Notes: generated from the letters alone by a model not told the origin. Counted from the stretch's first letter, positions 1 through 64,000 are shown. The stretch: DNA of 64,000 nt from Thermoplasmatales archaeon (GCA_012520845.1 JAAYNL010000015.1:62001-126000), one strand, 5' to 3'. Made by a program: numbers and translations.

Positions 1-1397
1 ACCATGCCCAGCCAACCGTTGTTGAGCAGGAATATCGTGACGGGCAGGTCCTCCGCCACGGATGTGGCGATCTCCTGGGCGACCATCATCAGGCCCCCGT
101 CGCCGGTGATGGCGATGACGTCGCATTCCGGGCAGGCGGCCTTGGCGCCTATGGCGGCTGGAAGGCCGAAGCCCATGGTGCCGAAACCGCCGGACGAGAT
201 CAATTGCCTGGGTCTGTTGATTTTGAGGCAGTGCATGGCCCACATCTGGTTCTGCCCCACGTCCGTGGTGACTATCGTGGAATCCTTCAGCACCGCGTTG
301 ATTTCCCTCATTGCTCTTTGGGGCAGGATCGGGACGTCGTCGAAGGCGAAATCGCAGGAGCACCTGCCGCCGAAGGACGCGACCTTCTTCTCCCAGATGG
401 CCCTGTCGTGTTTCGGCGGGAGCGCGTCGAGGAACATCCTGAGGGCGTCGCCGACGTAGCCCTGTATGTCCACGGAGGGCTTGCCGTGCTTGCCGAACTC
501 GTTCCTGTCGATGTCGACGTGGATTATGCCGCAGCCGCGCATTGGCTCCGTGTGGGAGCTGAACGTCCTGTCGGACAGTTTGCTCCCGAGGGCGATGACC
601 AGGTCCGTCTGCTTGATGGCCTGGTAGGCGGACATCCTGCCGTGCATCCCCAGGGGACCGAGGTTGAGCGGGTGGTTCGCGGGGATGCTGCCTATGCCCA
701 TCAAGGGCGTCACGACGCCGGCGCCGATCCTCTCGGCGAATTCCACCATCAGCCCGGAGGTGTCGGAGCCGACGACCCCGCCGCCCGCGACGATGACCGG
801 CCTCTTCGCCTTGGCGATGAGGGCCAGGGCCTCCGGCACCCTGGAGTAGTCGGTGTGCTGCTCCCTGGCGTGGATCTCCACGTCCAGCAGGGATTGGTCG
901 ATGTCGGAGTTCATCGCGTCTACGGGCAGGTCGATGTGGACCGGGCCCGGGCGTCCCGTCCTGGCCAGTTCCCAGCCCTCGCCGATGGCCCTGGGCAGAT
1001 GGTCCAGGTCCAGCACGCGGTAGTTGTGCTTGGTGACCGGCATCATCAGGCTGAACGCGTCGACCTCCTGGAACGCCCCGAGGCCGAGGGAGCCCGAGGC
1101 GACCTGGCCCGTCAGGACGAGCATGGGGACGGAGTCGGCGTAGGCGGTGCCGATGCCTGTGATGAGGTTCGTGGCGCCGGGGCCGCTGGTGGCCAAACAG
1201 ACGCCGGTCTTCCCGGACGCCCTGGCGTAGCCGTCGGCCATGTGGGCGGCGCATTGCTCGTGGCGCACGAGTACGTGCCTGATGCTGGAGTCAAGGATTT
1301 CGTCGTAAATCGGTATGACGCTACCGCCGGGGTAGCCGAACATGGTCTCGATGCCACGGTCCTCCATCAGTTTGAGCAACGCCCTCGAACCTTTCAT
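1..1397 (-). CDS. ilvB: Acetolactate synthase large subunit, 3' end beyond the window
   Basis: Thiamine-diphosphate enzyme that condenses pyruvate with pyruvate or 2-oxobutyrate, the first common step of branched-chain amino acid synthesis. About 465 codons are visible of a family length near 560. The N-terminus reads MKGSRALLKLMEDRGIETMF; the catalytic glutamate lies in the RHEQ motif (Glu47), followed by SGPGATN. Near the left edge the ThDP motif is clear: GDGG, then about 25 residues on, LLNN. The ATG at 1397 is preceded by a GAGG-like ribosome site, and a TATA-like stretch lies near 1432. It is divergent from the deacetylase-fold gene. The small subunit IlvN is not visible and may lie beyond the edge. 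The assignment to IlvB rather than another ThDP carboligase rests on the whole visible domain order. Confidence 0.93.
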   Translation of the reverse strand, partial: MKGSRALLKLMEDRGIETMFGYPGGSVIPIYDEILDSSIRHVLVRHEQCAAHMADGYARASGKTGVCLATSGPGATNLITGIGTAYADSVPMLVLTGQVASGSLGLGAFQEVDAFSLMMPVTKHNYRVLDLDHLPRAIGEGWELARTGRPGPVHIDLPVDAMNSDIDQSLLDVEIHAREQHTDYSRVPEALALIAKAKRPVIVAGGGVVGSDTSGLMVEFAERIGAGVVTPLMGIGSIPANHPLNLGPLGMHGRMSAYQAIKQTDLVIALGSKLSDRTFSSHTEPMRGCGIIHVDIDRNEFGKHGKPSVDIQGYVGDALRMFLDALPPKHDRAIWEKKVASFGGRCSCDFAFDDVPILPQRAMREINAVLKDSTIVTTDVGQNQMWAMHCLKINRPRQLISSGGFGTMGFGLPAAIGAKAACPECDVIAITGDGGLMMVAQEIATSVAEDLPVTIFLLNNGWLGM

Positions 1398-1530
1398 GGG
1401 ATTTCCTCAGCCCTTGATTGCCGTGGCGTTAATAAACTATGGTGCCCCGCGGGGGCCCGTATCGGTGCCGAATGGACCGGAAATCTCAGGAAAAGTTAAA
1501 TCGGACCCATGTGGATTCGCCGGGGGACGC

Positions 1531-2517
1531 ATGACTATCGTTTACAGCGAGAGGCTGCTTGAGCATTCGCAGTGGCCCGACCACCCGGAGTCCCCCCTCA
1601 GGCTGAGGACCCTGAGGAAGAAACTCGAGAAGGAGGGTCTTTGGGACGGGATAGTGGAGCCGGTCCCGATCGACGACGAGAAGGTTTTGGCCGTCCATGC
1701 CCCGGAGCACCTGGAGAAACTCAGGAAAGGCGGCAACTACCCCGTGGACCCGGACACGTTCCTCCGCGACGAGACGTACGAGCTGGCGATGCTCTCCGCC
1801 GCCGTCGCGGTCACGGCGGTGAAGGAGGCCCTCAAGGGCAACCCCTCCGTCGGCCTCACGAGGCCGCCGGGCCACCACGCCAAGTCCAACCACATGGGCG
1901 GCTTCTGCTACCTCAACAACGCCGCCATAGCCGCCGCCTCCGCCGGCGTCAGGACGGTCATCATCGACCTCGACGCGCACCATTGCAACGGAACCGAGGA
2001 AATCTTCTACGAAAGGGACGACGTCCTCGTCATATCGCTCCACGAGGCCAACTACTATTGGGACTCCGGCTACATGGAGGATTCCGGGGAGGGCTCCGGG
2101 AAGAACTACAACATCAACATACCGATACCGGCCCACTCCGGCAACGAGACGTACCACATGGCCATCGACGAGATCGTCCTGCCCGTGCTCAGGCAGTACG
2201 GGCCGGAGCTGGTGCTCGTCTCCCTGGGCGTCGACGCCCACTACTGCGAGACCAACGCCCACATGCAGGTCAACACCCAAGGCTACGTGGGGATGTGCAG
2301 GAAGCTTTTCGACGCCTGCCCCGACGGCAGGATAGCGTTCATACTGGAGGGCGGCTACCACCTCCGGGCGACGGCCGAGGTGGTGGCCGGGGTGATAGCG
2401 ATGTTCAGGGGCATCGAGCTCAAACCGGAGTACGCCGAGGAAAAGGAGGAGAACGGCAGGGGCCGGGAGGAAATACTGAAAATCAAGGAGTACCTCTCCG
2501 CCCATTGGAATCTTTGA
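1531..2517 (+). CDS. Histone deacetylase family (class II-like) amidohydrolase
   Basis: Zinc-dependent deacetylase fold, 328 residues. Visible motifs are RPPGHHA with tandem histidines at about 115-116, IDLDAHHCNGTEE with zinc ligands Asp148 and His150, LGVDAH with the third ligand near Asp235, and EGGYH near the C-terminus. Family members remove acetyl groups from lysine side chains, polyamines or other amines; the natural substrate here cannot be read from sequence. The ATG at 1531 was chosen because homology begins at MTIVYSERLLEH; the reading frame stays open further upstream but looks non-coding. A TATA-like AGTTAAATC lies near 1496. It is followed by gap after a short gap but need not be functionally linked to it. 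Confidence 0.9.
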   Translation: MTIVYSERLLEHSQWPDHPESPLRLRTLRKKLEKEGLWDGIVEPVPIDDEKVLAVHAPEHLEKLRKGGNYPVDPDTFLRDETYELAMLSAAVAVTAVKEALKGNPSVGLTRPPGHHAKSNHMGGFCYLNNAAIAAASAGVRTVIIDLDAHHCNGTEEIFYERDDVLVISLHEANYYWDSGYMEDSGEGSGKNYNINIPIPAHSGNETYHMAIDEIVLPVLRQYGPELVLVSLGVDAHYCETNAHMQVNTQGYVGMCRKLFDACPDGRIAFILEGGYHLRATAEVVAGVIAMFRGIELKPEYAEEKEENGRGREEILKIKEYLSAHWNL

Positions 2518-2580
2518 TCAACGTCGTTCAAGGCAGTCTATTATTAACGTGTGCTTCCCATTACAGGGGCGGGTACCGAC

Positions 2581-3588
2581 ATGAAAGTGAAGGTGGGCAT
2601 CAACGGTTACGGGACGATTGGCAAAAGGGTCGCCACCGCTGTGGACCAGCAGGACGACATGGAGATCGTGGGGGTCACCAAGACAAGGCCGTCCTTCGAG
2701 GCGGCCATGGCCGTGAAGCTTGGCTACAGGCTGTACGTGCCCGAGGGCCGGGAGGAGGACTTCAGGAAGGCCGGCATCAAGATCGCGGGCACGGTGACGG
2801 ACCTGTTCGGGAAGGCCGACATAATCGTGGACTGCACCCCCGGCGGTTTCGCCGACGGGTACAAGAGGATGTTCGAGGAGGCCGGCGTCAAGGCCATATG
2901 GCAGGGCGGGGAGGACCACAGCCTCACCGGCATATCCTTCAACGCCACGGCCAACTACAAGGAGTCCTGGGGCGCCCAGTTCTCCCGCGTCGTGTCGTGC
3001 AACACCACCGGGCTGCTGAGGACGCTTTACCCTCTGGACAAGAAATACGGCGTCGAGGACTGCTACGTCACCCTGATCAGGAGGAGCGCCGACCCCGGGG
3101 ACAGCAAGACCGGCCCGATAAACGCCGTGGAGCCGTCGACGAAGCTGCCGACCCACCACGGCCCCGACGTCCAGAGCGTCATGCCATGGATCAAGGTCCA
3201 TTCCATGGCCGTTAAGGTCCCCACGACGATAATGCACGTCCACGCGATTACCGTCAGGCTGGGGAAGGACGCGACCACCGAGGACGTCGTCAAGCTGTTC
3301 TCCAAGGCCCCCAGGGTCAAGCTCGTCAGGACGAAGGACGGCGTCAAATCCACCGCCGAGGTGATGGAGATGGCGAGGGACATGGGCAGGTCCAGGGGCG
3401 ACATGTTCGAAATCGTCGTCTGGGAGGATGGGATCAAGGTGGAGGACGGCATGCTGTACTACTACCAGGCGGTGCACCAGGAGAGCGACGTGATCCCCGA
3501 GAACATCGACTGCATCAGGTCCATGTGCAAGCTCATCGAGGACCCGGCCGAATCCATGGCCAAGACCGACAGGGCCATGGGGATCTGA
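2581..3588 (+). CDS. gap: Glyceraldehyde-3-phosphate dehydrogenase, archaeal type II
   Basis: Oxidises glyceraldehyde-3-phosphate to 1,3-bisphosphoglycerate, or runs in reverse for gluconeogenesis, in the cytoplasm. It has 335 residues, the usual archaeal length. The N-terminal Rossmann motif is VGINGYGTIGKRVA, and the active-site cysteine is Cys140 in SCNTTGL. The ATG at 2581 matches archaeal family N-termini (MKVKVGINGYG); an upstream in-frame extension to 2551 adds unrelated sequence. A TATA-like TATTATTAACG lies near 2543. The stop is 9 bp before pgk, so the two form a gluconeogenic operon catalysing consecutive steps. Confidence 0.96.
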   Translation: MKVKVGINGYGTIGKRVATAVDQQDDMEIVGVTKTRPSFEAAMAVKLGYRLYVPEGREEDFRKAGIKIAGTVTDLFGKADIIVDCTPGGFADGYKRMFEEAGVKAIWQGGEDHSLTGISFNATANYKESWGAQFSRVVSCNTTGLLRTLYPLDKKYGVEDCYVTLIRRSADPGDSKTGPINAVEPSTKLPTHHGPDVQSVMPWIKVHSMAVKVPTTIMHVHAITVRLGKDATTEDVVKLFSKAPRVKLVRTKDGVKSTAEVMEMARDMGRSRGDMFEIVVWEDGIKVEDGMLYYYQAVHQESDVIPENIDCIRSMCKLIEDPAESMAKTDRAMGI

Positions 3589-3597
3589 GGCGCGCCC

Positions 3598-4842
3598 ATG
3601 AAAGAGATCAGCACCCTCGAGGATTTCAACGTCAGGGGGAAAACCGTCCTGCTCAGGGTGGACATAAACTGTCCCCTGGACCGGGACACCCTCAGGATAC
3701 TGAACGATTCCCGCATCAGGAGGGTCGTGCCCACCATCAGGGAGCTGATCGGCAAGAGGGCGAAGGTCGTCGTGCTGGCGCACCAGAGCCGCAAGGGGGA
3801 GTGGGACTTCACCGGCCTGCGGGAGCATTCCGAGAGGCTGGCCGTCCACCTGAACCATCCTGTTGGGTACGTGGACGACGTGGACGGGGACGAGGCGAGA
3901 AAAGCCATCCAATCCCTTTCCGAGGGGGAGGTCCTCCTGCTGGGGAACGTACGCGCCCTCGACGAGGAAACGGCCAAACTCGACATGGTTGGCCATTCCA
4001 GGTCCGAACTCGTTTCCAAGCTTTCCAAATTGATCGACTACTACGTGTGCGACGCGTTCGCCGCCGCACATAGGGCGCAGTGCTCCCTGGTGGGTTTCCA
4101 GCCCGTGGTGCCGTCGGCATCCGGCAGGCTCATGGCCAAGGAGCTGTACGCCCTGTCCGCGATATTCGGCGAGCCCCGCAGGCCGTCGGTGTTCGTGCTG
4201 GGCGGCGCCAAGGTCGACGACGTGTCCGACATGGTTGAGCACGTCCTCGGCACCGGTCTCGCCGACACGGTCGTCCTGGTCGGGCTGGCCGGGAACGCCT
4301 TCCTGAAGGCGCGCGGCGTCGACATCGGCGAGGCGTCGGAGGCGCCGCTCGGGGACGGCCTGACGGAGGAGAACATGGCCGCCGCCAAGGAAATGCTGTC
4401 GAAATACGGCCAACGCATCCTCCTGCCCGTGGACGTGGCCGTCGAAAGGGACGGGAAAAGGGTTTCCGTCCTGGTGGGCGACATGCCCACCGCGGAGCCG
4501 GCGATCGACATAGGCGACGCCACCGCGGAGAAGTTCTCCAAGGTGCTGACGTCGTCCAAGACCTCCCTCATGTCCGGGCCCGCCGGCATGTACGAGAAGG
4601 AGGGCTTCGACGTGGGCACCAGGGCGATAATGCTCGCGATGATAGAGTCGAGGGGCCAGTCCGTAGTGGGCGGCGGCCACACCGTCGGCGCCGCCGACAG
4701 GTTCGACCTCACCGACCGCTTTTCCTACGTCAGCACCGGCGGCGGCGCCCTGGAGAGCTTCCTCCTTGGCGAGGAACTCCCCGTGGTGGAGGCCCTCAAA
4801 CACTCCAGGAAGGAGCTGGGGACGGGCGCGAAGCCCTGCTGA
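3598..4842 (+). CDS. pgk: Phosphoglycerate kinase
   Basis: Transfers phosphate between 1,3-bisphosphoglycerate and ADP; 414 residues, typical for archaeal PGK. The N-terminal domain carries VLLRVDINCPLD and DSRIRR (substrate-binding Arg and Asp), followed by LAHQSRKG, the equivalent of the family's HLGRP motif. The C-terminal domain carries VLGGAKVDD and, near the end, a glycine-rich GGGHTVGA and STGGGA nucleotide-binding segment. It directly follows gap, and the convergent dapL gene ends 3 bp after its stop. Confidence 0.96.
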   Translation: MKEISTLEDFNVRGKTVLLRVDINCPLDRDTLRILNDSRIRRVVPTIRELIGKRAKVVVLAHQSRKGEWDFTGLREHSERLAVHLNHPVGYVDDVDGDEARKAIQSLSEGEVLLLGNVRALDEETAKLDMVGHSRSELVSKLSKLIDYYVCDAFAAAHRAQCSLVGFQPVVPSASGRLMAKELYALSAIFGEPRRPSVFVLGGAKVDDVSDMVEHVLGTGLADTVVLVGLAGNAFLKARGVDIGEASEAPLGDGLTEENMAAAKEMLSKYGQRILLPVDVAVERDGKRVSVLVGDMPTAEPAIDIGDATAEKFSKVLTSSKTSLMSGPAGMYEKEGFDVGTRAIMLAMIESRGQSVVGGGHTVGAADRFDLTDRFSYVSTGGGALESFLLGEELPVVEALKHSRKELGTGAKPC

Positions 4843-4845
4843 CCC

Positions 4846-5991
4846 TCAGGCCATCCTTTCCAGCGCCTCTTTTATCCGCTCCACCGGCTGGGTGACGGTC
4901 ATCCTGACGTAGCCCTCGGCGGATTCCCCGAAGCCGACGCCCGGGGTCACGACCAAACCCTTTTCGATCATCTTCGCGGTGAAGTCGAAGGACGGCATGC
5001 CGCAGTCGAACCAGACGTAGAAGGTGGCCTTGGGCATCTTCACGTCGAAGCCGAGTTTCCTGAGCCCGTCCACGAGGACCTGCCTCCTCTCGGAGTAGAC
5101 GGCCATGTTGTCGCTGACCTCTTTGGGCAGCCTGCCGTCGTCGCCGTAAAGACCCAGCGCCACAATCCCGGCCTTCTGCACGAACTTCGGGGCGCCGGAG
5201 TCGATCTGTCCCTTGCACTTCTTCAGGCCCGCGATGAGGTCCCTGTGGCCCACGGCGTAGCCGAGCCTGTAGCCGGTCATGTTGAACGTCTTCGAGAAGG
5301 AGCCGAACTCGATGCAGTCCTTCCCCGCCTCCAGGGCGGAGGGGGCCATGTAGCCGTCGAAGCACATCTCGGAGTAGGCGTTGTCGTAACAGAATATGGT
5401 ACCGTTGTCCCTGCACCAGTCCTGCACCTTCTTCAGGTACCTCACGTCGCAGGTCGCCCCGGTGGGGTTGTTGGGGTAGTTGGCGTAGAGCATCTTGGCG
5501 CCCTTTGGGCACTCCCCGACGTCCAGGAGCCAATCCTTTTCGGCCCTGAGCGGTACCTTCACGCACACCGCCTCGTTGAATATGGTCGATGCCGCGGAAT
5601 ACACCGGGTAACCCGGGCTGGGCGCGATTATCGTCTCGCCGGGGTTGACGAAGGATTGGGCTATGTTGAATATGGCTTCCTTGGAACCGAGGGTGACGCA
5701 CACCTCCGTGTCCGGGTCCACTTCCACGCCGAACCTCTTGCCGTACCACTCCGCCACCGCGTCTCTGAGGGATTTCTCCCCGGCGCTGCTGGAATAGTTG
5801 TGGTTGGCCGGGTCCGCGACCTCCCTCTGCAACGCCTCCACTATGGGCCTGGGGGTCGGCAGGTCCGGGTCCCCGATGCCGAAGTCAATGACGTCGGCGC
5901 CCTCGGCCCTCTTCTTGGCTGTCATCTCCTCCAACCTCACGAAGAGGTAGGGCGGCAGTTTCTTCAGTCTCTCGGAAAACTCGTACTTCAT
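4846..5991 (-). CDS. dapL: LL-diaminopimelate aminotransferase (DapL)
   Basis: PLP-dependent class I/II aminotransferase, 381 residues. It is assigned to the direct conversion of tetrahydrodipicolinate to LL-diaminopimelate because it closes an operon that holds dapA, lysC, lysA and dapF. Visible features are the N-terminal FGIGDPDLPTP, YPNNPTGA, and SFSKTFNMTGYRLGY, which contains the PLP-binding lysine. With DapL no acyl-blocked intermediates (DapD/DapE) are needed, and none are seen here. Its start lies 4 bp after the stop of dapF. Sequence alone could also fit a generic aspartate-type aminotransferase; the operon decides the call. Confidence 0.87.
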   Translation of the reverse strand: MKYEFSERLKKLPPYLFVRLEEMTAKKRAEGADVIDFGIGDPDLPTPRPIVEALQREVADPANHNYSSSAGEKSLRDAVAEWYGKRFGVEVDPDTEVCVTLGSKEAIFNIAQSFVNPGETIIAPSPGYPVYSAASTIFNEAVCVKVPLRAEKDWLLDVGECPKGAKMLYANYPNNPTGATCDVRYLKKVQDWCRDNGTIFCYDNAYSEMCFDGYMAPSALEAGKDCIEFGSFSKTFNMTGYRLGYAVGHRDLIAGLKKCKGQIDSGAPKFVQKAGIVALGLYGDDGRLPKEVSDNMAVYSERRQVLVDGLRKLGFDVKMPKATFYVWFDCGMPSFDFTAKMIEKGLVVTPGVGFGESAEGYVRMTVTQPVERIKEALERMA

Positions 5992-5995
5992 GTTA

Positions 5996-6829
5996 TCACT
6001 CGTTAAGGAGCCTCGCCTCGTAGACGAGCTCGGCGGGTCCGTCCATGGCTACTTCGTCGAAGTCCTTCCCCACGGTAATCGTCAGCGTCCCGCCGGGCAG
6101 GTTGACGGGTATCGGCTCGCCGGCGGCGACGTGCCCCGCGAGGACCCCGGCGACCGCGGTGGCGCAGGCGCCGGTCCCGCAGGCCATGGTCCATCCGGCC
6201 CCCCTCTCGAAGACCCTGACGTCGATGCCGCCGCCGGACGGGACGGCGAATTCCACGTTGGTCCTGTTGGGGAACGCCCCGTGTTTTTCGATCGCGGGGC
6301 CAAGCTCGTCCTTGGCGCCGTCGTCCAGTTTTTGGAACGTCACGAAATGGGGGTTGCCCATGGATACGTTGTACCCGCGGACCTTGCGGCCCAGGACCTC
6401 CACGGTCTCCTCGGAATAACCCTCGTGGCCCAATGACCCAGACGTCCCGAACAGGGGTTTGCCCATGCCCACTTCCACGGATTCGACCCTCCCGTCGGGG
6501 CCGACGGCGCAGTCCACGGCCTTGATCCCGGCCCGGGTCCATACCCTGAAGGATTTCCCGCGGACGGCGCCCGTGTCGTAGGCGTGCTTGGCCAGGCACC
6601 TTATGCCGTTGCCGCACATCTCCGCCTCGCTGCCGTCGGCGTTCAGTATGCGCATCGAGACGTCCGCCCCGTCCCTGCCGGGCAACAGATAGAGTATGCC
6701 GTCGGCGCCTATGCCGGTGTTGCGCCTGCACTGCCTCTCGGCGAAGCCCGGGTCCACGTCCGCGCGGCCGTGCAGCCCGTCGATCAGGGCGAAATCGTTC
6801 CCCAGGCCGTGGTACTTCCAGAACTTCAT
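5996..6829 (-). CDS. dapF: Diaminopimelate epimerase
   Basis: Converts LL-diaminopimelate to the meso form, cofactor-independent; 277 residues. The N-terminus MKFWKYHGLGNDFALIDG is the family signature. The first catalytic cysteine is in EMCGNGIRC and the second in ACGTGACAT. The ATG at 6829 overlaps the TGA of lysA in an ATGA arrangement, so translation is probably coupled. It is the fifth gene of the lysine operon. Confidence 0.96.
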   Translation of the reverse strand: MKFWKYHGLGNDFALIDGLHGRADVDPGFAERQCRRNTGIGADGILYLLPGRDGADVSMRILNADGSEAEMCGNGIRCLAKHAYDTGAVRGKSFRVWTRAGIKAVDCAVGPDGRVESVEVGMGKPLFGTSGSLGHEGYSEETVEVLGRKVRGYNVSMGNPHFVTFQKLDDGAKDELGPAIEKHGAFPNRTNVEFAVPSGGGIDVRVFERGAGWTMACGTGACATAVAGVLAGHVAAGEPIPVNLPGGTLTITVGKDFDEVAMDGPAELVYEARLLNE

Positions 6830-8082
6830 CCCAGCGCCTCCGGTATGGTTTGGTGTCTCCAGAGGTCCTCGATCGGCTCGGCGGCCCTGGTGAGCTCGGC
6901 CCTGCCGTCTATCACCATGACCTCGGCGCAACGGGGCCTGGAGTTGTATTCGTTGGACATGGAGAAAGAGTACGCGCCGGCGCAGTACACCGCGAGCAGG
7001 TCCCCCGCCCTGGGGTCGGGAAGGACCCTGTCCCTCGCCAGTATGTCGCCGGACTCGCATATCTGGCCGACAACGTCGTACTTGGCGACGCATGCCCTGT
7101 GCATCTTGTTGGCCAGGGCCACGTGGTGGTAGGAATCGTACAGCGAGGGCCTCATGAGGGTGTTCATCCCCGCGTCCACGCCCACGTATTTTTTCGGTCC
7201 GGCGTCCTTCACGTCGACGCACCTGGCGAGGAGGACGGTGGTGTCGCACACGACGTACCTGCCCGGCTCTATCGCCAGCTCCCCGACGGAGGATTCCTCC
7301 TTGACGACGTTGGTGACCGCGATGGCCAGTTCGTCCAGGTCGAGCGCGGGCTCGTGGGGCCTGTACGGGACGCCGAAGCCGCCGCCGATGTCGATCCAAT
7401 CCAGTTTGATGCCGACCTTGTCCTCGATCTCGTTGGCGAGGTCGCACAGGACGTAGGCGACGTCTATGAACGGCTCTATGGAGTTGCCGCCGGAGCCCGT
7501 GTGGGCGTGCAGGCCGTCGACCCTGAAGCCGAGTTCGTTGGCCCTGGCGTAGCAACCCACTATCCGGTCCATGGGTATCCCGAACTTGGAGCCCTTGCCG
7601 CCGGTCATGACCTTGGCGCCGTGGCCCGAGGCCACCCCCGGGGTGACCCTGAACGACAGCGGGACGTCGGTGGTGATCCTCGCCAGCCTTTCCAGCTGGG
7701 ATTCGGAGTCGACGTTGATCCTGCAGCCCGCCTCCAGGAGCGCCTCCATCTCCGAATCGGTCACGTTCGTTCCCGTGTACAGGATTTTGCCGGGGTCGAA
7801 CCTGGCCTTGACGCAGGTGAGCACCTCCCCGATGGAGACGGCGTCGATGTGGCTCCCCTCTTTCTGGAGGAGCCTCAGTACGGCGAGGTTCGTGTTCGCC
7901 TTGCAGGCGTAGTGCACCCTGGTGGGGAGGTGCCTGTTGAACGCGCCGTGTATCGACCTGTAGTTCTCGCGGACGAGGTCGGCGTCCGTGACGTAGACGG
8001 GCGTGCCGAATTCCTCCGCTATGTCGGTGGCCGGCACGCCGCCGATGAGCATGACGCCGTCTTTCGTGTCGTATTCCCTCAT
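6826..8082 (-). CDS. lysA: Diaminopimelate decarboxylase
   Basis: PLP enzyme of the alanine-racemase fold that decarboxylates meso-diaminopimelate to L-lysine, the last pathway step; 418 residues. The PLP lysine is in VHYACKANTN, the glycine-rich phosphate loop in DIGGGFGVPY, EPGRY follows, and the C-terminal YCAGAYSFSMSNEYNSRP holds the catalytic cysteine/tyrosine region. The ATG at 8082 overlaps the end of lysC by 4 bp. The long upstream extension of this frame is a shadow of lysC. Confidence 0.96.
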   Translation of the reverse strand: MREYDTKDGVMLIGGVPATDIAEEFGTPVYVTDADLVRENYRSIHGAFNRHLPTRVHYACKANTNLAVLRLLQKEGSHIDAVSIGEVLTCVKARFDPGKILYTGTNVTDSEMEALLEAGCRINVDSESQLERLARITTDVPLSFRVTPGVASGHGAKVMTGGKGSKFGIPMDRIVGCYARANELGFRVDGLHAHTGSGGNSIEPFIDVAYVLCDLANEIEDKVGIKLDWIDIGGGFGVPYRPHEPALDLDELAIAVTNVVKEESSVGELAIEPGRYVVCDTTVLLARCVDVKDAGPKKYVGVDAGMNTLMRPSLYDSYHHVALANKMHRACVAKYDVVGQICESGDILARDRVLPDPRAGDLLAVYCAGAYSFSMSNEYNSRPRCAEVMVIDGRAELTRAAEPIEDLWRHQTIPEALG

Positions 8083-9449
8083 TTCCCCGCCCCCGTGATG
8101 AACCTGTCGTGCAGCGTCCTCACCACGTCCAGCACGGAGTCCGTCGGGACAACGAAGTTCAGCGAGACGTCCGAGGCGCCCTCCGATATCATTTCGACGT
8201 TGGCCCCGGCGTCCTTGACGGCGCCGAACACGTACCCGGAGAAGCCCTGGGACGCCAGGAGGCTGTCCCCGACGGCGCACACGAGGGCGACGTTGCTCTT
8301 GACGTTGATGTGCTCCACAATCTCCGAGTCCACGCGGTTGAGGTTCCTCAGCGTCTCCTTGACGTCCAGGTTGTGGATCAGGAAAGCTATCGTCGACAGG
8401 GAGGTGGATATGGCGTAGACACAGACGTCGGACTCGGCGATGGCGTCTATGATCCTGGCGACCATCCTGGGCTTGCAGGCGATCTCCGCCGAGTTCACGG
8501 TGATTATCGACAGGTCGACCTTCATCGCCACCGCCTTCAGCAGGTCGTCGTTCGGCCTGCCGAGGTTGTGCACCCTGGTGCCGGCGGCCTCGGGCCTGTG
8601 GGAATTCTTGATGTAGATGGGGATGTGCTTCGTCCTCGCCGGCTCGACGGACCTGGGGTGCAGGACCTTCGCGCCGAAATAGGCGAGTTCGGCGGCCTCG
8701 CTGTAGTTCATCTCGTCGATGACCTTCGCCCCGGGGACGACCTTGGGGTCGGAGGTCATGAAGCCGTCCACGTCCGTCCATATCTCCACGATGTCCGCGT
8801 CCAGGGCGTTGCCAAGGGCGGTGGCGGCGTAGTCGGAACCGCCGCGGCCGAAGGTGATCGGCTGGCCCTTGGGGCCGACGCCGTAGAACCCGGTTATCAC
8901 GGGGACGGAGCCGTCGGCCATCAGGGGCTTGACGTTGAGGTTGACGTTGATGGAGGTCTTCGCGAAATCCACCGTGGCGGCCTGGGAGTTGCCGTGGGCG
9001 ACGATGCCCGCCTCCTCGGAGGTCAGGGCGACGGCGTCGGCCCCCGCGGCCCTTATGGCATGCGCCAGCAACAGGCTGGAGAACCTTTCGCCCTGGGACA
9101 TCAGGTTGTCGACGAAATAGGGGTCCTTCCGGGCGTCCTCGTCCTTCAGCAGGGCCTTGAACGCCTCGAGCCTGGGCCCGAAGTCCTCCATGAAGTCGGA
9201 TAGCTGTTCCTTGCCGAACGCCTGCCTCGCCACGTCCATGTGCCTCTCGGCGAACTTCTTGTAGACGAGGTCCATCGATTCGAACTCGCCCTCTAGGACG
9301 CCTATGAGGAAGTTGGTTATCCCCGCGACGGCGGAGACCACGACGGCCCTGGGGCCCTCGGTCCCGACGACGATCCCGGCGGCCCTCTTCAGGGCCTCCG
9401 GCGACCCGACGCTGGAACCGCCGAACTTCATAACCCTCGTCATCGCCAT
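8079..9449 (-). CDS. lysC: Aspartate kinase
   Basis: Phosphorylates L-aspartate, the entry step for lysine (and for threonine and methionine); 456 residues. The N-terminus VMKFGGSSVGSPEAL is the KFGGSS motif of aspartokinases, and GRGGSDYAAT plus EIWTDVDGF follow. The C-terminal third has two ACT-like segments (around VDLSIITVNS and NVALVCAVGDSL), so lysine or threonine feedback inhibition is likely. Start choice: the ATG at 9449 follows GGTGATGCC directly; the ATG at 9443 is equally close to family N-termini. Confidence 0.94.
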   Translation of the reverse strand: MAMTRVMKFGGSSVGSPEALKRAAGIVVGTEGPRAVVVSAVAGITNFLIGVLEGEFESMDLVYKKFAERHMDVARQAFGKEQLSDFMEDFGPRLEAFKALLKDEDARKDPYFVDNLMSQGERFSSLLLAHAIRAAGADAVALTSEEAGIVAHGNSQAATVDFAKTSINVNLNVKPLMADGSVPVITGFYGVGPKGQPITFGRGGSDYAATALGNALDADIVEIWTDVDGFMTSDPKVVPGAKVIDEMNYSEAAELAYFGAKVLHPRSVEPARTKHIPIYIKNSHRPEAAGTRVHNLGRPNDDLLKAVAMKVDLSIITVNSAEIACKPRMVARIIDAIAESDVCVYAISTSLSTIAFLIHNLDVKETLRNLNRVDSEIVEHINVKSNVALVCAVGDSLLASQGFSGYVFGAVKDAGANVEMISEGASDVSLNFVVPTDSVLDVVRTLHDRFITGAGK

Positions 9450-9474
9450 GGCATCACCCCGGCCGTCGGTCGCC

Positions 9475-10353
9475 TCAGGCTATGAGGCCGAGGTCCTCTA
9501 TGTCCCGGTCCAGCACGGCCCGGCTTTCCTCGGAGAGCGCGGTCAAAGGCAGTCTGGGTTCCCCGTTGCCGAAGCCCAGCCTCTTCATCACGTACTTTAT
9601 GGGGATGGGGTTGGACTCGATGAACAGGTCCTTGTAGAGCGGCATCATCCTGTAGTGGAGGGCGGAGGCGTTGACGTACTTCTCCTTCAGGCACAGGTCC
9701 ACCATCTGGGACATGGTCCTGGGGCAGCAGTTCGCCGCCACGGATATGACCCCGACGCCCCCCAGGGCGATTATCGGGAACGCCAGGCCGTCGTCGCCGC
9801 TGAGGACCTCGAAGTCCTTTGGCTTGTCGCCGAGTATCTTCTGGATCTGGTACATGTTGCCGCTGGCCTCCTTGATCGCGCGGACGTTCGACGAGTCGTT
9901 CGCCAGGCGCACGGTGGTCTCGGCGCTTATGTTGGAGCCGGTCCTCCCCGGGACGTTGTATATGATCAGGGGCACGTCGATGGAGTCGGCGATGGCCATG
10001 TAGTGCCGGTAGATGCCTTCCTGGGTGGGCTTGTTGTAGTACGGCGATATCGAGAGTATGCCGTCGGCGCCGAGGTCCGCGGCCTTCCTGCTGAGGAAGA
10101 CGGCCTCGGAGGTGCTGTTGCTGCCGGCGCCGGCGATGACCTTGGCCTTCTTGACCTGGTCCATGACTATGCTGATGACCTCTACGTGTTCCTCGTGGCT
10201 CAGGGTGGCGGATTCCCCGGTGGAGCCACAGGGCACTATCGAGTTGACCCCGTTCTCTTCCTGGAAATCCACGATGCGCCGGAGGCATTCCTCGTCGACG
10301 CTCCCGTCCTTCCTGAACGGCGTGATTATTGCTGTGGACGTTCCCTCGAACAT
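9475..10353 (-). CDS. dapA: 4-hydroxy-tetrahydrodipicolinate synthase
   Basis: Schiff-base aldolase condensing aspartate semialdehyde with pyruvate; 292 residues. GSTGESATL holds the substrate pocket, YNVPGRTG the catalytic tyrosine region, and AIKEASGN the lysine that forms the Schiff base. The ATG at 10353 (MFEGTSTAIITPF) was chosen because family members begin there; a TTG at 10371 would add six residues that overlap the regulator gene. It lies 4 bp downstream of that regulator's stop, so the two are co-transcribed. Confidence 0.95.
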   Translation of the reverse strand: MFEGTSTAIITPFRKDGSVDEECLRRIVDFQEENGVNSIVPCGSTGESATLSHEEHVEVISIVMDQVKKAKVIAGAGSNSTSEAVFLSRKAADLGADGILSISPYYNKPTQEGIYRHYMAIADSIDVPLIIYNVPGRTGSNISAETTVRLANDSSNVRAIKEASGNMYQIQKILGDKPKDFEVLSGDDGLAFPIIALGGVGVISVAANCCPRTMSQMVDLCLKEKYVNASALHYRMMPLYKDLFIESNPIPIKYVMKRLGFGNGEPRLPLTALSEESRAVLDRDIEDLGLIA

Positions 10354-10357
10354 GGTT

Positions 10358-10783
10358 TCAGGCGCTCCCAAAGTGTTCCTTCAATATGAAATGTGTGTAC
10401 GTGTTCAGTATGCTGTCGTGGCGCCTGATGGTGTCGAGGATCTCGTTGAGGCGTTGGGTCGAGTCGGCGTCGACGATGAGGATGATGTCCTGGTCGCCGG
10501 TGACCTCGAACACCTCCTTCACCTCCGGGAAGGCGAGCATCCTGCCCGCCACCTCCGAGGTGTCGGCGTTGACGTCTATCCTCACCTCCACGAGGGCCTT
10601 GGCGTTCCTGGAGCCGGTGCGTATGGTGAACCCCTTTATGACGCCCTCGGAGGACATCTTGTGTACCCTGCTCCTCACCGTGCCCTCGGAGACGCCAATC
10701 CGCTCCGCTATGTCCACGAAGGGGCATCTGGAATCCTTCTTCAGGATCCCTAGGATCTGCTTGTCCAGGTTGTCTATCTGCAT
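10358..10783 (-). CDS. Lrp/AsnC-family transcriptional regulator, probable lysine-operon regulator
   Basis: 141 residues with an N-terminal helix-turn-helix (LDKQILGILKKDSRCP, then IAERIGVSEGTVRSRVHKM) and a C-terminal RAM/ligand-binding domain with the typical GDQDIILIVDADS segment. It is the first gene of the dapA-lysC-lysA-dapF-dapL operon, so control of lysine synthesis with lysine or a pathway intermediate as effector is a reasonable inference, as for LysM-type Lrp proteins of archaea. Paired inverted repeats just upstream could be its own operator. Confidence 0.88.
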   Translation of the reverse strand: MQIDNLDKQILGILKKDSRCPFVDIAERIGVSEGTVRSRVHKMSSEGVIKGFTIRTGSRNAKALVEVRIDVNADTSEVAGRMLAFPEVKEVFEVTGDQDIILIVDADSTQRLNEILDTIRRHDSILNTYTHFILKEHFGSA

Positions 10784-10793
10784 GTTCCGCTCC

Positions 10794-10840
10794 GATTTAC
10801 GATAAATCCACTACGGATTACCTGTCTTTATCTATTTATA
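10794..10840 (-). promoter_or_regulatory. Promoter and candidate Lrp operator of the lysine operon
   Basis: Reading towards the regulator gene, a TATA-like TATAAATA sits at 10840-10833. Two overlapping dyads lie between it and the ATG: GATTTA-CGA-TAAATC at 10794-10808 and ATCC-N5-GGAT at 10806-10818. They would straddle the expected transcription start, a usual place for an autoregulating Lrp protein. Binding is inferred. Confidence 0.45.
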
Positions 10841-10879
10841 TCGTTGGGAAATCGAAGCGGGAACCGCGTTTTACGGGAT

Positions 10880-12526
10880 TCAATAACCGTTTTCCGAATC
10901 CCCGTCCCCGAACCCCCCGTCGGCCCCGTCCGCCCGCGCGGGCCACCCTTGGGTGCCTTCCAGCCCGACGGGGGTCTCGCGGAACGTGCGCACGTCCAAC
11001 CTCCTGTACGGGATGGCGATGCCCTCCCTGCGGAACTTCTTCAGCACGGCCTCCCTGAGCTCGCCGGCGAAGACGCCGTAGTCCTCGAAGTCGTCGATGT
11101 ACGCGGACAGGCGTATCCTCACGCCGTTCTCGTCCACGGACATGACGCGGGTCTTCGGGGTCTCGAAGGAACCGTCCTTTATTACCCTGGGGTGCTCCAT
11201 CGCCGCCTCCAGCATGATTTCCTTGGCGAGGTCCAGGTCGGCGTCGAAGGCGAGGTTGAAGAACACCATGATTTTGTAGACGCTGTTCTCGGACGTGATG
11301 TTGACGATGGTGGAGTCGACGACCTTGCTGTTGGGCATCGAGAACACCTCGGCGTTGTACCAGCTCTCGAAGGTGGTGTTCATGATGCCGACCTTCCTCA
11401 CTATGAGGACGGTTTCGTCGGTGCCGAGGCGTATCCTGTCGCCGGGGTTGAAGGGCCTGGTCATGAGCAGGTTGAGCCCGCTGAAGAACTGGTTGAGGGT
11501 GCTCTGCGCGCCCAGGGACAGGGCTATGCCCATGATGCCGGCGCCGGTGAGGATGGCCATGAGGTTGAACCCGAGCACCGCGAGTATGGCGGCGGTGGCG
11601 GTGGTCCCGATGGCGATCTTGCCGAGAAGGTGGAACAGCGGTATGAGCGTCTCGTCGAAGACGTTGAACTCCTCGACGATGTTCTTCTTCTGGTTCTTGA
11701 GGAACTCGCTGACGAGGACCTTGTACAGCCTCCATCCGACGATGGCGCCTATCACGAGGTAGAGCACCTCGGAAAACCTGACGGTGATGCCGACGTAGTG
11801 CTGGCTGACCCCCGCGATGCTCATGCTGAGGGAAAGGCCCATGAGCGCCATGGCGAACATCAGCGGGTTCCTGACGTCGTGCCGCAGGTCGTCAGCCACG
11901 TCCCTGTTCTTCCTCAGGAGGATCTGGCCGAAAATCACGTGCAGCACGACGAACATGACGGCGCCGGCGACGACAATCCAGATGACGAAGGAAAGCAGGG
12001 CGGCCCAGGGGGCGGTGTCGAAGGGCTCCGGCAGCGGGTTCTTTATGAGGCCGAGCAGGGTGTTGTACCTGCTCTCGGAGTCGTAGGCGGAGACGACCTT
12101 GACGGTGACGTCGAAGGTGTGCGTCTCGCTGGGGTTGCTCACGCTTTTGAACGTTATGGACGCGGGGTAATCCCCTGTCTTGGAGTACCTGTCGGCGGTT
12201 ATTGTTACCTTCACGGGCACGGTCTTCCCGCCGTCCACGTTGATTGGTCCCCCGGGGGCGACGGACGACGTCGTGTATTTGGCGTTCTGGCCGACGGAGA
12301 CGTTAATCACCTTGGGCGTGCCGCCGGTGTTGTATAGGTAGAACACCAGGGAGAGGGCTTTCTCGGATTCCACGGAATCCTCCAATTGGGCCTCGTCGAA
12401 GGTGATGCTGACGCCGTCGACGTTCTCGACTGCCCCGGAGGAATCGTCCGCGGAAAGGCCCGGCAGCAACAGGGCCGCGACGGCCACGGCGACGGCCATT
12501 GTCAAAACACCCTTCGGGAACCTCAT
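10880..12526 (-). CDS. MscS-family mechanosensitive channel with an N-terminal extracytoplasmic domain
   Basis: 548 residues. The start at 12526 gives a signal peptide (MRFPKGVLTMAVAVAVAALL). Next is a secreted beta-rich domain of about 140 residues resembling NPCBM/NEW2-like archaeal surface domains, then several membrane segments. The MscS core follows (LGFNLMAILTGAGIMGIALSLGAQSTLNQF, described here as the glycine/alanine pore helix), with the beta domain entering at MTRPFNPGDRI. The C-terminal tail is glycine- and aspartate-rich. It probably releases solutes on osmotic downshock; the secreted N-domain is unusual among simple MscS proteins. It is divergent from the A24 peptidase gene. Confidence 0.85.
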   Translation of the reverse strand: MRFPKGVLTMAVAVAVAALLLPGLSADDSSGAVENVDGVSITFDEAQLEDSVESEKALSLVFYLYNTGGTPKVINVSVGQNAKYTTSSVAPGGPINVDGGKTVPVKVTITADRYSKTGDYPASITFKSVSNPSETHTFDVTVKVVSAYDSESRYNTLLGLIKNPLPEPFDTAPWAALLSFVIWIVVAGAVMFVVLHVIFGQILLRKNRDVADDLRHDVRNPLMFAMALMGLSLSMSIAGVSQHYVGITVRFSEVLYLVIGAIVGWRLYKVLVSEFLKNQKKNIVEEFNVFDETLIPLFHLLGKIAIGTTATAAILAVLGFNLMAILTGAGIMGIALSLGAQSTLNQFFSGLNLLMTRPFNPGDRIRLGTDETVLIVRKVGIMNTTFESWYNAEVFSMPNSKVVDSTIVNITSENSVYKIMVFFNLAFDADLDLAKEIMLEAAMEHPRVIKDGSFETPKTRVMSVDENGVRIRLSAYIDDFEDYGVFAGELREAVLKKFRREGIAIPYRRLDVRTFRETPVGLEGTQGWPARADGADGGFGDGDSENGY

Positions 12527-12575
12527 TCGGGCAAGGAAAGGACAGGTCACATAAAAAACATATCTTCGGACCGAA

Positions 12576-13445
12576 ATGATTGAATCCGTGTCCGGGGACG
12601 CCGTAACCTTGGCCAAATTGGCGATTTACGTTTCAGTCATGGCCCTTGCCTGCCTCGAGGATCTGCGGGACAGGGAGGCTTCCGACGGTTATTGGGCGGC
12701 TCTAGGGGCCGCGGCCGTCGTCTTCATGATTCTGGAAACCCCCGCATTCTCCGTTTGGCGAATCGCGCCCATCGCGGGGACCGCGGTCATCCTGCTGTAC
12801 CTGCTGTGGCCGGGGGAAGAAGACCCAGTGGGCCCGATAACCCTGGTTGCCGCCTTGGTTGTCCTGTTCGTTCTGCCCGCGTACTTGGCATGGGACGACC
12901 CCTTCGTAAGGGGCACGCTCTCCGTCCCCGTCCTGTTCATTCTCTTCGTCGCCATGTATTACGTCGGGGCAATCAAAGGCGGCGCGGACGTGAAATGCCT
13001 GATCGTGACGTCCATGCTGTTCGTCACCTATCCCTCGGTCGGCCCCCTTCCGCTGATAGCGGCGCCCAGCGCGGCGTTGGCGGCGGTTTTCCCTTTCGCG
13101 TTGGCGACGCTGTTCTTCGCGGCCCTGTTCTCGCTGTTGCCTGTGCCGTACGTCGCTCTGCGCAACCTCCGCCGGGGCGATTCCGGCGCCCTGCGGTCGT
13201 TCACCGGTTATTACATGCCGATAGCCGAGGCCAGGGAAGCCCATGTGTGGCCGTTGCAGAACGTCGTCGACGGCACCGTCGTATGGACGAGGCATCCCCA
13301 GGAGGGCGAGTGCGTGTATGACGCGTTGGAAGCGGCCGGAGCCGAAAGGGTCTGGGTCACCCCGAAGATACCGTTCCTCGTGCCTATACTCGCTGCCGCT
13401 GCATTTCTGGTCGTAGTGGGCAACCCGTTCTTCCTGCTGGCTTAA
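12576..13445 (+). CDS. Archaeal prepilin/preflagellin peptidase (A24 family)
   Basis: 289 residues, polytopic. Membrane aspartyl protease that would cut class III signal peptides of archaeal pilins or archaellins. The two catalytic aspartates fit LEDLRDREASDGYW near residue 30 and the GGADVK motif near residue 133. About six hydrophobic segments are visible, plus a soluble loop with ALRNLRRGD. No pilin or archaellin gene is near, so the substrates lie elsewhere. The final 4 bp overlap the convergent amrS gene. Confidence 0.83.
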   Translation: MIESVSGDAVTLAKLAIYVSVMALACLEDLRDREASDGYWAALGAAAVVFMILETPAFSVWRIAPIAGTAVILLYLLWPGEEDPVGPITLVAALVVLFVLPAYLAWDDPFVRGTLSVPVLFILFVAMYYVGAIKGGADVKCLIVTSMLFVTYPSVGPLPLIAAPSAALAAVFPFALATLFFAALFSLLPVPYVALRNLRRGDSGALRSFTGYYMPIAEAREAHVWPLQNVVDGTVVWTRHPQEGECVYDALEAAGAERVWVTPKIPFLVPILAAAAFLVVVGNPFFLLA

Positions 13446-14458
13446 CGTATGATGTTGAGGGCGGACCTGCAGGAGGCGCAGCGGTCCCCGTCCAGCCCGG
13501 AAAGGTCGACCAGGTACCCGGTCCTCCGTATGACGGCGTTGCCGCAGTTGGGGCAGTAGGTGTCGGCGCCGCCCTCGGAGATGATGTTGCCTATGTAGAC
13601 GTTCTCCAACCCGGCCTCGAGGGCTATCCCCCTGGCGTTCTCGAGGGATTCCGGGGATGTCCAGGGAACGTCCCCCATCTCGTTGTCCGGGTGGAACCTG
13701 GTGAAGTGTATGGGGACGCCGGGCGACAGGGAATCCATGACCCAGTCGGCGAACCTCCTGAGTTCGCCGAGGCTGTCGTTGTGACCCGGGATCAGCAGGT
13801 ACGTAAGCTCGAGGTGCACGCCCTCTTCGTGCACTATCTCTGCGGAGCTGAGCACCTTCCACATGTCCCCGCCGCAGATCCTGCCGTAGAAATCCTCGGT
13901 GAAGCCCTTGATGTCGATGTTCATGGCGTCGGTTACGTCGCAGAGATCCTTCAGCGGCCCCTCGTTGCAGAACCCGTTGGTGACGAGCACGCACGTGAGG
14001 TCGGGGTCCGCCCTCATGACGTCGAAGATGTATTCGGGCCAGATGGTCGGCTCGTTGTAGGTGAACGCTATGATGTCCGTCTTCTCGTTGCGGCACATCG
14101 ATGCGAGGCCGGGCGGCGAAACGTACGTGGTCCTCTTGCGCCCGGCCGAGGATTGGGAGATGGGGTAGTTCTGGCAGTGGCGGCAGGTCAGGTTGCAGCC
14201 GACGCTGCCCACGGAGAAGGCCTTCTCCTTCGGCCTGAAGTGGTAGAACGGTTTTTTCTCTATCGGGTCCAGGCACAGCGAGGAGACGCGCCCGTAGGTG
14301 CCCGCCTCGAGGAACTCCTCAAGGCCCCTCCGGGCGCCGCACCTCCCCGCCTTCCCGACGGCCACGAGGCAGCGGTGGGGGCAGAGGTCGCACTGGTACT
14401 TGTCGCCCCTCCTTTCATAGTATCGCGCCTCGACGACTATCGGGTTAATAGCGGCCAT
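13442..14458 (-). CDS. amrS: AmmeMemoRadiSam-system radical SAM enzyme (AmrS)
   Basis: 338 residues. The radical-SAM cluster motif is CNLTCRHC, and an N-terminal cysteine set (CDLCPHRC, then GRCGAR) and a C-terminal zinc-ribbon-like CPNCGNAV and CASCRSA frame the barrel. This layout matches the PFL-activase-like AmrS family, which usually occurs with AmrA (AMMECR1) and AmrB (Memo) in archaea; neither partner is in the window and the reaction is not established. Its start overlaps the end of thiL by 14 bp. Confidence 0.83.
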   Translation of the reverse strand: MAAINPIVVEARYYERRGDKYQCDLCPHRCLVAVGKAGRCGARRGLEEFLEAGTYGRVSSLCLDPIEKKPFYHFRPKEKAFSVGSVGCNLTCRHCQNYPISQSSAGRKRTTYVSPPGLASMCRNEKTDIIAFTYNEPTIWPEYIFDVMRADPDLTCVLVTNGFCNEGPLKDLCDVTDAMNIDIKGFTEDFYGRICGGDMWKVLSSAEIVHEEGVHLELTYLLIPGHNDSLGELRRFADWVMDSLSPGVPIHFTRFHPDNEMGDVPWTSPESLENARGIALEAGLENVYIGNIISEGGADTYCPNCGNAVIRRTGYLVDLSGLDGDRCASCRSALNIIR

Positions 14459-15389
14459 GTTCCAGTCTCCTTTCCTCGCCGTCCAGGGAAAGCCTCGCGC
14501 CGTCCCCGCCGTCCACGTATCCCACGACGTGGAATGGGACCCCCGACGAATGAATGTTTTCCAACCTTTCCCTGGGGAAGGTGAACATCAGTTCGTATTC
14601 CCCGCCGAAGGACGTCATCAGCTCCGCGGCGGGGACGCCAAGCCTCCCGGAGGCCACGGCGACCCCGGGGCCCTCGGGAAGGAACGACGCCTCGAACAGC
14701 ATCCCGACGCCGGATGCGTCGCAGACGGCGTTGGCCGCCGTCGCGAGGCCGTCCGACAGGTCGATGCAGGACGTGACCGCCCCCGAACCGGAGAGAAGGA
14801 CGCCCCAGTCTATCCGCGGCACGGGCGAATACAGCGATGCGACGGCGTCCTTCAGCCCGCCGACGGGATCCCAACCGTTCCTGAGGCATTCGAATCCCGC
14901 GGCGGGGCCGCCCAGGGGGCCGGTGACTGCGACCGCGTCCCCTTCCCGTGCCCCCGACCTCGCCATCGGCTCCCTGTTCTCCATATCGCCCAAGGCGGTG
15001 ACGGACACGCTCCCCGCGCCGGGTTTCGTGTCCCCGCCGTAAAGGTGGGTGCCGCAGGATTCGGCGCATCGGTCCATCCCCCCGACGATGTCCAGGACGT
15101 CGCCGACGGGCATGCCGGGCGGGAGGAGCATCGCCGCCAGGATCCCCGTCGGTCTGGCTCCCATGGCGGCCAGGTCGCTCAGGCTCGCCGCGGCGGCCAT
15201 CCACCCGAACTCTCCGTACGACATGCCCGGGGGCATGTGTCTTTCGAAAGTCACGGAATCGACGCAGGCGATGACGCCGGCGACGTCAACGGCGTCGTCG
15301 TCCAGGCGCCCCGGGGGCGGCGGCGGCCTTGCCGTCGCCCTTATCCTCTCGATGAGCCCCCTCTCCCCGAGGGTGCCGAAGGTTTCCAT
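14445..15389 (-). CDS. thiL: Thiamine-monophosphate kinase
   Basis: 314 residues, AIR-synthase/PurM fold. Makes thiamine diphosphate from thiamine monophosphate and ATP. Visible are the N-terminal GERGLIERI, the metal-binding DDDAVDV, SLSDLAAMGARP, GGDTKPG and the C-terminal CIDLSDGLA. Thiamine diphosphate is needed, for example, by the acetolactate synthase at the left edge. A TATA-like GGTTTAATAACG lies near 15415. It is co-directional with and overlaps amrS. Confidence 0.93.
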   Translation of the reverse strand: METFGTLGERGLIERIRATARPPPPPGRLDDDAVDVAGVIACVDSVTFERHMPPGMSYGEFGWMAAAASLSDLAAMGARPTGILAAMLLPPGMPVGDVLDIVGGMDRCAESCGTHLYGGDTKPGAGSVSVTALGDMENREPMARSGAREGDAVAVTGPLGGPAAGFECLRNGWDPVGGLKDAVASLYSPVPRIDWGVLLSGSGAVTSCIDLSDGLATAANAVCDASGVGMLFEASFLPEGPGVAVASGRLGVPAAELMTSFGGEYELMFTFPRERLENIHSSGVPFHVVGYVDGGDGARLSLDGEERRLEHGRY

Positions 15390-15527
15390 GGGACCGCATC
15401 CCCCATCGACGTTATTAAACCGTAACGTTCGATTCGCGCGTGCCGCCCCGGGCGCATCCGCAAGGGTTTGGCCGGTGTCCGACGTATGTGCCGACGCGCG
15501 GCCGCAGGCAGGGCCCGTCCGTCGGGA

Positions 15528-16253
15528 TCACCAGTTTTCCGGCACCCTGGAATCCAATATCTCCATGAATTCCGGATAGGAGGCCAAGGCCCCGGACACC
15601 GTGTGTTTCACCCCTGTTTTCTTCAGGTCTTCCAAGGCCTCCTTGCACGATTTGCCCGCGGTGCAGATGAAGAGCGGCACAAGGAGGATCTCGGAACACC
15701 CCTCTTCCTTCAATTCGGAAACCGCCTCGGTGACGTTTCGCGGCCCGTGCCTGCTGAAGGCGGTCCTGCAGGGCCAGCCGGCGGATCCAATCCTTTCGGC
15801 GTAATACCCGGCGACCATTTCGGACTGGGCCTCTTTGGAGCCGCGGGCCAGGACGACCACGCCCACGCCCTTTTTGGGTTTCCCGATGTTGCGCACGATG
15901 GCGTCGGCCATTTTTTCCCTGTCCTTTTTGGTCGTGGAGGAGCGGATTTCCGCGTCGTGTTCCCCCACGACGGTCCATGACTTCGCGTCGCCGGGTTCGG
16001 TGAACTGTTTCGGCATGACCCACAGGGTCAGGTTCCCCTCGGCGACGGTAAGCGGGAGGATGCAGAACGTGTCCACGCCCTCGGAGCCCATCATCCTTTC
16101 TATGACCTCTTCGGCCAGAGGGGACCCGTAGTTGTAGGCGATGCTGACGTTTTTCCTGCCGCGTTCCTTGAGGTATTGGGCGCATCTGTTCGCCACGTTG
16201 CATTCCCCTTTGTTCGAAGAGTGTTGAGCCAGCAAGACTATTCCGTTTTTCAT
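15528..16253 (-). CDS. CbiX/CfbA-like chelatase paralogue 1
   Basis: 241 residues, two repeats of the class II chelatase fold. Relatives insert cobalt or nickel into sirohydrochlorin (CbiX, CfbA). The first half has LLAQHSSNKGE, with one candidate metal-binding histidine at residue 10; the equivalent loop of the second half is VVLARGSKEAQSE, with arginine instead of histidine. Its closest relative in the window is the protein at 31439-32185: both end in YPEFMEI(L/M)DS(R/K)VP(E/K)(N/K)W-like tails and share GxDTFCILPL and NLTLW/NMTTW segments. Located between thiL and larA, it may supply nickel tetrapyrrole or act with the nitrogenase-like proteins downstream. The start is probably leaderless. 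Exact substrate unknown. Confidence 0.72.
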   Translation of the reverse strand: MKNGIVLLAQHSSNKGECNVANRCAQYLKERGRKNVSIAYNYGSPLAEEVIERMMGSEGVDTFCILPLTVAEGNLTLWVMPKQFTEPGDAKSWTVVGEHDAEIRSSTTKKDREKMADAIVRNIGKPKKGVGVVVLARGSKEAQSEMVAGYYAERIGSAGWPCRTAFSRHGPRNVTEAVSELKEEGCSEILLVPLFICTAGKSCKEALEDLKKTGVKHTVSGALASYPEFMEILDSRVPENW

Positions 16254-16271
16254 GATGTCGGGATAATGATA

Positions 16272-16299
16272 ATTTATAAATAATATTTATTGTCAATAA
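16272..16299 (-). promoter_or_regulatory. AT-rich palindromic promoter of the CbiX-like gene
   Basis: A TATA-like TTTATAAAT (plus-strand 16272-16281) lies about 25 bp before the ATG at 16253, which implies a leaderless transcript. Two perfect dyads overlap or abut it: ATAAATA-A-TATTTAT at 16276-16290 and TTATTG-T-CAATAA at 16287-16299. A repressor bound here would block the TATA box. The regulator is unknown. Confidence 0.4.
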
Positions 16300-16378
16300 T
16301 ATCCATTAGCCCTTGGGCGGCCCATGGCGCAGGCGATTCCGCGCATTGCATCCGCAAAACATCGCCTCCGGCGACGCG

Positions 16379-16424
16379 ACGCACGCACCCGCATCGCGTG
16401 CGTGGGTGCGTTATGCCTAAATAC
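16379..16424 (+). promoter_or_regulatory. Inverted repeat and TATA-like box upstream of larA
   Basis: A perfect 8-bp inverted repeat, ACGCACGC at 16379-16386 and GCGTGCGT at 16396-16403, sits just upstream of a TATA-like CCTAAATACGC (about 16416-16424). That box fits a start about 10-15 bases before the larA ATG at 16457. The repeat could be an activator or repressor site, or a terminator-like structure. Confidence 0.35.
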
Positions 16425-16456
16425 GCATCCCCCAATGGGGGGAATCCGGTGCTGGA

Positions 16457-17698
16457 ATGGAAATAACGGTGAAATACGGCAAGGACGGCTGCCAAAGGGC
16501 CAACATTCCCGAGAAGAACCTGATCGGCGTCTATTATCCCATGGACGTGGAGAGCGGCCCCGCCGACGAGACCATTTCCCGGTCCATAGACAACCCAATC
16601 GGTTACGAGTCCCTAGCCCAGTTCCTCGAGGGCGGCAAGGACGTCGTCTTCATAGTCAATGACGCGACGCGCCCGACGCCGACCGCCCAGGTCCTCGACG
16701 CGCTGTCCAAGAGGATGGACCTGCGGGACGCCAGGTACATCATAGCCACGGGCACCCACAGGGACATGACCCCCGGGGAGTACGAGTTCGTGTTCGGCAG
16801 GCACCTCGACTACATCAGGGACCGCATAATCGCCCACGACGCCAAGGAATCGGAGTGCGTCTACCTGGGCGAGTCCAAGAACGGTACCCCCATGGAAGTC
16901 AACAGAATCGCGGTGGAGGCCGACCGCCTGGTCATAATCACCAGCGTGGAACCCCATTACTTCGCCGGCTACACCGGCGGCAGGAAATCCTTCCTCCCGG
17001 GCGTCGCCTCCTACAGGACGATCGAGGCCAACCACAAGATGGCGATGAGGATGGAGGCCCAGTCCCTCGCCCTCGAGGGGAACCCGGTCCACGAGGACAT
17101 GATGGACGCCCTGAAGGCCGTCGAGGGCAAGGAAATATTCTCGATACAGATGGTGCTGGACAGGCACCACAAGATCCACAGGGCGTTCTCCGGCGACCTG
17201 AACGCGGCGTTCGCCGCCGCCGTGGAGGTGGCCAACAAGGTGTTTTTGGTGCCGGTGCCGGAAAAGGCCGACCTGGTAATCTCCGTGGCGCCGTACCCGA
17301 TGGACGTCGATCTATACCAATCGCAGAAGGCGTTGGACAACGGCAAGTGGGCCCTCAAGGACGGCGGCAAGATCCTGATGGTGTCCATGTGCAGGGAGGG
17401 CATAGGCAGCGAGACCTTCCTGAAGCAGCTGTCCACCTCCGACGACCCCAGGAAAATCCTGGAGAACCTCGGCATGGAATACAAGCTGGGATACCACAAG
17501 GCGGCCAAGATGGCCGAGATCTCCCTCTGGGGGGAGATGTGGGCCGTCACCGGCCTGGACCCGGAGCTGCTGAGGAAGGCGAACATCCGGCCGTTCGGGT
17601 CGGTGGCCGACGCCGTGGACGAAGTGCTCAGTGAGAACCCCGATGCCAGGATACTGGTCCTGGCCGAGGGCAGCGTAACGATACCTAAGGTGATGTGA
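16457..17698 (+). CDS. larA: LarA-family nickel-pincer-dependent racemase/epimerase
   Basis: 413 residues. The known family uses a nickel-pincer nucleotide to racemise lactate or other 2-hydroxy acids. The residues corresponding to L. plantarum LarA His108, His174, Lys184 and His200 are all present with a constant offset of seven: His101 (TGTHRDMTPGEY), His167 and Lys177 (EPHYFAGYTGGRKSFLPG), His193 (EANHKM). DATRPTPT is also typical. No larB, larC or larE cofactor genes are in the window. It is followed after one base by an Fe-S reductase subunit and FolP, so the product may be oxidised by a partner dehydrogenase. Which hydroxy acid is used cannot be seen. Confidence 0.83.
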   Translation: MEITVKYGKDGCQRANIPEKNLIGVYYPMDVESGPADETISRSIDNPIGYESLAQFLEGGKDVVFIVNDATRPTPTAQVLDALSKRMDLRDARYIIATGTHRDMTPGEYEFVFGRHLDYIRDRIIAHDAKESECVYLGESKNGTPMEVNRIAVEADRLVIITSVEPHYFAGYTGGRKSFLPGVASYRTIEANHKMAMRMEAQSLALEGNPVHEDMMDALKAVEGKEIFSIQMVLDRHHKIHRAFSGDLNAAFAAAVEVANKVFLVPVPEKADLVISVAPYPMDVDLYQSQKALDNGKWALKDGGKILMVSMCREGIGSETFLKQLSTSDDPRKILENLGMEYKLGYHKAAKMAEISLWGEMWAVTGLDPELLRKANIRPFGSVADAVDEVLSENPDARILVLAEGSVTIPKVM

Positions 17699-17699
17699 G

Positions 17700-18797
17700 A
17701 TGACGGAATTCGAGGTCGACAAGCTGGAGAAGGTGCGCAACGCGGTGAACGTGTGCACCATGTGCGGCTTCTGCAAGAGCGTGTGCCCGTCCTTCAAGGC
17801 CATCGGCTGGGACTCCGCCCTTTCCAGGGGCAGGATCGCCCTGACCTACGGCCTGCTGACCGGGGAGATAGAGCCGGACGAATCGGTGGTGGAGAACATG
17901 TACACGTGCACCACCTGCGCCGACTGCGTCAGGAGGTGCCCCTCGAAGGTCGACATCGTCGAGATCATCGAGATGTGCAGGTCCGACCTGGTGAAGGCCG
18001 GGGCCATTTTGCCGAAGCACAAGGCGATCTGCGAGAACATCGTCAGGCTGAACAACCCCTACGGCGAGAAGAAGTCCATCAAGGACACCATTGGCCGCAA
18101 GCCGAAGAAGGCCAAGGTCGGCTACTTCATCGGGTGCACCGCCACATACCGGGACAAGGAAATCGCCAAGTCGACGATGTCCATCCTGGACAAGCTGAAG
18201 GTGGACTACACCACGCTGGACGAGGTCTGCTGCGGCTCCGTCATGCAGCGCGTGGGCTGGGACGACGCCGATTCCGTGAAACTGTTCAAGAGGAACGTCG
18301 ACCACATCAGGTCCCTGGGCGTGGAGACCCTGGTGCTGTCCTGCGCCGGGTGCTACCGCATGTTCAAGGACGAGTACCCCAAGCACGTCGAGGTGCCGTT
18401 CAGGGTTTTGCACATATCCGAGTTCCTGGCCGAGAGGGAACTGAAGCTGAAGTCCATGAAGGGCAAGATCATAACGTACCACGACCCCTGCCACCTGGGC
18501 AGGCACATGGGCGTGTACGAGGCGCCCCGCAAGGTCCTCAAGTCGATACCCGGCGCGATATACGAGGAGATGGAGTTCAACAGGGCCCAGAGCCACTGCT
18601 GCGGCGGGGGCGGCGGCGTCAGGTCGGCCTTCCCTGAGGATTCCAAGAGGATCGCGGACACCAGGATGGAGGAGGCGGAGTTCGCCGACATCGTCGTGAC
18701 GACGTGCCCGTTCTGCGTCAGCAACCTGAACCTCGGCAAGGGCGACCGCAGGATCCGCGTGGCGGACCTGACGGAGATCGTGGACGAGCTGCTATGA
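17700..18797 (+). CDS. GlcF/HdrD-like iron-sulfur oxidoreductase subunit
   Basis: 365 residues. Two N-terminal [4Fe-4S] motifs are complete (Cys19, 22, 25, 29 in CTMCGFCKSVCP; Cys70, 73, 76, 80 in CTTCADCVRRCP). Two CCG domains follow, with EVCCGSVMQ plus LSCAGCYRM in the first and HCCGGGGGVRS plus TTCPFC in the second. This is the architecture of glycolate/lactate oxidase subunit GlcF and of heterodisulfide reductase subunits. Placed directly after larA, it probably takes part in 2-hydroxy-acid oxidation or in electron transfer to the heterodisulfide pool. The expected FAD-binding partner (GlcD-type) is not adjacent. Confidence 0.82.
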   Translation: MTEFEVDKLEKVRNAVNVCTMCGFCKSVCPSFKAIGWDSALSRGRIALTYGLLTGEIEPDESVVENMYTCTTCADCVRRCPSKVDIVEIIEMCRSDLVKAGAILPKHKAICENIVRLNNPYGEKKSIKDTIGRKPKKAKVGYFIGCTATYRDKEIAKSTMSILDKLKVDYTTLDEVCCGSVMQRVGWDDADSVKLFKRNVDHIRSLGVETLVLSCAGCYRMFKDEYPKHVEVPFRVLHISEFLAERELKLKSMKGKIITYHDPCHLGRHMGVYEAPRKVLKSIPGAIYEEMEFNRAQSHCCGGGGGVRSAFPEDSKRIADTRMEEAEFADIVVTTCPFCVSNLNLGKGDRRIRVADLTEIVDELL

Positions 18798-19600
18798 TCC
18801 CGCACCCGACGCCCTGGCGCCGGGGCACGGTCACGTACGAGAGGCCCAAAATAATGGGCATCCTGAACGTCACGCCGGATTCGTTCTCCGACGGGGGCCG
18901 CCACAACGCTCCGAAGGAGGCGCTGGAACACGCGTTCCGCATGGTGGACGAGGGCGCCGACATGATAGACATAGGGGGCGAGTCCACGCGGCCTGGGTAC
19001 GTCCCGGTGTCCGCCGAGGAGGAGATTGCCAGGCTGGTGCCGGTCATCAGGGACCTGGCGCCGTCCATAGACATACCGATAACCGTGGACACGATGAAGG
19101 CGGAAGTCGCCAGGGCGGCGATAGACGCCGGTGCGGCGATCGTGAACGACATCTACGGGCTCAGGGGCCCCGGCATGCTGGAATACGTGGCGGAATCCGG
19201 TGTGCCGGCGATAATAATGCACCTGCGCGGTCGACCGGGGGATACCCACGACGAGGACATGGAGGGGGACGCCGTCGCAATCGTCAAGACATTCCTATCC
19301 GAGAGGATCGAGGCCGCATTGGACGCGGGCGTCAGGGAGAGCCAGATCATTACCGATCCCGGCGTCGGATTCGGGAAGACCCACGCGCAGAACCTGGAGA
19401 TAGTGGACAGGTCCGGGGAATTCCGCCTGGGCCATCCCGTGTTGATAGGCGTCTCGAGGAAACGGTTCCTCGCCCACGCCATGCCGGGCATGGACAGGGA
19501 GGCCGCCAGCGTCGAGATGGCCGTGAGGGCCATCGGGGCGGGGGCGGACATCATCCGGACCCACGACGTGGGTGCGTTGAAGGAAGCGATTTTCCGCTGA
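18794..19600 (+). CDS. folP: Dihydropteroate synthase
   Basis: 268 residues, TIM barrel. Motifs: KIMGILNVTPDSFSDGG (pterin-binding entry), MIDIGGESTRPG, ITVDTMK, IVNDIYG, IITDPGVGFGKT and GVSRKRFL. In bacteria it joins pterin pyrophosphate to p-aminobenzoate; in methanogens related proteins may serve pterin/methanopterin or folate routes, so the exact arylamine is uncertain. The ATG at 18794 overlaps the TGA of the Fe-S gene (ATGA), so it is translationally coupled in the larA operon. Confidence 0.9.
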   Translation: MIPHPTPWRRGTVTYERPKIMGILNVTPDSFSDGGRHNAPKEALEHAFRMVDEGADMIDIGGESTRPGYVPVSAEEEIARLVPVIRDLAPSIDIPITVDTMKAEVARAAIDAGAAIVNDIYGLRGPGMLEYVAESGVPAIIMHLRGRPGDTHDEDMEGDAVAIVKTFLSERIEAALDAGVRESQIITDPGVGFGKTHAQNLEIVDRSGEFRLGHPVLIGVSRKRFLAHAMPGMDREAASVEMAVRAIGAGADIIRTHDVGALKEAIFR

Positions 19601-19638
19601 TATCATACGTTATTTAGTGAAATCCAATGTCATGCCCG

Positions 19639-20892
19639 TCACTGCGATGCCATGCCGTTGAACAGGTCGTCAAGCATCCTCATGGCCCCCTTGGCGCCTA
19701 GGATCGGTCTTTCCCTGAATCTCAGCCTTATCGGCGACGGCTTGCCCATGTCGACGCCCACGGAACACATGCCCTCGTCCTCGAGGAGCCTTGCAGTATG
19801 GCCGTCGGCGAAGGCGGCGTCCGCCCTCGTCATGCAGATTTCGCGGCCCAAGGCGTCATCGCAGCCGATGCTGGAAAGGAAATTTTCCAATTCCCTGCGG
19901 TAGTCCGGGTCCCACCATTCGCGGGACTCGATGCATACCGGAAACATGGCCAGGTATTCGTACAACCATCTCGACAGCGGTAACGCAAGGGAGTTTTCCA
20001 GCTTGACGGAAAAAGTGGCGCCCCTGGCCATTATCCCCGCGTTGAGGCCGCTGGCCAATACGTTCGAGGCGCGTTTCCCGATTTTTTCAACCATCGTAAG
20101 GGCTTTGCCGGGATTCTTTCCCGTGGCTTCGGCGACCGCAAGGATCCAGTCCGACGTCGCATCGAACCCGAGGGGCGCTCCGGGACATATTGTGGGGATG
20201 CCCATCCTTTCATACGCTTCCGCGGTTGCGGCGCAGAACTCGGGGAGGACGGCGACGTTCACGTCAGCGCGTGCCGACGAAACCAATTCGTCGACGGCGC
20301 AACCCGCGCCCACGAAGGCGCCGACCTCAAGACTCAGCGCATCCAGGTAAGCGCGCAGCTCGTCGGCGGTGTCTTCCCACCCTTCGAGCAGGATAGGCAG
20401 GCCGAGGACGTTCACGACGTCCGTTTCCCTTTCCATGGGGCGGCAGACGGCGGACACCATTTTCGCTATGGTCGAATCATACCCGACGTGGGCGGGCTTG
20501 GACATGTGGCATTCCTCGAGTATTATCGTTATCCCCGGGAAAGTGGATCTGGTGGCGGCACCGTGCAAATCGTCCCCGATCAGGGAAGTACCAGGCGTGG
20601 AAACCACGACGCACATCTCCGCATCGTCGACGGTGTCGAGGAGTTCGGTCACCTTGTAGTCTGCCCCGTTGATGTAGTCCTCCTCGTCCACGTACGTGCA
20701 GGGGACCCTGGGGTGCCCGAAATAGAAGGGCCCCTCCCTTGGCGCGTATTGCCTAAGGGCCTCCCTCGCGGAGAGCAGCGCGGTGTGCGTCCTGCAGCCA
20801 CCGGGGCCGTGGAGCACCGCCCTGCATCCGACGACGCTTTCCGCCGCCATGATCGAGGCGAGGTAACCGTCCATCGTGATTGGGAAAGTCAT
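19639..20892 (-). CDS. NifK-like nitrogenase-superfamily subunit, unit 1
   Basis: 417 residues, the component-1 (NifD/NifK/ChlB) fold. Visible: LHGPGGCRTH with Cys33 as the likely iron-sulfur ligand, RVPCTYVDEEDYINGA, STPGTSLIGDD, and VGAGCAVDEL. There is no sign of FeMo-cofactor ligands. It is the obligate-looking partner of the NifH-NifD fusion directly upstream: its ATG at 20892 overlaps that gene's TGA. By analogy with BchN-BchB it would complete a heterotetramer binding one cluster per half. CfbD-like tetrapyrrole reduction is the nearest known theme, but the substrate is unknown. Paralogues are at 30165-31412 and 34089-35345. Confidence 0.78.
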   Translation of the reverse strand: MTFPITMDGYLASIMAAESVVGCRAVLHGPGGCRTHTALLSAREALRQYAPREGPFYFGHPRVPCTYVDEEDYINGADYKVTELLDTVDDAEMCVVVSTPGTSLIGDDLHGAATRSTFPGITIILEECHMSKPAHVGYDSTIAKMVSAVCRPMERETDVVNVLGLPILLEGWEDTADELRAYLDALSLEVGAFVGAGCAVDELVSSARADVNVAVLPEFCAATAEAYERMGIPTICPGAPLGFDATSDWILAVAEATGKNPGKALTMVEKIGKRASNVLASGLNAGIMARGATFSVKLENSLALPLSRWLYEYLAMFPVCIESREWWDPDYRRELENFLSSIGCDDALGREICMTRADAAFADGHTARLLEDEGMCSVGVDMGKPSPIRLRFRERPILGAKGAMRMLDDLFNGMASQ

Positions 20893-22991
20893 GCGGACCT
20901 CCACCCCTCCACGGCGGGGGCGTGGAGCACCCTCCAGAGTCTTTCGGCGTACTCCAGGATGCCCGCCAACCCGGGCTGGGGCCTTCCGATCGGCCAGCAC
21001 CTGGTTTTGATCTGCAGGTCGGAATACAGGTCGGACAGGACCAGGTCGGGGGACAGTTCCTCAACGTCGGAGGCAACATGCCCCGAGGAGTGGATCTCCT
21101 TCCCCTCGGAAGCCTCGCTGCCCATGAACCACCGGTTGTAGGTGGCCTCCCTGGTTTTCAAGACACGTACCCCGAGGTCTTCCAGCAATTCGTACAGCCA
21201 GTCGTTTTTGTCCGTCGGCCTTTCGACGATTAGGACGGACCTTCCCTCGGTACGCTTCCTTATCCCGCGAATCCCATTCTCGTATTCCAAGCGCATTCTG
21301 GACTTAACCCCTTCCAGGTTCCTGCCGGTAAGGGAGGAAACCTCGTCCAGCCACCTTTCGGCGGCCGCCATGCCCGTGGGCAACGGCTCCCTCATCAGCC
21401 TAATCCCGAAACGTTCGCAAATCATGTCCGCCGTCCTGGTGAAAGTGAAATCGTCCTGGGCCTTCACGGCGAAGGCCGCCCTCCCCATCGCCCTTATGTC
21501 GGACACGTCGCATTTCCCCGGATAGATTGTGTTGACGCGAAAGCCAGCGTCCCTTATCAGTTTCTCCACGGATTCGTCTAGGGCGGATTCGAATCTTCTG
21601 TGGGAACGGTAATCCCCGATGATGTTGATTAAGCCTGGGTCTTTCGTCTCGGCAGGCTCGACAAGGTCAAGGACGGCGTTTATGCACAAATCCCGCCCAT
21701 GTATTACGGTGCCCGCGGACACGCCGTTCGCGGGCACGGGCACGACCCTGATGCCAAGCTCCTCGGAAAGCTCGGCACAGCATCCGACGACGTCGTCGCC
21801 GATCATCCCCGGGACGCACATCGAGACGACGAACACGACATCGTCGCCCTTTCCCGCCCTTTCCCTCACGACCGACCTGAGCGACTCCAGGCCGCCGAAC
21901 ACCGAGGACGAACCGTCGAGGTTCGTGCATGAGACGCGTTTCCAGAAGGAACGGGCGTTCCCCCGCAAATCCCTGTAGGGCGTGAGGGTGTCGGAAAAAT
22001 AGCAGGACATCACGTACGCGCAGCTCGTCGGCCCGTGGACGACGGTGTGCGTCCCATCCACCATGGCGGAGTATCCTATCGCCCCGCCCCCCGCGCAGGA
22101 TTTCAGGGACCTGCCGTCGGAGACGGGGTTCAACATTCTTTTGTAACCGGCCTTGTCGATGTTTTTTATCGGATTCCCTTTGGCGACGTCGTCCATGGCG
22201 TCGTCGCCCAATGGCCTTGGGCGGTACAGGGAGGACGGATCCATGGATTTGGAGACCACGTCCTCGGCTATTTTTTTCAGGGCGACGTCCGCTTCGCTGC
22301 CGGGATGGGCCTCCGACAGGGTCATTCCCCTCGACTCCGCGTCGGCGAAGAGCGGGTCCCTGGGTATGCACGAAACTATGGGGAGGCCGACCCCTTCGGC
22401 GAAGTTCCGGACGTATTCCAATTCGTTCTCCATGCCGCGCATGTTCAATATTAAGCCGCCGACCCTCGGGGTGCCGTCGTCGTAGTTCTGCAACCCCTTC
22501 AGGATGTTGTTCGCCGCATAAAGCGACATGAATTCGCCGGACGTCACTATGTACACGGCATCGGCGTTGCCCTTCCTGAGCGGGACGGCGAACCCGCCAC
22601 AGACGACGTCGCCGAGCACGTCGTACAGTTTGTAGTCGTAGCCGCCGTCGTTGAGGCCTTCGCCGTCGAGGAAGTCGAACATAGTCAATATCCCGCGGCC
22701 CGCGCACCCCACTCCCGGTTCGGGCCCGCCTGCCTCGATGCAGCTGACGCCACCTGATCCAGGGAGCACGACATCGTCGAGGCTCCTGCGCTCCTTGGGG
22801 GTTTTCCTGAGGTAATCCAGGACGGTGTCCTGGGTTTTCCCGCCCAACAGCAGCCTTGTGGAGTCGTGTTTGGGGTCGCAACCGATCTGCACCACCTTCT
22901 TGCCCATCCCGGCGAGCGAATGCGAGACGTTGGCGGATATCGTGGATTTGCCGATTCCCCCCTTTCCGTATATGGCGACCTGGAACATCAT
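20889..22991 (-). CDS. NifH-NifD natural fusion, unit 1
   Basis: 700 residues. Residues 1 to about 260 are a complete NifH/BchL/CfbC-type ATPase: P-loop GKGGIGKST at 9-17, IGCDPKHDST, cluster cysteines Cys96 (GVGCAGRGI) and Cys131 ([10 protein letters not shown]). Residues from about 290 to 700 are a NifD-like domain with three cluster cysteines, Cys299 (KSCAGGGA), Cys324 (HGPTSCAY) and Cys392 (SMCVPGMIGDD). Reductase and catalytic half are thus on one chain, with no stop between. The start ATG-ATG follows GGGGGAT. It forms a two-gene unit with the NifK-like gene and is divergent from a BtuFCD-type importer. Confidence 0.82.
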   Translation of the reverse strand: MMFQVAIYGKGGIGKSTISANVSHSLAGMGKKVVQIGCDPKHDSTRLLLGGKTQDTVLDYLRKTPKERRSLDDVVLPGSGGVSCIEAGGPEPGVGCAGRGILTMFDFLDGEGLNDGGYDYKLYDVLGDVVCGGFAVPLRKGNADAVYIVTSGEFMSLYAANNILKGLQNYDDGTPRVGGLILNMRGMENELEYVRNFAEGVGLPIVSCIPRDPLFADAESRGMTLSEAHPGSEADVALKKIAEDVVSKSMDPSSLYRPRPLGDDAMDDVAKGNPIKNIDKAGYKRMLNPVSDGRSLKSCAGGGAIGYSAMVDGTHTVVHGPTSCAYVMSCYFSDTLTPYRDLRGNARSFWKRVSCTNLDGSSSVFGGLESLRSVVRERAGKGDDVVFVVSMCVPGMIGDDVVGCCAELSEELGIRVVPVPANGVSAGTVIHGRDLCINAVLDLVEPAETKDPGLINIIGDYRSHRRFESALDESVEKLIRDAGFRVNTIYPGKCDVSDIRAMGRAAFAVKAQDDFTFTRTADMICERFGIRLMREPLPTGMAAAERWLDEVSSLTGRNLEGVKSRMRLEYENGIRGIRKRTEGRSVLIVERPTDKNDWLYELLEDLGVRVLKTREATYNRWFMGSEASEGKEIHSSGHVASDVEELSPDLVLSDLYSDLQIKTRCWPIGRPQPGLAGILEYAERLWRVLHAPAVEGWRSA

Positions 22992-23068
22992 ATCCCCCGT
23001 GTCTCTGGATACGCAACATGGCGATTAAAGATGCGATGCCCGTCCTTCGGTTCAATATCCATCACATT

Positions 23069-23110
23069 TTGACCTGAGTCAACTATTTAACATTAATTAT
23101 TTATAATTAA
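23069..23110 (+). promoter_or_regulatory. Palindromic operator region between NifHD unit 1 and importer 1
   Basis: Two dyads lie in the divergent promoter: TTGAC-CTGA-GTCAA at 23069-23082, and a perfect TTAATTAT-TT-ATAATTAA at 23093-23110, which also serves as the TATA-like region for the solute-binding protein gene (ATG 23141). The AATTAAC half-site at 23105-23111 recurs at the other importer (38897-38912). A metal- or cofactor-sensing repressor is a natural guess. Confidence 0.45.
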
Positions 23111-23140
23111 CACCAATTGTGCAAACAAAAGAGGTTTTGT

Positions 23141-24235
23141 ATGACTGTGAATAAGACTGTATTGGTCGCTGCCGTAGCCATACTTGTCGTAGGCAGCGCC
23201 ATAGCTATCCCTCTCGTTTTCTTCAAACAGGAAAATGTGGAGAAAACCTACACGTTTGAAGATACCCTCGGTAATGAGATTTCGTTGGACATCCCGTTGT
23301 CGGGAGTCTGCATCACCAACCCTTATCTCGCCGTCAATATGAGATTGTACGGGCTTTCCGAATACGTTAAAGGCGCATCGTGGGATAGTCCGATGTTCAT
23401 GTTCGATCCGCTTGTCAAGGCTATTTATGAGGGGGTTCCGAACATTGGGTCCGACATGGCCCCGAACCCCACCTCCATATTGCAAACTGAATGCAACGTC
23501 GTCATCTCCACCGCGGGCGCCAGGGATGTCGGGAACGTTGATGTCCTCAAGGACCACGGAATCACCACGATTTTCCTTAGCGGCACGGGCATGACGGCGA
23601 TGGATGATATGGACATAATCAAAAAACTGTTTGGTGCCGAGAACAAGCAGAGCGTCAAGGATTTTGAAAACTTCTATCGCAACAGCGTAATGGACACCAA
23701 AGAGAAAATTGCCGCGTTGGGTCTCGATGAGTTCACGTTCTTGATACCCCATGCATGGGGAGGGACTACGCCACGCTATTCCGGTGTGGGGGCGCATGGT
23801 GGTTTGGCCATGAAAATGCTTACCCCCAAGGCGAAAAACCTGTTGAGTACGCTGGCCCCCGACGATAAGAGTTCATCGGTATTCGTTTCCTCCGACCTTA
23901 TAGCGGCGAATTTGGATAGCGTGGATTACGTATTCATCCTTGGCGTCGCGCCGGGAACGCCTAACGGAAGGGCCTTCCCTGATAATTTCATCGGTTGGGT
24001 CCCGTCGGCCCCCATGTCGCAGCCTTATGTCAACGAGAACGCCTATTGGTTCGATTACAATCTTTTCTTCACCCTCTTCGATTTCGTGGGATACATGGCC
24101 ATGGCTGAAATGCTAGGTGCCACGTTCGAGAAGACCGCGTTGGAGGCGGCGAACGGCGTTCTGGAGACGTATATCCCGGAGGCAACTCAATTCACGAATA
24201 TTTTCGGGAAACACACGCCGGCGGAAACCGTTTAA
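23141..24235 (+). CDS. ABC importer solute-binding protein (BtuF/FepB type), importer 1
   Basis: 364 residues. A single N-terminal hydrophobic segment (TVLVAAVAILVVGSAIAI, residues 5-22) would anchor or export it. The rest is a periplasmic-binding protein of the iron-siderophore/cobalamin class, with an early TFEDTLGNEISLD strand and a helical backbone. The ATG at 23141 follows GAGG at 23131; a TTG at 23117 is less likely. Permease and ATPase genes follow immediately. Ligand is unknown: siderophore, corrinoid, haem-like tetrapyrrole or nickel chelate all fit the family. A/T at third codon positions is more frequent than in neighbouring housekeeping genes. Confidence 0.8.
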   Translation: MTVNKTVLVAAVAILVVGSAIAIPLVFFKQENVEKTYTFEDTLGNEISLDIPLSGVCITNPYLAVNMRLYGLSEYVKGASWDSPMFMFDPLVKAIYEGVPNIGSDMAPNPTSILQTECNVVISTAGARDVGNVDVLKDHGITTIFLSGTGMTAMDDMDIIKKLFGAENKQSVKDFENFYRNSVMDTKEKIAALGLDEFTFLIPHAWGGTTPRYSGVGAHGGLAMKMLTPKAKNLLSTLAPDDKSSSVFVSSDLIAANLDSVDYVFILGVAPGTPNGRAFPDNFIGWVPSAPMSQPYVNENAYWFDYNLFFTLFDFVGYMAMAEMLGATFEKTALEAANGVLETYIPEATQFTNIFGKHTPAETV

Positions 24236-24244
24236 GGTGATGAT

Positions 24245-25339
24245 GTGGACGCGGTCCTCGAGAAATACGAGAGAGGCCTCAGGAAAAGCCGCGTCTTCAT
24301 CATTACCCTTCTTATTTCTACAATTGTACTATCCTTCGTCTCCATTTGCTGCGGATCGGTAATTTTCGCCCCGTCCAAGGTGGTGGAGGTGCTTGCCAAC
24401 AGGTATTTCGGCAGCACGTTCCCTGGCGTGCAATATTGGGAGGACATAGTCATCGTCAACGGCAGGCTGCCCAGAACGGCTATGTGCATATTGGCCGGCG
24501 TCAGTCTGGGGATGGCGGGGACCATGATGCAAGGAGTCCTCAGGAACCCCCTCGTGAGCCCGTTTACCCTGGGTGTGTCGTCCGCCGCCACTTTCGGTGC
24601 TGCTCTGGCAATCGTTTACGGGGCGGGCCTGTCGTTTTATACGGTTTCCGGGACGGTGTTCGGTCGCACTGTGTCGGGTGCGACCCTAATCACGGCTTTA
24701 GGCGCGTCAGCCCTTGGTATCATGAGCATATGCCTGGTATTCGCTCTCTGCCGCCGGAGGGACGTGAGCCGGTCGACCGTGATCCTCGCGGGCGTCGTGA
24801 TAGGGTATCTTTTCCAGGCCGGGGTGACGTTCCTAAAATACACGTCGAACGATGCGGCGTTGAGGGACATCACCGTTTGGACGATGGGTGGGATGTGGAA
24901 CTCCACTTGGGCCGCCGTCATCATATCGTTGCCAGTCGTGATTCTGGCGTCGCTTCTGCTTTGGAGGTTGGCGTTGGACGTCGACTCCCTGACTGCGGGT
25001 GACGACATAGCCAGAAGCACGGGGGTGGATGTAAAAAGGACCAGGACGCTCGTGCTGATCGTTTCCACGATATCCGTTTCCGTCTGCATGGGGTTCACCG
25101 GGGTTATAGGGTTCATCGGCCTGATGGGGCCGCACCTGTCCCGCATGGTGATTGGGAACAGGACGACCTTCCTGCTGCCTGCGTCCGGGCTTTTCGGTGC
25201 GTCGCTCCTCTTGGCATGCGATACACTGGGTCGTATAATCATGCATCCTGGGGAATTGCCGGCGGGCATCATAATGTACCTCGTGGGGGGGACGTTCTTC
25301 GTCTACCTCGTCCTCCGCAAGAACAACAGGGTGGTGTGA
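24245..25339 (+). CDS. ABC importer permease (FecCD/BtuC family), importer 1
   Basis: 364 residues with about ten hydrophobic segments. Family signatures: NGRLPRTAMCILAGVSLGMAG, MQGVLRNPLVSPFTLGVSS, and the C-terminal GFIGLMGPHLSRMVIG. Probably functions as a homodimer, since only one permease gene is present. A GTG start at 24245 is used because no ATG is in frame; GGTGAT lies just upstream. It ends with ATGA overlap into the ATPase gene. Confidence 0.9.
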   Translation: MDAVLEKYERGLRKSRVFIITLLISTIVLSFVSICCGSVIFAPSKVVEVLANRYFGSTFPGVQYWEDIVIVNGRLPRTAMCILAGVSLGMAGTMMQGVLRNPLVSPFTLGVSSAATFGAALAIVYGAGLSFYTVSGTVFGRTVSGATLITALGASALGIMSICLVFALCRRRDVSRSTVILAGVVIGYLFQAGVTFLKYTSNDAALRDITVWTMGGMWNSTWAAVIISLPVVILASLLLWRLALDVDSLTAGDDIARSTGVDVKRTRTLVLIVSTISVSVCMGFTGVIGFIGLMGPHLSRMVIGNRTTFLLPASGLFGASLLLACDTLGRIIMHPGELPAGIIMYLVGGTFFVYLVLRKNNRVV

Positions 25340-26142
25340 TGGGGTTCATCGTGAGGGGGTTGAAACAGGGGTACGGCCCCAAGACGGTCCTGGACGGCAT
25401 ATCCTTCGAGGCCGTCCCGGGGGAGACGCTCGGCGTCCTCGGCCCGAACGGTTCCGGGAAATCGACGCTGGTGAAGACCCTTTGCGGGATCCTCCCCCAT
25501 TCGGAGGGCGAGGTGCTGTGGGACGGGCGGGACGTCAAGTCCATCGACATAAAGGAATTCGCCAGGAACGTCGCCTACATCCCCCAGGACAATTCTTCCG
25601 TGGAGTACAACAACGTGTTCGACACCGTCCTTTTGGGGCGCAGGCCGCACACCGACTTCGGGTACCGGGACGAGGATCTGAAAAAGGCGGCGGAGGCCGT
25701 TCACACCATGGGGCTGGAGGACCTTTCCGACAAGGAACTGTCACGCATCTCCGGGGGCCAGAGGCAGAAGGTCCAGATCGCTAGGGCCATCGCCCAGGAG
25801 CCGAGGATGTTCGTCCTAGACGAACCCACGAGCGCGTTGGACCTCAGGAACCAGAACGTCACCATGCGGATAATGAACGGCATAAAGAGGAGGACGGGCG
25901 CCGGGATAATAATCGCCGTCCACGACCTCAATCTCGCGCTGAGGTATTGCGACAAGGTACTCATACTGAACGACGGCGGCATCTATTCCTTCGGCGAATC
26001 CAAGGACGCCATCACGGAAAAGGCGATATACGACGTCTACGGCGTACGCAGCAGGATCTACTCCGACGAGCACGGGACCTTCGTGCACACGTTGGAGGGT
26101 CTCGAGGACGACATGGAGTGGCCCTGTTGCAAATCGCATTGA
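25339..26142 (+). CDS. ABC importer ATPase (FecE/BtuD family), importer 1
   Basis: 267 residues. Walker A LGPNGSGKST, Q-loop in YIPQDNS, signature SRISGGQRQKVQIARA, Walker B MFVLDEPTSALD, switch histidine in AVHDLN. Energises the adjacent permease. The C-terminus carries WPCCKSH, an unusual vicinal cysteine pair plus histidine which could bind metal. The ATG at 25339 overlaps the permease TGA. The following 245 bp up to the MATE gene show no further gene. Confidence 0.92.
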   Translation: MGFIVRGLKQGYGPKTVLDGISFEAVPGETLGVLGPNGSGKSTLVKTLCGILPHSEGEVLWDGRDVKSIDIKEFARNVAYIPQDNSSVEYNNVFDTVLLGRRPHTDFGYRDEDLKKAAEAVHTMGLEDLSDKELSRISGGQRQKVQIARAIAQEPRMFVLDEPTSALDLRNQNVTMRIMNGIKRRTGAGIIIAVHDLNLALRYCDKVLILNDGGIYSFGESKDAITEKAIYDVYGVRSRIYSDEHGTFVHTLEGLEDDMEWPCCKSH

Positions 26143-26387
26143 CGTAGGCGGAATTCCGGTGTCGGCAATAATCACGTCATGTCCGATGCAGACAGGGAAA
26201 CCGCCAGCGTTTAGACGGCAGTTGGGCAATCGAAGCGGGGTCGATATAATCCGAATCCATGACGTTGGCATGCTGATGGCATCCATTTTCAATTTATGCC
26301 CATGGGAATCGGGCGTTGGAAGCCGTTTGAAGCATAATATCAATATGCATTAAAGTCTTACAGAACGCGTTAGACGGTTTGAATCGC

Positions 26388-27773
26388 ATGGTTGGGAAAA
26401 ACAAGGATTTGGACATCCTTCTCGGCGAGCCGAAGAAGGCCATACAGAGTATGGTGGTGGCGTTCCTCCTAGCCTTGGCCGTCGTGCGGATCAACAAGTT
26501 CGTCGACACGTTCTGGGTTGCCGGCCTAGGGGCGGCATCTGGTTCCGCAGTGGCCACGGTCACACCAATCTATGGCTTGATGATGTGCGCCGCCGTGGGA
26601 ATAAGCGTCGGCGCCACCACGACCATATCTTTCCGAATCGGTAGAAGGGAGATGGAGGAGGCGAACAAACTTGCGTCCAGCTCCATCGTGCTGGGAATCG
26701 TCTGCGCCGCAATCTCGTCAGTGCTCATAGCGATTTTTTCCAAACCGTTGCTGAATTTCATAGGTGCCGGGGAAATCATCGACGAATGCTTCAGCTATCT
26801 GTTGCCCCACATCCTTTTTTCCCCACTCCTCCTTTGCAACACCATCATGGGGGGAATCCTCCGCGGCGAGGGCGCATCCAGGAAATCCGCCACCGTCCAG
26901 ATGAGTGCCGCCGGATTTAACATGGTTTTTGACCCCATTTTTATATACGGGGCGGGCTGGGGGGTTTTCGGCGCGGGTTTCTCCACCGTGTTCTCTGCAG
27001 GCCTGGCGACATTGGTGGGGTTGCGCTGGTTTACCACAGGCAAAACCGCCGTCAAGTTGGAAAGGAAAAACTTTAAGTTGGACAGGCTGGTGTCCGTCGA
27101 GATTCTGGAAGTCGGTGGCCCCAGGACCGTCCAGGCTATGATTGCCGAAGGCACGGCTTTGATTCAGCGCATTTTCCTCATAGCCGCCGGCGGCATAAAC
27201 GCCGTCATGTTTTACAACTACCCGTGGAAGTACATCAATTTAATCAACCTTCCCGCAAAGGCGTACGGAAACGCGATGTTGCCCGTGTGCGCGTCGGCAT
27301 ATGGGCAGAGGGACTTCGGGAGGATGAGGATAGGTTTTGTCTACACAACGAAAATCGTCCTGATTTTTAGTGTGATTGCCTCAATACTCATTTTCGTTTT
27401 TGCTGAACAGCTTATGACCGTCCTTACCTACGCCGAAACCATGAGGCCTCTGCGCCCCCATTTTGTATGGACGTTGAGGATGACCGCCCTCTTCATCCCT
27501 TTCCATGCCATGATGTCTATAAGCTCTTCTTTGCTGCAATCCCTGAAAAAGGCGAAGATGTCAACGGACTGTTATTTCGTTTGGGGTTTGCTTAAGCTTG
27601 GTATGTATGCCATTGCGGGGCTCGTGTACCATTCATATAAATTGATAGTTTATTTCATGGTCATCGTTTACGTTTTCGGCGGCGTGTTCATGACGTACCT
27701 GGCAATTTGGCAGTTCAGGAAAGCTTCCAAAACAGCGTCGGAAGCTCCAGCGGATGCCGCCAATGACCCTTGA
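26388..27773 (+). CDS. MATE-family multidrug/organic cation exporter
   Basis: 461 residues, about twelve membrane segments, with the NorM/DinF-like internal repeat. Related proteins export drugs, cations or siderophores using a sodium or proton gradient. It lies between an importer and nitrogenase-like unit 2, so export of a metallophore or of a reduced product is an attractive but unproved role. The ATG at 26388 (MVGKNKDLDILLG) is preferred to the TTG three codons earlier. Base composition is visibly richer in A/T than the housekeeping genes. About 270 bp of AT-rich sequence without a gene follow. Confidence 0.82.
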   Translation: MVGKNKDLDILLGEPKKAIQSMVVAFLLALAVVRINKFVDTFWVAGLGAASGSAVATVTPIYGLMMCAAVGISVGATTTISFRIGRREMEEANKLASSSIVLGIVCAAISSVLIAIFSKPLLNFIGAGEIIDECFSYLLPHILFSPLLLCNTIMGGILRGEGASRKSATVQMSAAGFNMVFDPIFIYGAGWGVFGAGFSTVFSAGLATLVGLRWFTTGKTAVKLERKNFKLDRLVSVEILEVGGPRTVQAMIAEGTALIQRIFLIAAGGINAVMFYNYPWKYINLINLPAKAYGNAMLPVCASAYGQRDFGRMRIGFVYTTKIVLIFSVIASILIFVFAEQLMTVLTYAETMRPLRPHFVWTLRMTALFIPFHAMMSISSSLLQSLKKAKMSTDCYFVWGLLKLGMYAIAGLVYHSYKLIVYFMVIVYVFGGVFMTYLAIWQFRKASKTASEAPADAANDP

Positions 27774-28047
27774 GCGATAGCGTCACCATGGCATCGGAAC
27801 GCGCGTTCCATCGTTGGGGCGCCGTTTGATAACGCATCGCGTTCCGTTGTTCAAAAATTACAATACGGGTCGTAGCGGGAAGCCGAGAAACAGTCGGTAA
27901 TAAAACCAAACGCGCCATCCACGCAACCCACGAACGTATTCTACCATCGAATCGCGTTATAATTCATATACGACTCGTGCTATTTCCATCGCATGGTAGC
28001 GGCGATGGCGCGGAAATTTTGCATTTTGTCAAAGGGGGTCTGAAACC

Positions 28048-30168
28048 CTGATTCAGGTCGCGGTTTACGGAAAAGGGGGGATAGGCAAATCCACCACGTC
28101 CTCGAACCTCTCGTACGCGCTCAGCCTCAAAGGCAAGAAGGTCATGCAGATAGGCTGCGATCCAAAACGCGACTCGACCAAATTCCTTTTGGGCGGGAAG
28201 AAGCAGACCGCCGTATTGGATTACGTCAAGTCGGTCCCGCCTTCGAAGAGAAGGATTTCCGACGTCATGACCGTCGGGAAGAACGGCGTGATGTGCATCG
28301 AGGCCGGCGGCCCGGAACCCGGGGTTGGATGTGCGGGCAGGGGGATACTGACCACGTTCGACACTCTGGAGAAGCTGGGTGTCAACGATATAGCGAGGGA
28401 CGTCGTGATTTACGACGTGCTCGGGGACGTCGTCTGCGGCGGTTTCGCTGTCCCGATGAGGCTCGAATACGCCGATGCCGTGTACATCGTCACGTCCGGC
28501 GAGTTCATGTCCATATATGCGGCGAACAACATCATGAGGGGGTTGCTCAATTTCGACAGCGAGAAACCCCGCATCGCGGGCATCATTTTAAACAGAAGGG
28601 GCATGGATGGCGAGGAGGATATTGTGTTCAGGTTTTCCGAGGCCACGGGCGTCCCCGTAATATGCGACGTGCCCCGCTCGCCTGAATACATGGAGGCCGA
28701 AAAGAGGGACGGGACCGTTTCCGAGCTTTTCCCGGATTCCGTTCCCGCCATGAAATACTTGGAACTCGCCGACCATCTGTTGTCGGTTATGGACGGCAAG
28801 GCGGAGCTGTATCCCCCAAGGCCCCTGAATGGGGACCAACTGGACGAACTCGCGAAGGGCGGGAAAGTGGCCCGGGGCGACGGCGTCGCCCTCCCTTCCC
28901 GATGCGGGTCCCTGCGGGATGAGATGTCTTCCTGCGCGTCCAGGGGTGCGGCGTACAAGGCCGGTGGCATCACGGACCTGCAAATCATCATCCACGGGCC
29001 CGCCAGTTGCGGGTATTTCATGTCTCACACGCAGGACAATCATTACTTGACCGAAGTTGCGACCAATGCCTCAATCGCCCCCAAGGTCAGGAATAACGTG
29101 ATTTGTACGGACATGCGCAATTCGGATTACATATTCGGCGGAAGGGATAACCTTGTCAGGACGCTGGAACATTGCAGGACGCTCGGGAAGCGGAGGATTA
29201 TGGTGATAACCACCTGCGTGTCCGGCATGATAGGGGACGATTCCGAGCGAATCGTGAGGGACTATTGTGAGGAGCATCCGGATATGGACGTCGACGTCAT
29301 CCATGCCGACGGCAACCTTGCGGGGGACAGCGACGTCGGGCGCGTGCAGGTGATTGAGAAGTTCATGGGCATGATAGACGAGGGGGTAAAACCCACGGAT
29401 CATCAGCGCGTCAACATTTTTGACGACACGTTCATGTGGTTCAACCGCGGCGAGAACGAAAGGTGGTTGGGCATGTTGCTGGAACGTTTCGGGATGGGGA
29501 TAGGCACCAAACTGTTCGACGACTGCACCTTGGAGGATGTCAGGGTCTGCAAGAGGAACGCGTTGACGTTCCTCGCCGACGACACCGAAATCAATTCCAG
29601 GGCATCCGATTCCCTGAGGGCGAAGGGCATGGACGTGTTCGAGGTCGCCGTGCCCCAGGGTTATTCACAGACCCTCGTCTGGTTGGAGGCGTTGGGTGCA
29701 AGGCTCGGCAAGGGGCGCGAATCCGCCACGGCAATCGAGGACGCCAAATTCGAATACGTGGCGGCCCTTGAAGAGGTCGGTGGCGAACTGTCGGGCAAAC
29801 GAGTCGTGCTCGTCGTCACCGGGATGTCGAACGTGGACTGGGCCATCGAGGCGCTGTCCGACGCGGGAGCCGAGGTCGTCCGTATTTACGTGTCCCGGGC
29901 AAGCAGCGACTTCCATTCCCGTTATTCGGGGGAGCGCGATTTCTGTTATGGCGTGCGCGGGGGCGCGGTGCGTGAGCAGATTGCCGAGATTCGCCCCGAT
30001 TTGGTCGCCGGCCATATCAACCTAATCCGCGGAATGGGTACCAGGACATACCCCCTGCCCCAGGAATGCGTTACGCACAAGGCGTCGATAAAATTCCTCA
30101 GGCGCATCAAGAACATTTTCGTCGCCAACCGGGAAGAGGGTTGGCGCTCATGGGGGTCGGCGCAATGA
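28048..30168 (+). CDS. NifH-NifD natural fusion, unit 2, apparent CTG or ATT start
   Basis: 706 residues if read from the CTG at 28048. The NifH part begins [16 protein letters not shown], carries GVGCAGRGI and [10 protein letters not shown] cluster cysteines, and passes into a NifD-like domain with [15 protein letters not shown] and [11 protein letters not shown]. The first in-frame ATG is at 28144, downstream of the P-loop, so a start there would remove the ATP site. Back to the in-frame stop at 27997 there is no ATG, GTG or TTG; a GGGGGTC ribosome site stands 7 bases before the CTG. The sister proteins begin at exactly the corresponding residue. Overlaps its NifK-like partner by ATGA. Confidence 0.75.
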
Positions 30169-31412
30169 ACGCCAAGCCCGACGGGTTCATAGGGGCCATA
30201 ATGGCCATAGAGGGGATAGCTGACGCAGACATCGTCCTGCATGGGCCAAACGGTTGCAGGAAGAATCTCGCCGTCCTTTCGAGAAAATCCTACCCTAAGC
30301 CAAGGGGCGAGACGGTGGCGGCAGGCACACCGTTCTACGGCGAGTTTCCAAGGGTGCCGTGCACGGAGGTGACTCCGCCGGACTATATCTACGGGTCGTA
30401 TAACAGGATCACGGCCGCCCTTGGGCGCGTCGGGTTGGGGGATTCGAACCTGATAGCCGTGTCGTGCTCCCCGGGGATGTCCCTCATAGGTGATGACTGC
30501 TGGAAGGCCGTCGTCGAGAATGAAATGGAGGACAGGGCAGTCATCCTCGACACGTCCTTCGCATCCGAACCCCTTTGCCGCGGCTTCGACTCCACGTTGG
30601 CAGACGTTGTCAGGGCGTTGGAACCTGAGGGGGCCGAGACGAGGGAAGGCACAGTCAACCTCCTGGGGTTGAGCGTCCTACAGAAGGATTGGGAAAGCGT
30701 CGTCGACGAGTTTAGGAAACTGTTCTCCGCGATGGGTCTGGAGGTGCTCTGCGTATTGGGCGCCGGTTGCACCGTTGCCGACATCAGGGAATCCTTCTCC
30801 GCGGAACGCAACGTGGTCCTGTGCCCCGAATATTCCGTGGAGACTTCAACGTTCTATGACGAACGCGGGGTGAAACCGATTTCCCTAGGCCACTCCCCCG
30901 TCGGTTTCGATGCCACGGAGGGCCTCGTCAGGTTGGTCGGTAACGAGATGGGTACGGATTGCGCCAAGGCGGTCTCCCTCGTTGACGAGTACCGCCGGAG
31001 GGCGTTCTCGCGCCTGAGCGCCGTCGATTCCGGGCTCAAGGGAAAAACCTTTGCGATCGAGACGGACGCGTCCGTCGCTTACCCGTTGGCCAAATGGTTG
31101 TTCGAGTCGTTTTCCATGGTACCCGTATCCATAAACCTGTACGAATCCGGGCATTGGGACGCTGTTGAATCCTTGACCGGTTTTCTGGGCGGGTTAGGGC
31201 TTGGCGATGCCATGGGCGCCGATGTGCCCGAGGGGGTCGACTATCTTCTGTGTGATGGCAACAGCGCTACCATCGCCGAGGCGGCGGGATTCTGCGGAAG
31301 GGGCATCGACATAAGGTTCCCGTCCATCACCAACGTGGATTTCAGGCCCTCGCCGATATTCGGGGCCAGGGGGGCCATGTATCTGCTGGACCGCATCGTC
31401 AACCCGTTTTGA
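30165..31412 (+). CDS. NifK-like nitrogenase-superfamily subunit, unit 2
   Basis: 415 residues. Same fold and landmarks as unit 1: [10 protein letters not shown] with Cys31, [28 protein letters not shown] and [10 protein letters not shown]. It differs in holding an extra cysteine in SCSPG, where the other two copies have Ser/Thr-Pro or Ser-Pro. The ATG at 30165 overlaps the TGA of the fusion gene; an ATG at 30150 is also in frame. Order here is fusion first, then NifK-like, as in the other two units. A convergent CbiX-like gene follows 26 bp on. Confidence 0.77.
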
Positions 31413-31438
31413 TGCGTGACGCTCGTTGCATATTCGCA

Positions 31439-32185
31439 TCACCAACTCTTCGGCACCTTGGAATCCATTATTTCCATGAACTCGGGGTACTCCGACACGG
31501 GTTTTGTTTCAATGAAATCAATTTCTGCGTTTTCCAAATCGGCCATGGCGCGGGCGTAGGATGCCCCGGTGGTGCTGATAAAGAGCGGCACCAGCATCAA
31601 ATTCGAGCAACCTTCCGATTTCAGAACCGAAATTACCCCTGGGACGTTATTCGGTCCAAACCTTGCGAAGGCAGCCCTGCTGTGCCAGCCCGCTGATTTT
31701 ATTTTGGAAGAATAGTATTCGGCAACTTTCTCGGATTGGGACATTTTGGAGCCTCGTGCCAGGAAAATGATTCCCGTTCCTCTTTCGGGTTCTCCGATAT
31801 TGCGCAATATGGCGTCGGCCATAACTTCCGACGTTCCCAAAGCCGTCCCGAAACGGGTTGCGATGTCATGTTTGCCCATCATCCTCCAAGAGCCAGAGCT
31901 GTCGGGAAGCCCCAGGCGCCTGGGCATCAGCCAGGTCGTCATGTTCCCTTCTGCGATTGCCAAAGGAAGGATGCAGAACGTGTCGATGCCCTCGGACGTG
32001 AACATGTTTTCCATCACGTCGTCAGAACGCGGTTTGCCCGAATGGTAAGCGACATGGACATTTTTTCTCCCGCGTCGTTTCAGGTAACCAGCGCAGTTTT
32101 CAGCCACAGACCGTTCCCCTTCATTGGCGGAATGCATCGCCAAAACCATGATGCCCGTTTTCACACAGTTGTATGCATGTTTCAT
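31439..32185 (-). CDS. CbiX/CfbA-like chelatase paralogue 2
   Basis: 248 residues from the ATG at 32185. A GTG at 32164 (VKTGIMVLAMHS) lines up better with the N-terminus of paralogue 1 and fits a TATA-like box near 32200, so it may be the true start. The single candidate metal histidine is in LAMHSANEGE; the second half again has LARGSKMSQSE without histidine. Together with paralogue 1 it forms a subfamily distinct from ordinary CbiX/CfbA, which keep the catalytic histidines. Placed between NifHD unit 2 and the DUF4198/CooT/CooC genes. Role: chelation or carrying of nickel, cobalt or a tetrapyrrole, not resolved. Confidence 0.7.
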   Translation of the reverse strand: MKHAYNCVKTGIMVLAMHSANEGERSVAENCAGYLKRRGRKNVHVAYHSGKPRSDDVMENMFTSEGIDTFCILPLAIAEGNMTTWLMPRRLGLPDSSGSWRMMGKHDIATRFGTALGTSEVMADAILRNIGEPERGTGIIFLARGSKMSQSEKVAEYYSSKIKSAGWHSRAAFARFGPNNVPGVISVLKSEGCSNLMLVPLFISTTGASYARAMADLENAEIDFIETKPVSEYPEFMEIMDSKVPKSW

Positions 32186-32194
32186 AATAATATT

Positions 32195-32232
32195 CTATTT
32201 AATATGTTGATAGTGTGTTTCAAATATTGAAA
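32195..32232. promoter_or_regulatory. Divergent promoter with a TTTCAA-ATA-TTGAAA dyad
   Basis: The 64-bp gap between the CbiX-like gene (minus) and the DUF4198 gene (plus) contains a TATA-like CTATTTAATAT (32195-32205, minus promoter) and a perfect inverted repeat TTTCAA-ATA-TTGAAA at 32218-32232, which overlaps the likely plus-strand TATA region. Shared control of both directions is possible. Confidence 0.35.
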
Positions 32233-32249
32233 ACGTAATAATAATCAAC

Positions 32250-32981
32250 ATGGCGCTTACAACCATTGATGGAGAAACAATCAGAAGCATGAGCAGGATG
32301 GCCTACGGCCACGAGGTTTGGCTCGGGAACTGCGTCAGGAAGGGCAACAAGGTTTCGGTATACGGTTTCTATGGGCATAAACTCGTTGCCGACAAACCCA
32401 TGCCTGAGGGGTACACCAACGCCATCCTTTTCGACGACGCCGGTCGCGCGCCGAACCCAGATAAGAAAATGGTCGAAGACCCAGCCGGATGGAAATTTAC
32501 GTTCAAGGACGAGGGCGCGGACGTTTACACTATGTACGTCGAGTCAAACTCCGTATGGGTGACGAACGATGAAGGGAGGCACAGGGGGGTTAAGAGGGAC
32601 TACAAGAACGTGATAAGATCCAACGCTTCCAACCTGTCCGCGAAGAAAATCATCTCCAAGGACGGGAAGAACCCTGGCGGCGTCATGCATGCGACCCTGG
32701 AAATTATGCCGAAGGCGGCCACGTTCAAGGTCGGGGGCAAGGCCGAGGCCAAAATCCTATACGAAGGGAAACCCTTGGGCGGGGTTGCGTGCAAGGTTTA
32801 CAACGCGGGTTGGCAGGACATCCTGTCCGTGAATGCCGACGGGAAAGGTTCCGTGGAGTTCCTCGTTGACAAGCCAGGGACCTACATCATAATAGCGAGG
32901 TATGTCGACAAAGACAAATCCGTATGCGACGAATTTGACGAAACGGCGTTCACAACCACCCTGACCTTCGACGCGGTGTGA
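32250..32981 (+). CDS. DUF4198-like (NikK/CbiK-type metal transport) protein without a signal peptide
   Basis: 243 residues. The N-terminal segment MAYGHEVWLGNCV and the later beta-rich repeats (FKVGGKAEAKILYEGKPLGG, then DGKGSVEFLVDKPGTYIIIARY) resemble the DUF4198/COG5266 family, extracytoplasmic components linked to nickel and cobalt uptake. The histidine of YGHEVW would be the family's N-terminal metal-site residue. Unlike typical members no signal peptide or anchor is visible, so it may act inside the cell. It is followed 18 bp later by CooT, which supports a nickel role. The family call is by eye. Confidence 0.6.
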   Translation: MALTTIDGETIRSMSRMAYGHEVWLGNCVRKGNKVSVYGFYGHKLVADKPMPEGYTNAILFDDAGRAPNPDKKMVEDPAGWKFTFKDEGADVYTMYVESNSVWVTNDEGRHRGVKRDYKNVIRSNASNLSAKKIISKDGKNPGGVMHATLEIMPKAATFKVGGKAEAKILYEGKPLGGVACKVYNAGWQDILSVNADGKGSVEFLVDKPGTYIIIARYVDKDKSVCDEFDETAFTTTLTFDAV

Positions 32982-32999
32982 TCGGATTCGGTGATCGAG

Positions 33000-33197
33000 G
33001 TGTGTGAATTCACGGTATATCTGGATGGCCAGGAGGACTCTGATATCGTAGCGACCTATGTGGTCAAAGCCGTCGTCAAACCGGATTATGTGGCACTGTT
33101 GGAAACTTCAGGCAAAGTTGTCAGGATTCCCAACGCCCGTATCGTAAAGGTGGACACGATTGTGGCGGATTTGGTCCTGGAGACCCACGGAGTATAA
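33000..33197 (+). CDS. cooT: CooT-family nickel-binding protein
   Basis: 65 residues. Starting at GTG 33000 the protein begins Met-Cys-Glu-Phe; Cys2 is the known nickel-binding residue of CooT, and the length fits the family (about 60-66). A perfect GGTGATC ribosome site at 32990-32996 supports this start over the GTG at 32991, which would add three residues in front. The domain is a small beta barrel (SM-like) with VVRIPNARIVKVD. CooT assists nickel insertion into carbon monoxide dehydrogenase in known systems; no CODH gene is visible here. It is followed after 4 bp by a CooC-type ATPase. Confidence 0.82.
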   Translation: MCEFTVYLDGQEDSDIVATYVVKAVVKPDYVALLETSGKVVRIPNARIVKVDTIVADLVLETHGV

Positions 33198-33201
33198 TTC
33201 C

Positions 33202-33963
33202 TTGAGGAAAATAATTGTAACAGGGAAGGGCGGCGTCGGGAAGACCACAACGGTGGCGACCCTCGCGCTCATGATGGCCCGGGAAGGGCGGCGTGTAATA
33301 GTATTCGACACAGACCCCAGCATGAACCTTGCGATGAGTTTCGGCATCCCTTATGGCAACATGTCCACGATAACGGAGGACAAGGCCGAAATCTTCCACG
33401 GTCTGGAAGAGGACGGCATGGACGAATTGGGCGAGGAAATCATCAACAACCATTCCGCATTGACGGAAGAAGGCATCAGGGTCGTCGTCATGGGGCCTCT
33501 TCAGCACGGGGGTGACGGGTGCCTGTGCTCTGCCGTTTCCATGGTGAAGGCTCTTGTGGATTTTGTTGAAAAGGATGGGGGGTACGACATGGTTATAGTC
33601 GATTCCCAGGCCGGACCGGAGGTATTGGGGAGGGGGCTGGCGTCAAGTTTCGACATAAATATAATTCTGTCCGAGCCGACCGTGAAGTCCTTCGAGGTGT
33701 CGAGGCAGGTCAACAGGTTAGGCAAGGACCTCGGTATAAGGGAAACCGTCCTTGTCGTCAATAAAATTGACAACGAATCGGATTCGGCCCTCGCTGCCGG
33801 TAAAATCGGGGTCGATTTGGCAATGACCATCGGTGTTCCCTACGACAGGTGTGTTGTGAATGCCGACAAGGAGGGCAAGATTCTCTTGGATGCCTACCCG
33901 GAATCCGTGGCCCTGGGCAGGTTGCGAGAAATCAAGGGGTTAATCGAAAAAACAATCTGGTGA
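33202..33963 (+). CDS. cooC: CooC-type nickel-insertion ATPase (MinD/SIMIBI family)
   Basis: 253 residues from a TTG at 33202. Deviant Walker A TGKGGVGKTT at 7-16, FDTDPSMNLA, and a CxC motif (Cys107 and Cys109 in GDGCLCSAV), which in CooC binds nickel at the dimer interface. DSQAGPEVLGRG and VVNKIDN complete the family. In known systems CooC matures carbon monoxide dehydrogenase; here it may instead load nickel for the CbiX-like/nitrogenase-like pathway. GGAG at 33189 precedes the TTG by a suitable distance. Forms an operon with CooT and the DUF4198 gene. Confidence 0.82.
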   Translation: MRKIIVTGKGGVGKTTTVATLALMMAREGRRVIVFDTDPSMNLAMSFGIPYGNMSTITEDKAEIFHGLEEDGMDELGEEIINNHSALTEEGIRVVVMGPLQHGGDGCLCSAVSMVKALVDFVEKDGGYDMVIVDSQAGPEVLGRGLASSFDINIILSEPTVKSFEVSRQVNRLGKDLGIRETVLVVNKIDNESDSALAAGKIGVDLAMTIGVPYDRCVVNADKEGKILLDAYPESVALGRLREIKGLIEKTIW

Positions 33964-34088
33964 AAGGCAACCTATATTTTCGGAACGACGAAAGAATAAA
34001 GAGGGTGAGGACGGGCGAGTCCGCAAGGCGTGGTATGACGTCCATCAATTGAAGGTGGCCGACATTGTTGATAAACGAAACAAAATAA

Positions 34089-35345
34089 TTACCTGGAATT
34101 CAGCAGCTTGTCAATCACGATCCTGAACCCTTCCATGCCTAGTATGGATTTCGGCGCGAAGTCGATCATGTCCTGGCTGGGGAGGCTGATGTCTATGCCC
34201 ACGCCGCACATCCCTTGCGATTCCAGAAGCTTCACGTAAGAGCCGGGTCCGAAGAGGACGTTGGTGTAGGTGGACGCGAACTCCGTTTCCAGGGCCTCGG
34301 ACTCGTTTATTTTCTCCAGCATGGCCCTGATGCGGGATTCCGCCCCCTCGTCTTTTTCCGTGAGGACGATGCTTTTGGGCACCATCTTAAGGTATCTTAT
34401 CATGAAATCCGACACGGGGTAAACAACGGACGATTCCCCCCTTATGGAGAAGGTTTTGTACCGCAGCCTCTCGCCGACGTCCAGCGAGGAGCGGGTGATC
34501 ATCTTGAGGTCCTCCATGCTTTCGTCGATCTCTTTCGTCAATGGCGACGGGTCGGTATCGAAGGCCTTCGAGATTCCGTCGATGAACGATTTCATGGAAT
34601 ACGGGCCGAAGGGGGCGCCCATCTCGTTGAATACCGTCGGGATCCCCAACTCGGTGTTGTAATATTCGGACAGTCTTTTGCAGTATTCGGGATGGATGCA
34701 GATGTTGTACTCGGCGCCCGCGGATTCTTTCAATTCATCGATGGTGCAACCCGCCCCGACGGCGGCCACGACCCTGATGCCCATGACGGACAGCTTCGAT
34801 TTCAACTCCTCAAGGAGCCTGAAATACCCCCTGCATGTGAACGGGAGCCCGATGATGTTGGCGGTGCGGGGCCTTTTCTCGCACCCGGTTCTGGTCAGTT
34901 TTCTGGTCATCTCGGTCAGGGTCGAATCGAAACCGACGGAAAATTTTTCGGACATGAACGATTCGTCCAGAACCAGCGTCCTATCGCCCAGCCCCTCGGT
35001 GACGATTTTGTCCTTCAGCCTGTCCCCGATGAGGGCCGCGCCGGGGGATTGGATCACGGTTGCGAACCTCGTCTCCTCTCGGCCGAGGACTTTTAAAACC
35101 AGCGGGATCTTTTTTACGGCGCCGTAGACGTAGTCGTCATGGTCGATGTATGTGCACGGAACGCGGTCGAAACGGAAGAAATGGTCGCCCTCCCTTACGT
35201 TGAACTCGCGTTTGAGGTATCTGGAAGACAGCCTGGTAAGGTGTATCCTGCATCCGCCGGGCCCATGCAGTATCGTGGTGGAATCGAGTACGCTTTCGGC
35301 GGCAACCGCGGACCCGATAAACCCATCCATCTCAGTCAGTTCCAT
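34089..35345 (-). CDS. NifK-like nitrogenase-superfamily subunit, unit 3
   Basis: 418 residues. LHGPGGCRIH with Cys32, RVPCTYIDHDDYVYGA, QSPGAALIGDR and VGAGCTIDEL align with the copies of units 1 and 2. The MDGFIG opening is also shared. The terminal Asp-Asp of LIGDD is Asp-Arg here. It overlaps the upstream fusion gene by 14 bp and is therefore translated with it. About 125 bp separate its stop from the convergent cooC gene, with no gene between. Confidence 0.77.
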   Translation of the reverse strand: MELTEMDGFIGSAVAAESVLDSTTILHGPGGCRIHLTRLSSRYLKREFNVREGDHFFRFDRVPCTYIDHDDYVYGAVKKIPLVLKVLGREETRFATVIQSPGAALIGDRLKDKIVTEGLGDRTLVLDESFMSEKFSVGFDSTLTEMTRKLTRTGCEKRPRTANIIGLPFTCRGYFRLLEELKSKLSVMGIRVVAAVGAGCTIDELKESAGAEYNICIHPEYCKRLSEYYNTELGIPTVFNEMGAPFGPYSMKSFIDGISKAFDTDPSPLTKEIDESMEDLKMITRSSLDVGERLRYKTFSIRGESSVVYPVSDFMIRYLKMVPKSIVLTEKDEGAESRIRAMLEKINESEALETEFASTYTNVLFGPGSYVKLLESQGMCGVGIDISLPSQDMIDFAPKSILGMEGFRIVIDKLLNSR

Positions 35346-37425
35346 ATCTGCTCACCTTATGCATGCGGACGATGCGCCTGGCAATCTCCACGCATCCCCT
35401 GACGCCGGGGCGCGGGCATTCGACAATCATGCGGGGCGTGTCGAGATTCGAAAGGGTCGGTTGGCGACCTATGACGAAATTGGGCGAATGCTCGGAAATC
35501 TCCTCCTTTAGGTCGTCCAGGTTTTTCCCATATTTTATGGGGACGTCTTTCGTTATTTTCAAATCGTCTTTCGAGAAGGTCCAGACGCTGTTCACCGGAC
35601 AGAGAATCATCAACGTTTCGATTCCGAGGTGCTCCAGGATTTCCAGCAACCAATCGATGTCGGACGACGTGTCGGTGTAGATTATGGTCCTGGCGCCTTC
35701 TATCGAGGAACGCATTCTTTTCATGTCCCGTTCGTATTCCAGCTTCAGCCCGGTGCATAGTTTTTCCGCAACCGAGGGATTGAAACCGTGCGTTTCCGCG
35801 AATTTGCGTACCCACGAGACGCTTTTGGCCAATCCGCGCGGGAGAGGGTCCGGATAATAGTCTATGCCCGTGAACCGCTTGACCACCTCGGCGTTCCTGG
35901 CGAGGGCCACACTTTGCTCAAAAAGGACGTTGAACCGGCCCCTTCGGAGGAGGGCAACGTCCTCCGAAGTGTTGTGGTGCAACAGCCTGCAGTTGATGGA
36001 CAATCCAAAAGCGCCTAGGATACGTTCGGTATCGTCCAAACCCATCAACACCCTATCCTCCGAATCATGGTATCCCATGAGGTTCACCAAACCCTCGCCC
36101 GGGCTCACGGACATGTCCACCAGGCCGCATATTTTCTCGTACGCCATTTCCATGCCGTGGATTGCGCCGCCGCAGAGGATCCCGTCCATGGGCACGGGGA
36201 TGATGCGGACGCCGTCGTGTTTCGACTCGAGCGAGGAGCATATGTTCTCAACGTCGTCCCCTATGATGCCCGGAACGCATGTGCTCATCACGAAAATCAG
36301 CCTGTCTCCTTTTTCCAAACGCCTCTCTATGGTTGAGACGAGGGGTTTCTTTCCGCCGTATATCGAGGCAAGATCGTCCAAATTCGATGAGAACAGCCTT
36401 TCGTTGATGCTCCTCACCGAAATCGCGCCGGTGTACAACAGCCCGCGGTCATGCACGTTGCCGTACATGTACGCGCAGCTCATTGGGCCGTGGGAGACGA
36501 TGGTTGCGTCGAGAATCTCCATGCAACATCTTGCCGCGGCGCGTACGCCGCAGCTTTTCAAGGTGGAGCGTTCGTCCGTCGATAATTTCCGTTCCACGAC
36601 GTCCGCGCCCTCGCCCCCTTTGATCTCGAGGCCCTTTGCGATGAGGTCCAACTGTTCCTCGTTCAACGGTTTGGCCGCATGTAATTTCTTCGGGGATTTC
36701 TTTCTCAGCAAGTCGACTATCGGGTAGAACGAGGAGGTCTCTTCCGAATCCGGAAACATTTCGGAAACCGTCACGCCATCCGATTCCGCAAGGGCGAACT
36801 TTTTGGAGCGGGGGATGACAGTGATTATCGGCAATCCGACGGCATCGGCGAAATTTTTCACATAGTCGGCCTCACCATCGTTTCCCCTGGAGTTGAGGAT
36901 CAGGCCGGCGACCCTTTTTTTCCCCAAATCGAAATTCCTAATGCCCTTCAGGACGTTGTTGGCGGCGTACAGCGACATGAATTCCCCGGACGTCACTATG
37001 AGGATCACGTCGGAATACTGTCTCCTGAGGGGGACAGCGAATCCTCCGCACACCACGTCCCCCAACACGTCGTAAAGGACGACGTCCGTGTCGGCGGGGA
37101 TCAGGCCGTTCTCGTTTATGAAATTGAATGCCGTCAGGATTCCCCTGCCGGCGCACCCAACGCCGGGTTCCGGGCCCCCGGTTTCCATGCATAGGACGTC
37201 GTTTTTACCCATGGAAACCACGTTGGAAGGTTCCTCCAATCCAGAACCTATGTGGTCGAGGACGGTCTTTTGGCTTTTTCCACCAAGGAGCAGTCTTGTT
37301 GAATCGTGTTTGGGGTCGCATCCAATCTGCGCCACCTTTAAACCTTCTTTAGACAGAAGGTACGATATGTTGGCGGAAATGGTGGATTTGCCTATCCCGC
37401 CCTTGCCGTACAAAGCAATCTGCAA
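35332..37425 (-). CDS. NifH-NifD natural fusion, unit 3
   Basis: 697 residues from a TTG at 37425, preceded by GGTGAT. NifH part: P-loop [10 protein letters not shown] at 6-15, Cys91 in GVGCAGRGI, Cys126 in [10 protein letters not shown]. NifD-like part: KSCGVRAAARCC, HGPMSCAY, and STCVPGIIGDD. All three fusions conserve both NifH cysteines and three NifD cysteines, so all are expected to bind iron-sulfur clusters. Sequence divergence among the three is large, suggesting different substrates or partners, not recent duplication. It is followed downstream by its NifK-like partner and lies next to importer 2. Confidence 0.82.
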   Translation of the reverse strand: MQIALYGKGGIGKSTISANISYLLSKEGLKVAQIGCDPKHDSTRLLLGGKSQKTVLDHIGSGLEEPSNVVSMGKNDVLCMETGGPEPGVGCAGRGILTAFNFINENGLIPADTDVVLYDVLGDVVCGGFAVPLRRQYSDVILIVTSGEFMSLYAANNVLKGIRNFDLGKKRVAGLILNSRGNDGEADYVKNFADAVGLPIITVIPRSKKFALAESDGVTVSEMFPDSEETSSFYPIVDLLRKKSPKKLHAAKPLNEEQLDLIAKGLEIKGGEGADVVERKLSTDERSTLKSCGVRAAARCCMEILDATIVSHGPMSCAYMYGNVHDRGLLYTGAISVRSINERLFSSNLDDLASIYGGKKPLVSTIERRLEKGDRLIFVMSTCVPGIIGDDVENICSSLESKHDGVRIIPVPMDGILCGGAIHGMEMAYEKICGLVDMSVSPGEGLVNLMGYHDSEDRVLMGLDDTERILGAFGLSINCRLLHHNTSEDVALLRRGRFNVLFEQSVALARNAEVVKRFTGIDYYPDPLPRGLAKSVSWVRKFAETHGFNPSVAEKLCTGLKLEYERDMKRMRSSIEGARTIIYTDTSSDIDWLLEILEHLGIETLMILCPVNSVWTFSKDDLKITKDVPIKYGKNLDDLKEEISEHSPNFVIGRQPTLSNLDTPRMIVECPRPGVRGCVEIARRIVRMHKVSRYGTD

Positions 37426-37476
37426 CAGGTAATCACCAGCGGGATAATGGAAAATGGGGGCGGCGCCCCCGAGGTT

Positions 37477-38880
37477 TCAGTTAGTCCCGCCGGCGGTCTT
37501 GTAGTCGTCGTACGAGATTGTGGCCGTGAAGTCCAGTTTCACGTCGTAGTCCCCGTCGGACATCGCCTCGTTCAGGAAGGGCATGAACTGGTCGACGTAA
37601 TTCTTCCATACCTCGTCCCCATATCCTTCGAATATTACGGGGTATAGGGTCTGTGCGACGTAGGCGATTCTCGCGGGAACGGACAGGGAAGCATTGACGT
37701 ACACAAGGTTTTCGTAAGCGGGGCTGGACGAGAGGTAGGACAAATTCTTTATATCCCAGACGGTGCCGACTATGGTCTCATCGCTTAGTTTCACAAGCCC
37801 CTGGGTGGTGAAACTTATGATGTAATCCGGCTTCGGGTTTTTGAACGTCAGTATGGATTCGCTGCCGGTCAATCTCGTCGAAGCCCCGGCTTGTTGGTTG
37901 ATGACTGTCCCCCCGGCCTCGTTCACGGCGTAGACGTACTGGGAGTTGGAACCCGCGATGTTCGTCGACTGGAACAGGACAAGCGCGTTGACCTTATTCT
38001 CTTCCGTGATATTGTTGGACGCGAGTCTGTCGTCGACTTCGTCCATGACGTCTGTGATGAACGTTGCGATTGCGTTGCCTTGGCTCTCGCCGGCGGTGCC
38101 GAACAGGAACCCGAAGGTACGATATCCAATGATGGAGGGGACGGGATTTGTGCACTTGGTGTGTATGACGGGAATCCCGGCGGTCTTGAAATCGGACTTA
38201 TAATCCCCGAGGGCGCTGGTGTTGTAAATAAAAATCGCGCCCACCCCGCCGTCCGATTCGTGGTCATCATCAAGCTGGATGATTTCCTGATAGCTTTTAA
38301 TCCGAACCTGCCTGCTCGAAGTGAGGTCCAGGGCTTTTGAATTTGCGTCCTTCAGGGGTTTGAGGTCCAGATTGCTGTACTCGCTGGCTTGGTATCCCGC
38401 GACGCTGGAGGCGACACCGAGGTTCACGAGGACGGTGGTCACTTCCGCGTTTATCGAAACGACGTGCTTCAAGGGATATTTGATTTCAACGACGGCATAT
38501 TCGGCGTCATCCCGTTCGTAGTCGAGTTGCGCGATGACGAAGCATTTAGTGGGCTCCCGGGCCGCGAGTGCCTTCACGATGGTTAAATCCTCCTCGTCGA
38601 TTTCACCGTTGTTGTTGGCATCGGCCAGGGGATAGTTTTCCAGGGTGTACCCATCCTCGTTGTTCAGAACCCTTTCAACGATCCTCACGTCGTTGGAGTC
38701 TATGGTTTTGTCGCCGTTGGCGTTTCCATAGATGGTGAGTTCACTGCCGGTCGGGGGCACGTCTATGATTTCCCCTTCCCCTTGAATTAGGTAAAACGCG
38801 GCGCCCATCCCTGCGACAAGGATTATGACCCCAGCGATTATTGCGATCGTTTTGGTGTTGACCATAGCCGTATTATTCAT
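37477..38880 (-). CDS. ABC importer solute-binding protein with a dockerin-like EF-hand pair, importer 2
   Basis: 467 residues. After an N-terminal membrane anchor (TIAIIAGVIILVAGMGAAFY), residues about 45-105 hold two calcium-loop repeats, GNANGDKTIDSNDV and ADANNNGEIDEEDL, spaced as in a type I dockerin. The remaining 360 residues form a BtuF/FepB-type binding protein. A dockerin module suggests calcium-stabilised attachment to a cohesin, or simply a calcium-stabilised stalk; no cohesin is seen in the window. Start ATG 38880, with a second ATG five codons on. Divergent from its permease genes, sharing a palindromic promoter. Confidence 0.78.
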   Translation of the reverse strand: MNNTAMVNTKTIAIIAGVIILVAGMGAAFYLIQGEGEIIDVPPTGSELTIYGNANGDKTIDSNDVRIVERVLNNEDGYTLENYPLADANNNGEIDEEDLTIVKALAAREPTKCFVIAQLDYERDDAEYAVVEIKYPLKHVVSINAEVTTVLVNLGVASSVAGYQASEYSNLDLKPLKDANSKALDLTSSRQVRIKSYQEIIQLDDDHESDGGVGAIFIYNTSALGDYKSDFKTAGIPVIHTKCTNPVPSIIGYRTFGFLFGTAGESQGNAIATFITDVMDEVDDRLASNNITEENKVNALVLFQSTNIAGSNSQYVYAVNEAGGTVINQQAGASTRLTGSESILTFKNPKPDYIISFTTQGLVKLSDETIVGTVWDIKNLSYLSSSPAYENLVYVNASLSVPARIAYVAQTLYPVIFEGYGDEVWKNYVDQFMPFLNEAMSDGDYDVKLDFTATISYDDYKTAGGTN

Positions 38881-38912
38881 TAAATATATATATATAGTTA
38901 ATTGGAATTAAC
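38881..38912. promoter_or_regulatory. TATA run and 16-bp palindrome between the importer 2 genes
   Basis: TAAATATATATATATAG (38881-38897) can serve as TATA box in both directions. It abuts GTTAATT-GG-AATTAAC (38897-38912), a perfect 7-bp dyad that ends 6 bp before the permease ATG at 38919 and would cover the transcription start. The half-site GTTAATT/AATTAAC also occurs in the promoter of importer 1. Confidence 0.5.
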
Positions 38913-38918
38913 GTCCAA

Positions 38919-40028
38919 ATGGACGAATGCGAACAGAATGTGCCGTCCGCCATGGACGGATACGATCGCATGGTCGAAGATTACCATGCGAGCATCGCAA
39001 GGAAAATCCTTGTTCTGTCGACCAGCATCGTGGTTCTGATAGTCCTAATTATATTGTCGTGCGCATGGGGCACGGACAATTCGTTCGGCACCGCCTACAA
39101 AGCAATCATCGACCACATCATGGGAAAAACATATCCCATTCGTTCCTGGGAGTGGTGGCAGGATCATTACATTTGGCAAAACGTGATGCCGTCGATTGTG
39201 GTTTCGATCATCGCGGGGGCCGGCCTGGCCGTGGGCGGGATGGTTATGCAGGCAATAACCCACAACCCGTTGGCGGACCCCTACACCACGGGAATCTCCT
39301 CCGGCGCTTGCCTGGGCGCCGTCATCGCGATTTTGATTGGGTTCACGTTCGCCAGCACCGCGGGGGAATACGGGATACTCTCAAACGCGTTCATATTTTC
39401 CCTAATCCCGGCTTTGCTCGTGGTGACCATTTCCAGAAGGGTGGGAAATTCGCCGTCCACGATCATCCTGATTGGTATCGCCGTGTCGTATTTTTTCGGC
39501 GGGATGATAACTTTCCTCATGATGATGTCCGACCCAATCAAGATGTACGAGGCCTATAGGTGGCAGATCGGTTCGGTCACAGGGATAAAATGGGGCGACA
39601 TTCCATTCATGGCAACGGCCGTGATAATCACCTCGATCATCACCTATTCCATGACGTCAAAACTTGACCTAATGATGCTGGGTGACGACAGCGCCAAAAG
39701 TCTGGGGCTGAACGCCGAGCAGTTCAGGACGGTTTGCCTGGTCATGTTGTCGGTGCTCATCGCATCCATAATCTCCTACACCGGGATTATCGGGTTCGTC
39801 GGATTGATGGTTCCCCACATCGCCAGGTTTCTCGTCGGCGGGAAGAGCTTTTTCGTTCTGCCGACGTCCATGGTCATCGGATCGGCGGTGCTCGTTTTCG
39901 CCAACATGGTTTCCCATACGATCACGTTCTACACGGAAGTCCCGGTGGGTATCGTGATGTCCTTCATAGGCGCCCCGTTCTTCCTGTATTTGATTCTTAG
40001 AAAAAAATCCCAGAGGCAGATATTTTGA
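38919..40028 (+). CDS. ABC importer permease A (FecCD/BtuC family), importer 2
   Basis: 369 residues, about ten membrane segments. Family signatures: SIIAGAGLAVGGMVMQAITHNPLADPYTTGISSGA and the C-terminal GFVGLMVPHIARFLVG. A hydrophilic N-terminus of about 28 residues with MDECEQN precedes the first helix. It is followed by a second permease with a TTGA overlap, so importer 2 probably uses a heterodimeric membrane domain, unlike importer 1. Probably leaderless or with a very short leader given the promoter spacing. Confidence 0.9.
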   Translation: MDECEQNVPSAMDGYDRMVEDYHASIARKILVLSTSIVVLIVLIILSCAWGTDNSFGTAYKAIIDHIMGKTYPIRSWEWWQDHYIWQNVMPSIVVSIIAGAGLAVGGMVMQAITHNPLADPYTTGISSGACLGAVIAILIGFTFASTAGEYGILSNAFIFSLIPALLVVTISRRVGNSPSTIILIGIAVSYFFGGMITFLMMMSDPIKMYEAYRWQIGSVTGIKWGDIPFMATAVIITSIITYSMTSKLDLMMLGDDSAKSLGLNAEQFRTVCLVMLSVLIASIISYTGIIGFVGLMVPHIARFLVGGKSFFVLPTSMVIGSAVLVFANMVSHTITFYTEVPVGIVMSFIGAPFFLYLILRKKSQRQIF

Positions 40029-41086
40029 GAGTGATAACAGAAGAAACCTTCGTCAGGGAATACCGTCACGGGAACCGCAGGAAACTGCTGTTCGTGGCGC
40101 TGTGTTCCTCCGTCGCCGCGGCGATGTTCTTCGTCTCCCTGTTCTTCGGGCCCTCGGGCATAGCCTTTTCCGAATGCATCGACGCGCTCGTCAACCACAA
40201 GATTACCGATAATAAGCTTGCGGACATGGTCGTCTGGGACATCCGCATCCCCGAGGCCTGCATGGCGTTGATAACGGGGGTCGCCCTCGCGGCGGGGGGC
40301 GCTGTGATGCAAACCGTCCTCCGCAACCCCTTGGCGGATCCATATATCATGGGGGTTTCGTCGGGTGCCTCCCTGGGCGTTTCGATTTTTCTGGCGTTCG
40401 GGCTGTGCATCATCCCCGGCCTTTCGCAAAACTACTCCATAGTGGTGAACGCATTCGTGGTCTCCCTGATTCCGATGGGGGTAATCATCTTGGCGTCGTC
40501 CAAAGGAAAAATCACCTCCGGGAAACTGATACTCATAGGGATCGCAGTCATGTACGTGTTCTCGGCGACGACGTCCCTGATCAAAATCATTTCCGACGAG
40601 AATACGCTTTCCCAAATCTACGAATGGGGCGTTGGAAGCCTCTCGAGCCAGTCTTGGGCCGACATCCGCATCGCGTTCGTGATAACCGTCGTGGGGGTGA
40701 CCCTGCTTCTGCTGCAGTCGCGCAACCTCGACGGCATCAACGGAGGGCCCAAGATAGCGAAATCGTTGGGAATTAACACGAAATTCGTCACCCTCTACTC
40801 GATGGCCATAGTCTCGCTGACGACCGCCGGCGTGGTCGCGTTCACGGGAACCATAGGGTTCGTCGGGTTGGTCGCCCCGAACATCGCCAGGCTCTTCGTC
40901 GGATCGAAGTCGAAGTATCTGATACCCTCCTCGGCGGCGTTCGGCGCGATGTTCCTGATCATCGCCAACACGATTGCCAAAGTCGTCTTGCCCACCGGCA
41001 TGCCGTGCGGCGTCATAGCGTCCTTGATAGGGGGGCCGATCTTCGTGATAATCATCCTCCACCAGAGGAAAAAATCGTTATTGTGA
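40025..41086 (+). CDS. ABC importer permease B (FecCD/BtuC family), importer 2
   Basis: 353 residues. Signatures: DIRIPEACMALITGVALAAGGAVMQ, RNPLADPYIMGVSSGASLG, GFVGLVAPNIARLFVG. The TTG at 40025 overlaps the stop of permease A (TTGA); the GTG at 40031 is an alternative. It is distinct enough from permease A to be a true second subunit rather than a recent copy. The ATPase gene follows 9 bp on. Confidence 0.9.
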   Translation: MRVITEETFVREYRHGNRRKLLFVALCSSVAAAMFFVSLFFGPSGIAFSECIDALVNHKITDNKLADMVVWDIRIPEACMALITGVALAAGGAVMQTVLRNPLADPYIMGVSSGASLGVSIFLAFGLCIIPGLSQNYSIVVNAFVVSLIPMGVIILASSKGKITSGKLILIGIAVMYVFSATTSLIKIISDENTLSQIYEWGVGSLSSQSWADIRIAFVITVVGVTLLLLQSRNLDGINGGPKIAKSLGINTKFVTLYSMAIVSLTTAGVVAFTGTIGFVGLVAPNIARLFVGSKSKYLIPSSAAFGAMFLIIANTIAKVVLPTGMPCGVIASLIGGPIFVIIILHQRKKSLL

Positions 41087-41095
41087 GAGGTAAGA

Positions 41096-41902
41096 ATGCA
41101 TATAAAAATCGAAAATCTGGATTTCGGGTATGAACCCAACGCTCTTGTGCTGAAAAACATCAACCTGGAGCTCACCGGACCGAAATTCGTTTCCATTCTC
41201 GGTCCGAACGGGGTCGGCAAGTCCACTCTCATACATTGTATCAACAAAATCCTGGTCCCCACGGGGGGCCGCGTCCTCATCGACGGCGTGGACGTCTCGG
41301 ACATCCACATCAAGGAAATCGCGAAGATAATCGGATACGTCCCATACTCGGCCAACGACACGTTCCCGCTGAGCGTCATAGACACGGTGCTGATGGGCAG
41401 GCACCCCCACAGCAACTGGAAATCCCAGGACTCCGACCTTAAAATCGTTTACAAAGCCCTTAGGACGCTCGGCATAACCCATCTCTCGATGAGGCCGTTG
41501 AACGAGCTGTCCGCGGGGCAGCATCAGAAGGTGATGCTAGCGCGCGGCCTGGTCCAGGAGCCGAAGATCCTCCTGCTGGACGAACCCACCGCGAATCTTG
41601 ACATCAGGCACCAAATCTCGGTCACGAAAATGCTGAGGCGCCTTTCCGTCGACCGGGAAATCCTAGTGATAATGATCAGCCACGACATAAACATCGCCGC
41701 AAGGTATGCCGACGAAATAATCATACTGTCCGAAGGGGGGGTCTATACCAGCGGAAAGCCGTCGGAAGTCATCACGGCAGACAACCTCAAGGAGGTGTAT
41801 GGTGTGGAGGCGAGGGTCGTGGAAGACAATGGCCGACCGTATGTGATATTGGACGACGCCCTCCCCATGGATGGCGAGGAACAGATGTGGGAGGGGAATT
41901 GA
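41096..41902 (+). CDS. ABC importer ATPase (FecE/BtuD family), importer 2
   Basis: 268 residues. Walker A LGPNGVGKST, Q-loop region YVPYSANDTF (glutamine replaced by tyrosine-serine, a deviation from importer 1's YIPQDNS), signature NELSAGQHQKVMLARG, Walker B ILLLDEPTANLD, and H-loop ISHDIN. It drives the two-permease importer. The missing Q-loop glutamine and the LSAGQ signature are unusual but the other motifs are intact. Confidence 0.9.
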   Translation: MHIKIENLDFGYEPNALVLKNINLELTGPKFVSILGPNGVGKSTLIHCINKILVPTGGRVLIDGVDVSDIHIKEIAKIIGYVPYSANDTFPLSVIDTVLMGRHPHSNWKSQDSDLKIVYKALRTLGITHLSMRPLNELSAGQHQKVMLARGLVQEPKILLLDEPTANLDIRHQISVTKMLRRLSVDREILVIMISHDINIAARYADEIIILSEGGVYTSGKPSEVITADNLKEVYGVEARVVEDNGRPYVILDDALPMDGEEQMWEGN

Positions 41903-41989
41903 ACGTGTCCCTTTGACACGGTTCATGAATAATGGAAAGGCAATTGGTTGGGTGTTCACGCACCCATCGAGGGAAAGGGGTTGGTTGAA

Positions 41990-42742
41990 ATGCAGGAATC
42001 GAGCAGGGAAAGGTGGAACAAGAGGGCGGACAGGTACGCAAGGCGGGGCATCATGTCGAAGGACGACGAATACGTCGTGAACATGCTGAATGTTTATGAA
42101 GGCGATTTGAAAAAGGCGGACGTCCTGGACATAGGGTGCGGCCCCGGGATTTGGTCGCTGAGCCTCGTGGGGGACGTGAAAAGCATTACGGGTTTGGACA
42201 TTTCGGACAAGATGATCGGGCACGCCAATGCGAAGAAAGACGAAATCAAGGCGGGCAACGCCCGGTTCCACGTCGGGGATTGGGCGAAAATGGAACCAGG
42301 GAAAGGCCCGCTCTCCAAAAAATACGACATAGTCATAATGCGCATGACGCCGGCCATTGGGACGATAGCCGATCTCCAAAAGGCCATCGACGTGTGCAAA
42401 GGATACTGTTTCTATACCTCGAGGTATTCCCGCTCGCATCCATTGCGCGATGTCTTGGATGCCAAAAGCGGGATATCCAGGTATGAGGGGCATCTCGGGT
42501 TTTTCTTCGAGGTGATGAGGCATGTCGCGGAATCGGGGATGAAGCCGTACGTTTCGTACGATTCCCGCGCCACCGACCACGATTACACGATCGAGGAATG
42601 CGTTGCCGATTTTCAGGATAACTATCCGGAACTCGGAAGGGAGGGGGTCGAGGAAATCGTGCGTTGCATGGCCAACGGCAACAGGGTTTCCTTCCGCAGC
42701 GAGATGACGCGTATCACCGCCCATTGGAGCGTTCCTAGGTGA
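41990..42742 (+). CDS. Class I SAM-dependent methyltransferase
   Basis: 250 residues. Rossmann-type SAM motif VLDIGCGPGIWSLSL near residue 40, acidic GLDISDKM, then GDWAKM and IVIMRMTPAIG. The ATG at 41990 (MQESSRERWNKRADRYARR) matches family N-termini; upstream TTG codons are less likely. It lies 88 bp after the importer ATPase in the same direction and may be co-transcribed. Substrate unknown; position next to a BtuFCD-like importer makes a tetrapyrrole, corrinoid or metallophore possible. Confidence 0.72.
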   Translation: MQESSRERWNKRADRYARRGIMSKDDEYVVNMLNVYEGDLKKADVLDIGCGPGIWSLSLVGDVKSITGLDISDKMIGHANAKKDEIKAGNARFHVGDWAKMEPGKGPLSKKYDIVIMRMTPAIGTIADLQKAIDVCKGYCFYTSRYSRSHPLRDVLDAKSGISRYEGHLGFFFEVMRHVAESGMKPYVSYDSRATDHDYTIEECVADFQDNYPELGREGVEEIVRCMANGNRVSFRSEMTRITAHWSVPR

Positions 42743-42786
42743 TTGCGGTCGGCGCCTGTATGGCGAATGCCGATGTACGATAACGG

Positions 42787-42981
42787 TTAAAGCACGAGCC
42801 AAACGACGACGAGGACGGCAACCGCCAGAACGATGCCGCCCCAGAACAGGGCGTCCTTCCTTCTGGTCCTTTTCCTTTCCGCGAAAAAGTCCTCGGCGCA
42901 TTCCGGCCCGCAGAAGTCGGCGCCCTCGGCGCAGGGCCAGCCACAGGCGAGGCAGTGGGAGTGTTCCGGCAGCTTAGGCAT
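42787..42981 (-). CDS. Small DUF2116-type zinc-ribbon membrane protein
   Basis: 64 residues. MPKLPEHSHCLACG, then FCGPEC, gives a four-cysteine zinc ribbon, followed by a basic stretch (ERKRTRRKD) and one C-terminal transmembrane helix (FWGGIVLAVAVLVVVWLVL). The ATG at 42981 is favoured because family members begin MPKLPEHSHC and a T-rich TATA-like element lies about 27 bp upstream; an ATG at 43002 adds seven residues. It is divergent from the ubiquitin-like operon and close enough to share its promoter region. The topology puts the zinc ribbon in the cytoplasm. Function unknown. Confidence 0.72.
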   Translation of the reverse strand: MPKLPEHSHCLACGWPCAEGADFCGPECAEDFFAERKRTRRKDALFWGGIVLAVAVLVVVWLVL

Positions 42982-43046
42982 ACCGCGCAATCCCGTGGCC
43001 ATTACAAAAAAGTAACCATTATCACGCCCGATCGGGATTCGCGAGC

Positions 43047-43805
43047 GTGATCAGGGTCGGGCAGCACGACGAGGACCGCTTCGACCGCATGAGGCGGGTC
43101 CCGTGGGTGGACATGGACGGCATATCGTCTTCCAGGGTATTGGTCGTCGGGGCGGGGGCCCTGGGCAACGAGGCGGTGAAGAATCTGGTCCTCGCCGGGT
43201 TCCGGGACGTGACGGTTCTGGACATGGACCATGTCGTCGCGTCCAACCTGAGCAGGTGCGTCTTTTTCCGCGACTCTGACGTTGGAGGGGGCATGAAAAC
43301 GGAGATAGTCGCGGCGAGGGCATCCGAGCTGGACCCTTCCGCCCGCATCAAACCGCTGGTCGGCAGGGTGCAGGATCTGGAAGACTGGGACTACGATGTC
43401 GCTCTCGGCTGCCTGGACAACGTGGCCGCCCGCCTCCACCTCAATTCGCACGCCTATTTCCATGGCGTACCGTACGTCGACGGCGCCACCGACGGTTTCC
43501 GCGGCAAGGTGCAGACCGTCCTTCCCGGCGGGCCCTGCCTGCAGTGCGTCATGAACCGCTCCCACGCCCGCATCGCGGAGGTGAGGTTCTCCTGCACCGG
43601 GAATAAAACGGGCTTCGTGCCCAAGATGGCCGCCGACATAACCACGACGGCGGTCGTCGCGGCGATCCAGGCGAGGGAGGCGATCAAAATAGCCTCGGGG
43701 AAGGCGGAAATGTGCATAAAGCACGTCACTTATTATAACGGCGAGAACAATGAGTCATTCACGCTGGAGGCCCGCATAGGGAAGGACTGCGTGAACCACG
43801 GGTGA
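43047..43805 (+). CDS. E1-like ubiquitin-activating enzyme (ThiF/UBA family)
   Basis: 252 residues. Adenylates the C-terminal glycine of the modifier encoded next. ATP-binding GAGALGNE at 35-42, LDMD (59-62) and NLSR (67-70) as in E1/ThiF/MoeB, CLDN at 122-125, a CxxC at 164-167, and SCTGNKTG with Cys183 as the candidate thioester cysteine, in the position of the ACT(L/I)-type motif of eukaryotic E1 subunits. The GTG at 43047 is the only suitable start. First gene of a four-gene operon with the modifier, an E2 and a JAMM protease, which argues against a thiamine or molybdopterin role. Confidence 0.85.
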   Translation: MIRVGQHDEDRFDRMRRVPWVDMDGISSSRVLVVGAGALGNEAVKNLVLAGFRDVTVLDMDHVVASNLSRCVFFRDSDVGGGMKTEIVAARASELDPSARIKPLVGRVQDLEDWDYDVALGCLDNVAARLHLNSHAYFHGVPYVDGATDGFRGKVQTVLPGGPCLQCVMNRSHARIAEVRFSCTGNKTGFVPKMAADITTTAVVAAIQAREAIKIASGKAEMCIKHVTYYNGENNESFTLEARIGKDCVNHG

Positions 43806-43810
43806 TTTGC

Positions 43811-44050
43811 ATGAAGATTACGGTTAGGAACGTGGCCGACGGCTCGACCATCAGGATGGAGGTCGCGCCCGGGGACACGGTGGCGGACATAATCGACAGC
43901 GCGGCCGAGTTCTGGGGCAGGGACGCCGGCGCGTACGTCATAAAGAAGGGCAAGACGATACTCGACGGCGGCGATTCCGCCACCGAGGCGAACCTCATGG
44001 ACGGGGACGTCCTGGAGATGATCCCCGACCCGGAGGGCGGCGGCGGATGA
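43811..44050 (+). CDS. Ubiquitin-like beta-grasp modifier ending in Gly-Gly
   Basis: 79 residues. Beta-grasp pattern: MKITVRNV and TIRMEVAPGDTVADIIDSA, then AYVIKKGKTILDG, then LMDGDVLEMIPDPEGGGG. The protein terminates exactly at four glycines, so no proteolytic trimming is needed to expose the reactive C-terminus. GGTGAT just before ATG 43811 supports this start; a GTG at 43802 would add three residues. It lies between the E1 and E2 genes, and its TGA overlaps the E2 start. ThiS or MoaD are alternatives by fold, but the E2 neighbour makes a protein modifier far more likely. Confidence 0.87.
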   Translation: MKITVRNVADGSTIRMEVAPGDTVADIIDSAAEFWGRDAGAYVIKKGKTILDGGDSATEANLMDGDVLEMIPDPEGGGG

Positions 44051-44526
44051 GCCTGCCGAGGCCCGTTCTGCTGAGGCGCCTGTCGAACGAGCTGAGGATG
44101 TGCTCCGAGTACACCGGGGCGGATTTCTCGTTCGACCCTGATACCGTTTCCTTCCCCATGGAGATCGACATGCGCATGAGCAACGTCGTCGCCTACTCCG
44201 CCCCGGGGGAGGTGGCCACGGACCACGGCTTCACCATAATCGTCACCGAGGAATACGGCGAGAGGAAACCCGAGGTCAGGTGGAGGACGCCGATATTCCA
44301 CCCGAACATAATGTCGCCGGAGGACGGCGGCTACGTCTGCATCAAGCTGTTGAACGAATGGTCGTTCGGCACCACGCTCCTGTCCTTCCTGAAGGGCATC
44401 GAGTCCCTCGTTGCGGGGCCGAACCCGGACGACCCCTTCGGCACCGAGTCCTGCCTCGCCGCCGCGAAGTACGTGAAGGAAAACCCGGCCGGGTTCTCGG
44501 CCAGCGTCAGCTACCAGAGCAAATGA
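44047..44526 (+). CDS. E2-like ubiquitin-conjugating enzyme
   Basis: 159 residues. The UBC fold is plain: WRTPIFHPNI with the His-Pro-Asn at 85-87, then GGYVCIKLLNEWSFGTTLLSFLKGIESL, in which Cys98 is the catalytic cysteine and Trp105 the conserved tryptophan, and PNPDDPF as in the GPNPDDPL motif after the active site of eukaryotic E2s. All core landmarks are present. Start ATG overlaps the modifier stop, and its own stop overlaps the JAMM gene start, so expression is coupled. No RING E3 gene is seen nearby. Confidence 0.9.
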   Translation: MSLPRPVLLRRLSNELRMCSEYTGADFSFDPDTVSFPMEIDMRMSNVVAYSAPGEVATDHGFTIIVTEEYGERKPEVRWRTPIFHPNIMSPEDGGYVCIKLLNEWSFGTTLLSFLKGIESLVAGPNPDDPFGTESCLAAAKYVKENPAGFSASVSYQSK

Positions 44527-45029
44527 CCCCCAGGATACTGTCCTCGTCCAAGGCGGAAATCGTCGAGAGGCCCAGGAGGGTGCCCAACGCGGACTTCTTC
44601 GTGCCCTCCGGCATGGTCGACCTCATGGTGGACCACGCCGAGGCTGGCCTGTCGGAGAACGTGGAGGTGCTGGGTCTCATCGTCGGCAGGTTCTACAGGG
44701 ACGCCGACGGCGTCTACGCCGTGGCCGAGCGGGTAATCAGCGTGCCCACCGTCGGCGACGAGTTCAGCGTCGCCATTTGCGAATCCGGGCAGCCGGAGCT
44801 GGTGGACGCGATGGACGACCTAGCCGAGGGCGAGGCCGTGGTGGGCTGGTACCATTCCCACCTCGGGATAGGGTGCTTCATGTCCGACACCGACGTAAGG
44901 ACCCAGGACGGGCTTTTCGGCGGGGAGTGCGGATTCGCCGTCGTCGTCGATCCGGTGAAGGGGGAACTGGCGTTCTTCGACAGCAACCCCGGGGAACCCA
45001 TGCCTGCCCGCACCATAATAATGGAATGA
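44523..45029 (+). CDS. JAMM/MPN+ isopeptidase (Rpn11-like)
   Basis: 168 residues. The complete zinc-protease motif is present: Glu48 in NVEVLGLIVGRF, His111 and His113 in YHSHLGIGCFMSDTD, Ser121 and Asp124. The spacing HxH-x7-SxxD is exact. Would remove the modifier from targets or recycle conjugates. ATG 44523 overlaps the E2 TGA. It ends 1 bp from the convergent hxlB gene, closing the operon. Confidence 0.9.
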   Translation: MTPRILSSSKAEIVERPRRVPNADFFVPSGMVDLMVDHAEAGLSENVEVLGLIVGRFYRDADGVYAVAERVISVPTVGDEFSVAICESGQPELVDAMDDLAEGEAVVGWYHSHLGIGCFMSDTDVRTQDGLFGGECGFAVVVDPVKGELAFFDSNPGEPMPARTIIME

Positions 45030-45572
45030 TCAGACCCAGATGGCGTGCCTTTTGCGCATGTCCGCCTCGGTCTTGCCCAGTTTCTTCATGATGCAGGGGA
45101 CGACGCTGTCGAAGAACAGGACGACGGTGTCCTCGAACAGGGTGCCAAGCGGGGCGTACTCCGCGGCCTCGGGGCCGCCGTTGACGGGGATGTGGATCAC
45201 TGTGTTGGACGCGTGGGCGAGCTTGCTGTGCTTTTTGGACGTGACGCAGACGACGTGGGAACCCATCCTCCTGGCTATGTTCGCCGTCTGCACCGTCGAC
45301 ACGGTCTCGCCGGTGTTGGAAACCAGGACCGTGAGATCCTCCTTGCCGATTATCGGCGTGGTCATGTCCCCGACGAAGTGGACGTCCAGCCCCAGCTGGA
45401 CGAGCCTGACGGCGAAGAACTGCCCGACCAGCCCGGACCTGCCGGAGCCGTAGATGAAGATCTTCCTTTTCCCCAGGAGCAGGTCCACGAAGCCGTTCTG
45501 GTCCTCCTCGGTGACGGAGGCGATGGACTTGCTGATTTCCCCAACGAGGAAGTCGAGGGAGTTGGTCCTCAT
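45030..45572 (-). CDS. hxlB: 6-phospho-3-hexuloisomerase
   Basis: 180 residues, a SIS-domain sugar isomerase: KIFIYGSGRSGLVGQ, LVSNTGETVSTV, and the C-terminal MRKRHAIWV, the position of the RHANLE motif of the PHI family. In archaea it works with 3-hexulose-6-phosphate synthase (or a fused Fae) in the ribulose monophosphate pathway to make pentoses; that partner is not here, but rpiA is at 56846. Overlaps the upstream TIM-barrel gene by 4 bp. Confidence 0.86.
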   Translation of the reverse strand: MRTNSLDFLVGEISKSIASVTEEDQNGFVDLLLGKRKIFIYGSGRSGLVGQFFAVRLVQLGLDVHFVGDMTTPIIGKEDLTVLVSNTGETVSTVQTANIARRMGSHVVCVTSKKHSKLAHASNTVIHIPVNGGPEAAEYAPLGTLFEDTVVLFFDSVVPCIMKKLGKTEADMRKRHAIWV

Positions 45573-46630
45573 TCCTTCTCTTCCGCGGCGGCCGCCTTGG
45601 CGGCCTCCTCGGCCTCCTTCCTCTGCTGCCTGAGCCTCTTGGCGACCATCCTGTTGAGCACCCTCTCGTAGATGACGCGCATGTACATCGCGTCGTGTTC
45701 CAGGAGCGGTGACGCGGAAATCACGTCAAGTTCCGGCCTGGCGTCGACCAGGTACTCGGCGAACGTCTCGAACTTCAGGTCGCCCTTTTTGATGGGCGTG
45801 AGGCGGGGCATCGGGCCGCCGTACTCGACGCCGGAGAAGATCGTGTGGACCCTGCCGCCCGAGTAGGGCGAGACCATGTCGACGAGGTCGGCGAAGTCGT
45901 CCGCCTCGAAGAGGCCGCCGGCGGTGCGGGCATGGTGGTTGGCGAAGTTCACCACGGGCACCAGCCCGTCTATCTCGCCGCAGAGTTCCAGCACCTGCTC
46001 CACGGAACCGAAGACCTGCTCGTGCCCCGTAATCTCTATGCCGAGCCTGGGCTTGAAGCCGCAGTCCTTCCACCATTCCATGAGGCCGGCGACGTTCTCG
46101 CGGATGTTCCCGTCGATTTCGTCGTCCGGCAACTCGCCGGTGTAGACGCCCAGGTTGGTGACCACGGTGCTCCCGCCGAGGGCGTCCGTGAGGAAGGCGG
46201 CCCTCTGCAGGTTGGCGATGCCGTCGTCGGTGAGTTCGTGGTTGCTGCCCAGGTCGATGTAGTGCGGGGTCCTCATGGAGAGGCTGACGTCGAGCCTCCT
46301 GGCCATCTTGCCTATCTTGAACAGGTCGCCGGTCCTGTTGGCGATCCAGGAGAATGCCTGGACGAGGGTGTCGTCCTCCTCAATCGGTTCGTTGACGTCG
46401 AATATGGACTCCCCGTCCCTGATTATTTCGACGACGAAGGCGTCCTCCTCGAATTCCATGAGGGTCCTGCCGACCTCGTCGTCGTAGTCCGCGGGGCGCT
46501 CCATCACGCTGGAGAGTATCATGGGGATCTGCATCGCTGTCAGGCTGAGGTTGTGGACGTCCTCTATGCCGTCCGTCAATGTCCGCCCCTTGCAGGAAAG
46601 AGGGATGCCGGCTGGGCCAAACCTAATCAT
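45569..46630 (-). CDS. Endonuclease IV-like / xylose-isomerase-like TIM-barrel protein
   Basis: 353 residues. A TIM barrel with candidate metal ligands in MRTPHYIDLGS, LGIEITGHEQVFG, PVVNFANHHAR and VHTIFSGVEY. Similar archaeal proteins are annotated as AP endonuclease family 2 or deoxyribonuclease IV. A charged, alanine/glutamate-rich tail (KRLRQQRKEAEEAAKAAA) is predicted to be coiled. A repair role is not certain, since this superfamily also contains sugar isomerases, and it shares an operon with hxlB. A TATA-like CATTAAATACC lies near 46661. Confidence 0.65.
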   Translation of the reverse strand: MIRFGPAGIPLSCKGRTLTDGIEDVHNLSLTAMQIPMILSSVMERPADYDDEVGRTLMEFEEDAFVVEIIRDGESIFDVNEPIEEDDTLVQAFSWIANRTGDLFKIGKMARRLDVSLSMRTPHYIDLGSNHELTDDGIANLQRAAFLTDALGGSTVVTNLGVYTGELPDDEIDGNIRENVAGLMEWWKDCGFKPRLGIEITGHEQVFGSVEQVLELCGEIDGLVPVVNFANHHARTAGGLFEADDFADLVDMVSPYSGGRVHTIFSGVEYGGPMPRLTPIKKGDLKFETFAEYLVDARPELDVISASPLLEHDAMYMRVIYERVLNRMVAKRLRQQRKEAEEAAKAAAAEEKE

Positions 46631-46778
46631 AATGAACCCCTTGGCTCGGTATCGGCTCTAGGTATTTAATGGGTGTTCGGTTCCCAAGCGCGCGATTAAT
46701 GTGCGGAAACATCGTTTTTCCACGTCGCCGGCGCGGGGAAAACGCAGCGCCCATTGTGGGAAACGGGGTTTCTGGGAC

Positions 46779-47126
46779 ATGGTCTGCATCTACTGCAAGA
46801 AGGAGGTTCCCGGCGATTACTGCTGCGAGAAACACAGGGAAGCCTGCGGGCGGTGGCTCGAACACGTCGAGAAATGGAAGTACGTTTTCTTGGCCTGCCT
46901 CGCCATATCCCTGGTAGCGGGCCTCGCCCTCCTGGCGTTCACGCAAAGCCACTTCCCGTTCCTGGTGATGATCGGCGGGGCCGGGGCCACCATCCTTGTT
47001 TTCCCGTTCACCACGCCGGAAACCGCCACGGCGCTCGGGCTCAGAAAATCCATAGCTTTGGGCAGGTGGATCGGCGTCGCCTTCGTTGCCGTGGCGGCGG
47101 TGGACGCGTTGTGCCGCTTTGTTTGA
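46779..47126 (+). CDS. Small zinc-ribbon membrane protein of unknown function
   Basis: 115 residues. MVCIYCKKEVPGDYCCEKH gives a CxxC...CC zinc-ribbon-like N-terminus, then two hydrophobic segments (VFLACLAISLVAGLALLAF and MIGGAGATILVFPF) and a third near the C-terminus (WIGVAFVAVAAVDALC). The ATG at 46779 is chosen because the in-frame upstream residues are low-complexity and unlike protein. Not recognised; the zinc-ribbon-plus-membrane architecture recurs at 42787-42981 and 52056-52697. Confidence 0.6.
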   Translation: MVCIYCKKEVPGDYCCEKHREACGRWLEHVEKWKYVFLACLAISLVAGLALLAFTQSHFPFLVMIGGAGATILVFPFTTPETATALGLRKSIALGRWIGVAFVAVAAVDALCRFV

Positions 47127-47157
47127 AGCCTTGCGCACGGGCGATTCGTGTCGCATA

Positions 47158-47202
47158 CCTTTATAAGCAAGACCCGCATTGGGCGTTTACCCAATGTCGG
47201 GA
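47158..47202 (+). promoter_or_regulatory. Promoter and start-site dyad of the L18e-L13-S9-RpoN operon
   Basis: TATA box CTTTATAAG at about 47158-47166. A strong dyad follows: CCCG-CATTGGG (47173-47183), loop CGTTTA, CCCAATG-T-CGGG (47190-47201). The predicted transcription start (about 25 bp from TATA) falls within it, so it may be a DNA operator; if the start is earlier it would be an RNA hairpin ahead of the GGAG at 47200. Confidence 0.5.
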
Positions 47203-47213
47203 GAGTCAGAAAC

Positions 47214-47576
47214 ATGAGCAGGAATCTCAAAACCGATCCGACCCTCGTCGCCCTGATCGACAGGCTCAAGGCGAAGGAGAGGGAAACCGGCGCGGCCGTC
47301 TGGCGAGACATTGCGAAGAGGCTGGAGAAGCCCAGGAAGAACTGGGCCGAGACCAACCTGAGCAAACTCGAGAGGTATGCCAACGAGGGCGACGTCATAA
47401 TCGTCCCGGGCAAGGTCCTCGCCGCCGGCGACCTGAGCAAGAAGATAACCGTAGCTGCGTACAGCTTCTCCGACGCGGCCAGGAGCGCGATCGTCGCCTC
47501 CGGCGGCAAGGCGATGAGGATAGAGCAGCTGATGGACGAGAACCCAAACGGTTCCAAGGTCAGGATACTGAGGTGA
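47214..47576 (+). CDS. rpl18e: Large ribosomal subunit protein L18e (eL18)
   Basis: 120 residues, usual archaeal length. MSRNLKTDPTLVALIDRLK and KPRKNWAETNLSKLERYANEGD, then VPGKVLAAGDLSKKITVAAYSFS, are typical. First gene of the conserved archaeal rpl18e-rpl13-rps9-rpoN cluster. The ATG at 47214 follows GGAG at a slightly long spacing; upstream in-frame residues are not conserved. Confidence 0.96.
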   Translation: MSRNLKTDPTLVALIDRLKAKERETGAAVWRDIAKRLEKPRKNWAETNLSKLERYANEGDVIIVPGKVLAAGDLSKKITVAAYSFSDAARSAIVASGGKAMRIEQLMDENPNGSKVRILR

Positions 47577-47581
47577 GCGGC

Positions 47582-48007
47582 GTGGTCACTATCATAGATG
47601 GAACGGACGCCGTCATGGGCAGGCTGGCCACGACCGTGGCGGAGAGGATAATGGAAGGCGAGCAGATCGTCGTGGTCAACGCCGAGAAGATCCTCGTCAC
47701 CGGCAAGAAGGAGATGGTGTTCGCCAGGTACAAGTTCAAGGACGAGCTGGGCGAGACCAATTCCAGGAAGGGCCCCTTCTATCCCCGCAGGGCCGACCTG
47801 ATCTTCAAGAGCACGGTCAGGGGCATGATCCCCTGGAAGAAGACCTCCGGCAGGGAGGCATACAGGAGGCTCACCGTCTACGTGAGCGTCCCCGAGCAGT
47901 ACAGCGGCTCCGCGACGGAGCGCCCCGAGCAGGCCCTCAAGTCGATCGGTTGCAAATACACGTCCCTGGGTTCCGTAGCGAAATACCTGGGTTCGAGGGT
48001 AAGGTGA
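47582..48007 (+). CDS. rpl13: Large ribosomal subunit protein L13 (uL13)
   Basis: 141 residues. Begins [23 protein letters not shown] from a GTG at 47582; GGTGA at 47572 is well placed for it, while an in-frame GTG at 47573 overlaps the L18e stop and is a less likely start. [14 protein letters not shown] and [18 protein letters not shown] are L13 hallmarks. Second gene of the ribosomal operon. Confidence 0.96.
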
Positions 48008-48011
48008 TCCC

Positions 48012-48410
48012 ATGGAAAACGTGAACACGAGCGGCAAGAGGAAGACCGCCATAGCCAGGGCGGTCGTCAAGGAAGGCACTGGCAGGGTGACCATCAACAA
48101 GGTCCCCATCGAGATGTACAACCCCGAGCTGGCGAGGCTCAAGATACAGGAGCCCCTGAACCTGGTCCCGGACAAGGCGTCCAAGGTGGACATCAGGGTC
48201 AACGTCAGCGGCGGCGGCGTCATGGGCCAGGCATCCGCGGTCAGGACCGCCATAGCCAGGGGCATGGTGGACTTCTTCAAGGACGACGAGATGAAGGCCA
48301 TGTTCAAGGAATACGACAGGACCCTGCTGATAAACGACGCGCGCAGGAAGCTCCCGAAGAAGCCCATGGGCCCGGGCGCCCGCGCCAGGAAGCAGAAGTC
48401 CTACCGCTGA
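48012..48410 (+). CDS. rps9: Small ribosomal subunit protein S9 (uS9)
   Basis: 132 residues. The N-terminal [19 protein letters not shown], internal [20 protein letters not shown], and the basic C-terminus ARKQKSYR ending in the invariant arginine that reaches the decoding centre are all present. Stop lies 10 bp before rpoN. Confidence 0.97.
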
Positions 48411-48420
48411 GGCGATTCGA

Positions 48421-48612
48421 ATGATAATACCCGTGAGATGTTTCACGTGCGGCAAGGTCGTCGGGTCCGCGTACCCGGAGTACGCCAGGCGCGTGAGCAT
48501 GGGCGAATCCCCCGAGAAGGTCCTCGACGAGATCGGCCTGGAGAGGTACTGCTGCCGCAGGATGATAATCTCCCACGCCGACCTCATCAAGGAAGTCCTC
48601 CCCCTGGGATAA
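48421..48612 (+). CDS. rpoN: DNA-directed RNA polymerase subunit N (Rpo10)
   Basis: 63 residues. Zinc-binding [15 protein letters not shown], and YCCRRMI near the C-terminus, complete the atypical CX2C...CC site of RpoN/RPB10. Last gene of the ribosomal operon, followed by a strong terminator hairpin. Confidence 0.97.
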
Positions 48613-48619
48613 ACCGTTC

Positions 48620-48650
48620 GGGCGGGCGAAAGCCCGCCCTTCCCTTTTTT
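48620..48650 (+). terminator. Hairpin plus T-tract terminator after rpoN
   Basis: GGGCGGGC (48620-48627), GAAA loop, GCCCGCCC (48632-48639), then a pyrimidine run ending in six T. A perfect 8-bp stem with a GNRA tetraloop is unusual for an archaeon, where T-tracts alone usually suffice. Confidence 0.75.
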
Positions 48651-48657
48651 CCCCGGA

Positions 48658-49032
48658 TCACTCGCCGGGGGAACCGTCGTTCCGGTTCTCGCACTCCTCG
48701 AATCTTACCATGTCGGGCACGTGGTGCGCCACCGCCCAGTTGCGCAACGCCTCGAGGACCGGGCCAAGGGTCTCGCCCCGCTCGGTTATGGCGTATATCA
48801 CGTTGGGGGGCTCCTCGGACCTGGACACGATGCCGTCGGCCTCCAGTTCCCTAAGCTGCTTCGAAAGGATCCTGGAGGAGATGGGGTTCACTTCCCTGAG
48901 CAGGGTGTTGTAGCGCATCGGGCCGTGCTGGTGCAGTTTGCATATGATGGTGGATTTCCACTTGCCGCCGATGATGCCCAGGGTGTAGTCGGCCGGGCAC
49001 AGCGTCGGTATGTTCGTGCGCTTGCCGCTCAT
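48658..49032 (-). CDS. HxlR-family winged-helix regulator
   Basis: 124 residues. CPADYTLGIIGGKWKSTIICKLHQHGPMRYNTLLREV with ISSRILSKQLRELEADGIVSR is the HxlR/MarR-like DNA-binding domain; the N-terminal cysteine (Cys12) occupies the place of the redox-sensing cysteine of HypR/YodB-like members. ATG 49032 lies 25 bp from a TATA-like TTATAT near 49057, so the message is probably leaderless. Divergent from a flavin-fold gene, which it probably regulates together with itself. Confidence 0.86.
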   Translation of the reverse strand: MSGKRTNIPTLCPADYTLGIIGGKWKSTIICKLHQHGPMRYNTLLREVNPISSRILSKQLRELEADGIVSRSEEPPNVIYAITERGETLGPVLEALRNWAVAHHVPDMVRFEECENRNDGSPGE

Positions 49033-49076
49033 CCCACTTGGATTGACGGCGGGGATATAAGGTACGTTTCCCACCT

Positions 49077-49110
49077 ACTTACAAACAAGTTACAAAAGGT
49101 ATATAGTAAC
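49077..49110. promoter_or_regulatory. Operator region between hxlR-type gene and the flavin-fold gene
   Basis: ACTT-ACAAAC-AAGT at 49077-49090 resembles HxlR-family operators, and GTTAC-N12-GTAAC (49089-49093, 49106-49110) overlaps it and encloses the TATA-like GGTATATAG of the plus-strand gene. Binding by the neighbouring HxlR protein is inferred. Confidence 0.45.
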
Positions 49111-49141
49111 ATGATGTTATCTGAGGCCCGGTGATATACCA

Positions 49142-49540
49142 ATGGTAAAGATACCCAAGGAAGTAATGGATCTGATGGCCGCGAAGGAGACGACGAAACT
49201 CGTGGTCAGCTCGACGAAGGACGGCAAGCCCCATGCGATCATCGCGGGCTCCATCGGCGCCCCCGCCCCCGACACCGTAGTCGTGGGCGAGGTCTTGATG
49301 AAGAAGACCTCCGCGAACCTCAAGGAGAACCCCAACGCCGAGATCGTCGCGGTCGCCGGCCCCAAGGCGTACTCCATCCAGGTCAAGGCGAAGTCCAGGC
49401 TCACCGAGGGTCCGGAGCTCGAGGGCATGAACAAGGCCCTCGCCGCCTTCAACCTGAAAGCGGGCGCCGTGTGGATCTTCCAGGTGTGCTCGGTCCACGA
49501 CCAGGGCGCCGGACCCAACGCGGGCAAGAAGCTGGCATAA
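49142..49540 (+). CDS. PNPOx-like (flavin split-barrel) family protein
   Basis: 132 residues. The pattern of a short FMN-binding split barrel is seen: MVKIPKEVMDLMAAKETTKLVVSSTKDGKPHAI, GEVLMKKTSANLKENPNAEIVAV and AYSIQVKAKSRL. Related archaeal proteins bind FMN or F420 and may act in redox stress. GGTGAT at 49130 precedes ATG 49142. Divergently paired with an HxlR-type regulator carrying a possible redox cysteine, which fits a quinone, aldehyde or oxidant response. Substrate unknown. Confidence 0.78.
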   Translation: MVKIPKEVMDLMAAKETTKLVVSSTKDGKPHAIIAGSIGAPAPDTVVVGEVLMKKTSANLKENPNAEIVAVAGPKAYSIQVKAKSRLTEGPELEGMNKALAAFNLKAGAVWIFQVCSVHDQGAGPNAGKKLA

Positions 49541-49572
49541 GCGGGCAATCCCGCGCCGGCAAACCCCTTAGC

Positions 49573-50403
49573 TCATTTTCCGGGGCGTGCGGCGGTCAAA
49601 TCGCCGTACAGCTCCGGCCTCCTTTCCATCATGAAATAGTTGTCGCCCATGGTGCCCCCCTCGCGGGCTTTCGCGAGCCCCGCCGCATCCAGTTCGGCGA
49701 ACACGATTTTCTCGTCCATGGAGAAGTCCTCGGCGATGGGCCTCCCTTTGTAGTCCAGCGCCAGGACGCCCCCGCCGGCGATGCCGTTCCCCTCCCTGCG
49801 CAGCACGTTGCAGGCGAGGACGTAGGTCGTGTCGTCCGAGGCCCGGGTGGGCAGGTACCTGTTCCAGATCTCCTTCCGCCTCCCGCCCCCGGGGCCGGAG
49901 GCGTAGGGCACCAGGACGACGTCCGCCCCCCTGACGGAAAGCACCCGGGTGATCTCGGGGAACCTGGATTCCCAGCAAAGGCATACGCCCACCCTCCCGA
50001 AGGACGCGTCGAACACCGGCAGCGAATCCCCGGCATCGAAGAAATTTCTCTCGTTATGGCCCAGGTGGGTCTTGCGGTATTTCCCTATCACTTTCCCCCC
50101 TTCGGCGAGGATCTGGGCGATGTATTTCTGCTTTCCGTCCCCCTCGACGAAGCCCGCGGACACGCATATGCCGTGCTCCCGGCTGATGTCGCATATCCGT
50201 CGGGCGATGGGGCCGCCGACGGGTTCCGCCAAATCGGCGACGTCTGGCAGGACGTATCCCGTGGCGGAAAGCTCGGGGAAGCAGACGAGGGAGGCGCCGC
50301 CGGCGGCGGCCTCGGCGGCGATGGATCCCATGGACGCCAGGTTCGTCCCGACATCCATGGGGGTCGGCAGGAAGTTCACGAGGGCGACGACTACGTCCTT
50401 CAT
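49573..50403 (-). CDS. Carbon-nitrogen hydrolase (nitrilase superfamily)
   Basis: 276 residues. The catalytic triad Glu-Lys-Cys is complete: CFPELSATGY, GKYRKTHLGHNE, GVCLCWESRFPEI. Hydrolyses a carbon-nitrogen bond of an amide, carbamoyl compound or nitrile; the subgroup cannot be fixed by eye. Start ATG 50403 (MKDVVVALVNF) matches family N-termini. It follows the cardiolipin synthase gene after 47 bp in the same direction. Confidence 0.88.
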   Translation of the reverse strand: MKDVVVALVNFLPTPMDVGTNLASMGSIAAEAAAGGASLVCFPELSATGYVLPDVADLAEPVGGPIARRICDISREHGICVSAGFVEGDGKQKYIAQILAEGGKVIGKYRKTHLGHNERNFFDAGDSLPVFDASFGRVGVCLCWESRFPEITRVLSVRGADVVLVPYASGPGGGRRKEIWNRYLPTRASDDTTYVLACNVLRREGNGIAGGGVLALDYKGRPIAEDFSMDEKIVFAELDAAGLAKAREGGTMGDNYFMMERRPELYGDLTAARPGK

Positions 50404-50450
50404 GGCGTAGGGACGCGCGTCGGGATTTATCACGTTAACGATTGGGCGTG

Positions 50451-51908
50451 TCACAGGAGGCTCGAGGAGAGTCTTGCGAACGCGATTTTGACACGGGTCT
50501 TGAACGACCTTCTCGCGTAGTCCTCGGTGGAGCATTCGTCGCAGAATTCCAGGTCCCTCATGAAGGCTTCCGTCAACTGTTTCCCGACCTCCCTGGAATA
50601 AATCATGGCGTTGGTCTCGAAGTTCAGGTTCATGCTCCTCTCGTCCAGGTTGGCAGACCCGACGGAGCAGTAGAACGAGTCGGCCACCAGGGCCTTGGAG
50701 TGCATGTAGCCGTTCCTGTAGAAATACACCCTGACGCCCGACTTCATCAGGATGTTGGCGTAGTACATGTTCGACCAGTAGGTCATGGGCTGCCTGGTCT
50801 TGTCGGGCAGGATGAGCCTCACGTCGACGCCGGAGACGGCGGCGAGCCTCATCCCGTTGAGGAGAGCCGGGTCGGGGGCCAGGAACGGGGTCTGCATGTA
50901 CAGGGTCTCCCTGGCCCGGGAGAACATCAGCAGGTATTGCATCTCCACGGGGTTCTTCCTGAGGACGTCGGGCCCGCCGGAGACGATCTGGACGCACGCG
51001 TCGCCGCCCCTCCGTTCCCTGTCGAAATACTCGGGCCTGTCGGTCAGGTCCTCCCCGGTGGCGTACCTCCAGTCTATTAGGAACCGGAGCTGCACCCAAT
51101 CCACGGCGCCGCCCTCAATCCGGACGGCGGTGTCCCTCCAGTAGCCCAGTTCCCCCGCGCCGATGTAGTCCTTCCCTATGTTGAAGCCGCCGACGTAGCA
51201 TACCCTCCCGTCTATGACGGCGAGCTTCCTGTGGTTCCTGTTGTTCTTCCTGGGGCTGAAGAACAGCTTGGTGAAGGTGTGGAAGAAATCGATTTTCATC
51301 CCCTTTTTCTTGAGTTCCCTGAGCCTCTTGTTCATCCCCAGGCCGGCGCCGTAGGCGTCGAACAGGACCCTCACCTCGAGGCCCTCGTCCGACCTCCTCT
51401 CGAGGGCGTCCAGGATTACGTTGCTGAGCCTGTCGTCGGTCACCATGTAGTATTCCAGGTGTATGCTGGTCTCGGCGGCCTCGATGTCCTCGATCAGGGA
51501 TTTGAACTTCACCACCCCGTCCGTGATCAGCTCGACCCTGTTGTCGTCGGTGTAGGACCGGACGCCCGCCCTGCCCAGGGCAAGTATGAAATCGGCGGCC
51601 TCCTCGGGGATTTCCCGTCCCGATTTCTCCCGTACCCTGGATACCTGCTCGGCGTACAGCTCGGCGACGGACTCGTCCCCCCTGGCCTTGGCCTTGAAGT
51701 CCTTGAGCGGGTTGTAGAACGTCGGCCCGATGAGGATGAAGAGGAAGAAACCGACCGGGGGGACGAGGGACAGCACGACGATCCACAGCAACGCGCCCCT
51801 CGGGTTGGTCTTTTCCCAGAAGAGGATGGAGAGCATCGGTGGGATGTTGAGTATGTAGAACGCCACGAAGATGTACGGCCAATTCCCCTCCAGCAAGGCG
51901 ATGATCAT
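50451..51908 (-). CDS. Cardiolipin synthase-type phospholipase D protein
   Basis: 485 residues. Two N-terminal membrane segments, then two HKD motifs, NHRKLAVIDGRVCYVGGFNIG and MHSKALVADSFYCSVGSANLDERS. This is the ClsA layout. In archaea it would join archaetidylglycerol or related lipids to form cardiolipin-like (glycerocardiolipin) lipids in the membrane. ATG 51908 follows GGGAGGGGAG at good spacing; the upstream frame extension to 52151 is not conserved-looking. Confidence 0.9.
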   Translation of the reverse strand: MIIALLEGNWPYIFVAFYILNIPPMLSILFWEKTNPRGALLWIVVLSLVPPVGFFLFILIGPTFYNPLKDFKAKARGDESVAELYAEQVSRVREKSGREIPEEAADFILALGRAGVRSYTDDNRVELITDGVVKFKSLIEDIEAAETSIHLEYYMVTDDRLSNVILDALERRSDEGLEVRVLFDAYGAGLGMNKRLRELKKKGMKIDFFHTFTKLFFSPRKNNRNHRKLAVIDGRVCYVGGFNIGKDYIGAGELGYWRDTAVRIEGGAVDWVQLRFLIDWRYATGEDLTDRPEYFDRERRGGDACVQIVSGGPDVLRKNPVEMQYLLMFSRARETLYMQTPFLAPDPALLNGMRLAAVSGVDVRLILPDKTRQPMTYWSNMYYANILMKSGVRVYFYRNGYMHSKALVADSFYCSVGSANLDERSMNLNFETNAMIYSREVGKQLTEAFMRDLEFCDECSTEDYARRSFKTRVKIAFARLSSSLL

Positions 51909-52055
51909 TTCTCTCCCCTCCCTTACGAAAGGGAGTCGGGGGTATTTGCAACTCTGGGATTTTCGGTTGGTTTTGCCATGGCGGCCACCAATCGTGCCCG
52001 AAAGGGGTCCCCGGCTGATGGCGTGATTAAATAATCGGAGAACGGTCCACGGCCC

Positions 52056-52697
52056 ATGGAGCTCGGGGTCCTCGAATGCCCTTACTGCGGCGGCAACGTA
52101 CGGCTGAACCCGGAAATGGAGGCGGGCGACTGCGCCAGCTGCGGGAAACACATAGTGTCCAAGGAATACCCCGCGATCCTGGAGAAGGTGAGGGCGGACA
52201 GGAAGATGGCCTACGGGTACGTCGTCGAGGCCAAGGGTATCCTGGAATCCAAAAGGAACCCCTTGGGCAAGGACCCGGTGCTGAGGCGGCTTGTGAACGA
52301 GGCGCTGACCCTGGACCCGGGCAACACCGACGCATGGTACCTCAACGCCGCCCTGACCATGTGCGAATCCGGGGTTTGGGACGGGACGTCCGACAACATC
52401 GTGTCCTCCGCCATGGCCATGGAAAACAACAGGCCCGCCAGGTATTTCACGTACTCCGACTGCATGAACGTCAAGAAGGAGGCGGACAAGATCCTGAAGA
52501 AGGTGTCCTCCAAGGTGATGGGCAGCACGGCCTTCCTCATCTTCATACTGTTCTTCGCGATGTTCGCAGGGATACCGATCATGATGGCGGTCGCGGGGGT
52601 CATGCCCTGGTTCGTCGTCGCCATAGTCGTGACGATGGTCCTTTCCATGGCCCTGTTCGTCGGCATCGCGATGGCGCTAGGCAAGGCGTCGCAATGA
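52056..52697 (+). CDS. Zinc-ribbon protein with a helical middle and two C-terminal membrane helices
   Basis: 213 residues. LECPYCGGNVRLNPEMEAGDCASCGKHIV is a zinc ribbon; residues about 45-120 are helical and may form a TPR-like unit (LGKDPVLRRLVNEALTLDPGNTDAWYLNAAL); two hydrophobic helices follow (AFLIFILFFAMFAGIPIMMAVAG and VVAIVVTMVLSMALFVGIAMAL). Not recognised by name. Divergent from the cardiolipin synthase gene. Confidence 0.72.
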   Translation: MELGVLECPYCGGNVRLNPEMEAGDCASCGKHIVSKEYPAILEKVRADRKMAYGYVVEAKGILESKRNPLGKDPVLRRLVNEALTLDPGNTDAWYLNAALTMCESGVWDGTSDNIVSSAMAMENNRPARYFTYSDCMNVKKEADKILKKVSSKVMGSTAFLIFILFFAMFAGIPIMMAVAGVMPWFVVAIVVTMVLSMALFVGIAMALGKASQ

Positions 52698-52730
52698 CGG
52701 CCTCGGCCGGCGCACGTCCGAATATGCTGT

Positions 52731-52777
52731 CGAATCGATTCGAATCGATTCAAATCGATTTGACGATTAAATCGAAT
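52731..52777. repeat. 10-bp tandem repeat CGAATCGATT
   Basis: CGAATCGATT at 52731-52740 and 52741-52750, then CAAATCGATT at 52751-52760, then a looser continuation with ATTAAATCG. Each unit contains the palindrome AATCGATT. It lies in the 119-bp space between the zinc-ribbon membrane protein and the tRNA gene. Confidence 0.7.
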
Positions 52778-52816
52778 AACGTTTGAAGACGGCAATTTAT
52801 AAGCAGGTGAGCAAGG

Positions 52817-52929
52817 TGGTCCCCACCCCCAGATTTGAACTGGGGACCTGCTGATATCGGCGGCTGCACCGGCGCGAGGCCGGGAACACTCTACAGTCAG
52901 CCGCTCTAGCCAGTCTGAGCTAGGTGGGG
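52817..52929 (-). tRNA. tRNA-Tyr (GUA) with a 35-nt intron
   Basis: Acceptor CCCCACC pairs with GGTGGGG; D arm GCTC...GAGC; anticodon stem GCTGA/TCAGC with loop CUGUAG-A, anticodon GUA; T arm CCCAG-TTCAAAT-CTGGG; A73, and CCA is encoded (52819-52817). C1-G72 and A73 are tyrosine identity elements in archaea. The intron occupies 52856-52890, between positions 37 and 38, the canonical archaeal site, and can fold with CCGGC...GCCGG inside and CAGCCGC pairing to the 5' exon. Confidence 0.92.
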
Positions 52930-52988
52930 ACGGGTCTTGATGAAGGATGCATTATTTAATGTATTCGGGTTTTTGAAATTTGGTCATT

Positions 52989-53006
52989 ATAACCCAATTG
53001 GGTTAT
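52989..53006. repeat. 18-bp perfect palindrome ATAACCCAATTGGGTTAT
   Basis: A perfect palindrome in the AT-rich region between tRNA-Tyr and the DUF4143 gene. The AACCCA...TGGGTT core reappears in the 64-bp repeats downstream as AAACCCA-CA-TGGGTTT, so it may be a member of a set of operator sites. Confidence 0.7.
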
Positions 53007-53083
53007 GTATACTTGGTCAAATCAGGACTGTTTTTTTTCACTTCATGTTTTCGTCGGTGTTTTTGTATGTTAATTACATAAAT

Positions 53084-53236
53084 CATCTGGAATTTACAGA
53101 TAATATACATAAACCCACATGGGTTTTTAAGAAAATTTGTAATAACCCATCTGGAATTTGCAGATAATATGCATAAACCCACATGGTTTTTTAAGAAAAT
53201 TTGTAATAATCCATCTGGATTTTGCAGATTATTATA
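53084..53236. repeat. 64-bp tandem direct repeat, two full copies and a partial third
   Basis: Copies begin at CATCTGGA at 53084, 53148 and 53212, exactly 64 bp apart. Copies one and two differ at a few sites, notably TGGGTTTTTAAG versus TGGTTTTTTAAG. Each holds an AAACCCA-CA-TGGGTTT dyad, a TTTTTAAGAAAA segment and an ATCTGG...CAGAT inverted pair. The third copy breaks off about 25 bp before the DUF4143 ATG. Around it (52930-53260) I see no gene; the whole stretch is AT-rich. Confidence 0.85.
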
Positions 53237-53260
53237 TATTCGGATATCCTTCACAGTAAT

Positions 53261-54628
53261 ATGCTTAGAAGAAAGGCCTACGACAAGCTTTTGGAATGGA
53301 AATCCAGAGATCATAAATGCCTACTTGTGAAAGGCCAGAGGCAGGTGGGTAAAACATACATCATTGAGCGATTTGCCAAAGACAACTATAAACACGTTAT
53401 AAGAACAAATCTTGCCGAAGATGAAAAAATGAGAAAGGTGTTCGATGGCAACCTTGACGTGGATACCATAATCAGAGGAATGATGCTTTATAGGAATCCT
53501 GAGGATTTTGTCCCCGGTTCCACGCTGATTTTTCTCGATGAGATTCAGGAGTGTCCACGTGCGCGTTCGGCATTGAAAGCGTTCTCCATCGATGGGCGTT
53601 ATGACGTTATTGCCTCAGGGTCGCTTCTTGGGGTGGTTGGGATGTGGCAGACAGATGGCAAGATACCCCCTCTGCTACCTGTCGGTTATGAAGAACACTT
53701 AACAATGTATTCTCTCGATTTCGAAGAATTTCTATGGGCAAGGGGAATAACTGAGGAATCTGTCAATATTGTTAAAAACTGCATAAGGGAGCGTTTGCCC
53801 ATTGATGGTGCCATGCTTAACGCATTTAGCACGGCGTTCCGCGATTACATGATAGTCGGCGGAATGCCGGCAGCGGTAGCCTCTTTTGCCCAGGAGAAGA
53901 ATTATGCCGCCCCAGGAAAAATTATAACGGAGATTCTCGAAACCTGCAAAAACGACATCAATAGGTATAACACCAAACGGGAGTCCATAAAAACCATTGA
54001 ATGTTTTGATTCCATCCCGGCGCAATTGGCACAATCCAATAAGAAATTCACCTACTCCAGGCTTAGTGGCGAAGGCGCCAGGGCATCCGCTGAAAAGTAT
54101 ATGGAGAATCTCCTATGGATAAAGAATGCGGGATATGGTAACTTTTGTTATGGTTTAAGACAGCCCACGCACCCTGTTGAAGGACAGGTTGACAGAAATT
54201 CATTTAAGGTATATTTGTCAGACACAGGTATGTTGTCTCACATGATGGGGCAAAATGCCATTCGTGCGATATACGAAGGCGACACAGCGTACAACATGGG
54301 CGCCGTCGTGGAAAACGTCGTTGCGGAATGTCTGATGAAATGTGGTTACCCGCCGAGATACTACCGTAAGAGCAGCGGTCCTGCAAGGATGGAAATCGAT
54401 TTTATTTTGAAATTTTACAAGGACATTGTGGCGGTAGAAGTAAAATCTGGGAAAAACAGGGATGCGCCATCACTTTGGAAAATTGCAGAGCATTTCGACA
54501 TCGGTCGTAGGATAATGTTCGCCGATTCCAACATAAGCGTGGACGCGGAAGGCATTGAAACGTACCCGTTGTTCGCCGCCGCCTTCGCGGACTGCCTCGA
54601 ACCGCGGTGGGAGATGCCCCAATTTTGA
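53261..54628 (+). CDS. AAA ATPase with DUF4143 domain
   Basis: 455 residues. Walker A VKGQRQVGKT at 25-32, Walker B STLIFLDEIQE, and the C-terminal DUF4143/PD-(D/E)xK-like region with EIDFILKFYKDIVAVEVKSG (Asp, Glu-x-Lys). This family is widespread in archaea and gut microbes and its job is unknown; mobile or toxin-defence links have been suggested. Codon use is clearly richer in A/T than its neighbours, implying horizontal transfer. ATG 53261 lies right after the repeat tract; the next gene is convergent, 1 bp away. Confidence 0.85.
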   Translation: MLRRKAYDKLLEWKSRDHKCLLVKGQRQVGKTYIIERFAKDNYKHVIRTNLAEDEKMRKVFDGNLDVDTIIRGMMLYRNPEDFVPGSTLIFLDEIQECPRARSALKAFSIDGRYDVIASGSLLGVVGMWQTDGKIPPLLPVGYEEHLTMYSLDFEEFLWARGITEESVNIVKNCIRERLPIDGAMLNAFSTAFRDYMIVGGMPAAVASFAQEKNYAAPGKIITEILETCKNDINRYNTKRESIKTIECFDSIPAQLAQSNKKFTYSRLSGEGARASAEKYMENLLWIKNAGYGNFCYGLRQPTHPVEGQVDRNSFKVYLSDTGMLSHMMGQNAIRAIYEGDTAYNMGAVVENVVAECLMKCGYPPRYYRKSSGPARMEIDFILKFYKDIVAVEVKSGKNRDAPSLWKIAEHFDIGRRIMFADSNISVDAEGIETYPLFAAAFADCLEPRWEMPQF

Positions 54629-54629
54629 A

Positions 54630-55382
54630 TCAACCGATGTAGCCGAGGTCGCCGCTGTCCGTCTTCTCGTTCTCGGCGATGTGGGCCGCAAGCTCGTCGA
54701 TGTGCCTGGCCATCTCCTCGAACATCGTCTTGTCGATCTCGAAGCCGATGAGCTTCTCCAGCACCTCCACGACGGCCAGGGCGCTCTTGTGGTCCACGAA
54801 GTGGCCGGAGGTCTCGCCCATGAGGCACGCGCTCGGTATGCCGGCGATCTTGCCGAATCCTAGGAACAGCCCGCTGGCGCCGACGATCCCGGCGCCCGGC
54901 TCGCCCATGGAGAAAACGACGCCCGCCTCCTCAAGCTCCGGTTTCATGCCGGCGTCGGAGACGGCGCCCAGCACCCTGGGGCATTCGGAGATGAGGCCGG
55001 TGCCGTAGCCGCCCAGGGTGTAGATGCGCGAGACCCCGATCTTCAGGAAGACGTCTTCCATCATCTCCTTGCAGACCTCGTACTGCCCGTCGGGGGTGAG
55101 GCCCTGGCAGTCGCCCAGCAGGAACACCAGGTCGTGGCCGCCGACGTCCTTGGCGTACCACAGCTCGTTGGACGCCAGGCTCGCGACGCACTCCCCGTCC
55201 AGCGTCGCCTGGGGCGGGAAGTGTTTGGAGTACACGGTCACGAAAAGCTTCGCGCCGAACACCTCGGCCAGGTGGTCGGCGACTGTCTTGCCGACGTTCC
55301 CGATCCCGGGGAGGCCCTCCAGAAGGATTGGGTCCTTCAGCTTGGGCTTACTGTGCACCACCACGGTATTTGCCGTTCTCAC
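54630..55382 (-). CDS. PAC2-family proteasome-assembly-chaperone-like protein
   Basis: 250 residues. LLEGLPGIGNVGKTVADHL, VFLLGDCQG, YTLGGYGTG and GASGLFLGFGKIAGIPSACLMGETSGHF are the archaeal PAC2/COG1938 pattern. Eukaryotic relatives help assemble the proteasome; archaeal function is not proven. The GTG at 55382 is preceded by GGAGG six bases away, which sits inside nop10, giving a 35-bp overlap. Last gene of the L44e-S27e-aIF2-alpha-Nop10 operon. Confidence 0.85.
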   Translation of the reverse strand: MRTANTVVVHSKPKLKDPILLEGLPGIGNVGKTVADHLAEVFGAKLFVTVYSKHFPPQATLDGECVASLASNELWYAKDVGGHDLVFLLGDCQGLTPDGQYEVCKEMMEDVFLKIGVSRIYTLGGYGTGLISECPRVLGAVSDAGMKPELEEAGVVFSMGEPGAGIVGASGLFLGFGKIAGIPSACLMGETSGHFVDHKSALAVVEVLEKLIGFEIDKTMFEEMARHIDELAAHIAENEKTDSGDLGYIG

Positions 55383-55539
55383 CGTATTCCTCCTCTATCC
55401 CGATCCTTCTGTATTTGCCGTACCTGTCGTCGGGGGAAAACCTTGCCGGGTGGGCCGTGCGGCTCCTCCCGCCGCATCCCGGGCACGTTTCGGACATGGT
55501 GTAGGAGCCGCAACGCCCGCAGACCCTGATCTCGGCCAC
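55348..55539 (-). CDS. nop10: H/ACA ribonucleoprotein subunit Nop10
   Basis: 63 residues. MAEIRVCGRCGSYTM and CPGCGG give the four-cysteine zinc ribbon; HPARFSPDDRYGKYRR is the universal Nop10 motif contacting Cbf5. Scaffold of the pseudouridylation particle. Overlaps the PAC2-like gene downstream and starts 4 bp after the aIF2-alpha stop, matching the archaeal order L44e-S27e-aIF2a-Nop10. Confidence 0.95.
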   Translation of the reverse strand: MAEIRVCGRCGSYTMSETCPGCGGRSRTAHPARFSPDDRYGKYRRIGIEEEYGENGKYRGGAQ

Positions 55540-55543
55540 CGGC

Positions 55544-56320
55544 TCACCTCGCGAAGGAGGCTTCCCCTCCGGAGGCCAGGACGGAATCCATCGCCGTGGT
55601 GGAGACGTTCTTCAGGATTTCCTCCGCGATTTTGTAATTGTCGGCCTTCACGTGAATCCTGTACTTGGGGCAGCCGACGCAGGTTATCTCGACCTCGCCC
55701 TCCTCCCCCGCGGCGCCGAGGCCCTCCATGAGAGCCTTCCTGATGATTTCCACGCCGTCGGGCTCGTAGGACCTCATGGTCATGACGCCGCTGATTTCCA
55801 CGTAGGGCGGCACGATGTTCTCTATGGCGACGGTGACGAAGGCGTCGACCCAGTCGTCGTCGTAGTATGACCTGAACTCCTCCTGGTCCACGGCCACGCT
55901 CTCGAAGGCGTGGTACAGGGTGCCGTAGGCCTCCAGCAGCTCGGCGGCGAAGGCCTTCCACGCCTCGTCCACGGACATGGAGCATGCCTCGGCCACGATT
56001 TCCACGAGTTTCTCGGCCTTGTTCTCGTTCTTCCACTGCTGGATCTTCTCGCGTTTCTGGTGTTCGTTGACGCTCTTGAGGGAGAGGTCGATGTGGCCCT
56101 TGGAGTGATCGGTGTCCAGGACCTTGCAGACGATTTTCTGGCCTTCCCTGATGTAGTCCCTGATGTACTTTACCCAGCCCGTGGCCACGTCCCTCACGTG
56201 GACGAAGCCCTCCTTGCCGTCGTATTCGTCGAGCGTGACGAAGGCGCCGAAGTTGCGCACGTTGGACACGCTGCACACGACGAGCTCCCCGATTTCCGGG
56301 TAGCCTTTGGAACGGGACAT
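55544..56320 (-). CDS. eif2a: Translation initiation factor aIF2 subunit alpha
   Basis: 258 residues. N-terminal S1 domain with ELVVCSVSNVRNFGAFVTLDEYDGKEGFVHVRDVA, helical middle (EACSMSVDEAWKAFAAELL), C-terminal alpha/beta domain (CPKYRIHVKADNYKIAEEIL). Binds the gamma subunit and initiator tRNA. The ATG at 56320 overlaps the S27e stop by one base (TGATG). Confidence 0.96.
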   Translation of the reverse strand: MSRSKGYPEIGELVVCSVSNVRNFGAFVTLDEYDGKEGFVHVRDVATGWVKYIRDYIREGQKIVCKVLDTDHSKGHIDLSLKSVNEHQKREKIQQWKNENKAEKLVEIVAEACSMSVDEAWKAFAAELLEAYGTLYHAFESVAVDQEEFRSYYDDDWVDAFVTVAIENIVPPYVEISGVMTMRSYEPDGVEIIRKALMEGLGAAGEEGEVEITCVGCPKYRIHVKADNYKIAEEILKNVSTTAMDSVLASGGEASFAR

Positions 56321-56487
56321 CAGCCTACGACCTCTACGACCTCACCGTTGATGAGGCCGACGCCGCCCCTGGGGGTCACAAGGGTGGTGCCGCAGACGTG
56401 GCACGTGACCACGGAGGCGGCCTTCCTGAAAGCGATTTGCTCGCTGGAGCAGTCCGGGCATTTTATCTTGACGAAATCGCCGGCCAT
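56320..56487 (-). CDS. rps27e: Small ribosomal subunit protein S27e (eS27)
   Basis: 55 residues. The zinc ribbon is complete: FVKIKCPDCSSEQIAF and VVTCHVCGTTLVTPRGG. Start MAGDFVKIK at 56487, 5 bp after the L44e stop. Second gene of the operon. Confidence 0.95.
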   Translation of the reverse strand: MAGDFVKIKCPDCSSEQIAFRKAASVVTCHVCGTTLVTPRGGVGLINGEVVEVVG

Positions 56488-56492
56488 GCGAA

Positions 56493-56771
56493 TCACTCCG
56501 TGAGCTCGAATTTCTTGGCCCTCTGGCACGCCTTGAGGTGCGCCTTTTTGCAGCCGGTGCACCTGTACCTGAGGTTCACTCTCTTCGTGGGCTTCTCCCT
56601 GCCTTCCGGCTTGGGCCTGGGGAAACCGCCGTAACCGGCGGTGACCCTCCTGAATCTCCTCTGGCCCCACTTGAGCTCGCTGGCCTTCCTCTTCCTGACC
56701 CTCTCCACGTCGTGGCTCGTGTGGGTCCCGCAGTGGGGGCAATAGGTTTTGATCGATCTTGGCATTTTCAT
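56493..56771 (-). CDS. rpl44e: Large ribosomal subunit protein L44e (eL42)
   Basis: 92 residues. [23 protein letters not shown] and [22 protein letters not shown] are hallmarks, including the GGFPRPKP loop near the E-site. First gene of the operon; a TATA-like CTATAAATAG lies near 56826 on this strand. An ATG two codons in (56765) could also be the start. Confidence 0.96.
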
Positions 56772-56786
56772 GTCTGCGTTCGCCTC

Positions 56787-56830
56787 CCTATAATAGGTAA
56801 CGGGCTTGCTAATAACGAAGCCCTATTTAT
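56787..56830 (-). promoter_or_regulatory. Promoter of the L44e operon
   Basis: TATA-like TCTATAAATAGGG around 56830-56818 (minus strand), followed towards the gene by a perfect small dyad CCTAT-A-ATAGG at 56787-56797 in the expected leader, 16 bp before the ATG. Confidence 0.45.
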
Positions 56831-56845
56831 AGACAACACCCGGGC

Positions 56846-57514
56846 TCACTCGCCCATCTTGGTTATCGAGCCGTCTTTCCTGGACACGAGCACGGTCGTG
56901 GCGACGTCGAGGAACAGGCCGTTGTCGATCACCCCGGGGACGGTGTTGACGGCCGCCTCGAGCCAGTGGGGCTTGTCGATGGGCCCGAACCCGCAGTCGT
57001 AGATCAGGTTGCCGCAGTCCGTCGCGAACGGTTCGTCGCCCGACATCCTCAGGACGGGTTCGCACCCGAGCCTGGCGAGGGCGGCGGCGGTCTTGGTGTG
57101 GCCGAAGCGCAGCACCTCCACGGGCAACGGGCTCCTGGTGCCCAACGTATCCACGAGCTTCGATTCGTCGACGACGATGACCACGGCCTTCGACGCCGCC
57201 GCGACAACCTTCTCCATGAGTAGCGCGCCGCCCAGCCCCTTGACCAGGTACATCTCCGGGCTGACCTCGTCGGCGCCGTCGATGGTCAGATCCAGGTAGG
57301 GCACCTCGTTCAGGTCCACCACCTCTATCCCGAGGCCCAGGGCCTGGCTCCTGCTCTTCACCGAGGTGGCGACGCACGTGAGGGACATGCCGTCCTCGAC
57401 GAGTTCCCCGATTTTGTTTATCGCGTGGTACGCCGTGGAACCCGTACCCAGGCCGACCCTCATGCCGTCCTTGACGTAATCGGTCACGGCCTTTTCGGCC
57501 ACCAATTTTTTCAT
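56846..57514 (-). CDS. rpiA: Ribose-5-phosphate isomerase A
   Basis: 222 residues. VGLGTGSTAYHAI, TSVKSRSQALGLG, DLTIDGADEVSP, LVKGLGGALLMEKVVA (catalytic region), VIVVDESKLV and NGLFLD are all RpiA motifs. Interconverts ribose-5- and ribulose-5-phosphate. ATG 57514 is preferred; a TTG at 57529 overlaps the upstream stop (TTGA) and would add five residues. Operon partner of the creatininase-family gene. Confidence 0.94.
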   Translation of the reverse strand: MKKLVAEKAVTDYVKDGMRVGLGTGSTAYHAINKIGELVEDGMSLTCVATSVKSRSQALGLGIEVVDLNEVPYLDLTIDGADEVSPEMYLVKGLGGALLMEKVVAAASKAVVIVVDESKLVDTLGTRSPLPVEVLRFGHTKTAAALARLGCEPVLRMSGDEPFATDCGNLIYDCGFGPIDKPHWLEAAVNTVPGVIDNGLFLDVATTVLVSRKDGSITKMGE

Positions 57515-57525
57515 CTCGTCCTCGT

Positions 57526-58233
57526 TCAAAGCAAATCCCTGCGTATGACGCCAACGATGGAGTCGATGATATAACTGTTGATTTCCCGGCCCAGTTCCGC
57601 GGAGGCGGGCCCGGTGTCCCCGGCCATGCCCTCGGGGAAGCACACCGAGGCGTCCCTGACCACCAGGGAGCCGGTGGACGAATAGGTGCCCACCGGCCTG
57701 TCGGCCGTCACGGCCTCGGGTTTTATGTCCAGCATCCGAGACGTTTCGACCAGGCCGCCGTGGCCGTCCCCGGCGAGGTCCCTCACCTTGGGGTGGGACG
57801 CGCCGACGTCGTACTCCGACACGAGGGAGACCTTCATGTCGCATGCGTCGACGACGTCCTTGCAACCTTCCTTTATGGCGCAAAGGTGTGAAGACCCAGC
57901 GTGTCCCGAAAGTATCATCGCCGCCCTCACCCCGTCCCCGTGCAGCGCGGTCAGAACGTCCCGGGTGAAGGCCCTGACGGTGTCGAAGGCCAGCCAGATC
58001 GTGCCGGGCATGTTCTTGGTTGACGAATGGTTGCCGTAGGGCATCGCCGGGGCTACGAGGACGTTCCCCATCCTCTCCGCCACGGCGTCGGCCACGTGCG
58101 CCGGCTGGAAGGTGTCGGTGCCCAGGGGCAGGTGCGCCCCGTGGGCCTCGGTCGCCCCGAAGGGGAGTATCACGACGCACCCTTCCGCCACCTTGCGGCG
58201 GAAGGCGTCCCTGGTCATGTCCTCGATTCTCAT
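57526..58233 (-). CDS. Creatininase-family amidohydrolase (possible ArfB)
   Basis: 235 residues. Metal-binding pattern LPFGATEAHGAHLPLGTDTFQ, LSGHAGSSHL, DGHGGLVETS. In methanogens one member, ArfB, deformylates the product of GTP cyclohydrolase III in riboflavin/F420 synthesis; others act elsewhere (for example mycofactocin or creatinine). Lies upstream of rpiA on the same strand. Exact subfamily is inferred. Confidence 0.77.
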   Translation of the reverse strand: MRIEDMTRDAFRRKVAEGCVVILPFGATEAHGAHLPLGTDTFQPAHVADAVAERMGNVLVAPAMPYGNHSSTKNMPGTIWLAFDTVRAFTRDVLTALHGDGVRAAMILSGHAGSSHLCAIKEGCKDVVDACDMKVSLVSEYDVGASHPKVRDLAGDGHGGLVETSRMLDIKPEAVTADRPVGTYSSTGSLVVRDASVCFPEGMAGDTGPASAELGREINSYIIDSIVGVIRRDLL

Positions 58234-58283
58234 GCGCCCCCATCGGCGCGAAGTGGTTTAAACTGTCGCGTGGATGGCCATGC

Positions 58284-58964
58284 ATGAGGCTGGCTTCCCT
58301 GTTTTCCGGCGGAAAGGATTCCGCCTTCGCAACCTACGTTGTGGAACAGATGGGCCACGACATCCCGTACCTGGTGACCGTCGACCCGGGGGAGGACTCC
58401 CATATGTTCCACGTCCCCAATCTGTCGCTGGTGCCGCTGATGGCGGAATCGATGGGCAAGGAATGCGTCATGGCGCGCAGCGACGGCACGCCAGGGGGGG
58501 ACACGGAAGCGATGGTTTCCGCCCTGTCGGGGTTGGACGTGGACGGGGTGGTCAACGGCGCCATACTCTCCGGCTACCAATGGGAGCGGGTCAACGCCGT
58601 TTGCGGCGATCTGGGTCTGATGGTTTTCTCGCCACTGTGGAGGAAAAGCCAGGAAACGGTCTACCGGGAAATCCTTGATTCGGGAATCGACGCAATCGTC
58701 GTGGCCACCGCCGCCGAGGGCCTCGGCAGGGGATGGCTGGGCAGGAAGCTGGACGCCGAGGCCGGGAGGGAACTCGCGGAGCTGCGCGAAACCCGGGGCA
58801 TAAGCGTGACCGGGGAGGGCGGCGAATACGAATCGCTCACCCTGGATTCCCCGCTGTTCTCCAGGCCGCTCGTCGTCGAGTCCTACGAAATCAGGGGCGG
58901 CAGGAGGTGGGGCGCCATGGAGGTCACCTCGGCGACCCTCGGTGACAGGAAGTCACAGGCCTAA
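58284..58964 (+). CDS. dph6: Diphthine-ammonia ligase-like ATP pyrophosphatase (Dph6)
   Basis: 226 residues. N-terminal PP-loop LFSGGKDSAFATYV, GAILSGYQWERVN, SPLWRKSQE and GEGGEYESLTLDSPLF match the archaeal Dph6/MJ0570-like family that completes diphthamide on EF-2. The ATG at 58284 gives MRLASLFSGGKDS, the usual N-terminus. Divergent from the creatininase-family gene; its last 12 bp overlap the convergent peroxiredoxin end. Confidence 0.82.
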   Translation: MRLASLFSGGKDSAFATYVVEQMGHDIPYLVTVDPGEDSHMFHVPNLSLVPLMAESMGKECVMARSDGTPGGDTEAMVSALSGLDVDGVVNGAILSGYQWERVNAVCGDLGLMVFSPLWRKSQETVYREILDSGIDAIVVATAAEGLGRGWLGRKLDAEAGRELAELRETRGISVTGEGGEYESLTLDSPLFSRPLVVESYEIRGGRRWGAMEVTSATLGDRKSQA

Positions 58965-59429
58965 GCCCTTCCTCACGCCATCGACGATTTCGCCCACCTC
59001 GGGCAGTTCCTTGGGCACGGAAGCGCGCCAGACGTATTTGATCAGGCCGTCGGTGCCCACGACGAAAATCTCCCTGTTGGTGAAGCCGGAGACCATGTGG
59101 CCCGGGCCGACTATCGCACCGTATTCCTTCGCGACCTTCTTGCCGTCGTCGAACAGCAGCTCGAAGGGGATGTGCAGCCTTTCCTTGAAGGACACGTGGC
59201 TTTCCAGGCTGTCGGAGTTGATGCCGACGTACCTCACGCCCGTCTCCTCGAAGAGGTGGAACGACTCGATGAATTTGCCCATGTAGTTCATGCAGTTGAG
59301 ACCGAAGTCCCCCACGTAGAAGTTGAGAAGGACCGGCCCCTCGGCCAGGGCCTTGCCGAGGTCGAAGGTGCCGTCCGTGGATTGCAGGGTGAAACCCGGG
59401 GCCTTGTCCCCGACGGATAGTTTTGACAT
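58953..59429 (-). CDS. Peroxiredoxin, probably expressed from its own internal start
   Basis: 158 residues if started at ATG 59429. LSVGDKAPGFTLQSTDGTFDLGKAL, LLNFYVGDFGLNCMNYMGKF with the likely peroxidatic Cys46, and GINSDSLESHVSFKERLHIPFELLFD identify an AhpC/TSA-family peroxidase. A TATA-like AAATATATAA at 59462-59453 is about 26 bp upstream, fitting a leaderless message. The same frame is open without stop into the helicase gene upstream, so it could also be made as a C-terminal domain of that protein. Confidence 0.8.
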   Translation of the reverse strand: MSKLSVGDKAPGFTLQSTDGTFDLGKALAEGPVLLNFYVGDFGLNCMNYMGKFIESFHLFEETGVRYVGINSDSLESHVSFKERLHIPFELLFDDGKKVAKEYGAIVGPGHMVSGFTNREIFVVGTDGLIKYVWRASVPKELPEVGEIVDGVRKGLGL

Positions 59430-62400
59430 GGCCATGTGAACGTCCGGGCACATTATATATTTTTCATCCGCCGCGCACGGGGCGGCGGTGGCGGCTATGG
59501 CCCGCTCGACGTCGGCCACTATGGCATCGATTTCCGTATCTGGGTCGTTCCACCAGTTGTGGCTCCAGACCCTTCTCACGCACCATCCCCTGGATTCGAG
59601 GAATTTCTGTCTGTGGTAATCCCTCTCCCTGGCCGTCGAGGCGCCGGAATAGAGGCGGCTGTCGCATTCGATGCCCATGACGTAACGGCCGCCGTGCCTG
59701 ACGGCGACGTCCACCAGGTAACCGCCGATGCCGACGTCGGTCGTCGCGTCGTAACCCCTCTCGATCAGCGCGTCCCTGATCTGGGTCTCGAAGGAACCCT
59801 CGGCCGGTGGCGCGGCCGTGGCGCCCGTGGAACCGAAGGATGCCAGGACCCCTTTCTGCGCGCCCCGGTCCCCCGAGGACACGGCCATCGCGTATACAAG
59901 GTATTTCTTCAGGTAGGACGGCCCCGGGTTCCTCGGGGTCTCAACGTCCAGTTCGTCCGGGAGGAACGACGTGACCACGTGCATGCGTTTCCTCGCCCTG
60001 GTTATGGCAACGTTCAGCCTGTTTTCCCCGCCCTCGTTGTTAAGCCAGCCGAACCTCTGTTCGAGCGTCCCGGACGGCTTTCTGGCGTACCCGACGGAAA
60101 ACACTATGACGTCCCGTTCCTCGCCTTGGACCGTTTCTACGTTCTTCACGAACAGGCCCGCGTCCCCGCCGTCGACGGACCTGGACGCTTCCCTGGCCAG
60201 GGCCCTGCCGAAGGCGGACCCGGAGTCGATCTCCGATTCGATCATGTCGTTCAGCAGGTCCATCTGGCCGGCGTTGAACGTTATCACCCCGACGGAATCC
60301 TCCCCGCCTATGGTTTCCCTGAGTATCCTCATGACCGCCTCGGCCTCCGGGACGTTGCTCCTGTTTTTCCAGACGCCGTCCGGGACCAGGGTGTGGCGTA
60401 TGCACGGCCCGTCCGGCGGCGCCGCGTTGGGCGAGACGTAGAGGTTGCCGCCGTAGAAGGCGTGGTTCGAGAACGAGATGAGTTCCTCGTAGAGCGACCT
60501 GTAATGGAAGTTGAGCATGAACGACGGGTACTTCCCGCCGGCGACGTCGAGCAGGCTGTCCCCGGAGCCCTCGCCGTACCTCACGGTGCCGACGCTGGAC
60601 GGCTTGAGCTGCATGCCGTCCCCGGCGACGACGACCCTCCTGCCCCGGAATATGGACGGCACGGCCCTTTCCACGTACATCTGGGAGGCCTCGTCGAAGA
60701 TCACGTTGTTGAAGAGGCCCGGCTCCAGCGGCAGCATCGTCGACACGGCCTCGGGGGTCATCATCCACACCCGCACGGAGGAGAGCAGCTCGAAGGAGAA
60801 CCGGGAAACGAATTTCGCCGGGGACCATTTCCTCGCGCTCCCGGCGATCCTCAGCATCTCCGGAGCCGACTTCGACCGGCGCAGGTTTTCCAACCCGGAA
60901 CGCAGGACGTGCTCGGCCGTTTCCGAGCAAATCCCCATTTTCTCGGAAATCAGGCCGTCGAGGCGCTCCCTGATGCCGCCGAAGTCGCCGATGCTTTCCG
61001 TCAGCCCGGCGTTGCCTTCCTCGAAGGCGGTGAGGTGCCCCTTCACGATGAAGGCGAACAGCTCGTCGTTGGACATCCCCAGGGTCCACGGCATTTTGGT
61101 GTTGAGGGCGATTAGGTTCTCCCCGTAGGTCTTCTCGTGCCTGTCCAGGGAGTTGTAGAAATCCATCAGTTCGGAGAAACGGTCGAAATCATCCAGTGCC
61201 AGTATCACGGATTCGGTATCGTCCAGGGCCCTCCTGAGGATGTTTTCCGAGAAGGTGCCGAGGTGCCTGCCGAGGATTTCCGTGGCCATTCTCTCCAGTT
61301 TTCCCTTGGCGAAACGCATGTCCACGATGCCGCCCCGGTTCGCCTCCTCCTTCGCCCGGGCGAGATGCTCCAGGTCGCCCTTCATCGCGTCGACGGAATC
61401 TCCGTCTACAAGCGGCAGCCAGATCATGTCTTCCACCGCCCTGTGGTATTCCGAAAGGTTCCGCAGGACGGAAGGGTCCGAGAATTTACCGTGCATCGAC
61501 GCCAGCTTGTCGAAGCCGACCTCGGTGAGCGATCGGGATATGTTGTCCCTGAGGGCGACGTACCTGGCGTGCTCATCAGGGTCGTTCAGGTCCACCTTCT
61601 TCACGTGGTAGTACAGTTTGTACGGCTCGATCCCGAATTCCCCCGGGGAGTACATCACGTCGGCGATTTCCTTCAGTTTGGAGAACTCCGACTCGATGGA
61701 CGCCGAGACGTCCCCGATCGTCCCCGCCGGCGGTTCCGAGGGTTCGGACGTCAGCAATTTGAGGATCTGGGAATGGAAACCCCTTCTGTCGTCCAGGCTG
61801 CCGACGAGTAGGGCGCCGTCGGCCACGGGGCCGAGGCGGGACCTGACCACGTCCAAGGCGGTCTTCTTCTCCGAGACCAGCAGGACCGTCTCGCCCCTGC
61901 AGACCGCGGAAACGATCATGGCGGTTATCGCTTGGGATTTGCCGGTGCCCGGGGGCCCCTGCACGACGATGGCGTCCATCGCGCCAGAGGCGTGTACCGC
62001 GGATTCCTGGGAGCTGTTGATCCCGTTTATGTACGCCAGGGCGGCCTCGGAAATCTCCTTCGGCGGCGTTTCCGCGGAGACGCGAGGGCCGACCAGGCCA
62101 TTCAAGGCGGCGTTGGACACGCCGCCGTCGAGAATCCTGGAAAAATCGCGTTGGACGGAGTCGGCGTATACGGGGAATTTGCCCAGGACGGCGCACGGGA
62201 CCATCTCCAAATCCCCGACTGGGTCTTCTTCCGGGTAGCGGGTGGGGACGTCCGATTTCGGCGGCCCGATGCGGATTCCGTGGGAGCCGTAGATTTCGGC
62301 CAGCCTTCCGAAAAGGCCCTCCTGCGAAGGATCCGCCAACACGCCGTCCTCCGCGTCCTCCCCGGTCCTCAGGGAACCGGCGAGCAGCAGGGCGGTGTTG

Positions 62401-63065
62401 AGCAGGACGTCTTTTTCGGGGTCCCTTTCCAGGGATATGGTGCCGCGGTGCCGTTTCAGCCTCACCGGGAACAGCGCCAGGGGCGCGTTGACGGGGAAAT
62501 CCCCCCACGGCACGCCGCGGGCGAAGGGGTATCCGACGTATAGGTCGTAGCTCCCGGATTCCATGACGTCTCTGTTGACCTCCCGGGCGAGGGCGTTCGC
62601 CTGCCCGTAACGCGGGTGGCCCTTGTCGCAGAGCGCGCGCCAACCGTCGGAATCCAGGAATCCCGGCACGTCGTCCCAGTAGTCGGCCATGTCGACGGCC
62701 TTTCCCCTGGTCAGCCCCCGGGCGTTGATCATGCGGTTGCCGCGGCCGACGTCGGTGAAGCGTTTTCCCATCGACCGCAACGGCGCCGAGACCCCGGCGG
62801 GCATCTCGCCGACGCCCGCCCCCTCCAAAGCGACGCGGGACGTCACGGCCAGGAAGTCCCCGCCGTATTTCCCGACGAAGGCCTCGCCCAAACCGCGCAG
62901 CCTCATCAAATCGGAGGCGCTGCGGGGCAGCAGGGCGGCCATCGCCTCCAGCGCGGCGTCGTCGCAGACGGAGTCGGGCCTGTCTGCGAGACCGTCCCTT
63001 ACTCTCAGGCGTTCCCTGAGGCCGATCAATTCTGCGAGCACATCCCGGCGCATTCGCCGGGCCAT
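58953..63065 (-). CDS. SF1 helicase-nuclease, reading frame continuous with a peroxiredoxin
   Basis: 1370 codons if read to the end. Residues about 1-360 hold a large N-terminal region; Walker A VQGPPGTGKSQAI near 375 and Walker B FDEASQM near 790 mark an AAA_11/AAA_12 (Upf1-like, COG1112) SF1 helicase; NVETVQGEERDVIVFSVGYA and RLNVAITRARKRMHVV are helicase motifs V and VI. Residues about 1085-1190 resemble the MTES_1575/Vsr-like nuclease domain (FETQIRDAL, GIECDSRLYSGAS, RRVWSHNWW). Such helicase-nucleases are common in defence islands. Residues 1213-1370 are a peroxiredoxin. Normal proteins of this type would end at about residue 1212. Confidence 0.78.
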   Translation of the reverse strand: MARRMRRDVLAELIGLRERLRVRDGLADRPDSVCDDAALEAMAALLPRSASDLMRLRGLGEAFVGKYGGDFLAVTSRVALEGAGVGEMPAGVSAPLRSMGKRFTDVGRGNRMINARGLTRGKAVDMADYWDDVPGFLDSDGWRALCDKGHPRYGQANALAREVNRDVMESGSYDLYVGYPFARGVPWGDFPVNAPLALFPVRLKRHRGTISLERDPEKDVLLNTALLLAGSLRTGEDAEDGVLADPSQEGLFGRLAEIYGSHGIRIGPPKSDVPTRYPEEDPVGDLEMVPCAVLGKFPVYADSVQRDFSRILDGGVSNAALNGLVGPRVSAETPPKEISEAALAYINGINSSQESAVHASGAMDAIVVQGPPGTGKSQAITAMIVSAVCRGETVLLVSEKKTALDVVRSRLGPVADGALLVGSLDDRRGFHSQILKLLTSEPSEPPAGTIGDVSASIESEFSKLKEIADVMYSPGEFGIEPYKLYYHVKKVDLNDPDEHARYVALRDNISRSLTEVGFDKLASMHGKFSDPSVLRNLSEYHRAVEDMIWLPLVDGDSVDAMKGDLEHLARAKEEANRGGIVDMRFAKGKLERMATEILGRHLGTFSENILRRALDDTESVILALDDFDRFSELMDFYNSLDRHEKTYGENLIALNTKMPWTLGMSNDELFAFIVKGHLTAFEEGNAGLTESIGDFGGIRERLDGLISEKMGICSETAEHVLRSGLENLRRSKSAPEMLRIAGSARKWSPAKFVSRFSFELLSSVRVWMMTPEAVSTMLPLEPGLFNNVIFDEASQMYVERAVPSIFRGRRVVVAGDGMQLKPSSVGTVRYGEGSGDSLLDVAGGKYPSFMLNFHYRSLYEELISFSNHAFYGGNLYVSPNAAPPDGPCIRHTLVPDGVWKNRSNVPEAEAVMRILRETIGGEDSVGVITFNAGQMDLLNDMIESEIDSGSAFGRALAREASRSVDGGDAGLFVKNVETVQGEERDVIVFSVGYARKPSGTLEQRFGWLNNEGGENRLNVAITRARKRMHVVTSFLPDELDVETPRNPGPSYLKKYLVYAMAVSSGDRGAQKGVLASFGSTGATAAPPAEGSFETQIRDALIERGYDATTDVGIGGYLVDVAVRHGGRYVMGIECDSRLYSGASTARERDYHRQKFLESRGWCVRRVWSHNWWNDPDTEIDAIVADVERAIAATAAPCAADEKYIMCPDVHMAMSKLSVGDKAPGFTLQSTDGTFDLGKALAEGPVLLNFYVGDFGLNCMNYMGKFIESFHLFEETGVRYVGINSDSLESHVSFKERLHIPFELLFDDGKKVAKEYGAIVGPGHMVSGFTNREIFVVGTDGLIKYVWRASVPKELPEVGEIVDGVRKGLGL
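59453..59463 (-). promoter_or_regulatory. TATA box inside the helicase-peroxiredoxin frame
   Basis: On the minus strand the sequence AAATATATAAT sits at the join between the nuclease domain and the peroxiredoxin, translated as Lys-Tyr-Ile-Met in the fused frame. The distance to ATG 59429 (about 26 bp) is that of a leaderless archaeal promoter. Confidence 0.5.
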
Positions 63066-63420
63066 AGCGTTATGTGATATTAACCTCGGTTGGGAAAGCG
63101 GGGTCGCAGCCCGTCGGCCGACGGCGCACCCAGAGACGGTTTCCTAGAACGGGCCCCCGGCAGAGGGCGAACCCCGTGGATTCTTTTGCGGCCGCCATCA
63201 AAAAAACGTTCGAAAATCCCGCCGCCACAGGCGCCGCGGCGGATTTTGGCAATATGGCGCGCCTCGGCGGCATTCCGTAGGGATTCTTTCGTGACGGGCC
63301 CCATACCAGTTAAATACGCATTTTCAGATTGTGCGCCGATCGGAAATGAACGCAGGACGCACAGCAGAACCGTACGGCACAGTCCCCCACACGCACCCAG
63401 CCTTCTCCGGGGTGTCGGCA
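63066..63420 (+). other. Intergenic region upstream of dapB
   Basis: 355 bp without a supported gene. A TATA-like AGTTAAATACG at about 63309-63319 probably drives dapB with a leader near 80 nt. The dapB frame is open upstream to an ATG at 63346, but that 25-residue extension (arginine- and histidine-rich) does not resemble DapB. No riboswitch or RNA fold was recognised. Confidence 0.5.
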
Positions 63421-64000
63421 TGAGCGGGGCCCGCGTAGCCCTCGTGGGCGCCTGCGGCAGGATGGGGAGCCTGATCATCCGCCGGATCCTCGCCACCGAG
63501 GGCCTGACGCTTTCCGCGGCTTTCGACCTGGTGAACGTGGGAAGGGACGTGGGCGAGGCCATCGGCGTCGGCAAACTGGGCGTCACGGTCTCCGACTCGA
63601 AGGATTTGGCCGCCGTCCTGAAGGAGAGCGAGACGGACGTCCTCATCGATTTCACCATAGCGTCGGCGACCGCCGTCAACGCCCCCGCGGCCGCCGCCGC
63701 GGGGGTCAATCTGATTATAGGCACCACCGGGCTCTCCGCCGAACAGAGGGCGGGGATCGTCGACGCCGTCGCCAAGAACAAGGTGGCCGCCGTGATCTCC
63801 TCCAACTATTCCATAGGCGTCGGTGTCTTCTTCAAGCTCGTGAGGGAGGCCGCCAAGCTCCTCGGGGACGGATACGACGTGGAAATCATCGAGGCGCACC
63901 ACAACCAGAAGAAGGACGCGCCCTCCGGCACCGCCATGACCGCCGCCGAGATTGTCAGCGAGGAGATGGGTGGCAAGGAAATCGTCTCCGGGCGCGACGG
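63421..64000 (+). CDS. dapB: 4-hydroxy-tetrahydrodipicolinate reductase, 3' end beyond the window
   Basis: 193 codons visible. MSGARVALVGACGRMGSLI is the NAD(P)-binding start, IDFTIASATA and IGTTGLS follow, and EIIEAHHNQKKDAPSGTAM is the DapB signature with catalytic histidine and lysine. Second step after DapA in lysine synthesis; it is detached from the lysine operon at 4846-10783. GGGGTG six bases before ATG 63421 supports this start. Confidence 0.95.

Follow-up and report, generated by a model that had tools for sequence, protein, structure and literature searches.

The window analysed here, a stretch of DNA of 64,000 nucleotides, carries at 43047-45029 on the plus strand four tightly packed genes that encode an E1 of the ThiF type, a ubiquitin-like modifier with a Gly-Gly motif, an E2 with the UBC fold and an Rpn11-like JAMM protein. 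We think it very probable that this operon supports a ubiquitin-like conjugation cycle, which would run from E1 through E2 to a RING-like protein encoded elsewhere in the genome and be reversed by the JAMM protein. Its probable use is proteasomal protein turnover, at the membrane or close by. Sequence analysis, structure prediction and genome comparison establish what the parts are, that their catalytic residues are invariant, and that the parts are inherited, and decay, together. The genome of the window (G000) has been assembled to 94% completeness in 27 contigs that total 1.38 Mb. Its named relatives, found through alignment of the E2, belong to the Methanomassiliicoccales (Methanomethylophilaceae, Methanoplasma and Methanomassiliicoccus) and to other Thermoplasmata or Thermoplasmatota, and judging by them the window probably comes from a gut-type methanogen of the order Methanomassiliicoccales.

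A first-pass annotation of the window had placed a complete conjugation operon at 42787-45029. Its four genes are indeed all on the plus strand, but positions 42787..43002 hold a separate minus-strand gene, a divergent neighbour coding for a treble-clef protein of the DUF2116 family that has a single hydrophobic segment (PF09889, 6.5e-13), and the operon therefore starts at 43047. The E1 gene (43047..43805, plus strand) begins with GTG and encodes 252 amino acids, the size of MoeB or ThiF, with a match to PF00899 (ThiF) of 4.6e-44. It is followed on the same strand by genes for the 79-residue modifier (43811..44050, ATG start, with an alternative GTG at 43802), the 159-residue E2 (44047..44526; PF00179, UQ_con, 1.3e-12) and the 168-residue JAMM protein (44523..45029; PF01398, JAB, 7e-13). 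The compact spacing described earlier holds, with five bases between E1 and modifier and ATGA overlaps at both the modifier/E2 and the E2/JAMM junctions. A chance arrangement is excluded, because the same genes occur in the same order in relatives whose E2 identity is as low as 43%.

The residues singled out in the first-pass annotation as catalytic in the E1, E2 and JAMM proteins are all present, and all are invariant in the relatives. In the E1 there is a GAGALGNE nucleotide loop, and the candidate catalytic Cys183 (codon 43593-43595) and a zinc set of C164, C167, C248 and H251 are both invariant among aligned relatives. Cys183 presumably sits where enzymes of the MoeB, ThiF and UBA5 type have their crossover-loop cysteine. 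The E1 profile matches the adenylation domains of the eukaryotic ubiquitin, NEDD8 and SUMO E1s, and its alignment with MoeB, ThiF and UBA5 covers the full length; by this alignment the 252-residue protein has neither a separate catalytic-Cys domain nor an E2-recruiting ubiquitin-fold domain. It scores 90 bits against the UbaA cut-off of 450.

The E2 contains HPN at residues 85-87, Cys98 (codon 44338-44340) and Trp105, and its profile aligns with UBE2A/Rad6 such that Cys98 falls on the active cysteine of UBE2A; the loop from HPN to the cysteine has three residues more than that of UBE2A. After Trp105 the protein reads SFxS/T where UBE2A reads SPT; in eukaryotic E2s the loop following this tryptophan aids RING binding. 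The UBC fold of this protein is supported by structure prediction, since all 50 of the top 50 fold matches to an AF2 model (pLDDT 89) are E2s, each with a probability of 1.00 and a moderate TM score of about 0.6.

The modifier does end in GGGG as first reported, but the conserved pair is G76-G77 (codons 44036-44041), so that the end reads PDPEGG-GG and the last two glycines are a variable tail. PDPEGG (or PEGG) is present in 74 of 75 modifiers from the window and the named E2-bearing loci, and the exception (L063) is a cut frame. The second glycine is the exact end in 36 of the 75, while 38 carry one to ten extra unconserved residues, in the window two further glycines. A conserved Gly-Gly followed by an unconserved tail implies that the modifier matures by trimming to Gly-Gly, a reaction described for the CsUb precursor, which is trimmed by CsRpn11 (PMC6043591). 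An AF2 model of the modifier (pLDDT 91.8) finds ubiquitin first, with TM scores of 0.84-0.89; Hub1 and NEDD8 are also within the top 50 fold matches and CsUb ranks 27th, and there is no ThiS or MoaD entry among these 50, in keeping with the original view of a ubiquitin-like protein rather than a sulfur carrier. A search of the genome for a ThiS/MoaD gene found none. Matches of the single modifier sequence are weak and mixed (PF00240, 19 bits with a cut-off of 25; SAMP1, 20 bits with a cut-off of 60; and a weak match to moaD_arch).

The JAMM protein has the motif GWYHSH-x7-S-x2-D, of the Rpn11/CSN5 kind, and residues E48, H111, S112, H113, S121 and D124 are invariant among its relatives. Searched against PDB, its profile matches yeast Rpn11 best (5e-28), followed by CsRpn11 (9e-23) and CSN5 (5e-21), and it reaches 34 of the 130 bits set as the desampylase cut-off.

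Neither the RING candidate, nor the order-wide distribution of the operon, nor the lineages that have lost it can be seen from the window alone. Of the 61 Methanomassiliicoccales genomes compared, 50 have the E2, and the gene order E1-modifier-E2-JAMM is found in all 30 loci read, as far as the contigs reach (a contig end cuts or truncates E1, modifier or JAMM in L007, L014, L018 and L021). The E1 of one genome, G008 (L022), has a stop within the frame. Across the phylum, PF00179 has matches in 82 of the 390 genomes searched, against none in 14 controls; gene arrangement differs at some of the more distant loci, and several are without an E1 within the short flank read. Downstream of the operon, the named relatives share a set of syntenic anchors with the window: convergent minus-strand genes for an HxlB-like SIS protein (45030-45572; cluster in 61 loci) and a xylose-isomerase-like TIM barrel (45569-46630; 59 loci), and then, on the plus strand at 47148..48612, L18e, a gene at the usual L13 position, S9 and a small rpoN-like protein (clusters in 40-48 loci), with L18e and S9 beside the operon identified by NCBIfam. 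The four operon proteins diverge in step with L18e and S9, their distances being correlated (r 0.49-0.71, Mantel p=0.001, 30 loci). On this comparative evidence the operon is a core, vertically inherited locus of the Methanomassiliicoccales in a housekeeping neighbourhood and not a mobile defence island.

Gene calls and Pfam searches reveal no E3 gene within the operon. The DUF2116 neighbour was set aside as a candidate for this role; it is a divergent gene whose cluster is found in only 24 named loci (mostly divergent), and it is still present in the E2-less genomes G015 and G002. A search for an E3 with PF13639 (zf-RING_2) returned a RING-like protein from 24 of 41 genomes and from no genome among the 14 controls. 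Scores exceed the cut-off in four of the 41 genomes and fall below it for all six proteins individually tested. Its gene lies upstream of psmA and in the same direction in 19 of the 20 loci read, usually with only pop5 between them, and the twentieth locus ends at a contig edge. In the genome of the window, the gene is outside the window at G000:C6:4542-5063 (L177:3043-3564), upstream of pop5-psmA and then SBDS and exosome-type genes, the names pop5, SBDS and exosome-type being those we assume from reading the sequences. Seventeen aligned proteins share eight conserved zinc ligands in the pattern C-x2-C, C-x-C-x4-H-x2-C, C-x2-C, with one extra residue in the zinc motif of the L188 protein, and several start with a stretch that is hydrophobic as judged by eye.

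With a profile built from the family itself (E<=1e-19), the RING-like protein is found in 48 of 50 E2-bearing genomes and in none of the 11 that are E2-less (Fisher p=1.9e-10), although these counts are phylogenetically non-independent and amount by genus to about five losses, perhaps four. The two E2-bearing genomes missing the gene are 73% complete. E2-less genomes give only partial zinc-ribbon matches to the profile, and in one of them, the single-contig G035, a reading of the whole genome gave no RING-pattern match and an intact pop5-psmA-SBDS block. We regard the RING-like protein as likely to be the E3 of the system, from its co-occurrence with E2; it may instead be a treble clef with another role. 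Whether the tagging system is linked to the proteasome is, on the position of this gene, an evenly balanced question. The genome of the window encodes proteasome alpha and beta subunits and a PAN-type ATPase domain; the proteasome, retained in E2-less lineages, can do without the system.

The lineages without E2 are informative as natural knock-outs. The operon-type E1 is missing from all 11 E2-less genomes of the 61-genome set, and is present in the E2-bearing genomes except for one whose contig ends there. As the 11 genomes span five genera (g2, g3, g12, g19 and g23), the system is likely to have been lost four or five separate times. A relic modifier is kept in 14 of 21 E2-less genomes searched (12 in g3, one in g12 and one in g23), and none of the 14 has the Gly-Gly, their ends reading PDPEAY, PDPDSD, PDPVLS, PDPEGF, LVHER and similar; the difference is marked (Fisher 2e-16, 73 versus 14 modifiers), with the 14 relics coming from three lineages only. 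All 11 aligned JAMM-derived relics, nine from g3 that adjoin the relic modifier and two from g12, are without both active-site histidines and Glu48. Compared as profiles, the g3 relics and the operon JAMM match at 2e-7, with an identity of only 15%, and the homology of these relics thus rests on that match and on position. Two g12 genomes contain E1 relics in which zinc cysteines are kept and the Cys183 stretch is gone. Because the relics lack the Gly-Gly, the JAMM catalytic residues and the Cys183 stretch of E1, the chemistry of Gly-Gly, E1, E2 and JAMM is kept or lost together, a pattern to be read with the caution that the relics represent three lineages.

From these features we infer each chemical step of the cycle. 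Where the modifier has a tail, the JAMM protein or another protease would expose its Gly-Gly; the E1 would adenylate the C-terminus and presumably hold the modifier as a thioester on Cys183, from which it would be transferred to Cys98 of E2. The RING-like protein, apparently membrane-anchored and acting as E3, would place the modifier on substrate amines, and the JAMM protein would take it off again. The most likely use would be to control protein turnover on or close to the membrane by way of the 20S proteasome and its AAA+ ATPase. A true E1-E2 relay, as the first-pass annotation proposed, is still the best reading given the UBC-fold E2 and ubiquitin-fold modifier, and its suggestion of a role in protein turnover is strengthened by the RING-like gene that precedes psmA outside the window, and not by the PAC2-like gene to which that annotation pointed.

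Several observations weigh against an E1-E2-RING cycle. With no separate catalytic-Cys or E2-recruiting domain in the E1, the docking of E2 is unexplained; the TM scores of the E2 fold are moderate, the single-sequence matches of the modifier are weak and mixed, and the RING-like protein is mostly below the zf-RING_2 cut-off. Retention of the proteasome by E2-less lineages, psmA included, also counts in favour of E1-E2 conjugation with neither a RING E3 nor a proteasome link, in which the modifier would be a reversible non-degradative signal attached directly by E2 or by an unknown E3. The lack of an E3 gene in the operon agrees with such a signal, as does SFxS/T in place of the SPT of UBE2A in a loop that helps eukaryotic E2s to bind RINGs. 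However, the RING-like gene has gone missing with the operon in each of about five separate losses and is located upstream of psmA, and the JAMM protein is closest to the proteasomal Rpn11, and we judge a purely non-degradative signal unlikely, though to be taken seriously.

We find it highly improbable that the operon serves in anti-phage defence of the Bil (BilABCD) or CBASS type, the other role raised by the first-pass annotation. Bacterial Bil operons also unite a UBL, E1, E2 and JAMM (PMC11354881), the repeated loss of the operon is like that of defence genes, and the E1 weakly matches the PADLOC E1-E2 and BilD models (BilD, 3e-8 over part of the model). The modifier, E2 and JAMM have no PADLOC model match, however, the synteny is conserved beside ribosomal genes, the protein distances track those of ribosomal proteins, and the coupled RING-like gene is upstream of psmA; it was on PADLOC, synteny and vertical inheritance that Bil defence was rejected. 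There is scarcely any likelihood in a sulfur-carrier pathway (ThiS/MoaD/Urm1-SAMP) to which the E2-like protein would be incidental. The MoeB/ThiF size of the E1, which matches those profiles below cut-off, and the weak moaD_arch match of the modifier would fit it, but it does not account for a conserved UBC-fold E2 and an Rpn11-like JAMM, or for ubiquitin as the best fold match of the modifier. Sulfur carriers typically end at their Gly-Gly, whereas about half of these modifiers have tails beyond it, and the Gly-Gly is lost where E1 and E2 are lost; modifier fold, E2, tails and the behaviour of the relics led us to reject this pathway.

A literature search, covering neither preprints nor most subscription journals, turned up no account of the operon in Methanomassiliicoccales or of its RING-like protein. 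Reconstitution of archaeal E2-dependent conjugation has to date used proteins of the uncultured Caldiarchaeum (PMC5654768), and within the Euryarchaeota Grau-Bove et al. found only one marine group II genome, with UCH and RING domains (PMC4327156). Retaining the E1-E2-RING cycle as the preferred reading, we put forward more tentatively that the Methanomassiliicoccales and related Thermoplasmatota might possess a complete minimal ubiquitin-proteasome pathway, with a membrane RING E3 encoded beside the 20S proteasome and the JAMM protein at PAN-20S. If so, the E1-E2-RING-Rpn11-proteasome logic would exist in a lineage outside the Asgard archaea and Caldiarchaeum. The nearly eukaryote-like tagging genes described here form an ancient, order-wide, vertically inherited system in a group with cultured members that was not previously known for it. 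Sister lineages that lost E1, E2, RING and the modifier Gly-Gly together provide natural knock-outs. With these, and with the RING gene's tie to the proteasome operon, one can test directly if archaeal ubiquitylation leads to the proteasome, and by what route the eukaryotic pathway arose.

The system shares a ThiF-type E1, a Gly-Gly beta-grasp modifier and a JAMM protein with the SAMP/Urm1 systems (UbaA, SAMPs, HvJAMM1), but these use no E2, and the modifier, E1 and JAMM described here do not come near the cut-offs for SAMP1, UbaA and desampylase. Bil (BilABCD) and other bacterial UBL-E1-E2-JAB operons have the same four-gene set, and differ in that the present operon has no PADLOC match beyond the weak one of E1 and is inherited vertically across an order in a housekeeping neighbourhood. 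Prokaryotic JAMMs that are likewise of the Rpn11/CSN5 kind, and are likened here by description, include the JAMM-3 group of Fuchs et al. 2018, for which the available portion of the text names no carrier taxa and who also note that JAMMs clustering nearer Rpn11 share operons with homologues of Ub, E1 and E2 (PMC6043591), as well as WP_019177758 of M. luminyensis, a member of the same order. The latter was reported in 2015 as an Rpn11 orthologue (PMC4453063); the report, in the part available, treats the JAMM alone and mentions no operon, whereas the modifier, E2, RING, distribution and knock-outs are described here. Closest among known systems are the Caldiarchaeum subterraneum operon (CsUb, E1, E2, the RING protein srfp and CsRpn11; PMC5654768, PMC6043591) and its Asgard counterparts, which belong to a different archaeal phylum. 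Common to them and the present system are a UBC-fold E2, a ubiquitin-fold Gly-Gly modifier with a removable tail, an Rpn11-like JAMM and a RING-type E3 candidate. However, the E1 of Caldiarchaeum has a separate catalytic-Cys domain of about 60 amino acids (PMC11354881) that the MoeB-sized E1 described here is without, and its small RING is encoded in the operon, whereas here the RING gene is unlinked, upstream of pop5-psmA, and its product apparently membrane-anchored. Because of these differences in E1 and RING the system is not strictly a member of the Caldiarchaeum/Asgard type; it would nevertheless work like their ubiquitylation cascades.

A search of the whole genome assembly containing the window (G000) recovered no gene of the ThiS/MoaD sulfur-carrier families, which are present in 11 of 14 control genomes. 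G000 does encode a second, distant member of ThiF, the family of the operon E1, at C3:37643-38077. A RING-like gene, a candidate E3 lying outside the window (L177:3043-3564, equivalent to G000:C6:4542-5063), is the first of the pop5-psmA-SBDS-exosome genes, and it co-occurs with the window operon. The operon region is flanked by two small proteins, each with a zinc finger and a hydrophobic segment, one at 42787-43002 on the minus strand (DUF2116) and the other at 46701-47126 on the plus strand (no Pfam match above the cut-off).

At the modifier-E2-JAMM loci of other Thermoplasmatota (L037, L039, L042, L045, L046, L048, L049, L053, and L059), no E1 was seen within the short stretch of upstream sequence that was read ahead of the modifier.

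In two genomes of genus g12, at loci L171 (G335) and L172 (G188), an E1 relic adjoins a JAMM relic; the frames are largely open, and the catalytic residues are gone while zinc-binding cysteines are retained. To judge from their sequences, these relics are evidently pseudoenzymes caught mid-decay. Genomes of genus g3 that lack E1 and E2 keep a two-gene unit (L158, L160-L168, and L170), in which a modifier relic without the Gly-Gly precedes a JAMM-like protein that has lost its active-site residues. The retention of this unit in most of the genus suggests that it has a non-covalent role.
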